The notes under the pieces were generated by a model. It did no database searches. It was not told the DNA's origin and saw nothing but the letters and a program-made list of their open reading frames with translations. From Sandaracinus sp. (GTDB lineage: Bacteria; Myxococcota_A; Polyangia; Polyangiales; Houyiibacteriaceae), in NCBI GenBank assembly GCA_002699025.1, contig PABA01000122.1:1-32752 (forward strand): 32,752 bases of DNA, read 5' to 3'. How positions within the stretch are numbered: the first letter of the stretch is position 1; each line of letters begins with the position of its first letter. The position numbers were made by a program, and so were the translations under genes. Below, piece after piece: positions 1 to 32,752 of this stretch.

Positions 1-121
1 GGCGGACAGCGGACAGCGGACGGCCGAGACCGAAGGTCGAGACAGCGAGCGGACAGCGGACGGCCGAGACCGAAGGTCGAGACAGCGACCGGAGAGCGGA
101 CGGCCGAGACCGAAGGTCGAG
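1..121. repeat. 40-bp tandem repeat at window edge
   Basis: Three units with an exact 40-bp period start at 21, 61 and 101 (CGGCCGAGACCGAAGGTCGA followed by GACAGCGA and a CGGACAGCGGA spacer). The third unit is cut short at 121. The element continues off the left edge of the window. Each unit holds the short inverted repeat GACC-gaa-GGTC. Reading frames through it are Arg-rich and look non-coding. Confidence 0.85.
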
Positions 122-204
122 CGCTGCTGCCACGCGTGCACGCCTCTGACCGCTCCCTCCGCGAACGCGGCCCCTCCGCGCGTGGGCGACCCCGCCCCAC
201 GGAC

Positions 205-274
205 GGCGGACAGCGGACAGCGGACGGCCGAGACCGAAGGTCGAGACAGCGAACGGCCGGGACCGAAGGTCGAG
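205..274. repeat. Second copy of the left-edge repeat block
   Basis: Bases 205-252 repeat bases 1-48 exactly. A shorter unit starting at 254 (CGGCCGGGACCGAAGGTCGA) follows with a 29-bp step instead of 40. The 83 bp between the two blocks (122-204) is unique. The rest of the stretch, 275-382, holds nothing I can name. Confidence 0.8.
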
Positions 275-382
275 CGACAGGGGTCGGGGGTCCCCAAGGG
301 GGTGGCGCCTCGAGCGGTCGACGGGGGCGGGGTTCGCGTGGGATCTGTGGGGATTCGGCGGACGAGGGGGCTGGCACGGAGA

Positions 383-454
383 GTGAACGACGGTCCCCCA
401 GTGAAAGACGGTCCCCCAGTGAAAGACGGTCCCCCAGTGAAGGACGGTCCCCCG
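383..454. repeat. Four 18-bp units, each opening with GTG
   Basis: Units start at 383, 401, 419 and 437 (GTGAAAGACGGTCCCCCA, with small changes in the first and last) and run straight into the GTG at 455. Because 18 is a multiple of three, all five GTG codons are in one frame with the gene at 455; read through, they would encode repeats of V-K-D-G-P-P. Confidence 0.85.
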
Positions 455-1060
455 GTGCGACGTTTGCTCCCCGCTCTGCTCCTGACGTTCCTGGCTGCTC
501 CGACGGCGGCCCAGCCGCTCGTGCAGGTGAGCGGACGCACCCGCACGGCCCTCGAAGCCGACCTCGGCGGGCTTCTGCTCGCGCCGGCGCTCGTGCTCGC
601 GGCGCTGGGGCTCGCGGCGCTCGTCGGCGTCTTCCTCTGGCGCGCGCGGCCGGCGGCGCGGAGCGTCTGGTTGCTCCAGCTGGCCGTGGAGAGCGCGGAG
701 CGCGACGCCCTCGCGGAGCGCCTGCGCGCGGCGGGCCCGGGCGGCGCCCTCGAGGCACTGCGGAGCACACGCGCGCGCTGGCGCTTCGTGCGGCTCCGCG
801 CGACCGGGCCCATCGCGCCGGACGCGGCGGAGCGGGAGCTCGCGCGCCTCGAGCGCATCGCCGCCCGGCGACCGCCGCCCGGCGGCGGCTTGGCGCTCCT
901 CCACCTGGTCGCCTCGGTGGACTCCGGACGCGGCGCGCTGGTCACGGAGGACCCGTCGACCGTGGAGCGGCTCCTCGCCGAAGGGCGCGCGGCGACCCTC
1001 CGCACCCGCTGGTCCCTGCCCGTGGCGCGCCCGCACCACGGCACGGCGACGGCCTGCTGA
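455..1060 (+). CDS. DUF1517-like secreted/membrane protein
   Basis: Predicted 201 aa. The GTG at 455 gives a good signal peptide (V-R-R-L-L-P then a Leu/Ala-rich core ending APTAAQ), so I chose it over the four in-frame GTG codons just upstream. A second hydrophobic segment (about residues 42-62) is followed by R-A-R-P, suggesting a periplasmic loop, a membrane helix and a cytoplasmic C-terminal domain. That domain (VWLLQLAVES at the start, GGLALLHLVASV in the middle, ending in a Leu-rich stretch) resembles DUF1517 proteins, which have a signal peptide, a TM helix and an alpha/beta domain of unknown role. The family call is from recall of pattern only. The neighbour at 1101 is convergent. Confidence 0.6.
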   Translation: MRRLLPALLLTFLAAPTAAQPLVQVSGRTRTALEADLGGLLLAPALVLAALGLAALVGVFLWRARPAARSVWLLQLAVESAERDALAERLRAAGPGGALEALRSTRARWRFVRLRATGPIAPDAAERELARLERIAARRPPPGGGLALLHLVASVDSGRGALVTEDPSTVERLLAEGRAATLRTRWSLPVARPHHGTATAC

Positions 1061-1100
1061 GCCGCCCCGCGCTACGCGGTCCTGCGTCGCCCTGCGCCCC

Positions 1101-1457
1101 TCAGGCCTGCTTCGCTGCCCAGCTGTTGCAGTAGCCCTCGGGGTGGATCGGGCCCGGCACGATGGTGCAGCCGCCGCACTGGCCCGCGCTCGGCGCCGCC
1201 TCGTAGAACTGGCAGTTGGTGCAGTTCTTCGCCGCGCCGTGCGGCGAGGCGTCGACGTAGGCCAAGCTGTTGCGGGTCTGGACGGCGGCCGGCTCGAGGC
1301 CGGACGTGTCGGTGCAGCTCAGCTCGTCGCTGCCGCCGCCGCTTCCGCCGCCCTCCTCGCCTCCACAGCCGACGAGGGTGGCGCCGGCGGTGCCGACGAC
1401 GGTGAGCGTGAGGACGCCGCGCAGGACGTCCCGGCGCGTGAGCTTCGAATCCTTCAT
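1101..1457 (-). CDS. High-potential iron-sulfur protein (HiPIP), Tat lipoprotein
   Basis: Predicted 118 aa. HiPIPs hold one [4Fe-4S] cluster on four Cys and carry electrons in the periplasm. Here the ligand set is visible near the C-terminus: Cys79 and Cys82 (CTNCQFY), Cys97 in CTIVPG, and Cys110 (GYCNSW). Cys94 is an extra Cys. The N-terminus has a twin-arginine motif (T-R-R-D-V-L-R) and a hydrophobic core ending in the lipobox LVGC at Cys31, so the protein is probably exported folded and then lipidated. A Gly/Glu/Ser linker joins anchor and cluster domain. The start ATG at 1457 has AGGAG upstream in the leader. A longer frame reaching 1547 lacks any signal and is rejected. No redox partner gene lies next to it. 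Confidence 0.9.
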   Translation of the reverse strand: MKDSKLTRRDVLRGVLTLTVVGTAGATLVGCGGEEGGGSGGGSDELSCTDTSGLEPAAVQTRNSLAYVDASPHGAAKNCTNCQFYEAAPSAGQCGGCTIVPGPIHPEGYCNSWAAKQA

Positions 1458-1590
1458 CTCTCGGGCTCCTTCTTCTTCCCCGCCTCGAAGGCAGGGGGCC
1501 CGAGAGGGATAGCAGGAAGTGGACCAGCCCCGCACCGCGCGGCCCACGCGCGAAGAGCGGGGCAGTATCCCACTCCGTCTGCCGCCCCTG

Positions 1591-2160
1591 TCACGTCCCG
1601 CCCCGCGAGGTGGCAGTCGAGGCAGGTCCGGGCCGCGGCCGATGCAGGTCGAGGTCCCGGGGGGCGCCGACCGGGGCGCGCGCGTGCTCGTGCACCATCA
1701 CGCCGAGCAGGTGCCCGGCGGTCTCGTGGAGGTCGCCGTGGGGCCGCCGCGCCTCGTCCTCCCCCAGCGCGCCGACCACGTCGCGGAGCGTCCCGTCGTC
1801 CTCCACCGCCACCGATCGATGGCGGCAGGCGTAGGCGAGCTCGCCCCGCTCGTTCTCGAAGGTCTCCTCGCGCACCTCCAGCTCGTGCGCCGTCAGCGGC
1901 CCGAGCGTCCGGGCCAGCGCCTCGGCCAGCCAGAGCAGCGAGGGCTCCTCCTCGAGCTCCTCCACGAGCAGCCAGCGGCCGTGCTCCCCGTAGTCGAGCA
2001 CGGTCGCGTGCAGGTACTGGCCCTCCGCGTCCCAGGTCTCGGGCGTGGGCCCCCAGCCGCGGCGGCCGAGCGCGTCCGCCGCCGCCTCCGCGACGGCGTC
2101 GACGTCGTGATCGGTCGTCCCGATCGCGATGCCGATCACCCGCGCCACGTCTTCGCCCAC
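1591..2160 (-). CDS. Hypothetical protein, 189 aa
   Basis: I do not recognise the family. The product is acidic, without signal peptide or membrane helix; it has a VIGIAIG segment at the start, a Glu-rich middle (VEELEEEPSLLWLAEAL) and a C-terminal part rich in His (GDLHETAGHLLGVMVHEHA). The last 25 or so residues are low-complexity. I set the start at GTG 2160 because a near-perfect -10 hexamer TATGAT lies 6 nt upstream; a longer frame with GTG at 2208 adds 16 residues that would overlap this promoter. It is transcribed toward the HiPIP gene, 133 bp away, and may be separate from it. Confidence 0.7.
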   Translation of the reverse strand: MGEDVARVIGIAIGTTDHDVDAVAEAAADALGRRGWGPTPETWDAEGQYLHATVLDYGEHGRWLLVEELEEEPSLLWLAEALARTLGPLTAHELEVREETFENERGELAYACRHRSVAVEDDGTLRDVVGALGEDEARRPHGDLHETAGHLLGVMVHEHARAPVGAPRDLDLHRPRPGPASTATSRGGT

Positions 2161-2166
2161 CGCCGG

Positions 2167-2172
2167 ATCATA
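2167..2172 (-). promoter_or_regulatory. -10 hexamer of a leaderless promoter (gene 2160)
   Basis: TATGAT on the minus strand, 6 nt before the GTG at 2160, with no Shine-Dalgarno in between. It fits the pattern seen at nine other genes here. No convincing -35. Confidence 0.55.
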
Positions 2173-2256
2173 GGGTCCCGCGGAGCGGCCCGCCGCTCGC
2201 TTCACCACCTCGAAGCCATGGACCCCGGAGGCGGCCGAAGCTTGGGGAGGCCGGCC

Positions 2257-2550
2257 TCAGCGGACGCGGACGGTCGTCGTGCGCGTCGTCGTGCGCCCGC
2301 GGCGGTTGCGGCGGCGGTTGCGGCGGCGGCGCGTCGTGGTGCGCGTGGTCGTGCCGTTGCGGCGCACGGTCGTCGTCCGGCGGACAGTCGTCCGACGGGC
2401 CGGCCGGCGGCGCGTGGTGCGGACGGTCGCGGGCCGGGCGCGGGTCGTGCGGACGGTCGTCGTCCGGCGGGGGCGCGGCGAGGTGTGCACCACGCAGCCG
2501 GAGAAGGCGAAGACCGCGATGAAGGCGAAGAGGGCGAACGGGTTCTTCAT
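2257..2550 (-). CDS. Small Arg/Thr-rich lipoprotein
   Basis: Predicted 97 aa. The ATG at 2550 opens a typical lipoprotein signal (M-K-N-P-F then AFIAVFAFSGC, lipobox FSGC, Cys19). The mature part is almost only Arg, Thr, Val, Pro and Asn: recurring TTTVR, TTRR and RRNRR blocks, without an acidic residue. Such a tail would be strongly positively charged and disordered and could bind polyanions such as LPS, nucleic acid or peptidoglycan-linked polymers; that is inference. The DNA of the tail is a degenerate CGTCGT/GCGGTT repeat, so expansion by slippage is likely. The signal peptide plus stop in one frame makes this a real gene in my view, though short low-complexity genes are easily miscalled. 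Confidence 0.7.
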   Translation of the reverse strand: MKNPFALFAFIAVFAFSGCVVHTSPRPRRTTTVRTTRARPATVRTTRRRPARRTTVRRTTTVRRNGTTTRTTTRRRRNRRRNRRGRTTTRTTTVRVR

Positions 2551-2999
2551 GGATCGAGCACTCGAGCGGGGGCGCGCGAGCGTCGCGCGCGGTTTCAGTC
2601 GTGCTGTGAGCCTACACCAAGATCCCGCCGCACCCGAAACCGACGCTGCCCGCGGGCCGGCCCCCGCTCGGCGACCGAGCGGGGCGGGGCGCTTCTTCGG
2701 CGCGCTCCGAGACGCTCGAGCGCCGGATGCGAAGCGCGGAGCGCGACCGTCTCCCCCACGCGCGCGCCCGGTCCGCCTCGCTCCTTCGAGGCGCTCCGAG
2801 CGCGCGCGAGCGAGCTCCGCGCGCGACCGTCTCCCACGCGCGCCCCTGGTTCGCCTCCGTGCACGCGCCCACCGGGTCGGTCTCGGCCGTTCATGATCGG
2901 CCCGGTCGCGCCCGGTCGCGCCGGTCGCGCCGGTCGCGCGGCCTCGCTCGGAGGTCCGCAATCTGGAGGCGATCGCGCGCGGCCGTGTACAACGGCTCC
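2551..2999. other. Divergent intergenic region with direct repeats
   Basis: No gene seen. It separates the minus-strand lipoprotein (start 2550) from the plus-strand ATPase (start 3000). It contains an imperfect direct repeat of about 36 bp (2741 and 2821, both beginning GCGCGACCGTCTCCC) and four close copies of CGGTCGCGC at 2903, 2913, 2922 and 2931. A minus-strand TAGGCT at 2609-2614 could be the -10 element for the lipoprotein. Confidence 0.6.
2988..2993 (+). promoter_or_regulatory. Possible -10 hexamer before the ATPase gene
   Basis: TACAAC ends 6 nt before ATG 3000, at the same distance as the better TANNNT hexamers elsewhere in the window. It lacks the final T, so it is a weaker match. 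There is no Shine-Dalgarno. Confidence 0.4.
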
Positions 3000-5900
3000 A
3001 TGCGCGCAGCGCGCCAGAGGGCGCGAGCCCGCGTCGCCGGGGCTCTCCTGGTCGCGCTGCTCGCCGCCTGTGGACCGACGGAGCCCTCCGAGCCGCGGAC
3101 GCCCGCCGAGCCGACGCCGACCTCACCGACCCCCGACGCCGGCCCCGCGCAGCCCCCCGCCCCGCCCTCCCCGACGGTCGAGGCGCCGCCCACGGAGGAG
3201 GTGCTCCTGGCGCGGGACGTCGCGCACCTCGAGGCGCTGCTCGCGGGGAACCTCCCGGAGAACGTCGAGCCCCGCACGCTCTTCCTGGTCGACCTCCTCG
3301 ACGAGGCGGCCTGCAACGCCCGCGCGACGACGCTCCGGGCCTCGCTCGGGCGCGCGCCGCCTCCCGTCGACGCCGGCATGCCGATGGACGCCGGCGTTCC
3401 CCTCGTCGACGCCGGCACCCTCGTCGACGCCGCCCTCGCGCTCCCGGACGGCGCCCTCCTCGCCGGCGCCCACCCCGAGGCCGGCGTGCCCCCCGACGGC
3501 GGCGCGGGCACGGCCGACGCCGGCGCATCGGCCCCCGCGGGAGGCGCGGACGCGGGCCCGCACCCAGACGGCGGCGCCCCCATCGTCGACGCCGGCGCGC
3601 CCGAGGAGGCCAGCGAGGAGGCCCGCGAGCCCGAGGCGAGCGCCGACGCGACGCCCGAAGCCGACGCGAGCACCATCGACGCGCTCCGCCGCCGCCGCGA
3701 CGAGCTCCGCCTCGCCTTCCTCGAGCTTCCCCCGGGCGAGCGCCGCGCCCTGCTCCGCGCCGTCGAGGTGGACCGGGCGCTCAGCCGCCGCGCCGCCGAG
3801 GCGCGCGCCGCCGAGATCGAGGCGGAGGAAGAGCGCCGGGTCGCCGAGGCCGAGCGGGCCGAGGCCGAGCTCCGCGCCGCCGCCGCCGCGACGCTCGCCG
3901 AGCAGCGCCGCGAGGCCCGCCGGGCCGAGGTCGCCGCCGTGCGCGCCGCCGTCGCCGAGGCGCTGGCCATCGCCGCGGCCGCCCGCGCCGAGGACGCCGA
4001 GAGCGAGCGCGAGCGCGCCGCGCGGGTCCACCGCATCGAAGCGCGGCTCCGGGAAGAGCTGGCGCCCGAGCGCGCCGCGGCCCTTTACGACGAGCTGGTC
4101 GCGCTCCTGGTCGCCATGCGCCGCGACCTCCGGGCCGCCCTCGACGCCACCGCCGAGCCGCTCCCGAGCCTCGAGCGCGACGCCGAGGACGCGCCGGACG
4201 TGGCCGCCGAGGTCGCCGCCGCGCGGGCGAGCCGCGCCGAGGCCCTCGCGACCCTGGACCGGCTCGCCTGGGAGCACGTCGAGGCCCTCGCCGAGGCGCT
4301 CCACGACGGCAACGACATCCGCCTCACGCTCCTCGAGCGCCTGCCCTCGGTCCGCGCCGACGCGCTCCAGACGCTCCTGCACGACGAGGGGCGCGCCCAG
4401 CTCCGCCGCGAGCTCTCCCAGCTCGAGCTCATGAGCCGCTACGCCGTGCGCCACGTCCGCCGCACCGCCCCCGGCTGGCCCGCGGCCATCCTCGCGCTCG
4501 GGCGCGAGCCCCGCAGCCGCCGCGACCTCTTCGCCCTCTTCGCGCTCCTCGGCGTCGTCGTCTTCGCCTTCCGCCGCCGCCTCGCCTTCGTCGACGCGCT
4601 CGAGGAGACGAGCACCCAGCGCATCGACTCGCGTCGCATGCGCCGCGTCGCGCAGGCCTGGTTCGCCCGCCTCCGCGTCGGCGCCGGGCCCCTCATCCTC
4701 CTCGCCGGGAGCGGCGTCGCCTTCGCCCTCGTCCTCGACATCCGCCACACGGCCGAGGTCGAGCTGCTGCGCACGCTCGTCCTCGCCTTCCTGGCCTACC
4801 GGCTCTTCGTGCGCCTGCTCCACCACGAGCTCACGCGCGGTCCGGTCCGGCGCATCGGCGGCCGCCGCATCCGCGTCCGCGCCCCGACCGCCCGGAGTCA
4901 GCGCGTGCTCTTCGACGTGCGCCGCGTCGGCCGCTACTTCTTCGCCCTCGTCGTCACCCTCGGCGCCGCCCAGCGCGTCGTCGGCGAGGGCACGCTCTAC
5001 GCGCAGCTCGTCCGCGTCTTCGTGCTCGTCGGCCTCGTCCTCGCCTACGTGCTGCTCCGGCGCTGGCGCGACGACATCGCCCGGGCCTTCGCCGAGTCGC
5101 ACCCGGACTCCCGCCTCGGCTCGCGCCTCGCCGACGCCTCCGGCCTCCGCCTCGACGCCCTCGCCGCCGTCGCCGCCGTCGAGCTCGGCGTGCGCCGGGC
5201 CCTCGAGGCGCTGCGCACCTTCGTCGTCCGCTTCGCCGCGGGCCGCCGCGCCATGGCCATGCTCTCGCGGCGCCGCCTCGAGCAGCGGCAGGCCGCCGAG
5301 CCCGAGGCCGAGGAGCCGCCCGAGCCGCGCGAGAAGCCGCAGCTCGCCGAGGCCTTCCCGCTCGGCCCGGCCCCGCTCGAGAGCTGCCTCGATCGCTTCC
5401 CGGAGCTCGACGCGATCACCGAGCTCGTGCGCCGGGTGAGCGAGGGCGGCCGGGGCGCCGCGGTGGCGCTCGTGGGCGAGGCCGGCGCCGGGAAGACGAC
5501 CTGGCTGCGTGCCCTCGTCGATCGGACCGAGGCGAGGACCTGGTGCCTCGAGGCGCCCCCGGCGGCCCACGACCAGTCCATCCTCTGCCGCTGGCTGAGC
5601 GAACAGCTCGAGCTCCCCGAGACCGAGAGCCCCGCGCGGCTCGCCCAGGAGATCGAGGAGGCCGAGCTCCGCGGGCTGATCTGCGTCGACGCGGGCGAGA
5701 ACCTCTTCCTGCGCTGCATCGGCGGCACGGAGGGCTTCCGCGCGCTCGGCGAGATCGTCGGGCGCACGCAGGAGCAGCTCGTCTGGGTCTGCGCGTTCTC
5801 GGCGAACGGCTGGCGCTACCTGCGCGCGGCCGAGGCCGGGCAGAGCCTCTTCGGGCGCGTCGTCTCGCTCGAGGGGTGGAGCGAGGAGGAGATCGCCGAC

Positions 5901-6419
5901 CTCGTCGAGCGGCGCATGCGCAAGCTCGGCCTCCGCGCCGACTTCGGCGCGCTCCTCGACACGGGCTCGACGCCGGGCACGGCGCTCGCGGGGCCGGCGC
6001 GGCAGCGGGCGCTCGAGCGGACGCGCGAGGAGTTCTTCCGGCTGCTCTGGGACGCCACGGACGGCAACCCGCGCCTGGTCGCGCACTTCTGGCTGCGCTC
6101 GCTCCAGCGCGACGAGGAGACCGGCGACCTGCGCGTGCGGCTCTTCGAGGCGCCGAGCCCGAGCGAGCTCGAGGCGCTCCACGACGAGTCGCGCTTCCTC
6201 CTGGCGGCCGTCGTCGTGCACGAGGACCTCAGCGCCGGCGAGGCCGCGCTCGTGCTCCGCTGGCCCATCGCCCGCTGCGCCGCGCTCCTCGACGTCCTCG
6301 CCGCACGCGGATTCCTGATGGAAGAGGAAGAGCGCCCCGGCCGCTTCCGCATCTCCGTCCAGTGGTTCCGCGCCATCCTCCGGCACCTCCGCCGCCGTCG
6401 CCTCCTCCCGCCCGCCTGA
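3000..6419 (+). CDS. Lipoprotein-type membrane protein with C-terminal P-loop ATPase
   Basis: Predicted 1139 aa. Order: signal peptide with lipobox LLAAC (Cys about 21); Pro/Thr/Glu linker; an Asp-Ala-Gly/Pro-rich stretch (about 121-204); a long Ala/Glu/Arg coiled coil (about 227-350) and further helical segment; about five membrane helices (near 510-526, 562-581, 590-608, 645-661, 671-687); then a cytoplasmic ATPase with Walker A GEAGAGKTT (Lys832) and Walker B LICVD (Asp897); last, a winged-helix-like C-terminus (about 1060-1130). The ATPase looks like the AAA/STAND class; the exact family is not recognised. The MscS channel gene starts 51 bp downstream on the same strand, so the two are probably co-transcribed. 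I infer a membrane complex in which ATP binding and a periplasmic domain control the channel. Start: ATG 3000 gives the lipoprotein signal; upstream in-frame codons add Arg-rich non-coding sequence. Confidence 0.8.
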   Translation: MRAARQRARARVAGALLVALLAACGPTEPSEPRTPAEPTPTSPTPDAGPAQPPAPPSPTVEAPPTEEVLLARDVAHLEALLAGNLPENVEPRTLFLVDLLDEAACNARATTLRASLGRAPPPVDAGMPMDAGVPLVDAGTLVDAALALPDGALLAGAHPEAGVPPDGGAGTADAGASAPAGGADAGPHPDGGAPIVDAGAPEEASEEAREPEASADATPEADASTIDALRRRRDELRLAFLELPPGERRALLRAVEVDRALSRRAAEARAAEIEAEEERRVAEAERAEAELRAAAAATLAEQRREARRAEVAAVRAAVAEALAIAAAARAEDAESERERAARVHRIEARLREELAPERAAALYDELVALLVAMRRDLRAALDATAEPLPSLERDAEDAPDVAAEVAAARASRAEALATLDRLAWEHVEALAEALHDGNDIRLTLLERLPSVRADALQTLLHDEGRAQLRRELSQLELMSRYAVRHVRRTAPGWPAAILALGREPRSRRDLFALFALLGVVVFAFRRRLAFVDALEETSTQRIDSRRMRRVAQAWFARLRVGAGPLILLAGSGVAFALVLDIRHTAEVELLRTLVLAFLAYRLFVRLLHHELTRGPVRRIGGRRIRVRAPTARSQRVLFDVRRVGRYFFALVVTLGAAQRVVGEGTLYAQLVRVFVLVGLVLAYVLLRRWRDDIARAFAESHPDSRLGSRLADASGLRLDALAAVAAVELGVRRALEALRTFVVRFAAGRRAMAMLSRRRLEQRQAAEPEAEEPPEPREKPQLAEAFPLGPAPLESCLDRFPELDAITELVRRVSEGGRGAAVALVGEAGAGKTTWLRALVDRTEARTWCLEAPPAAHDQSILCRWLSEQLELPETESPARLAQEIEEAELRGLICVDAGENLFLRCIGGTEGFRALGEIVGRTQEQLVWVCAFSANGWRYLRAAEAGQSLFGRVVSLEGWSEEEIADLVERRMRKLGLRADFGALLDTGSTPGTALAGPARQRALERTREEFFRLLWDATDGNPRLVAHFWLRSLQRDEETGDLRVRLFEAPSPSELEALHDESRFLLAAVVVHEDLSAGEAALVLRWPIARCAALLDVLAARGFLMEEEERPGRFRISVQWFRAILRHLRRRRLLPPA

Positions 6420-6470
6420 CCTGCCCGCCGGACCCGCCGGACCGTCGAGCCGCCCCCGAGTACGACGCCC

Positions 6471-7304
6471 ATGAACGAGAACCCCACCGAGCTGCTCCGC
6501 TTCCTCCGCGTCGAGGGCATCCTCCCGGCGCTGCTGGTGCTCGCCGCCGCCTGGGTCGCCGCGGGCTTCCTGACGCGCTCCTTCGCGCGCCTCTCCGAGC
6601 GCTTCCCGGACCGGCGGCTCCTGCTCAGCCAGTCCAAGGCGATCCTCCGGCTCGTCGTCTTCGCCATCGGCATCGGCGCCGCCGTGGGGCTGCTCTTCCG
6701 GCTGAGCGACGAGGCCCTGCTCGCCCTCGGCGGCACCATCGCCGTCGCCGTCGGCTTCGCCTTCAAGGATCTGATGGCGTCGATGATCGCGGGGATCATC
6801 ATCCTCATCGACCGGCCCTTCCAGGTCGGCGATCGGGTGAGCTTCGGCGGCTACTACGGGGAGATCGTCGAGATCGGCCTGCGCACGGTGCGGCTGGTGA
6901 CGCTCGACGACAGCCTGATCACGATCCCCAACAACAAGTTCCTCACGGACCCGGTCTCGAGCGGCAACGCGGGCGCGCTCGACATGCTGGTGCAGATCGA
7001 CTTCCACATCGGCGTCGACCAGGACCTCGCGCGCGCCAAGCGGCTGGTCGGCGAGGCGCTGGCCGCGAGCCGCTTCGCCTACCTCGAGAAGGCCTGGACC
7101 GTCGTCGTGAGCCCGGTCGTGCTGCAGAGCGTGCCGGCCATCCGCCTCCGCGCGAAGGTCTACGTGCTCGACGTGAAGTACGAGAAGGCGCTCGAGACGG
7201 ACGTCACCGAGCAGGTCATCGGCGCCTTCGCCGCGCACGGCATCCAACCCCCGGCGCTCCTCCACCGCGGCGTCGAGCCCGAAGCCGAAGAAGCCGCCGC
7301 CTGA
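6471..7304 (+). CDS. MscS-family mechanosensitive ion channel
   Basis: Predicted 277 aa. Small-conductance mechanosensitive channels open under membrane tension to release solutes during osmotic downshock. Three membrane helices are visible: residues 18-35, 58-78 and the Gly/Ala-rich pore helix from about 84 (GGTIAVAVGFAFKDLMASMI) leading into IDRPFQVGDRV. The beta domain signature follows (GEIVEIGLRTVRLVTLDDSL, then IPNNKFL), and the C-terminal alpha/beta domain runs to about 260. Length matches the short E. coli MscS type. The gene follows the large membrane ATPase by 51 bp with no terminator, so coupling to it is likely. MscS channels with a separate ATPase partner are not something I can name from the literature. 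Confidence 0.93.
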   Translation: MNENPTELLRFLRVEGILPALLVLAAAWVAAGFLTRSFARLSERFPDRRLLLSQSKAILRLVVFAIGIGAAVGLLFRLSDEALLALGGTIAVAVGFAFKDLMASMIAGIIILIDRPFQVGDRVSFGGYYGEIVEIGLRTVRLVTLDDSLITIPNNKFLTDPVSSGNAGALDMLVQIDFHIGVDQDLARAKRLVGEALAASRFAYLEKAWTVVVSPVVLQSVPAIRLRAKVYVLDVKYEKALETDVTEQVIGAFAAHGIQPPALLHRGVEPEAEEAAA

Positions 7305-7385
7305 GCGCAGCCCGGCGCCCGCGTGGGGGGCGGTGGGGAGGCGGTGGGGTTGCGCGGGGCGCGGGGCGACCCACCGTGGCGCGCC

Positions 7386-8114
7386 ATGAGCCACTCGATC
7401 GCCCAGGCCCTGGCCTCCGTGGCCGACGACGACCGCGCCGGGCTCGAGGCGGCGCTCGAGGCGCTGCCCGAGCCCGACCTCGGCGCCTGCTCGGTCTACG
7501 CCCTCGAGGTCTTCGGGGAGCGCCCGCTCGTGGCGCTCCGCGTGCTCGCGTGGGCGACGGGGCGCCCGGCGCCCGCGGGGGGGCTCGCGCGCGAGGAGTG
7601 GCGGCGCGCGCTGAACAACGCCTGCTACATGGCGGTCTTCGTCGGCGAGCCGCGCGAGCGCCGCGCGGTCGTCGAGCGGGCGCTCGCGGTCGGCGAGGAG
7701 AACCCGGCGATCTTCCACAACGCCGCCTGCGTGCTCTGCGCGCTCGACGACGCCGAGGGCGCGCTGGAGGCGCTCCGGCGGGGCGTGGCCTGCGGCTACG
7801 ACGAGGCGACGCGGGCGTCGATCCGCGACGACACGGACCTCGACCTCATCCGCCCCACGCCCGCCTTCCGCGCGCTCTTCGGCGACGCCGCGCCGGCGCT
7901 CCCGGCGTGGGCGCCCGGCTGGGAGGCGGCCGACTTCGTGCGGCTCCGGGAGCTGGTGCGCACGAGCCTGCCCCAGTTCGACGCGCAGGCGTTCGAGGCG
8001 GGGCACCAGCGCGTCGGCGGGCGTGAGCGGGACCTCGCCGAGCTGGCGCGCCGCTGCCGCGGGCTGCCGCCCCACGAATGGGTGCCGGTCGTCACGCGCT
8101 TCTTCACCGGCTGA
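7386..8114 (+). CDS. TPR-like repeat protein, 242 aa
   Basis: Cytoplasmic, acidic, no signal or membrane helix. Residues about 75-150 form two helix-turn-helix repeats of the tetratricopeptide type (ALNNACYMAVFVGEPRERRA and NPAIFHNAACVLCALDDAEG, followed by ALEALRRGVACGYD), ending with the D-T-D-L-D-L-I-R...FRALFG segment often seen after the last TPR in proteins of this kind. The C-terminal 70 residues are unassigned. TPR domains bind partner proteins; the partner is unknown. The ATG at 7386 is chosen because the longer frame from 7323 has a Gly-rich non-protein-like start. It lies 81 bp after the MscS gene on the same strand, so it may belong to the same transcript. Confidence 0.75.
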   Translation: MSHSIAQALASVADDDRAGLEAALEALPEPDLGACSVYALEVFGERPLVALRVLAWATGRPAPAGGLAREEWRRALNNACYMAVFVGEPRERRAVVERALAVGEENPAIFHNAACVLCALDDAEGALEALRRGVACGYDEATRASIRDDTDLDLIRPTPAFRALFGDAAPALPAWAPGWEAADFVRLRELVRTSLPQFDAQAFEAGHQRVGGRERDLAELARRCRGLPPHEWVPVVTRFFTG

Positions 8115-8117
8115 CGC

Positions 8118-8163
8118 GGCCGCCGCCGGTCCGCCGCCCGCCGGGCGAGCGCGGCGGCGGGCC
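8118..8163 (+). terminator. GC hairpin between convergent genes
   Basis: The arms GGCCGCCGCCG (8118-8128) and CGGCGGCGGGCC (8152-8163) can pair with one bulge. It begins 3 bp after the stop of the TPR-like gene and lies between it and the convergent peroxidase gene. There is no T-run, so intrinsic termination is only a possibility. Confidence 0.35.
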
Positions 8164-8294
8164 GAGGCGACGTGCTCGGCGCGCGCTCCAGACGAGGGCT
8201 CACGCGGCGCGAGCTCACGGAAGGGACGAGCTCGAGCGAGGCTCGTTCGGCGCGGGGGCGACCGGGGACGCCTCGCGCCGAGCGAGCGCCGGCG

Positions 8295-8780
8295 TCAGAG
8301 CGCGCCTTCGATGGCGCTCACGACCTCCTCCGAGGTCGGCGCCGCCGTGGGCGCGAAGCGGGCGACGACCTGGCCGTCCTTGCCGATGACGAACTTCGCG
8401 AAGTTCCAGGCGATGTCGCCGGAGCCGTCGGGCTGCGCGTCCTCGGCCGTGAGCCAGGCGTAGAGCGGGTGGCGGCCGTCGCCGTTGACCTCGAGCTTCG
8501 AGAACATCGGGAAGGTCACGCCGTAGTTCGTGGAGCAGAAGCTCTGGATCTCGGCCTCCGTGCCGGGCTCCTGGCCACCGAACTGGTTGCAGGGGAAACC
8601 GAGCACGGCGAAGCCGCGATCCTCCAGCGAGTCGTGGAGCTTCTGCAGGCCTTCGTACTGCGGCGTGAGCCCGCACTTCGAGGCCACGTTGACCACGAGG
8701 CAGACCTGCCCCTCGAAGTCCTTCAGGCTCTTGTCCTGCCCGTCGATGGTCTTCAGCGTGAAGTCGTGGAGCGTCGTCAT
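8295..8780 (-). CDS. gpx: Glutathione peroxidase family protein (Cys type)
   Basis: Predicted 161 aa. The enzyme reduces hydroperoxides using thiols; bacterial Cys-type members often use thioredoxin. The family motifs are complete: VNVASKCGLTPQY with peroxidatic Cys36, LGFPCNQFGGQEPG with Gln70 (the conserved Gln of the tetrad) and Cys64, and DIAWNFAKF with the conserved Trp and Asn. Cys64 lies where a resolving Cys can occur in thioredoxin-dependent members. No signal peptide, so cytoplasmic. ATG 8780 is favoured by TACGCA 7 nt upstream. It stands alone and is convergent with the TPR-like gene. Confidence 0.95.
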   Translation of the reverse strand: MTTLHDFTLKTIDGQDKSLKDFEGQVCLVVNVASKCGLTPQYEGLQKLHDSLEDRGFAVLGFPCNQFGGQEPGTEAEIQSFCSTNYGVTFPMFSKLEVNGDGRHPLYAWLTAEDAQPDGSGDIAWNFAKFVIGKDGQVVARFAPTAAPTSEEVVSAIEGAL

Positions 8781-8787
8781 GGGCCCG

Positions 8788-8793
8788 TGCGTA
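8788..8793 (-). promoter_or_regulatory. gpx: Possible -10 hexamer of the peroxidase gene
   Basis: TACGCA on the minus strand ends 7 nt before ATG 8780. No Shine-Dalgarno is present, so a leaderless transcript is likely if this hexamer is used. Confidence 0.4.
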
Positions 8794-8891
8794 GGGCCGG
8801 GTCCCGGCGAGCGCCAGCGCCGGCGAGTTACGCGCGTCAACGCGCGCGCCGAACCCGTGCCCGTGGCCATGCCCGTTCTCGACGCGAGGCC

Positions 8892-9157
8892 GCGTGACCG
8901 AAGAACGGCTTCACCGAGGACGAACGGGCCCCTCGCTCTCGCCCCGCACACCCCGCGCCCGAGAGAGCCCCTCGCGCCCCGTTCACCCGCGGGCAGGGGC
9001 AGGGGCAGGGGCACGGGCACGGGCGCGTGACCGAAGAACGGCTTCACCGAGGACGAACGGCCCCTCGCTCTCGCCCCGCACACCCTGCGCCCCGAGAGAG
9101 CGCCCTCGCGCCCCGTTCACCCGCGGGCAGGGGCACGGGCACGGGCACGGGCACGGG
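8892..9157. repeat. 133-bp tandem duplication with G-rich tails
   Basis: Two copies (8892-9024 and 9025-9157) both begin GCGTGACCGAAGAACGGCTT and end in short runs of GGGGCA / GGGCAC units. The G-runs (four or more GGG tracts within about 30 nt in each copy) could form quadruplexes. CCCGTG-type units just upstream (about 8856-8876) are complementary to the G-rich tails. The second copy stops 3 bp before the stop codon of the gene at 9161. The stretch 8781-9160 has no gene. Confidence 0.85.
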
Positions 9158-9160
9158 TCC

Positions 9161-9439
9161 TCAGGTCAGCGCCGAGATCAGCGTGGCGAGCGCGAGCACG
9201 AACATGGCGACGCCGCGCAGCACCATGCCGCTCGCGTCGTGCCCCGCGCGCCGGAGCACGCGGCCCATCTGGATCGAGCAGACGCCCGCGCCCGCCCAGG
9301 ACGCCGCCTCCGGGAAGGCGAGCCAGTCCATCTTCGTGACCAGCGAGACCAGCCCCATGCTCACGCCGAGCAGCAAACAGGCGTAGAAGCGCCGCTCCCA
9401 GATCGCGAGCTGGCGCTCGGTCGAGTCTCCGTCGGCCAT
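9161..9439 (-). CDS. Small membrane protein, 92 aa
   Basis: Not recognised. After a short charged N-terminus (STERQLAIWERR) there are two or three hydrophobic segments: ACLLLGVSMGLVSLV, a weaker central WAGAGVCSIQMG, and MVLRGVAMFVLALATLISAL at the C-terminus. It is probably an inner-membrane protein. The start ATG 9439 is supported by TATGCA 6 nt upstream; the longer frame to 9862 reads through the next gene's antisense and is rejected. Confidence 0.7.
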   Translation of the reverse strand: MADGDSTERQLAIWERRFYACLLLGVSMGLVSLVTKMDWLAFPEAASWAGAGVCSIQMGRVLRRAGHDASGMVLRGVAMFVLALATLISALT

Positions 9440-9445
9440 GGGCTC

Positions 9446-9451
9446 TGCATA
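9446..9451 (-). promoter_or_regulatory. -10 hexamer of a leaderless promoter (gene 9439)
   Basis: TATGCA on the minus strand, 6 nt before ATG 9439; no Shine-Dalgarno between. Confidence 0.45.
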
Positions 9452-9510
9452 CCACGCACGCCCGCCCGGAGCCGCGCCCGACCGGGCACGCGACGCCGCG
9501 GCGCGCCCGT

Positions 9511-9921
9511 TCAGGACTCCGCGGGCGCCCCCCGGGCGAGCGAGGCCTCGAGGCGCTCCGCGAAGCGCTCCGGCGAGGCGTGGCTCACGAGCAGGCGGCC
9601 CAGCGGAATGGACGCTGCGGCGACCCCCATGCGAACGAGCTGCGAGCGAAAGAGCAGATGGACGCGCGCGAGTCGAGCCCGGTGCGCGAGCGTGTGGTCC
9701 GTGAGGAGGCGGCGCGAGCGCGAGTCGTAGCCGGTCATGTCCCACCAGTCGTGGAACTCCTCGATCACCGGATGGTCCGCGAAGGCGTCGGCGCGCCAGG
9801 CGACGATCTGCCGGGCCGCGGCCAGCTCGAGGTAGCCGCGGAAGGTGTACCGCAAGAGCCACGACTCCTGCGGGTGGGGCTCCATCGAGAGGACCCCCCG
9901 CTCGTACTCGCGCTCCCCCAC
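9511..9921 (-). CDS. Hypothetical protein, possibly STAS/SpoIIAA-like
   Basis: Predicted 136 aa, cytoplasmic. The middle (EEFHDWWDMTGYDSRSRRLL) and the end (VRMGVAAASIPLGRLLVSHA, then ERFAERLEASL) look like the STAS/SEC14-type small domains common in myxobacteria, where a helix after ...G...G carries the regulatory face; I hold this call loosely. Start: GTG 9921, with TAGGCT 9 nt upstream (9931-9936), or ATG at 9885, twelve codons inside. It is 71 bp upstream of the small membrane protein on the same strand. Confidence 0.65.
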   Translation of the reverse strand: MGEREYERGVLSMEPHPQESWLLRYTFRGYLELAAARQIVAWRADAFADHPVIEEFHDWWDMTGYDSRSRRLLTDHTLAHRARLARVHLLFRSQLVRMGVAAASIPLGRLLVSHASPERFAERLEASLARGAPAES

Positions 9922-10075
9922 GCGACGGACAGCCTACGCGCGCGCCCCGCGATCCCGAACCCCCGGCCAGGGGAGTTCGAAAGTGCCGCGAACGCCTCCG
10001 TTCGCTCCGCGCGAACCCCGCGGCCCTTGCGCCGATGCGGGCGCGGACACACCTGGGCGGCGCCCTGACGAGCCA

Positions 10076-10981
10076 TCACGCCGCGGTCGGGGGCGTCGCG
10101 CCGGGGGGGACCTGGCCCTCGGGCGGGAGGGCGCCCTGGGGGCTCGGCGTGTCGGGCTCGCGCTTCCAGGTGAAGGCGTTGCAGTGGCGCTTCACCGCGG
10201 GGAGCTGGCTCAGCGCCACCATCAGGAGCGCCGTCGCGAGGATCGGCGCGCAGCCGCGGTAGAGCGTGAAGGAGTAGACGCTCTCGTTGATCTCCGAGAC
10301 GTACCAGCTGAGCGCGAGCTCGATGCCCATCTGGAGCAGACCGATCTTCAGGATGCGTTTGTGCACGCCCGGGTAGCCGCGACCGAGGCGCACCAGGATG
10401 AGCACGTACTGGAAGATCATGAAGAAGAAGGCGCCGAAGCCGGCGACGGCGGCGAGCAGGAGCGTCGCGCCGAGCACCTTCAGCATCTCCTTGGCCATGA
10501 ACACGGCCTGGTTCGGGCCGCTGAAGTCGCCGGAGAGGAGGTAGGGCCCGCAGGGGAGGTCGCCGCAGGCGTCGGCGATGTCCAGGGAGGGATCCTCCAC
10601 GCCCTGCTGCGCGGCGGTCTCGAAGTCGACGGACTCGAAGGCGAGCGTCTCCCAGCCCTCCGGCCGGAAGAGATGCAGCGGGCCGCCCTCGCCCCAGGGC
10701 TCCTGGCAGGCCGGCGGGTTCGCCTGGCAGTAGCGCCAGCGGCCGTCGACCGAGCGGTCCATGTCCCAGCTCGTCTGCTGATAGAGGAACTGGCGCTGCT
10801 CCTCGACCTGCTCGCCGATGTCGATGAGCGAGCCGACCTTCACGACGAGCGAGGTCAGGACGAGCAGCAGCGTGATGCCGACGACGACGCGGAGCGCGTG
10901 GACGACGAGCGGCACCTTCGCCGGCTTCGGGTAGTAGAGGATCGTGCGGTCGCGGTCGGCCTCGAGCCGGGTCAGTGCCAT
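10076..10981 (-). CDS. Four-helix membrane protein with Cys-bearing loop, 301 aa
   Basis: Not recognised. Helix 1 (about residues 24-46) is followed by an extracytoplasmic loop of about 115 residues with two Cys pairs (RYCQANPPACQEP and DACGDLPCGPY), likely disulfides, then three more helices (about 165-192, then IGLLQMGIELALSW, then APILATALLMVAL). The C-terminal tail is Pro/Gly-rich. A very strong -10 (TATCAT, 6 nt before ATG 10981) fixes the start. It lies 73 bp downstream of the ODP-type gene but has its own promoter. Function unknown. Confidence 0.8.
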   Translation of the reverse strand: MALTRLEADRDRTILYYPKPAKVPLVVHALRVVVGITLLLVLTSLVVKVGSLIDIGEQVEEQRQFLYQQTSWDMDRSVDGRWRYCQANPPACQEPWGEGGPLHLFRPEGWETLAFESVDFETAAQQGVEDPSLDIADACGDLPCGPYLLSGDFSGPNQAVFMAKEMLKVLGATLLLAAVAGFGAFFFMIFQYVLILVRLGRGYPGVHKRILKIGLLQMGIELALSWYVSEINESVYSFTLYRGCAPILATALLMVALSQLPAVKRHCNAFTWKREPDTPSPQGALPPEGQVPPGATPPTAA

Positions 10982-10987
10982 GCGGCG

Positions 10988-10993
10988 ATGATA
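10988..10993 (-). promoter_or_regulatory. -10 hexamer of a leaderless promoter (gene 10981)
   Basis: TATCAT on the minus strand ends 6 nt before ATG 10981. It is the best match to TATAAT in the window's leaderless set. Confidence 0.55.
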
Positions 10994-11011
10994 TCCGCTC
11001 GCGGTGGAAGA

Positions 11012-11023
11012 TTGCGCTCGCAA
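11012..11023. promoter_or_regulatory. Perfect 5-2-5 palindrome in the -35 region
   Basis: TTGCG-CT-CGCAA lies 31-42 bp upstream of ATG 10981, where a -35 element would be. It could be a small operator for the membrane-protein gene. Short palindromes arise by chance, so confidence is low. Confidence 0.3.
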
Positions 11024-11054
11024 CCCACCGCCCGCGCGAGGAGGCCCGCCGAGC

Positions 11055-12194
11055 TCACTCCGCCGGGGAGCCGAGGCTCCCGAGCTGCGCGGCCATCTGC
11101 GCCGTCTCGCCCTCGTCGGCGAGCTCGATGTTCGGCGAGGGCAGGTCGAGCTCGCTCGCCGCGAAGATCGCCTCGTAGCGCACGGCGTTCGCCACCGCCG
11201 GCACCTCCGCGTCGGTGAGCAGGTGCACGGCCCGCTCGACGGCCCACTTGCCGAGGCGCACCACGCGCAGGCCTTCGTTCGTCGGCTCGAGGAGCGGCGC
11301 GAGGTCCTCGTCGTCGACGAGCCGCGTCTCCGCCGTCGCGCCGAGGTAGGTGCGCGCGGTCGCGATGACGCGGTTGAGCACGTGGGACCACGCGCGGAGC
11401 TCGTCGGGGGAGGCGTTCCGATCGGCGAGCAGATCGACGCCGACCGGGAGCCGCTCGATGCGCGAGAGGAACTCCTCGACCATGGCGCCCCGCGCGAGGC
11501 GGCCGTGTTGCGGGGCGAGGATCTCGGGCGCCGGGTCGAGCGCACGGATCGCGGCGACCGCATGCTTCAAGGCCGCGTTGGCGGGCATGTAGAGCTGGTG
11601 GAAGGCGCGCATGCCGGGCCAGTCGCTCTCGTCGGCCCAGAGGCCGCGCGCGTCCTTGGCCGTGAGCCCGCCGAAGAGATCGCCGGTGAAGAGCACGCGC
11701 GTCTCCGGGTCGTAGAGCATCACGGCGCCGGCGAAGTGGCAGTAGGGCGAGGGGACGGGGGCGAGCTGATGGCCCGTCGGGAGGCGGAGGCCGTCCTTCA
11801 CGTAGGGATCGACGCAGACGTAGCGGTCCTTGGGGACGTTGAAGAAGCGCACCAGGCGCCAGGTGTCCTCGGAGCAGAGGAGGCGCGCGTGGGGGGCGAA
11901 GCGCGCCATGAGCGGGCCGACGACCGAGCCGACGTCCGGGTCCTGGTGGTTGATGAAGACCGCGTGGGTCTTGCGGATGCTGCCCATCACGGACGCGCAC
12001 TTGGCCTGGACGACGGCGAAGTCGCTGCTGGCGCCGGGGTCGATGAGCATGTTCATCTGCTCGGCCTTGCCCTCCCCCCCGCGGAAGACGCGGAGGTAGG
12101 GGTTGGCGAAGAAGATGCCGCCAGGATCGCGGCGGCCGACCCAGTAGGTGTCGGGGGCGATCTCGACGGCGTCGGTGGTCAGTTCTTCGGTCAA
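11055..12194 (-). CDS. ODP-type metallo-beta-lactamase-fold diiron protein
   Basis: Predicted 379 aa. ODP proteins share the diiron metallo-beta-lactamase fold of FprA/flavodiiron proteins and handle or sense oxygen or NO. Seen here: FINHQDPDVGS (the H-x-[ED]-x-D ligand motif, with the usual final His replaced by Val), PYCHFAGAVM, TGDLFGG (bridging Asp) and APQHGRL (last His ligand). The remaining 180 residues are helical without a flavodoxin domain or CxxC rubredoxin, so it is not a full flavodiiron protein. I prefer TTG 12194, which has GGAG 6 nt upstream; ATG 12257 (400 aa) is the alternative but has no ribosome binding site. Confidence 0.8.
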   Translation of the reverse strand: MTEELTTDAVEIAPDTYWVGRRDPGGIFFANPYLRVFRGGEGKAEQMNMLIDPGASSDFAVVQAKCASVMGSIRKTHAVFINHQDPDVGSVVGPLMARFAPHARLLCSEDTWRLVRFFNVPKDRYVCVDPYVKDGLRLPTGHQLAPVPSPYCHFAGAVMLYDPETRVLFTGDLFGGLTAKDARGLWADESDWPGMRAFHQLYMPANAALKHAVAAIRALDPAPEILAPQHGRLARGAMVEEFLSRIERLPVGVDLLADRNASPDELRAWSHVLNRVIATARTYLGATAETRLVDDEDLAPLLEPTNEGLRVVRLGKWAVERAVHLLTDAEVPAVANAVRYEAIFAASELDLPSPNIELADEGETAQMAAQLGSLGSPAE

Positions 12195-12729
12195 GGTAAT
12201 CTCCGGGGGCGAGCCGGCGCGCGCGGCCGGGGGATGCGGCAGGTCGGCGTCGCCCATCGGGGCGAGCGGCCGGGGGAGCGCTCCGGTGAGAGCACCGCGC
12301 GTGCCAGCTTCCACGCGCGCTCGAGAACGATGGCGTGTCACTGGAAGGCGAAGGCCGGGCGCACGATGTGCGCGGTTCTGGCCGGCGACGCCGATGTTGC
12401 GCGGCTCCCCGGCGGAGTGGGGGTGATCGGAGACCCGAACGGCGCCCCCGTCCGCGCAAGCGATGCGCGAGAGCGCGGGTGCCCCCCGTTCGCGGGGTGT
12501 CCGGTCGGCGCTTCGTGCGGGTCGGTCCGGGCTCCCGCGCGGTCGCGATCCCCCACGTCGGGTGCATCCGGAGAGGGAGCTCCGAAGAGGCGCCCCGGCG
12601 CGGTGTCGCGAGTGGCACCGGGGGCGCCGACACACGCGGCAGCGCGCTCTCGCCCCCGGCCCCACTCGCGCGCTCGGCGCCGCGGGCTGCAGTCGCATCG
12701 ACCGCACCCTCGACGACGGTCAGCTGGTC
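12195..12729. other. Intergenic stretch, no intact gene
   Basis: Frames here are Arg/Pro-rich and not protein-like. It contains the upstream region of the ODP-type gene and the sequence where the 5' part of the gene remnant at 12730 should be. Nothing else is recognised. Confidence 0.5.
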
Positions 12730-13131
12730 GTGATCGGCCAGGAGGGCGTCAACTTCGGCTTCCTCCTCTTCGAGAGCGAAGGGGCGTGGCGCGCGTTCGC
12801 GGACGTGGCCAGGCAGACGGTGCCCCTCCCGCCGGTGGAGCCGCTGAAGGTGCTCAGCCTGGAGCTGCTCCCGATGCGCGCCGAGGACGGGAGCGCGTTC
12901 ATCCTGCCCGACCCGGGCGGCTCGGGGGCGGGGGGATGGCGCGCCCTGGACGAGCGCGAGCTGCGGCTCGCGATCTACGCGGCGCAGGGGCTCGACCGGT
13001 TTCTCCAGGAGCGCGCGCGCGACATCCTCGAGGCCGTGGAGGCCGGGGAAGGGCGCCGCATCGAGGGGCGCTACGCGATCCGCCCGCCCGGCTTCGAGAA
13101 GCGATCGATCCGGCTGAGCCTCTCGCTCTGA
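12730..13131 (+). pseudogene. Probable 5'-truncated gene, 133 codons left
   Basis: From about 12715 the frame abruptly looks like protein: GQLVVIGQEGVNFGFLLFES, a helix (GAWRAFADVARQ), a Pro/Leu strand region, then LRLAIYAAQGLDRFLQER and a C-terminal EGRYAIRPPG segment. Upstream in the same frame the sequence is Arg-rich and unlike protein, and the domain begins with a strand in mid-fold, so an N-terminal portion seems missing. GTG 12730 is the nearest start but has neither ribosome binding site nor -10 hexamer. Family not recognised. It could also be a short intact gene. Confidence 0.5.
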
Positions 13132-13133
13132 GC

Positions 13134-13329
13134 CTCTCGCTCCGAGCCAGCGGTCGGCGCCTCGCTTCGCGCGGCGATCGGGCGAGGCCTCGAGCTCCGA
13201 TCCATCTCGACGCGGTGCTTCTGGTGCGCCTAGCCCCAGTGCCGATCAGCCCGGATTCGTCACCCGTCGACGCGCCCTCGCACCACATCCTTCGGGCCCG
13301 CAGCGGATTCTCGCTCTGAGCCAGCGGTC
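13134..13329. repeat. 20-bp direct repeat after the gene remnant
   Basis: CTCGCTCCGAGCCAGCGGTC (13136-13155) recurs at 13310-13329 with one change. A shorter version (CTCGCTCTGAGCC) overlaps the stop codon of the remnant near 13122. The repeat thus copies the 3' end of that gene. Confidence 0.7.
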
Positions 13330-13337
13330 AATGCGGC

Positions 13338-13712
13338 CTAGTCCTCTTCGCGGTGGGCGGCTTCCGGCGAGAAGGCGGGCACGCAGATGGCCCAGTACTC
13401 GTTCTCTTCGTCGTGGGGGTTCGCGTAGCGGACGCGGGTGCCGGCCTCGACGACGATCGTCTGCCCGGCCTTCACGTCGACCACCTCGAGGCTCTCCGCC
13501 GGCCCCAGCTCCACGCGCATGGTGCCGCGGAGCATGACCGTGACCTCGAGGAACTCGGGCGTCTGCGCGGGCTCGCCCCAGCCGGGGGGCGCGACCATGT
13601 GCGCGACGCTGAGCGTCTCGTGGCCGGTGTTCACGCGGCCGACCATCTCCTCGATCAGCTTGTCGCCGGGGACGGGGATGCGGGTCGGCTCGTCGACGAT
13701 GCGGTAGCCCAT
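13338..13712 (-). CDS. Cupin-domain protein
   Basis: Predicted 124 aa, a single small beta-barrel. Typical cupin features: EFLEVTVMLRGTMRVELG (first motif region), an AGQTIVVEAGTRVRYANPHDEENEYWAICVPAF second motif region. The first motif lacks the usual His-x-His pair (it reads ...AQTPEFLEVTVML...), while one His remains in the second (PHDEE), so metal binding may be altered. Cupins of this size often bind small molecules or act as simple enzymes; no substrate can be named. Start ATG 13712, with CATCAT 7 nt upstream. It is transcribed away from the hydrolase gene's 3' side on the same strand. Confidence 0.85.
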   Translation of the reverse strand: MGYRIVDEPTRIPVPGDKLIEEMVGRVNTGHETLSVAHMVAPPGWGEPAQTPEFLEVTVMLRGTMRVELGPAESLEVVDVKAGQTIVVEAGTRVRYANPHDEENEYWAICVPAFSPEAAHREED

Positions 13713-13719
13713 GGAGGCG

Positions 13720-13725
13720 ATGATG
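13720..13725 (-). promoter_or_regulatory. Possible -10 hexamer of the cupin gene
   Basis: CATCAT on the minus strand ends 7 nt before ATG 13712; same spacing as the TANNNT set but with C for the first T. Confidence 0.3.
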
Positions 13726-13817
13726 GGGCCTCGCCGGTGCGGCGGGAAGGCCGCCCCTCTCGGGTCGGGCGCGCGCTCTGATGTCCGGCGCGGCGGGCCC
13801 GCTCGAGCCGCGCCGCC

Positions 13818-13995
13818 AAGCCGCGGCGGTCGGGGGCGCGCGCCGACGTCAGGCCTGGCGGCGAAGCCACGCGAGCAGCGGCGCCCAGAGCGCGCCCTCG
13901 AAGCCGCGGCGGTCGGGGGCGCGCGCCGACGTCAGGCCTGGCGGCGAAGCCACGCGAGCAGCGGCGCCCAGAGCGTGCCCTCGAAGCCGCGGCGG
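13818..13995. repeat. 83-bp tandem duplication at the hydrolase 3' end
   Basis: Units start at 13818 and 13901 (AAGCCGCGGCGGTCGGGG...) with an 83-bp period and one internal difference; the first 12 bp recur at 13984. The repeated block contains the last codons and the stop of the alpha/beta hydrolase, so a second copy of the C-terminal coding end (ALWAPLLAWLRRQA and stop) lies just past the real stop. Confidence 0.85.
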
Positions 13996-14705
13996 AACGC
14001 GCCGAAGTGCCCGATGCGCTCGGCGCCCACGTCGGCCGGCGCCAGCTCCACGCGCTCGTAGCCGGGCGGCATCCACGCGCAGAGGGCCTCCACGGCGGCG
14101 CGCGGGGCGTACCCATCGTCCGCGAACGAGACGACCAGCCGGGGCATGTCGAGCGCCGCCCAGGTGTGGGCCGCCTCCTCCTCGTGCTCGAGCACGTAGC
14201 CGGGGGTGCGGCACCAGCTCGCCCACTCGCGCGCGACGCCACCCGGGAGGCCGACCCAGCCACTCTGGCTCCCGACGAAGACGATGCCGGCGAGGCGGCG
14301 GCTGGCGGGGCTGAGCCCGAAGGCCTGGCCGCCGAAGCTGTGGCCGAGCGCGAAGGTCGGGAGCGCGCCCGGGACGCGCCGCTCCAGCTCGGCGAGGGCG
14401 CCGGGGAAGTCGCGGGCGCCCCAGTCGCGCATGCGGTGCTCGGCGTGGGCGAGCGGGCCGAGGCGCGAGGCGCCGATGCCGCGGTAGTCGTAGGTCAGCA
14501 CGCTCACGCCGCGGGCGGCGAGCCAGCGGGCGAAGCGGGCGTAGTAGCGCTGGCGGACGGCGGTGGCCGAGTTGATGAGGAGGCGCGCCCAGGGGTCGGG
14601 GGCGGCGTGGAGCGTGGCGCCGAGGAGGTGACCGTCGAGGGCCGGGAGGCGGAGGGGTTGGGGGTGCGGGGGCGCGGCGACGGGGGTGGCGGGGGTGGCG
14701 GCCAT
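13932..14705 (-). CDS. Alpha/beta hydrolase
   Basis: Predicted 257 aa. Seen: the oxyanion/strand region SVLTYDYRGIGAS, the nucleophile elbow GHSFGG with Ser123, a likely acid in VSFADDGYAP and the C-terminal His in RIGHFGAF. This is the canonical Ser-Asp-His arrangement of esterases and related hydrolases; the substrate is unknown. The N-terminus (Ala/Pro/Thr rich) is not a clear signal peptide. ATG 14705 is the last start before the repeat array, and the frame opened further upstream runs only through repeats. It is divergent from the LysR gene at 15384, so regulation by that LysR is a fair guess, with 678 bp between them mostly filled by the array. Confidence 0.9.
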   Translation of the reverse strand: MAATPATPVAAPPHPQPLRLPALDGHLLGATLHAAPDPWARLLINSATAVRQRYYARFARWLAARGVSVLTYDYRGIGASRLGPLAHAEHRMRDWGARDFPGALAELERRVPGALPTFALGHSFGGQAFGLSPASRRLAGIVFVGSQSGWVGLPGGVAREWASWCRTPGYVLEHEEEAAHTWAALDMPRLVVSFADDGYAPRAAVEALCAWMPPGYERVELAPADVGAERIGHFGAFRRGFEGTLWAPLLAWLRRQA

Positions 14706-14794
14706 GGGATCGGGATGGCGCCGACACGGGCCCGGCGGCACCCCGGGGACGCGCAACCCGGTGTTGCGCGGATCGCGGGGGCCGGGCCCGACGG

Positions 14795-15319
14795 GACTCC
14801 CGGGTACGCGTCCGCACGACTCCCGGGTACGCGTCCGCAGGACTCCCGGGTACGCGTCCGCAGGACTCCCGGGTACGCGTCCGCAGGACTCGGCCGAGCG
14901 TCCGCACGACTCCCGACCGAGCGTCCGCACGACTCCCGGGTACGCGTCCGCCCGACTCCCGAACCATCGTCCGCAGGACTCCCGGGTACGCGTCCGCACG
15001 ACTCCCGACCGAGCGGCCGCAGGACCCCCGACCGAGCGGCCGCACGACGCCCGAACCAGCGTCCGCAGGACTCCCGACCGAGCGTCCGCACGACTCCCGG
15101 TACGCGTCCGCACGACGCCCGAACCAGCGTCCGCACGACTCCCGGTACGCGTCCGCAGGACTCCCGGGTACGCGTCCGCACGACTCCCGGGTACGCGTCC
15201 ATAGGACTCCTGGCTCCCCGTCCGCAGGACTCCCGACCGAGCGTCCGCACGACTCCCGGGTACGCGTCCGCACGACTCCCGACCGAGCGGCCGCACGACG
15301 CCCGACCGAGCGTTCGCAG
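14795..15319. repeat. Array of 23 modular 21-23-bp units
   Basis: Each unit reads GACTCCCG + 7-nt module + GTCCGCAS. The modules come in three flavours: GGTACGC (units 1-4, 7, 9, 17, 18, 21; GTACGC in 14 and 16), ACCGAGC (6, 10, 11, 13, 20, 22, 23) and AACCAKC (8, 12, 15); units 5 and 19 are odd. The units sum exactly to 525 bp. It fills the intergenic space between the divergent hydrolase and LysR genes. The period is not a multiple of three, so frames drift and it is not coding. Confidence 0.9.
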
Positions 15320-15371
15320 GGTTCGCGGCTCGGCGCGGCGTGCGCGATTCACGCCCGGTCGCGCCGCGCGC

Positions 15372-15377
15372 TACGGT
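15372..15377 (+). promoter_or_regulatory. Promoter of the LysR gene
   Basis: TACGGT ends 6 nt before ATG 15384; TTCACG at 15348-15353 is a fair -35 with an 18-bp spacer. No Shine-Dalgarno, so the message is probably leaderless. Confidence 0.5.
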
Positions 15378-15383
15378 GCGGCC

Positions 15384-16253
15384 ATGGCGAAGGCCCTCGA
15401 CTGGGACGACCTCCGCTTCGTGCTGGCGGCGGCGGAGGAAGGGTCGCTGGGCGCGGCGGCGCGGGCGCTCGGGGTGCGCGCGTCGACCGTGAGCCGGCGC
15501 CTCGAGGCGGCCGAGGCGGCGCTCGGGGTCGCGCTCTTCGAGCGGACGCGCGAGGGGCTGGGGGTGACGGAGGCGGGGCAGGCCGTGGCGCGGCGCGCGC
15601 GGGAGGTCGAGCTGGCCGTGCGCGAGGTGGAGCGGGCGGCCGCCGGGAGCCAGCCCGAGGTGACCGGCGTGGTGACGGTGTCGGCGCCGCCGACCGTGGC
15701 CGTGGCGCTGGTGGCGCCCGCGCTGGCGAGCCTCGCCGAGGCGCACCCGACCCTGACGGTGACGCTGCGCGAGGAGGCCGACGTGGTGAGCCTCGAGCGC
15801 GGGGAGGCGGACGTCGCCGTGCGGCTGATGCGCCCGGAGCGCGCACGGCTGGTCGCGCAGCGCGTGACGACGATCCGCTACTGCGTCGCCGCGAGCCGCG
15901 CGTACCTCGACGCGTTCGGGCGGCCGGGGGAGGGTCACGCGGGCGAGGGGCACCGGCTCGTCACCTACGGGCCTCCCTTCGAGTTGCTCCAGGAGGCGCG
16001 CTGGCTGCGGGAGCGCTTCCCCGCGGCGCGCGTGGCCTTCCGGGCGGCGTCGCAGATGGCGCAAAGCGCGATGCTCGCCCGCGGCGCCGGCATCGGCCTC
16101 GTGCCCACGGGGCTCTTGCCCGAGCCCCTCGAGCCGATCGAGGAGGTCCCCTTCACCCGGCCCGTCTGGCTGGCGACCCACGAGGCGAGCCGGCACCTCC
16201 CCGCCGTGCGCGCCGTGACCGAGCACCTCGCCGCCGCGCTCCGCGAGGCCTGA
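15384..16253 (+). CDS. LysR-family transcriptional regulator
   Basis: Predicted 289 aa, normal for the family. The N-terminal winged helix is clear (WDDLRFVLAAAEEGSLGAAA, then RALGVRASTVSRRLEAAEA as the recognition region, and LFERTREGLGVTEAG). A linker helix follows, and the effector domain begins near residue 90 (VTGVVTVSAPPTVAVAL). LysR proteins bind DNA as tetramers and usually control a divergent gene in response to a small molecule; the divergent gene here is the alpha/beta hydrolase. The AAAGS...VTVSAPP type is close to the subgroup that includes repressor-like members. Both sides of the gene carry arrays of one repeat core in opposite orientation. Confidence 0.95.
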   Translation: MAKALDWDDLRFVLAAAEEGSLGAAARALGVRASTVSRRLEAAEAALGVALFERTREGLGVTEAGQAVARRAREVELAVREVERAAAGSQPEVTGVVTVSAPPTVAVALVAPALASLAEAHPTLTVTLREEADVVSLERGEADVAVRLMRPERARLVAQRVTTIRYCVAASRAYLDAFGRPGEGHAGEGHRLVTYGPPFELLQEARWLRERFPAARVAFRAASQMAQSAMLARGAGIGLVPTGLLPEPLEPIEEVPFTRPVWLATHEASRHLPAVRAVTEHLAAALREA

Positions 16254-16330
16254 GGACGGTCGCGACCCGCCGCGGGCGCCGGCCGCACAGCGTCGCGCGG
16301 CCCGACCAGAGCCCTGCGGACCCCGGTCAG

Positions 16331-16589
16331 GAGTCCTGCGGACCAGGACTCGGGCGTCCTACGGACCCGGGCCTCGGGCGTCCTGCGGGCGCGGCTCGGG
16401 CGTCCTGCGGGCGCGGCTCGGGTGTCCTGCGGACGTGGCTCGGGCGTCCTGCGGACGCGGCTCGGGCGCGGCTCGGGCGCGGCTCGGGCGTCCTGCGGAC
16501 GCGGCTCGGGCGTCCTGCGGACGCGGCTCGGGTGTCCTGCGGACGCGGCTCGGGCGTCCTGCGGACGCGGCTCGGGCGTCCTGCGGACC
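16331..16589. repeat. Second array, inverted relative to the first
   Basis: Eleven cores of CGGGCGTCCTGCGGAC (some with one change) separated mostly by GCGGCT, giving a 22-bp unit. Read on the minus strand the core is GTCCGCAGGACGCCCG, which matches 15 of 16 positions of the core of the array at 14795-15319. The array lies between the LysR stop and the TetR promoter. The first part of this stretch (16254-16330) is plain GC-rich DNA. Confidence 0.88.
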
Positions 16590-16647
16590 ACGCAAGCCCA
16601 CTCTCGAGCCACTGAAATCACGCGACTAAATGCCAAAACGAAAACAG

Positions 16648-16690
16648 CGTTTACTTTTCTTCTTGCGTTTTTGTAAACGTCGTTTACTTT
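16648..16690 (+). promoter_or_regulatory. TetR operator and promoter
   Basis: In a sharply AT-rich patch (about 16612-16692) lies the perfect palindrome GTAAACG-T-CGTTTAC (16673-16687). A further CGTTTAC half site at 16648 stands exactly 33 bp from the CGTTTAC at 16681, about three helical turns. TTGCGT (16663-16668) and TACTTT (16685-16690) form a possible -35/-10 with a 16-bp spacer, so the palindrome covers the promoter. GTG 16697 follows 6 nt later. Autoregulation by the TetR protein is the natural reading. Confidence 0.7.
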
Positions 16691-16696
16691 CTACTC

Positions 16697-17380
16697 GTGC
16701 CTCACGAAGCCCCCACTCCGGCGCCCAAGCCGCGCACGCGCCGCCGCCGCGCCAACGTCGAGCGCATCCTCGACGCGGCCACCGACCTCGCCTTCGAGGA
16801 GGGCATCGACGCCCTCTCCATGCAGCGCGTCGCCGACCGCGCCGACTACACGGCCGGCGCCCTCTACCGCTACTTCAGCTCCAAGGACGCCCTCCTCGCC
16901 GCCGTCGTCGTCCGCGTCATCGCCCGCCTGAAGGCCCGCGTCGCCGCCGCCAGCGCCGACTCTCCCGGCCCGCTCCAGACCATCGTCGCCCAGGCCGACG
17001 CCTACCGCCGCTTCGCCGCCGAGGAGCCCCACGGCTACGCCCTCGTCGCCCACCTCGTCGGCGACCCCCGCGTCCTCCTCCAAGACGAGAACGACGCCCG
17101 CGCCGTCATGGAGGCGGTGGTCGACGCGCTCACCCCGCTCGCCGTCGCGCTCCAGTCCGCCACCGACGCCGGCGCCCTCGCCCCGGGCGACGTCCGCGAG
17201 CGCGCCCTCCTCCTCTTCACCGGCCTGCAGGGCGCCCTGCAGCTCCGCAAGCAGCAGCGCATGGCCCCGGGCCTCATCGACACCGATCACATGGCCCGCG
17301 CCATGGTGCGCAGCCTCCTCGCCGGCTGGGGCGCCCACGCCGACGCCCTCGAGGCCGCCTTCCGCCCCCTCGACGCCTGA
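16697..17380 (+). CDS. TetR-family transcriptional regulator
   Basis: Predicted 227 aa. After a basic N-terminal tail, the TetR DNA-binding domain is clear: VERILDAATDLAFEEGIDAL, then SMQRVADRADYTAGALYRYF and SSKDALLAAVV (residues about 20-70). The C-terminal ligand domain is helical and has no recognised ligand signature. GTG 16697 is the start that fits the promoter and operator directly upstream. The fatty-acid-hydroxylase-type gene starts 64 bp downstream on the same strand; the two probably form one operon, so the regulator may sense a lipid or hydrophobic compound (inference). Confidence 0.95.
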   Translation: MPHEAPTPAPKPRTRRRRANVERILDAATDLAFEEGIDALSMQRVADRADYTAGALYRYFSSKDALLAAVVVRVIARLKARVAAASADSPGPLQTIVAQADAYRRFAAEEPHGYALVAHLVGDPRVLLQDENDARAVMEAVVDALTPLAVALQSATDAGALAPGDVRERALLLFTGLQGALQLRKQQRMAPGLIDTDHMARAMVRSLLAGWGAHADALEAAFRPLDA

Positions 17381-17444
17381 GCGCTCTCCCTCTCGCGCTC
17401 CCCCTCTCCCTCTTCCCTTCGACCCCTTCCCCGGAGCCCCGACC

Positions 17445-18011
17445 ATGATCCTCGAGCTCGCCCTCGCCGCCCTCCTCGGCGCCTTCACCTGGTCCTTCAT
17501 GGAGTACTGCATCCACCGCTGGCTCGGCCACGACCGTCGCTTCCGCGGCAACCTCTTCTCCCGCGAGCACATCCGCCACCACAGCGAAGGCGACTACTTC
17601 GCCCCCACCTGGAAGAAGGCCCTCGCCGCCCTCGCCTTCCTCGCCCTCGTCAGCGGCCCGGCCGTGCTCGTCGGCGGCCTCGTCTCCGGGCTCGCCTACG
17701 CCCTCGGCCTCGTCGGCTTCTACCTCTTCTACGAGATCCTCCACCGCCGCGAGCACACGCACCGCGGCGTCGGCCCCTACGGGCGCTGGGCGCGGCGGCA
17801 CCACTTCTTCCACCACTTCGTCGATCCCCGCTCGAACCACGGCGTGACCTCGCCGATCTGGGACTTCGTCTTCCGCACCTACCGACGCCCCGCGAAGATC
17901 CGCGTCCCGGAGAAGCTGCAGATGGTCTGGCTCACGGACCCGGAGACCGGCGACGTCCACGCCGACCTCGCCGACCGCTACGAGCTCCGCCGCCGCCGCC
18001 GCGCCGCCTGA
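17445..18011 (+). CDS. Fatty acid hydroxylase / sterol desaturase family protein
   Basis: Predicted 188 aa integral membrane diiron enzyme. The His clusters of the superfamily are present: HRWLGHD (from residue 24), EHIRHHSEGDY, HRREHTHRG, RRHHFFHHF and SNHGVTSP. About four hydrophobic segments flank them, including LAALAFLALVSGPAVLVGGL. Such enzymes hydroxylate or desaturate lipids or carotenoid-like substrates with O2; the substrate cannot be told from sequence. GGAG lies 9 nt before ATG 17445. Its position after a TetR gene suggests inducible control. Confidence 0.93.
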   Translation: MILELALAALLGAFTWSFMEYCIHRWLGHDRRFRGNLFSREHIRHHSEGDYFAPTWKKALAALAFLALVSGPAVLVGGLVSGLAYALGLVGFYLFYEILHRREHTHRGVGPYGRWARRHHFFHHFVDPRSNHGVTSPIWDFVFRTYRRPAKIRVPEKLQMVWLTDPETGDVHADLADRYELRRRRRAA

Positions 18012-18052
18012 GCGCGATCACGCTCGCCCTTCGGCCATCCCCGTTCAGGCCT

Positions 18053-18058
18053 TACACT
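18053..18058 (+). promoter_or_regulatory. -10 hexamer of a leaderless promoter (gene 18066)
   Basis: TACACT ends 7 nt before GTG 18066; TTCGGC at 18030-18035 is a weak -35 with a 17-bp spacer. No Shine-Dalgarno. Confidence 0.45.
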
Positions 18059-18065
18059 GGCGGGC

Positions 18066-18929
18066 GTGGAGGACCTCTACCGGCTGCTCGAGCTCGCCCA
18101 GCAGGAGATGGGTGCCGACGACGCGCGGCTCGAGATCGGCGGACGCGAGCCCGGCGACGAGTCCATCTGGTGCGCGCTGCCGGACGGCCACCACCGGCTC
18201 GTCGTCGTCTACGACACGGCCCCCGAAGACCGCGCCGCGCTCCGCGAGAAGCTCGCGCTCCTCGTGAAGGGCTTCGCCGGGACGCTCTCCCAGGCCCGCG
18301 TGGGCGCGCGACCGCGCACGCTCGACCCGCAGCAAGCCCTCGACGAGGCCCTCGACGTCCTCACGGTGCAGGCCGGCGCGCGGAGCGCCTTCGTCGTCGA
18401 CGAGACCTCGCCGGTGCTCTGGGGCAGCTCGGAGATCGAGCGGGGCGCCGAGGACGTGGACGACGCCGCCGACGCCGCGGAGCTCCTGGCGCTCGCCGAC
18501 GCCTCCGGCGTGGACCTCGCCGCGCAGCTCGCGGGAGACGTGGAGACGCCGCTGCCCCGGGATCTGGAACGGGGCGTCGCGCGCATCCGGCAGGCCGCGG
18601 GCCGACGGGAGCGCGGCGTCGACGGATGGCGCGCGGTGCTGGCGACCTTCGCGGCGATCGCCGCCTGCCGGCGCTTGCTGGAGGACGAGCCGACGTCGAC
18701 GCGCATGGCCGTGCACGACCCCGACCTGGCGCTCCTGGCGCGGCGGGTGGGCGGCATCTACTGGGTCGGGCTCGTCTTCGAGGACGCGGGCTTCAGCGAG
18801 CTGCACGCGGAGGCGGCGATGATCCACGCGAGCCCCTGGATCGAGCGGCTGGTGACGGCGCTGCCGCCCTTCGACCCGGGGAGCGGCGGCGGGAACGTCG
18901 CGCGGCTTCGGCGGCTCCGGCCGGTTTGA
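18066..18929 (+). CDS. Hypothetical protein with roadblock/LC7-like segment
   Basis: Predicted 287 aa, soluble and acidic. Residues about 93-120 (ALDVLTVQAGARSAFVVDET, then SPVLWGSSE) and 225-275 (ALLARRVGGIYWVGLVFEDA, then helix, then WIERLVTAL) look like the strand-helix pieces of a roadblock/LC7 or GAF-like domain, split by a 100-residue insert. Roadblock domains in myxobacteria pair with small GTPases; none is adjacent. The first 75 residues could be a second such domain. The GTG start agrees with the -10 hexamer. The call is tentative. Confidence 0.65.
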   Translation: MEDLYRLLELAQQEMGADDARLEIGGREPGDESIWCALPDGHHRLVVVYDTAPEDRAALREKLALLVKGFAGTLSQARVGARPRTLDPQQALDEALDVLTVQAGARSAFVVDETSPVLWGSSEIERGAEDVDDAADAAELLALADASGVDLAAQLAGDVETPLPRDLERGVARIRQAAGRRERGVDGWRAVLATFAAIAACRRLLEDEPTSTRMAVHDPDLALLARRVGGIYWVGLVFEDAGFSELHAEAAMIHASPWIERLVTALPPFDPGSGGGNVARLRRLRPV

Positions 18930-19035
18930 GGACGGCTGAGAGATGCGGCGGCGAAGACGCGGCGGGGAGCACGGCGGTGTGGAGGACGGCGAAGAGGAAG
19001 CCGGCGAGGATGCGGCTCCGAGCACGGCTGCGAAG

Positions 19036-19932
19036 ATGCAGCGAGCCCGGTCTGGCCGACCCCGCGGCGCGGCCTCCCTCGTCGCGCTCGTCGCGCTCGT
19101 CGCGCTCGTGCTCGCGGGCTGCGGAGAGGACCGGCGCCCGGCCCTCGACGGCGGCCCCGTCGACGCGGGCCTGGACGCCGCGCCCCCGGACGCCGCACCC
19201 CCGGACGGCGGCCCCCGCCCGGACGCGGGCCCCCCGCTCTGCGGCGCGCCGCTCGACGTCGTCTTCGTGATCGACACGAGCACCTCCATGGAGGCCGAGC
19301 TCCTCGAGGTGCGCACCGGCATCCGTCGCATCTGGAACGCGGCGCGCGCGCTCACGCTCGATACGCGCTTCGGGCTCGTCGTCTTCGTCGATGACGTCGT
19401 CGCCGTCGCCGGCTGCACCCCCTTCGGGAGCGTCGAAGCGCTCGAGGCCGAGCTCGATCGCTGGTGGGCCTTCACCAGCACGAACCGGCAGCCGAACGGG
19501 GGCGCCGCGAGCAACACCGACTGCCCCGAGAACAGCCTGGACGCGCTCCACGCGGCGGCGACGCGATGCACCTGGCGGGAGGGCGCGACGCGCCTGATCG
19601 TGCACGCGACCGACGACACCTTCGCCGAGCCGCCGGCGCTCCTGAGCGAGGCCATCCCCGTGCAGCACGGTTACGCCGAGGTGCTCGAGGCGCTGACCTC
19701 GCGGGAGCTGCGCCTCGGGAGCTTCGCCGCGCCGGGCATCGGCGAGTTCTGCGGCGTGGCCATGACCGAGAACGTCGGCGTCGGCTGGCACGAGCCCTAC
19801 ATGGGCATGCCGGCGCTGCCGGTCGCGACCGGGGGGCGCGCCTGGAACGTGCGCGACGTGCGCGACGGCGAGCTCGACATGGCGGACGCGATCAACGAGC
19901 TGATCGCCGACGAGTACTGCACGCTCTACTGA
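19036..19932 (+). CDS. vWA-domain lipoprotein
   Basis: Predicted 298 aa. A lipoprotein signal (Leu/Val/Ala repeat core ending LAGC, Cys29) is followed by a Pro/Asp-Ala-Gly linker (about 36-68). The von Willebrand A domain begins DVVFVIDTSTSM with the metal-binding D80-x-S82-x-S84; FGLVVFVDDV and RLIVHATDDTF are the next core strands. Cys residues (GCTPFG, TDCPEN, RCTWRE, FCGVAM, EYCTLY) suggest disulfides and a periplasmic or surface site. vWA lipoproteins are usually adhesion or complex-assembly factors. ATG 19036 gives the clean signal; the longer frame from 18943 adds a charged tail. Confidence 0.85.
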   Translation: MQRARSGRPRGAASLVALVALVALVLAGCGEDRRPALDGGPVDAGLDAAPPDAAPPDGGPRPDAGPPLCGAPLDVVFVIDTSTSMEAELLEVRTGIRRIWNAARALTLDTRFGLVVFVDDVVAVAGCTPFGSVEALEAELDRWWAFTSTNRQPNGGAASNTDCPENSLDALHAAATRCTWREGATRLIVHATDDTFAEPPALLSEAIPVQHGYAEVLEALTSRELRLGSFAAPGIGEFCGVAMTENVGVGWHEPYMGMPALPVATGGRAWNVRDVRDGELDMADAINELIADEYCTLY

Positions 19933-20009
19933 GCACGCTCGGTCTGCCGAGAGGCGGCGTGCGATCCGTCGCACCGCCGGGCGGCCGGGGCGAGTAGGCT
20001 CCCGCGCCC

Positions 20010-20822
20010 ATGAAGCTGCCCGGCTTTCGCGACTGGCTCCGGCTCGTCCTCATGTACCGCGCGCCGCACGCGCAGTCGCGGGCGATCCTCGACGTGGTCG
20101 AGCGCCTCCTCGACGCCCCCTGGGTGACCCACGTGCTCCTCCACGGGGAGCCGGGCACGGGGAAGGAGGGGCTCGCGCGCGGGCTCCACCAGGCCATGCA
20201 TCCGGGCGGCGACGCGCCCTTCGTGAAGATGCCCACGGGCGGGCGGGATCCGGCCGTGCTCGCGCTGCATCTCTTCGGCACGCGGGAGCGGCAGGGCGCG
20301 ATCGCGCGCGCCGAGGGGGGCACGCTCTTCCTCGACGAGGTGGCGACGCTGCCGCGGGAGATCCAGGCGCGGCTGGCGCCGGTGTTGCGCGGTCGATACC
20401 GGCGGAACGACGACGAGGCGCCGCAGCCCTGCCGGGTCTGCGTGATGGGGGCGACCGATCACGACCTGGCCGCGCGGGTGGCCGAGGGCGCGTTCCGGCA
20501 CGACCTCCACCACCGCCTCTCGCGCATCGAGCTGACCATCCCGCCGCTCCGCGAGCGCGCCGACGACATCCCGGGGGCGGCGCTCTGGGCGGGCAACCGG
20601 CTGCTCGAGAACCACGGCCGGACGCCGAACCTCGTGCGCGCGGACGACGCCGAGGCCGGCGAGCGGGTGCTGACCGAGGGCGCCCTCGAGGTGCTCCGGG
20701 CGCACCCCTGGCCCGGCAACTTCCGCGAGCTCGACCGGGCGATGGAGCGGGCGCTCTTCCTCTACGCGACCGGCCAGCAGGTCACGGCCGACGACGTCCG
20801 GGCCGCCATCGGCGGCGTCTGA
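20010..20822 (+). CDS. bEBP-like AAA+ ATPase lacking GAFTGA and HTH
   Basis: Predicted 270 aa, essentially the central AAA+ domain of sigma-54 activators. Walker A GEPGTGKE (46-53), Walker B GGTLFLDEV (103-111), the LRERADDIP segment and the PWPGNFREL sensor II are present. The usual E-L-F-G-x-x-x-G-A-F-T-G-A stretch is replaced by HLFGTRERQGAIARAEGG, so the sigma-54-contacting loop is lost. There is no receiver, GAF or FHA domain in front and no Fis-type helix-turn-helix behind. It probably uses ATP-driven remodelling on another target or regulates a partner. TAGGCT lies 9 nt before ATG 20010. Confidence 0.88.
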   Translation: MKLPGFRDWLRLVLMYRAPHAQSRAILDVVERLLDAPWVTHVLLHGEPGTGKEGLARGLHQAMHPGGDAPFVKMPTGGRDPAVLALHLFGTRERQGAIARAEGGTLFLDEVATLPREIQARLAPVLRGRYRRNDDEAPQPCRVCVMGATDHDLAARVAEGAFRHDLHHRLSRIELTIPPLRERADDIPGAALWAGNRLLENHGRTPNLVRADDAEAGERVLTEGALEVLRAHPWPGNFRELDRAMERALFLYATGQQVTADDVRAAIGGV

Positions 20823-20887
20823 GCGCGCGAGCGAGAAGCACGCTGGCCTTCCCTGGTCGAGCGGCCGGTCGGCGCGGGGGGATGGTG

Positions 20888-20903
20888 AGTCAGTTGGTTG
20901 ACT
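20888..20903. other. Small inverted repeat AGTCA/TGACT
   Basis: AGTCA-gttggt-TGACT, 5-bp arms and a 6-nt loop, in the gap between the AAA+ gene and the hexanucleotide array. It could be a regulatory site or a weak hairpin; chance is possible. Confidence 0.25.
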
Positions 20904-20939
20904 GAGTGAGGCGAGCTCCAGCACGAGCAAGCCGAAGTG

Positions 20940-21225
20940 GCAGCCGAGCGCGAGCCGAAGCCGCAACCCGAGCCCGAGCGGCAGCCCGAGCCCGAGCCGG
21001 AGCCCAAGCGCGAGCCTAAGCGGCAGCCCGAGCCGGAGCCCCAGCGCGAGCCGAAGTGGCAGCCGGAGCTCAAGCGCGAGCGCGAGCCGAAGCGGCAGCC
21101 CGAGCCCAAGCGCGAGCCCGAGCCCAAGCGCGAGCCGAAGCGGCAGCCGGAGCCCAAGCGCGAGCCGGAGCGCGAGCCCATGCGGCAGCCCGAGCCCGAG
21201 CGGCAGCCCGAGCCGAGGCCCTTGG
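20940..21225. repeat. Hexanucleotide microsatellite array
   Basis: About 285 bp made of 6-bp words (GAGCCS, AAGCGC, CGAAGC, GGCAGC types) with a higher-order 30-bp pattern. On the plus strand it reads as an open Glu-Pro-Lys/Arg-Gln-Pro repeat, on the minus strand as a Gly-Ser-Arg repeat. It stops 9 bp before the stop codon of the rhodanese gene. No start signal or continuing protein-like sequence is attached, so I treat it as non-coding. It fills most of the gap 20823-21233. Confidence 0.8.
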
Positions 21226-21233
21226 TGGAGGCC

Positions 21234-21680
21234 TCAGCTCCCGTCGACGCCCGCCCGCTCGGCCAGCGAGGCGTAGTCCCGCCCCTCCTCCGGCTCGAGC
21301 GCCATCGGCAGCCCGGCCGCCTGCCAGCCCGGCTCCACCGTCTGCCCGAAGCTGTCCTTCGCGCCGCCCCAGCCGGCGAGCTGGTCCACCACGCTCGAGA
21401 AGCCCGCCGCCAGGAGAGCCTCCGCCGCCGACCGGCTCCGCCCGCCCGCCTGACAGCCGAGGATGAGCTTCGCGTCCTTGCCGAACGCCGCCTCCATGAC
21501 CTTCAGGAAGTCCGGGTTGTCGCTCATGCCCGCCGCGCCCCGGTGCTTCCAGGGCACGTTGTAGGCGCCCTCCGGGTGCCCGCCCTCGAACTCCGGGATC
21601 GAGCGCACGTCGACGTAGACCCAGCCCTCGTCCTCCATGCGCTCGAGGGCCTCTTCCGGGGTGATGCGTTCCAAGCTCAT
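21234..21680 (-). CDS. Single-domain rhodanese-like sulfurtransferase
   Basis: Predicted 148 aa. Rhodaneses move sulfane sulfur through an active-site Cys persulfide. The domain is complete: ITPEEALERMEDEGWVYVDV, then the substrate-loop region IPEFEGGHPEGAYNVPW, and the active-site loop CQAGGRS with Cys76, followed by SAAEALLAAGFSSVVDQLAGWGGAK. No signal peptide, so cytoplasmic. ATG 21680 is preferred over ATG 21692 because TATGCT lies 7 nt upstream of it. Confidence 0.93.
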   Translation of the reverse strand: MSLERITPEEALERMEDEGWVYVDVRSIPEFEGGHPEGAYNVPWKHRGAAGMSDNPDFLKVMEAAFGKDAKLILGCQAGGRSRSAAEALLAAGFSSVVDQLAGWGGAKDSFGQTVEPGWQAAGLPMALEPEEGRDYASLAERAGVDGS

Positions 21681-21687
21681 CGCCCGG

Positions 21688-21693
21688 AGCATA
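21688..21693 (-). promoter_or_regulatory. -10 hexamer of a leaderless promoter (rhodanese)
   Basis: TATGCT on the minus strand ends 7 nt before ATG 21680. No Shine-Dalgarno in between. Confidence 0.5.
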
Positions 21694-21944
21694 GGGCGCC
21701 CCCGCCCCGAGCGGGAGCCCGTATCGCTCACGATTCGTGCGCGCCGCAACGTATCAGCCGGCCGCGCCCCTCAGGGGTCTGCCGCGACCTCCCCGCACGC
21801 CGCCCGCACCGCGTCGAGCCAGCACACTCGCCACTCGCGCTCCGCCGCAGCCGCCCCACCGCTCCCGAGCCCAGCGCCCCGAGCCCGCACGAGCGCCAGC
21901 CCCCGTATGCCTCGGCGTTGCCCACGCGCCCGATTCACACCATC

Positions 21945-21965
21945 CTATCGAACCAGGTTCGATAG
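21945..21965. promoter_or_regulatory. 9-3-9 palindromic operator
   Basis: Perfect arms CTATCGAAC and GTTCGATAG around CAG, 48 bp before ATG 22014. It is less GC-rich than its surroundings. TTCACA at 21934-21939 could be a -35, which would put the palindrome over the core promoter. It has no T-run and so is not a terminator. The binding regulator is not encoded next to it. Confidence 0.6.
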
Positions 21966-22013
21966 CGGCGCGCTCCTCCCCCGCGCGCCTCCGAGCCGCG
22001 AGGAGGAGTGCCC

Positions 22014-23174
22014 ATGCGCGTTGGAGAGCCGATCGATGCCCGCATCCCCTGGGTGCGCGCCATCCACGACCTCGACGAGGCCCGCTCGCTCCCGACGAGC
22101 GGGCCGCGCATGCGCGAGTACCGCCGCCTCGGCCGCATGCTCGGCGACGCCCTCCGCGAGGGCCCGCGCGTCGCCGCCGTGCGCACGCTCGACCTGACGA
22201 CGCTCCTCTACCCGACGACCTTCGCCTTCAACCGCGCGGTCCCGCTCCCCTGGCCCTACGTCCAGATGTTCCACCGCTGCCTCCTCGTGCAGGTCGACGT
22301 CGAGGGCGAGCGCAAGAACATCCTCTGGAACCCGACCGACTACCACGCCTCGAAGGCGACCCCCTTCTTCGCCGACCTGCTCGACGCGCTCCCCAGCCGC
22401 GAGCTCGGCGAGAAGCTCCTGAGCACGCAGTACGGCCAGGTCGACGAGCAGCTCGGCCGCTTCGGGCTGAGCGCCGAGGACATCGACCTCGTCGCCTTCG
22501 ACCACTTCCACACGCAGGACCTCCGCCCGATCCTCGGCAGCGCCATCCCGGAGCCCGACGGCCGCCCGTGGACCGCGCGCTTCCCGAACGCGCTGCTCCT
22601 CGCGCCGAAGCAGGAGTGGGACGACTGGAACGACCTCCACCCGCTGCAGCGCGCGTGGTTCGTGGCCGACGGCAAGCGGGGCGTGCCCGAGGACCGGGTC
22701 GTGCTCTTCGACGCCGACCTCACGCTCGGCGAGGGCGCGCTCCAGCTGCGCACGCCCGGCCACACGACCGGCAACCAGACCCTCTTCCTTCACGGCGAGC
22801 GCGGCGTCTTCGGGTGCAGCGAGAACGGCTGCAGCGCCGACAACTGGTCGCCCTACGAGTCGCGCATCCCGGGCCTCCGGCGCCAGGCGCGGCGCTACGA
22901 CGTCGAGGTCATCCTCAACAGCAACACGCCCGAGCTGGCCGCCGAGCAGTACAACTCGATGATCCTCGAGCGCTCCGTCGTGGACCGCTCCGAGGAGGAC
23001 CCGGCCTTCGTGCAGATGTTCCCCTCGAGCGAGGTCACCCCCTCCGCCTTCGCCCCGGGCGTCCGCCCGACCATGCTCTTCCACGAGCGCGACAGCGGCA
23101 CCGTCCGCGTGCCCGCGAAGAAGGCCGCGCAAGCGAGCGAGGGCCCGAGCGAAGCCGTCGCCGCCGCCGAGTAG
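22014..23174 (+). CDS. Metallo-beta-lactamase-fold hydrolase with altered HxHxDH
   Basis: Predicted 386 aa, cytoplasmic. The fold is recognised from the strand-loop FDHFHTQDLRP (residues 162-171) and TPGHTTGNQT with His250; the first motif reads H164-F-H166-T-Q-D169, where the family usually has H-x-H-x-D-H. So two His are kept and the Asp-His pair is changed to Gln-Asp. FGCSENGCSADNW supplies a nearby Cys pair. The domain sits between a helical 150-residue N-terminal part and a 100-residue C-terminal part. AGGAGG lies 7 nt before ATG 22014, which fixes the start against GTG 22008. A strong palindrome upstream implies specific regulation. Substrate unknown. Confidence 0.85.
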   Translation: MRVGEPIDARIPWVRAIHDLDEARSLPTSGPRMREYRRLGRMLGDALREGPRVAAVRTLDLTTLLYPTTFAFNRAVPLPWPYVQMFHRCLLVQVDVEGERKNILWNPTDYHASKATPFFADLLDALPSRELGEKLLSTQYGQVDEQLGRFGLSAEDIDLVAFDHFHTQDLRPILGSAIPEPDGRPWTARFPNALLLAPKQEWDDWNDLHPLQRAWFVADGKRGVPEDRVVLFDADLTLGEGALQLRTPGHTTGNQTLFLHGERGVFGCSENGCSADNWSPYESRIPGLRRQARRYDVEVILNSNTPELAAEQYNSMILERSVVDRSEEDPAFVQMFPSSEVTPSAFAPGVRPTMLFHERDSGTVRVPAKKAAQASEGPSEAVAAAE

Positions 23175-23203
23175 GACGAGCGAGCCGACCCCTTCGCTCA
23201 CGT

Positions 23204-24868
23204 TCACGCCCGAGAGAACCCGCGAGCGCAGCCGACGACCGCGCGCGTCGCTCGAGCGGCTTCGAGCTGCATGAGCAAGACCCGCCCGTCGGCCGTGCCG
23301 ATCGCCACCGCGTCGCCCTGGATCGCCAGGGTCGTCGCGAAGGTGGGCACGCCGTCGACCTCGAGCTTCTCCGTCCAGCGGAGCGCGCCGGTTTCGGCGT
23401 CCAGGATCCCGAGGGTGCCGTCCATGAGCGCGAACACGACGGCGTCACCGGCAGCGCCGAGCTCCGTCGCCGCCGCGTCGACGGGGACGCTCCATGTCGG
23501 ACCATCCGCCCCGAAGTCTCGGCGCTCGATGAGCTTCGAGCCCGCACCCGGTCGCGGGCCGTAGACCCGCGCGGCCCGGACGATGGACCGGGCCGAGAGC
23601 CAAGAAGCCGCGCTGTCCATCAGGTGCGTGGCCTGGTCGTCCCAGTCCATCACCTCGTCGATGGTTCCCGTCAGGTCCACGCGACAGAGGCGCTTGTGCT
23701 CATGGGACGAGGGGGGCGTGCCCCGGAGGAAGTAGAGCCCGTCGCGCCCATCCAGCCGCAGGTAGTGGTTGGCGCAGTCGTAGTGGCCGAGGTCCGTGCG
23801 CAGCGCCTCCTCGTTCGATGCGCTCAGCACGACGTCGGCGCGCTCGCGCTTCCGGCCAGGGTCTCCCGGATCCCGGCACAGCAGGTTCCCGCGCTCGTCG
23901 GTCGAGAGCACGACCGCGTGGTCGAAGCTCCGCACGGGTTCGAGCCCCGCGGGTCCGAGCCGGAAGAGCGTGGATCGGTCTGCGACGTTTTCGATGAAGT
24001 CCGCCGGACGAAAGACGTGGACCAGCCGTGAGCCGAGCGCCTCGACGAGCTGCACGCCGTGGCCTTCGCCCCGGATGTGTTGGAGCCGCGCGCCCGTCCG
24101 CGTGTTCCACACCTCGACATGGCAGCGGTCGTGCGTGGCCGCGAGAAGCTCCGGCGAGAGCCACATCAGGTCCCACACCCTCGAGCGCTCTTCGTAGGGC
24201 GCCGACCCCATGACCTCGGTGAAGCGGGACCGCCGCTCGCGGGACTCGATGGGGGAGGAGCCGAAGCCGAGCGTCGCTGGATCGATCGGTTGGAGATCGG
24301 CTAACCGAGGGTCTCGGTTGGAGCCGCTCGACCGGAAGCCGGACGCGTGGATGTCCCGCAGGTCGTCGAGCACGAGGCCCACGTAGGTGTCGAAGGCCTC
24401 GTTTTCCTCTCCCGGGTACTCCTCTTCGTCGCGAGGATGGAGAAGGACCGCGAGGCGAGCCCCATCCACCCAGCGACAGGCGGTCACGTCGCGGGACTCC
24501 CCGAGCAGCGTGCGCACCTCCGCGCTCTCCCAGTTCCAGAGCCAGAGGTCGCCCTCGAACTGGTAGCCTCCGTCGTAGCTGCCGGTCCCGATGGCGACGA
24601 GCGGACGAGTGGGATGGAAGGCGACGTCGCGGATCGGGAAGCGAGCGCGGTCGAAGACGCCGAGCCGGCGCTCCAGGGCGCCGTCGTAGAGGCTCAGGCG
24701 ATGCTGGATGCGCCGACCCTCGTACACCGCTCGGCCCGGCCAGTAGAGCCGGTCGATCTCGGATGCGAGGGCGCAGACCTCCCCGTCCGCGCGCCTCCAC
24801 CCCCCGATGGGCCTGCCGACCTCGCCGAACCGAGCGGGGCTCAACTCTCGAACGAAGCGGAGGCGCAC
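23204..24868 (-). CDS. Beta-propeller (WD40/PQQ-like) protein, 554 aa
   Basis: Repeated propeller blades are visible: RDVAFHPTRPLVAIGTGSYD, LWLWNWESAEVRTLLGES, VWDLMWLSPELLAATHDRCH, VEVWNTRTGARLQHIRGEGH, then near the end AVVFALMDGTLGILDAETGA and DAVAIGTADGRVLLMQLEAA. These are typical WD40/PQQ-blade strands (G-x-L-x-x-x-D-x-x-x-G). No signal peptide, so it acts in the cytoplasm as a protein-binding platform. No catalytic domain is attached. GTG 24868 is the first start; TAGAGC lies 7 nt upstream. Its 3' end meets the metallo-beta-lactamase gene 29 bp away. The region is lower in GC than the first 20 kb. The 234 bp to the next gene are empty. Confidence 0.8.
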   Translation of the reverse strand: MRLRFVRELSPARFGEVGRPIGGWRRADGEVCALASEIDRLYWPGRAVYEGRRIQHRLSLYDGALERRLGVFDRARFPIRDVAFHPTRPLVAIGTGSYDGGYQFEGDLWLWNWESAEVRTLLGESRDVTACRWVDGARLAVLLHPRDEEEYPGEENEAFDTYVGLVLDDLRDIHASGFRSSGSNRDPRLADLQPIDPATLGFGSSPIESRERRSRFTEVMGSAPYEERSRVWDLMWLSPELLAATHDRCHVEVWNTRTGARLQHIRGEGHGVQLVEALGSRLVHVFRPADFIENVADRSTLFRLGPAGLEPVRSFDHAVVLSTDERGNLLCRDPGDPGRKRERADVVLSASNEEALRTDLGHYDCANHYLRLDGRDGLYFLRGTPPSSHEHKRLCRVDLTGTIDEVMDWDDQATHLMDSAASWLSARSIVRAARVYGPRPGAGSKLIERRDFGADGPTWSVPVDAAATELGAAGDAVVFALMDGTLGILDAETGALRWTEKLEVDGVPTFATTLAIQGDAVAIGTADGRVLLMQLEAARATRAVVGCARGFSRA

Positions 24869-25102
24869 CGATGGTGCTCTACCACGCCCGGGAGCGGGCG
24901 GTCTCCCGCCTCAGGCGACGCCGCGGCTCCGTGCGCCTCGGATGCGCTGAAGGTCCCCAAGCTCGGCTGGTGAGGAAGGGTCCTTCGGCGACGGAGCGGC
25001 CACTGCCGCGCGTCCAAGGCGCGCGCCGGCGGGTCCTTGAGACCGTCCCCGGTGAGGCGTGAAGTGAGGCCATGATCCGACGACAGCCGGCGCTGGTCTT
25101 CG

Positions 25103-25540
25103 TCATCCATCGGCGCTGCCCACGAACGGGTCGTAGTACCGCTCCAGGAGCGTTCGGTAGACGCGCATGTTCGGTCGGTAGCGCTTGAAGAAACCGGAGT
25201 CGTCCCCGACCAGAACCCTCGACAGCGCAGCCGCCACGCCCGGTGACCGACTCAGGCCCGCGTCGCAGTGCAGAACCACCCGCCCGATCTCGTCTCGATG
25301 TCCGAGGACGAAGTCCCAAACCTGATCGGCGTGGCGGGTCCCGAATAGGTCGTCCTCCGAGTAGCCATCGACCGCCGAGTCCGCGTCCGGAAAGGCGAGA
25401 CGCAAGACGCCCCGGCACTCGGGGGACTCGGGGATCCGTGCGCGCTCTGCCGTCGTCGTCGTGATCGAGATGACGACGTGGGGAACATCGTGCGGAGGAA
25501 CTCGCTCGATGGCGGGCCGGCTGTAGACGAAGAACTCCAC
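25103..25540 (-). CDS. Dual-specificity/tyrosine phosphatase-like protein
   Basis: Predicted 145 aa. The P-loop signature HCDAGLSRSPGVAAAL (His91, Cys92, Arg98; H-C-x5-R-S) is complete, preceded by the strand GRVVL. An acidic stretch (AFPDADSAVDGYSEDD) before it could supply the general acid. The product is compact with no membrane helix. It is a Cys-based phosphatase that may act on phosphoproteins or on nucleotides or RNA ends; the substrate is unknown. It is the nearest gene downstream of the restriction operon on the same strand, 312 bp from hsdS. Start GTG 25540. Confidence 0.85.
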   Translation of the reverse strand: MEFFVYSRPAIERVPPHDVPHVVISITTTTAERARIPESPECRGVLRLAFPDADSAVDGYSEDDLFGTRHADQVWDFVLGHRDEIGRVVLHCDAGLSRSPGVAAALSRVLVGDDSGFFKRYRPNMRVYRTLLERYYDPFVGSADG

Positions 25541-25551
25541 GGGACCTGCTC

Positions 25552-25557
25552 AGTCTA
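25552..25557 (-). promoter_or_regulatory. Possible -10 hexamer of the phosphatase gene
   Basis: TAGACT on the minus strand, 11 nt before GTG 25540, which would leave a leader of only a few nucleotides. Confidence 0.35.
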
Positions 25558-25684
25558 GCCCATTGTGGCCTGCGCGGGTCGTCTGCACACGCGCCGGAAA
25601 CCGTCAGCTCCGGAGGCCGATCAGGCGTGACAGGCGACAGTAGGCGACGTCGGGGTCCGTGGCACCCACGCGCAGTGCAAGCCG

Positions 25685-25787
25685 CCAGCAATGGGACCGG
25701 CGCCGGCGCCAGCAATGGGACCTTCCCCAGTAGGGGGAGAGGAGGCCCAGCCTTCCCCGGTAAGGGGGGGAGGGGGGCCCAGCGCTT
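25685..25787. repeat. Left copies of the flanking hairpin element
   Basis: Two CCAGCAATGGGACC words (24-bp step) lead into CCTTCCCCAGTAGGGGGAG (25721-25739) and CCTTCCCCGGTAAGGGGGG (25751-25769). The second can fold: CCTTCCCC pairs with GGGGGAGG around a short GGTAAG loop. Almost the same words occur three times at the right of the restriction operon (32451-32705). The gap 25541-25851 has no gene. Confidence 0.75.
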
Positions 25788-25851
25788 GATGGCTCTCGAC
25801 GACCTAGCTTGACGAGACTGGGTCGATGCAACTCTGATGTGGCGAGACGTC

Positions 25852-27540
25852 TCAAGTATCGAGCGAGCCGATGGCGGCCGCGGCATACTCGCCGTGGACC
25901 GTCTTCAGGCTCGTGAGCTTGCCTTCAAGTCGGTCGAGCAGACCCATCAACTTTTCGACCTTGGCCACAATACGATGCTGCTCCGCGAGTGGCGGGAACG
26001 GAATGATGGTCGATCGGACGGTTTGCTGGTTGACCTTCACCATTGACTGCGACGTACCGCTGGCTTTATCGGAAAACCAAGACCGGTTGTAGGGAGCGAT
26101 CAAAGCCAAGTGCACAAACTCAACTGAGAGTCGTTCAGACACTCGGCACCGCATCATCAAGTCGGGATAAATGAACGTGCGCTCGGGACCATCGAAGATA
26201 GCTGCAATCCCTACGTACTGCGGTGTGTTTGACCGCTGGATCAGCAGGTCTCTCGGCCTCAGCCAAAGCGGCGAGTTGTCGTCCAGATCTGCTTCTACGA
26301 ACTTGAAGTGACGACCGTCGAAATGACCACGGGTCGTCGCACTCAACTTGAGTGTGCGAACGCCCGTATCATGGTCCACCGACCTTGGTGACCATCCATT
26401 GGTGGGTCCGTCAGCGAGACAGTGGCCGAGTCGTATCCAACTCCAGCTCCTCGGAACCTCGAACGGAGCCTCCTCCTTCGCCACGGGGGGGAGGGGCTTG
26501 GACTTTCGGACCTTCTTCTCCGCGACCAGCTGAGCTTTGTCGGCCGCGACCCTCCGCAACAGGTCAATCGTCGCCTCTTCCTCCGCGTCCTGCCGTACCA
26601 ACCGCCCACGTACGGCGAGTTGGAGCACTGTCTGGCGCAGCGGCTCCACGTCGGCGGGGTCGGTGAAGAGGTCGTCCATCCGCTCGGCGATACGCTGCCA
26701 GGCGGCCTCGACTTCCTCAGCGGAGTCGGCGTCTCGGAGCGCGGCGAGGGCTGCGTCGCGCAGGGCGACGCGGGTGGCCTCGCGGGAGTCGCGGGCCGCC
26801 TCGAGCCGATCGATGAGGGCCATGAGCTCGTCGACCTTGGCGACGATGCGCTGCTGCTCTCCTAGAGGTGGAAGGGGGATCGGAAGGTCTACCATCTTCC
26901 TTTGGGTGAGCTTGAGGCGCGTGGTGCCGCTCACGAACCCGTCGTAGTTGCATTGATTCAGGGCGTGGCAGAGGAACCGGTTGACGCCCGCCAGCATGCG
27001 CAGCGCGTGGGCGTGGTTGTTCACCCAAAAGCGACCCGAGACCACGTATGCGACGTGCTTACCATTCTTGAAGAATGGTGCTCCGTCCTCACCCAGCAGC
27101 ACGAGCTCCTCGTCGAAGAGGTAGTCGTCAATCCATCCGGCGCGCTGTGTCGCGCCGTAATACGGGAACAACGCCGACTTGGGCTTGCCTGCAATGCGAG
27201 CTTCTCGGTCTGCCTTCTTGACTGGCTGACGGATGAAGTCGAGCACCGCAACGATATCGCCTAGGCGAACCCACTCCCAGGTCGTGGGAATCGCATGGGG
27301 CGCGTCTGTGCTGGCGAGTGCCCGCACGTTCATCGGCTTCTTGATCTCGCCGGCACTGTACAGGCGCCGCTGCTCCTCTCTGGCCGCTCGGAGCATCGCG
27401 CTGGCTGGCTCGTTGCGGGGATCCTGCGGGACCAGCTGCCCGCGGACCGCCAGTTCCAACACCAACTCGCGTAGCCGCATTGGGCCGTCGGGAGAACCAG
27501 CTAGCGCCTCAAGAGCGGGCATAAGCCTGCCAGGCGTCAC
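25852..27540 (-). CDS. hsdS: Type I restriction-modification specificity subunit
   Basis: Predicted 562 aa. HsdS recognises a split DNA sequence and holds the methylase and nuclease subunits. Two target-recognition domains are visible, each closed by a conserved helix start: PIPLPPLGEQQRIVAKVDEL (about 232-251) and PFPPLAEQHRIVAKVEKL near the C-terminus. Each half begins with a similar LRELVLELAVRGQLV / LRQTVLQLAVRGRLV region, the internal duplication typical of HsdS. The GTG start overlaps the hsdM stop as GTGA, so translation is coupled; ATG 27522 is an internal alternative. The gene is visibly less GC-rich than the rest of the window, most so in the recognition domains. The length is above the common 400-470 aa, due to the extra N-terminal and linker regions. 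Confidence 0.95.
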   Translation of the reverse strand: MTPGRLMPALEALAGSPDGPMRLRELVLELAVRGQLVPQDPRNEPASAMLRAAREEQRRLYSAGEIKKPMNVRALASTDAPHAIPTTWEWVRLGDIVAVLDFIRQPVKKADREARIAGKPKSALFPYYGATQRAGWIDDYLFDEELVLLGEDGAPFFKNGKHVAYVVSGRFWVNNHAHALRMLAGVNRFLCHALNQCNYDGFVSGTTRLKLTQRKMVDLPIPLPPLGEQQRIVAKVDELMALIDRLEAARDSREATRVALRDAALAALRDADSAEEVEAAWQRIAERMDDLFTDPADVEPLRQTVLQLAVRGRLVRQDAEEEATIDLLRRVAADKAQLVAEKKVRKSKPLPPVAKEEAPFEVPRSWSWIRLGHCLADGPTNGWSPRSVDHDTGVRTLKLSATTRGHFDGRHFKFVEADLDDNSPLWLRPRDLLIQRSNTPQYVGIAAIFDGPERTFIYPDLMMRCRVSERLSVEFVHLALIAPYNRSWFSDKASGTSQSMVKVNQQTVRSTIIPFPPLAEQHRIVAKVEKLMGLLDRLEGKLTSLKTVHGEYAAAAIGSLDT

Positions 27541-29066
27541 GCCCTACCCTCCAGCGCCGCGGCCAGCGCTTGCCGTATTTCCTCACGGATTGCCGCAGCC
27601 GCAGCTTGCTCCTTCTCGTAGCGAGCGAGCAACACGTCGGGATCCTCGTGCTTGTCCTCCGGCGCGTTCGGGTTGGGGATGTCGAGGTTGAAGTCGCGCT
27701 CGCGGATCTCGTTGATGCTCACCTTCCAGGCGAGCTCTGTCTCCTTGCGCTTCTTCCACCACTTCTTCTCGGGCTCGAACTCCTCGATCCGCATGGGCTT
27801 TGTCTTTGAGTACGACTTGTAGCCCTCCGGGTAGGGGTGCTCGTAGTACCAGATCGTCTTGGTAGGCTTCCCCTTCTCGAAGAAGAGAATGTTCGTGTTG
27901 ATGGTCGTGTATGGCGCGAAGACACCCTTGGGAAGTCGAACGATCGTGTGGAGGTTGCAGGTCTCCAGCAGTCGCTCCTTCATCCTCGTCTTCATGCCCT
28001 CGCCGAAGAGCGTCCCATCCGGCAGGACGATGGCTGCGCGGCCTCCAGGCTTCAGAAGCTCCATGATGAGGACGAGGAAGAGGTCGGCCGTCTCTCGCGT
28101 CCGGAAGTCGAGCGGGAAGTTCGCCTCGATGCCGTCCTCCTCCATGCCCCCGAACGGCGGGTTGGTGAGGATGACGTCCACGCGATCCCGCATCGTGATG
28201 TCCCGCAGCGGACGAGCGAGTGTGTTGTCGTGGGCGATGCCGGTCGGCACATCGATTCCGTGGACCACCATGTTGGTCACGCAGAGGAGGTGCGGCAGCG
28301 GCTTCTTCTCAACGCCACGAATGCTCGCCTGGAGCTGCTCCTCCTGCTCGGGCGTCTTCACGTCCTTCTTGCGGATGTGCTCGATGGCGCAGGTCAAGAA
28401 GCCACCCGTCCCACACGCCGGGTCGAGCACGGTCTCGCCGAGGCGGGGGTCGACCATGTCGACCGCGAACTGGGTCACGGCGCGCGGGGTGTAGTACTCA
28501 CCCGCGTTCCCCGCGCTCTGCAGATCCTTGAGGAGCTTCTCGTAGATGTCGCCGAACAGGTGGCGGTTCGTCGCGTCGTTGAAGTCGATGTCCGACTCGA
28601 TCTTGTTGATCACCTGCCGGAGCAGCGTCCCGGACTTCATGTACTGGTAGGCGTCCTCGAAGACCGAGCGGATCAACGCCCGACGTCGCCGGAGCGCTCG
28701 AGCGGCGAATGCTTCCGCATCGTCCCCGTCGATCTTGGGCCCGAGCTCCATGTCCTTGAGCGCGGGAAAGAGCGTGTCGTTGACGAACTCCAGCAGCTTG
28801 TCGCCCGTATCCCCCTCGGGATCGGACGCCCAGGAGCGCCACCGGAGGTCCTCGATCTCCCAGCTCTCCCCGCCGCTTTGCCAAGTCACGTTCATGAGCG
28901 GCGACGCGAAGTCATCTTCTAGTAGCTCTAGCTCCTGCTCGCGATCGTCCCAGATCTTCAGGAAGAGCAGCCACACGAGCTGCCCCACCCGCTGCGCATC
29001 CCCGTCGACGCCGACGTCTTTGCGCATGATGTCCTGGATGGACTTGATGGTCGTGGTCAGTGCCAT
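27537..29066 (-). CDS. hsdM: Type I restriction-modification DNA methyltransferase
   Basis: Predicted 509 aa. It methylates adenine (N6) in the site read by HsdS and is needed for restriction. Seen: the HsdM N-terminal helical domain (residues 1-150, LVWLLFLKIWDDREQE), AGEYYTPRAV (188-197), SAM-binding motif I DPACGTGGFL (215-224) and catalytic NPPF (302-305). The C-terminal region ends in a Glu/Ala helix that should contact HsdS. ATG 29066 gives the standard N-terminus (MALTTTIKSIQDIMRKD); longer frames to 29297 are not family-like. AGGAG lies 11 nt upstream. The stop overlaps the hsdS start by 4 bp. Confidence 0.97.
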   Translation of the reverse strand: MALTTTIKSIQDIMRKDVGVDGDAQRVGQLVWLLFLKIWDDREQELELLEDDFASPLMNVTWQSGGESWEIEDLRWRSWASDPEGDTGDKLLEFVNDTLFPALKDMELGPKIDGDDAEAFAARALRRRRALIRSVFEDAYQYMKSGTLLRQVINKIESDIDFNDATNRHLFGDIYEKLLKDLQSAGNAGEYYTPRAVTQFAVDMVDPRLGETVLDPACGTGGFLTCAIEHIRKKDVKTPEQEEQLQASIRGVEKKPLPHLLCVTNMVVHGIDVPTGIAHDNTLARPLRDITMRDRVDVILTNPPFGGMEEDGIEANFPLDFRTRETADLFLVLIMELLKPGGRAAIVLPDGTLFGEGMKTRMKERLLETCNLHTIVRLPKGVFAPYTTINTNILFFEKGKPTKTIWYYEHPYPEGYKSYSKTKPMRIEEFEPEKKWWKKRKETELAWKVSINEIRERDFNLDIPNPNAPEDKHEDPDVLLARYEKEQAAAAAIREEIRQALAAALEGRA

Positions 29067-29079
29067 GTGGCCAACGCTC

Positions 29080-29868
29080 CTAGCAGGAGAACGAGGTCGG
29101 TCGGTGAGAGGGCCAGCTGAGCTGGGAGGTGCAGCCGCGGGCATGGAGCTCAATAAGGGCGAAGCACCAGCTTCGTCCCGGCAGAGCGAGTTCCCAGCTC
29201 GCGCGGCACGCGAGGCGGAGCTCATCTCGACATGCCACAGGTGTCCGTAGGTGCCTGTTCGGCGACCGCCCCCAAGCGAGCAGTCCACGCAGCGCATCTC
29301 GTCCGGTCACGGTGGCGACGTGATTCGAGAGCTTTGGCTTGGTCGGCCTTGGGGTCTGCCCCCGCGTCCCCCCTCGCGACGACCATTGGATCGGAAGATG
29401 CGCCTGGCGCAGCTGCCTGAGAGTCGCGCTGAACTTCACCCGTTCACCGCCCAGAGCGAGGAAGGTGCGAACGGAGCGGTTGTCCCCGGTCGTCCCCCTT
29501 GATAGCGCCAGCTTCCACACATCCTGCGCGACACGTTTGGCCTTCTGCTGCTTGAGCCACTTCAGCTCGCATGCGAGCCCTGCGTCGTCGTCGGATTCGA
29601 TGAAGACGTCGTGCTGAATCGTGCGGCCCTGGCCTACGGAGCCGTGAGTTGCCGTTTTCCAGCAGGGTCGACCGTTCCACGAAACGGTTCGCTCCACGTG
29701 AACGCGGTCGGCCAGCGAGGGGCGAGCGAGGATGAGGCCGTCAACGAACGAGGAGCGGACTCGCTCTTCCGACATGTAGCGGGTTGAGCGTGCCATCTCG
29801 GCCAGAAGCATGCCGTTGGTGAAGGTGAACGCATCCCTCATCCAAGCCGTGTACTCGCCCCCGTTCAC
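29080..29868 (-). CDS. PD-(D/E)XK-nuclease-like gene inside the hsd operon
   Basis: Predicted 262 aa. It sits between hsdR (stop 29870) and hsdM (start 29066); its GTG start lies 1 bp after the hsdR TAA, so it is translationally linked. The core resembles PD-(D/E)XK nucleases: Glu59 in a VHVERTV strand, Asp87 in TIQHDVFI, then ACELKWLK with Glu101-x-Lys103, and QDVWKLAL with Gln115 on the next helix, in the right order and spacing. No known HsdR-type helicase motif is present. The last 100 residues are Arg/Leu-rich with no family features. It could be an accessory nuclease, an inactivated one, or an unrelated fold with a coincidental motif. Confidence 0.72.
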   Translation of the reverse strand: MNGGEYTAWMRDAFTFTNGMLLAEMARSTRYMSEERVRSSFVDGLILARPSLADRVHVERTVSWNGRPCWKTATHGSVGQGRTIQHDVFIESDDDAGLACELKWLKQQKAKRVAQDVWKLALSRGTTGDNRSVRTFLALGGERVKFSATLRQLRQAHLPIQWSSRGGTRGQTPRPTKPKLSNHVATVTGRDALRGLLAWGRSPNRHLRTPVACRDELRLACRASWELALPGRSWCFALIELHARGCTSQLSWPSHRPTSFSC

Positions 29869-29869
29869 C

Positions 29870-32248
29870 TTAGGCCGCCCCGGACGTATCGTCGTAGAGC
29901 GCCGTCTCCAGCTCTCGGACGGCCTGAAGGTAGCCCTTCTTCCCGCCGAACAGCTTCACGAGCTCGACGGGCGTCCCGAGGTCCGAAAGGGGCCGGACGC
30001 GGAGCATCGCCAAGTCCTCGACGGGGGCCAGGCCCTCGTCGGCGTACTTCTCGAGGAGCGCGTCGAGCACAGCCCGCGCCTGCTCCCCGTACTTCGTGAA
30101 GACGTCTCGCTTCTTCACGTTGTTGGCTCGCTCCCGCCGTGTCAGCGGCGGCCGATCGTAGACCACGTGGCAGATGAGGTCGAAGGCGTCCATGTCGGCC
30201 CCGACCATCTCCCGCAGCTCTTCGAAGAGGACACCTTCCTCGCGCAGCTCCTCGATGACGGCCGCCTTCTTCTCGGCGTCGCTCCAATGGCGGAGGAAGT
30301 CCCTCAGCGTCGCGTACTGCTCCCTGACCGCCTCTTTCGTGTAGTCGGTCAGGGACTCCGTGATGAGCTGCCCGTCCTTGCCGTAGTACTGGACGCGCTC
30401 GGAGACGACGAGGACCTCCACGCCGCTCACCACGTACTTCTTCGGCGGTTCCGGACCTGGGCCCTCGCCCCCGTCGCCGCCTTCACCCTCGCCGCCGGGT
30501 TCGTCTCCACCTTCCCCGTCGCCGTCGCCACCTTCCGGGGGAACCGTGGGCCCGTCCGTGGGCGGCTCGTAGATGACCTCGGGCTCTCCATCGAAGTCCG
30601 GGTCGGCGAAGAGGCTCGTCGCCTGCTTGAAGTCGATGATCGTGAACCAGAACTTCCCCGCGTCCTCGTGGATGCGGGTGCCCCGGCCAACGATCTGCTT
30701 GAACTCGATCATCGACTCGATGCGCTGGTCGAGAACGATGAGCTTGCACGTCTTCGCGTCGACACCCGTCGTCAGGAGCTTCGAGGTCGTCGCGATGACC
30801 GGGTAGCGACGCTCCGGGTGGATGAAGTCGTCGAGGGCGCGCTTCCCCTCGTCGTTGTCCCCGGTGATGCGGACGATGAACTTGGCCGTGTTGTCCGCCT
30901 CGTGCGGGATCTGCTTGGCCACCTCGTTCGCCAGCGCGGACCGCATCCGCTCCGCGTGGTCGATGTTCTCGCAGAACACGATCGTCTTCCCGTAGGGGTC
31001 GGTGCCCACGAGGTACTCGACCACCTTCTGAGCCACCCGCTTCGTGCGCTCGTTCAGCACGAGGACGCGGTCCATGTCGCGCTGGTTGTACTCACGGTCC
31101 TCGATCGCCTGCCCGAGGTCGTCGGTCATCCCCTTGGTCGGCCGCCACCCCTCGAGATCTCGGTCGAGCCCGATGCGGACGACCTTGTACGGAGCGAGGA
31201 ATCCGTCGTCGATCCCCTCCTTCAGCGAGTACGTGTAGACCGGGTCGCCGAAGTACGTGAGCGTCGAGATGTCCTTCGTCTCCTTCGGGGTCGCCGTGAG
31301 CCCGAGCTGAATCGCCGGCTCGAAGTAGTCGAGGATCTCCCGCCATGCGGAGTCCTCTCGGGCGCTTCCACGGTGGCACTCGTCGATCACCACCAGGTCG
31401 AAGAAGTCCGGGCTGAACTGCTTGTAGACGTTCTTCTCCTCCTCGGTGCCGCTCACCGCTTGGTAGAGCGCGAGGTAGACCTCGTAGCTCGGGTCCATGT
31501 TGCGGTGCCGTACCTTCGTCATCACCGACCCGAACGGCTTGAAGTCGTTCGTCATCGTCTGGTCGGCGAGGATGTTTCGGTCGACGAGGAAGAGCACCCG
31601 CCGCACCCGGTCCGCCTTCCAGAGCCGCCAGATGATCTGGAAGACCGTGTACGTCTTGCCGGTGCCCGTCGCCATGACGAGCAGGACGCGGTTCTGGCCC
31701 CGCGCGACGGCCTCTACTGTCCGCTGCACCGCGATGCGCTGGTAGTAGCGCGGCTCCTTCCCGCTCGGGTCGTCGAAGTAGGGTTGCCGGGCGAGCTTCT
31801 CCTCCTCCTCGTCCAGCCCCTTCCACTTCCGGTACCGCTTCCAGAGCTCGTCGGGGGGCGGGAACTCGTCCAGCGAGAGCTGCGACTCCGGCTCCTTCGA
31901 CTGCCCCGTCCGGTCGTGGAAGAGGAACCCGTCACCGTTGGACGAAAAGACGAACGGCACGTCCAGCGTCTCGGCGTACGCGAGCGCCTGCTGCATCCCG
32001 CCCCCGACCGGATGCTTGTTGTCCTTCGCCTCTACGACCGCGAGGGGGAGGTTCGATTGGTAGAAGAGCAGGTAGTCGGCGCGCTTCTTTTTCCCGCGGT
32101 GTGCCAGCTTCCCGCGGATGAGCACGCGCCCGGCCGTGAAGCTGAACTCGCGCCGGACCTGCGTGTGCTTGTCCCACCCCGCGCCGGTGATCGCGGGCGT
32201 GATGAAGTTCTGGCAGATCTCGGTCTCGTTGAGGTCCTTCTTCTCCAT
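29870..32248 (-). CDS. hsdR: Type I restriction enzyme R subunit (EcoEI-like)
   Basis: Predicted 792 aa. It cuts unmethylated DNA after ATP-driven translocation. Nuclease part: Asp58 and Glu73-x-Lys75 (ADYLLFYQ ... VVEAKDNK). Helicase part: Walker A MATGTGKT (192-199), DECH (289-292), TATP (318-321) and motif VI QIVGRGTRIH (518-527). Then comes an acidic Gly/Glu/Asp linker (about 572-600), and a helical C-terminal domain that binds the methylase. The size and order match the EcoEI-type HsdR. I chose ATG 32248; GTG 32254 two codons upstream is nearly as good. It is the first gene of the operon hsdR - nuclease-like gene - hsdM - hsdS. Confidence 0.97.
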   Translation of the reverse strand: MEKKDLNETEICQNFITPAITGAGWDKHTQVRREFSFTAGRVLIRGKLAHRGKKKRADYLLFYQSNLPLAVVEAKDNKHPVGGGMQQALAYAETLDVPFVFSSNGDGFLFHDRTGQSKEPESQLSLDEFPPPDELWKRYRKWKGLDEEEEKLARQPYFDDPSGKEPRYYQRIAVQRTVEAVARGQNRVLLVMATGTGKTYTVFQIIWRLWKADRVRRVLFLVDRNILADQTMTNDFKPFGSVMTKVRHRNMDPSYEVYLALYQAVSGTEEEKNVYKQFSPDFFDLVVIDECHRGSAREDSAWREILDYFEPAIQLGLTATPKETKDISTLTYFGDPVYTYSLKEGIDDGFLAPYKVVRIGLDRDLEGWRPTKGMTDDLGQAIEDREYNQRDMDRVLVLNERTKRVAQKVVEYLVGTDPYGKTIVFCENIDHAERMRSALANEVAKQIPHEADNTAKFIVRITGDNDEGKRALDDFIHPERRYPVIATTSKLLTTGVDAKTCKLIVLDQRIESMIEFKQIVGRGTRIHEDAGKFWFTIIDFKQATSLFADPDFDGEPEVIYEPPTDGPTVPPEGGDGDGEGGDEPGGEGEGGDGGEGPGPEPPKKYVVSGVEVLVVSERVQYYGKDGQLITESLTDYTKEAVREQYATLRDFLRHWSDAEKKAAVIEELREEGVLFEELREMVGADMDAFDLICHVVYDRPPLTRRERANNVKKRDVFTKYGEQARAVLDALLEKYADEGLAPVEDLAMLRVRPLSDLGTPVELVKLFGGKKGYLQAVRELETALYDDTSGAA

Positions 32249-32267
32249 CGCCACGCCCCGACGACGG

Positions 32268-32273
32268 ACAGTA
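32268..32273 (-). promoter_or_regulatory. Possible -10 hexamer of the hsd operon
   Basis: TACTGT on the minus strand, 13 nt before GTG 32254. TATTCA on the minus strand (32282-32287) is an alternative. Neither has a good -35. Confidence 0.3.
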
Positions 32274-32420
32274 CCGGGATCTGAATACGGGATGGAAGCG
32301 CGCGGGGTCAGCCCACGGTGGGCCGGTCGCTGGGCACCTTGGGGAACTGCGACACCGGCAGGGCCTTGCCTCGGTAGTTCACTGGCTCACTGGCCGTGCC
32401 AAGTCCCTGTGCGCTCGCGC

Positions 32421-32461
32421 ACGGGACCACGGGACCTTCGCACGGGACCACGGGACCTTCC
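32421..32461. repeat. 21-bp direct repeat beside the flank element
   Basis: ACGGGACCACGGGACCTTCG occurs at 32421 and again at 32442 (last base changed). Its GGGACCTTC end is shared with the hairpin element that follows. Confidence 0.7.
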
Positions 32462-32705
32462 CCGGTAGAGGGGGGGGTTCCCTGGCGGGGACCTTCCCCG
32501 GTAAGGGGGGAGGGGAGCCCCAGTGGCGGGCTCGCGTGTGGGCTCGGACGGCTTCGCGGGGGTGACCCCTCGGGACCGAGGTGGTTGGCGAGTCGGCGAT
32601 GGGACCTTCCCCGGTAAGGGGGGAGGGGAGCCCCAGTGGCGGGCTCGCGTGTGGGCTCGGGCGGCTTCGCGGGGGTGACCGCTCGGGACCGAGGTGGTTG
32701 GCGAG
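32451..32705. repeat. Right copies of the flanking hairpin element, 113-bp tandem
   Basis: Three copies of GGGACCTTCCCCGGTAAGGG or a close variant: 32452 (GGTAGAGG variant), 32488 and 32601. The last two belong to 113-bp direct repeats (32488-32600 and 32601-32705 and beyond) that share a long tail ending GGACCGAGGTGGTTGGCGAG, with few differences. The hairpin words match those at 25721-25769, so the restriction operon is bracketed by one element. The remaining stretch 32255-32752 has no gene. Confidence 0.85.
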
Positions 32706-32752
32706 CCCGCTCGGCGGCACACGAGCGGGTCTCGAGGGGGGCGAGGGGCCGA

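Follow-up and report, generated by a model that had tools for sequence, protein, structure and literature searches.

We identified, in a 32,752-nucleotide stretch of Sandaracinus sp. DNA (the whole stretch analyzed, referred to here as the window; contig C133 of a 9.24-Mb genome), a two-gene unit in which a predicted membrane-anchored AAA+ ATPase (gene 1; product, P0001) is followed directly by a small mechanosensitive channel of the MscS family (gene 2; product, P0002). The two genes are nearly inseparable across diverse bacteria, which suggests an undescribed, ATPase-controlled version of the osmotic safety valve. MscS-type channels are a model of gating by force; where their regulation is known, it is exerted by domains that form part of the channel chain. 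If the reading is true, many bacteria put this valve under active control by a nucleotide state or an envelope sensor. The preliminary description of this DNA knew of no MscS gated by ATP or by an AAA/STAND sensor; in the open-licence literature, we found no description of an ATPase-MscS pair.

Linkage of the ATPase and MscS genes

The membrane and ATPase half of P0001, used as a query, had relatives in 16 of 38 related genomes, and a profile of 15 sequences matched in 281 of the 379 genomes of the phylum (>100 strong matches). About 115 matched loci were taken, and a profile built from the paired MscS proteins was run against their open reading frames (ORFs). We refer to loci that resemble the window's, with the membrane and ATPase halves both present, as class 1. 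In 94 of the 97 class-1 loci of the phylum, an MscS gene followed immediately in the same orientation. Of the three exceptions, two were contig ends, and the third (L116/L232) carried a 700-aa lipoprotein-like ORF inserted between the ATPase and MscS genes. The search from the MscS side (paired-MscS profile, GTDB genomes) gave a similar picture: 77 of the 80 named loci had the ATPase directly upstream, and the exceptions were the inserted case (L232) and two solo MscS genes without a trace of the ATPase (L201 and L224). Homologues of the two genes therefore hardly ever occur apart. The ATPase-side and MscS-side sets overlap partly and are not fully independent because some contigs represent the same assemblies. 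The window's genome contains 13 MscS genes in 9.24 Mb; because MscS genes are so few, the probability of a chance adjacency is well under one in a hundred, and the pairing is far beyond chance.

At the tightest junctions of the near set, the genes overlap by 4 bp (ATGA), and the widest gap is 51 bp; the 4-bp overlap or gaps of <15 bp are frequent. The window has the 51-bp gap (positions 6420-6470, + strand), in which no terminator-like site was seen. The two proteins were encoded by separate ORFs in all of the loci examined, and no fused ATPase-MscS protein was found. The 7-kb flanks of the loci contained no third conserved gene beside the pair. Recurrent neighbor clusters were considered as a third partner and rejected; they occupied scattered positions and looked like kinase/regulator families and antisense shadow ORFs.

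Some loci had additional features. One ATPase gene was followed by two tandem MscS genes in a Caulobacter plasmid (L236:3224-7646) and in L102 (genome G178); the second MscS of L236 was much more divergent. A CorA-like magnesium transporter gene was located near the pair in four loci (L203, L204, L227, and L171), three of which are close relatives.

Architecture of the two proteins

Gene 1 (3000-6419, + strand) is a single-copy gene in the window's genome and encodes 1,139 aa. Its homologues in a relative are 59 to 66% identical, and we therefore regard it as a real gene. An AlphaFold2 model of P0001 based on 63 relatives had a mean pLDDT of 85.6 and a pTM of 0.70. Together with the sequence and Pfam, it bore out the layout proposed in the preliminary description (i.e., lipobox, Asp-Ala-Gly linker, periplasmic helices, about five membrane helices, Lys832, Asp897, and winged helix).

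The protein begins with a signal peptide and the lipobox LLAAC (3000-3071, +; Cys24 at 3069-3071). The lipobox Cys is present in near relatives only, and distant members have ordinary Sec signal peptides. We dropped a reading of the lipobox as an outer-membrane tether because of these plain signal peptides. Short ordered periplasmic helices follow (aa 66-116; 3195-3347, +; pLDDT of about 90 or more), in which the alignment revealed the family motif LxALLAGxLPxxVxPxTLFxVDLxD. A periplasmic mini-motif, LxGxLDxxxDPxxLFxVDL, occurs once in the window (3225-3293) and twice in L036 to L038; this repetition might point to an element used in sensing or in assembly. The disordered linker rich in Asp, Ala, and Gly (aa 125-217; 3372-3650, +; pLDDT under 50) is likewise limited to near relatives and is not conserved in the alignment of distant members. 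It leads into a region of long periplasmic helices (aa 223-502; 3666-4505, +; pLDDT 93).

Next come about five membrane helices (aa 506-688; 4515-5063, +), probably located at about aa 506-524, 560-578, 589-607, 640-660, and 668-686, with a conserved periplasmic turn, VGxGxLY, at aa 661-667. Modeled alone, aa 220-772 also had a pLDDT of 93. Given an odd number of membrane helices and a secreted N terminus, the predicted topology makes the ATPase cytoplasmic, so that it shares a compartment with the cage of MscS. No Pfam, NCBIfam, or PADLOC family covered the N-terminal region in model searches.

Gene 2 (6471-7304, + strand) encodes a 277-aa member of the MscS family (PF00924; E value of 1.2e-19, above the cutoff), as had been noted for the gene lying 51 bp after the large one. 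Its three membrane helices (aa 8-26, 50-68, and 83-101), the last of them in the place of the pore-lining TM3, precede the beta domain, an arrangement like that of small MscS channels such as E. coli YggB. MscS structures matched profile positions 16 to 263 of the paired channel, and the closest PDB entries were MscS, MscK, YnaI, and MscM. Unlike small MscS channels, P0002 has a dedicated ATPase gene alongside, and its subfamily is largely made of such pairs. At matched beta-domain identity, the C-terminal domain of paired channels had an identity of 0.39 versus 0.32, a slight excess that would be weakly compatible with contact.

An Orc/STAND-type ATPase domain

The putative Orc/STAND-type AAA+ domain of P0001 spans aa 776-1054 (5325-6161, +). 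AAA_22 was the sole Pfam model above its curated cutoff (31.8 bits versus 27) and matched 14 of 15 relatives; matches to AAA_16, NACHT, and nSTAND models were weaker. Specifically, nSTAND_NTPase5 (19.1 versus 34) and NACHT (19 versus 26.7) stayed below their cutoffs, as did NB-ARC, and nSTAND1 reached 24.6 versus 27.1. The top Foldseek match of the domain was Cdc6/Orc1 (1fnn; E value of 8.7e-8), and VIA-align matched it with TnsC and Orc at Z scores of about 14 to 16 over roughly 230 to 290 residues (TnsC, 15.7).

Conserved motifs agree with these matches. Walker A (GEAGAGKT, G826-T833; 5475-5498, +) retains its Lys, Lys832, in 122 of 135 class-1 members, and the Walker B position, Asp897 (5688-5690, +), is Asp or Glu in 130 of 135. 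A GxP motif (G1022-N-P1024; 6063-6071, +) precedes the winged helix, with the Gly present in all 135 members and the Pro in 133. The winged-helix domain (aa 1062-1132; 6183-6395, +), predicted from secondary structure and Cdc6/Orc matches, forms the end of the protein. By its sequence, GxP motif, and predicted fold, the domain can be assigned to the Cdc6/Orc-TnsC-STAND clade. The P-loop region accordingly falls, according to Foldseek, VIA-align, and Pfam, among switch ATPases and not in a family with a fixed unrelated role.

P0001 shares the AAA+ fold, Walker A, the Walker B Asp, the GxP motif, and the winged helix with this clade (1fnn, 2qby, and 7mbw; Apaf-1, 3shf). It differs from these ATPases in being membrane anchored, in having a channel partner, and in having its sensor region at the N terminus; sensor repeats (TPR, WD, or LRR) were not detected at its C terminus, and on this count and by its Pfam scores it is not a STAND ATPase in the narrow meaning of the term. 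Its Walker B strand, ICVDAGEN, has no Glu directly after Asp897, and this Glu is usually absent across the family. Such a site would be more in keeping with a switch that binds nucleotide than with rapid hydrolysis.

The P-loop Lys has been lost in 13 of the 135 class-1 members (about 10%), including a branch of Vibrio and Psychromonas, and at least 12 of these 13 retain the MscS neighbor. Since the Lys is lost in this fraction while the clade retains MscS, ATP control of the pair is unlikely to be universal. The Lys is replaced by Thr (GERGxGTTT) in L225, L212, and L233, from Vibrio proteolyticus and Psychromonas, all of which retain the MscS partner. This Lys-to-Thr branch offers a natural test of the need for ATP.

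Distribution and module variants

The pair was found in Myxococcota, Acidobacteriota, Alpha- and Gammaproteobacteria, Lentisphaerota, and apparently one archaeon; named hosts include Solimonas, Paraperlucidibaca, Psychromonas, Thalassomonas, Vibrio proteolyticus, Hyphomonas, Croceicoccus, and Lentisphaera. RefSeq names the products "AAA family ATPase" or "ATP-binding protein" and "mechanosensitive ion channel family protein." In a quick tree of the ATPase, Acidobacteriota formed one clade, and about ten changes of phylum sufficed to explain the labels, whereas shuffled labels needed far more. We read this tree as that of an old pair with some transfer.

Relatives sharing the ATPase domain alone comprised two further types, and 15 of their 20 loci were beside MscS; two of the remaining five were contig ends. 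In class 2 (L140, L143, L044, and L045), the protein starts with an Na+/H+ exchanger domain (PF00999) and ends with the ATPase. These ORFs (L140:1016-5884; L143:2612-7384; L044:4293-8840, - strand; L045:2-3688) encode about 1,200 to 1,650 aa, with a long soluble region of about 750 residues between exchanger and ATPase, and a divergent MscS is usually next. Class 2 is possibly an antiporter-ATPase-channel system. Class 3 proteins (L141, L145, and L148) have no membrane helix. A haloarchaeal plasmid (Salinirubellus; NZ_CP147842.1; L238:3889-5690) encodes a minimal version: a soluble ATPase-like protein of 331 aa whose P-loop is degenerate and whose gene overlaps the MscS gene by 4 bp.

From these comparisons, the constant core is the ATPase plus MscS, with a variable N-terminal part, and not an MscK split into two. 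Since the N terminus varies while the ATPase and MscS are constant, it is presumably the cytoplasmic ATPase domain that works with, and needs, the channel.

A proposed regulatory system and its alternatives

We consider it probable, with some reserve, that the pair is a dedicated two-protein system in which a nucleotide-switch sensor subunit regulates its cognate MscS. The periplasmic and membrane helices of the large protein would receive an envelope signal (tension, periplasmic ions, or cell-wall state), the cytoplasmic AAA+ domain would switch between nucleotide states, and its contact with the cytoplasmic cage or the membrane paddles of MscS would change the ease of channel opening. Where the P-loop Lys has been lost, the ATPase would regulate the channel by its structure alone. 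The domains, the gene order, the near-obligate pairing across phyla, and the conserved P-loop and GxP motif are observed; we infer that the two proteins touch, that nucleotides drive the switch, what kind of signal is read, and which way the channel responds. In favor of the system are the linkage in both directions, the short distances between the genes, the spread of the pair across phyla and its minimal haloarchaeal form, the absence of a third conserved gene, the switch-ATPase motifs and fold, and the position of the ATPase on the cage side. Against it are the lack of a fusion, the loss of the P-loop Lys in 13 class-1 members, the missing Glu after Asp897, the two solo MscS genes, and the slightness of the excess conservation in the MscS C-terminal domain. 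Like MscS itself, some members of the Orc/STAND clade are heptameric, and the AAA+ and MscS rings may match. A precedent for an MscS pore under a nucleotide-binding module is provided by bCNG-type channels, in which the cyclic-nucleotide-binding domain is fused to the channel, unlike the separate AAA+ protein here. More tentatively, and with somewhat less than even confidence, we propose that the pairs represent an old class of MscS channels under nucleotide control that spans phyla. In this class, an Orc/STAND AAA+ ring would dock on the cage and set the threshold, and different signals would enter through exchangeable N-terminal modules (a periplasmic helical sensor, an Na+/H+ exchanger, or no module at all). 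The existence of cultured members (Solimonas marina, Paraperlucidibaca baekdonensis, Psychromonas marina, Vibrio proteolyticus, and Novosphingobium pentaromativorans) makes the idea open to experiment.

The preliminary description had raised the possibility of a split, ATP-dependent MscK-like system. In a split MscK, the large protein would supply a periplasmic ring and sensor helices around the MscS core, with an added ATPase that is perhaps a minor regulator. MscK (KefA) of E. coli (PDB 7uw5/7ux1) has eleven membrane helices and no ATPase (PMC9653487). As in MscK, an MscS core is accompanied by additional membrane helices and, N-terminal to them, by a large helical domain in the periplasm; unlike in MscK, where these parts share one chain with the core, they are on a separate chain. 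Because its parts sit on two chains, the window's system is not an MscK by definition. VIA-align placed residues 77-471 of the N-terminal model on E. coli MscK 286-680 (Z score of 8.8; no other listed alignment was longer than its 273 residues), and hhalign matched a 62-sequence family profile with the TM1-3 region of an MscK/MscM profile (70%; E value of 4.1e-5), with model residues 288-422 on MscK 507-631. The two alignments share a residue offset of about 209 to 219. E. coli MscK alone scored 34.5, compared with a decoy mean of 15.3 (standard deviation, 3.9). However, the best decoy reached 33.1 and the reversed MscK profile 33.8 (versus 43.9 for the real profile), Foldseek gave the model of aa 220-772 no significant match (MscK ranked fourth, with an E value of 1.0), and no fold stood clear of the rest in the VIA-align list. 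Furthermore, Pfam MscS_porin and MscS_TM matched none of the 62 members, and class 2 and 3 relatives retain MscS without the region in question. Homology of P0001 aa 507-641 to MscK TM1-3, being near the decoy range, is suggestive only. The original proposal is partly supported: two of the outcomes that would have told against it, separate occurrence of the genes and a P-loop family of fixed unrelated role, did not arise, and the two MscK alignments match in register. The scores close to those of decoys and the variable N terminus tell against a split MscK, which we regard as rather unlikely.

Other roles for the pair seem still less likely than a split MscK. In stress or antiphage defense, the ATPase would sense infection or damage to the envelope in the manner of STAND proteins and use MscS as an effector that depolarizes or leaks the cell; the Orc/STAND-type domain with its weak nSTAND/NACHT similarity, the variable N-terminal sensors on a constant ATPase-channel core, the occurrence of the pair on some plasmids, and a type I methylase encoded in the window at a distance of about 20 kb are in keeping with this role. 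Yet PADLOC gave no convincing match (best E value, 0.037, to the P-loop only), recurrent defense neighbors were absent from the 7-kb flanks, and a phage homologue was not found. A role in envelope or osmotic physiology agrees better with the secreted periplasmic region and with a broad inheritance that follows clades, making defense an improbable function. We give similarly little credence to the ATPase being an assembly or quality control factor that inserts or stabilizes its MscS instead of taking part in gating: the AAA+ fold and obligate pairing would suit such a factor, but a large conserved periplasmic and membrane sensor region would not, clades with a dead P-loop retain the pair, and protease or peptide-threading features were not seen. 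Finally, both genes might answer the same stress and be cotranscribed without contact, consistent with the 51-bp gap in the window and the lack of fusions; near-obligate pairing across phyla without a third conserved gene argues against mere neighborhood, which we consider very improbable. The dedicated two-protein system is the reading that we prefer.

Other genes in the window

The pair is followed downstream by a glutathione peroxidase gene in the opposite orientation (8295-9083, - strand). Farther away, the window encodes an HsdM-type N6 DNA methylase (27537-29297, - strand; PF02384, E value of 3e-78), and the same-strand ORFs beside it suggest a type I restriction-modification block.
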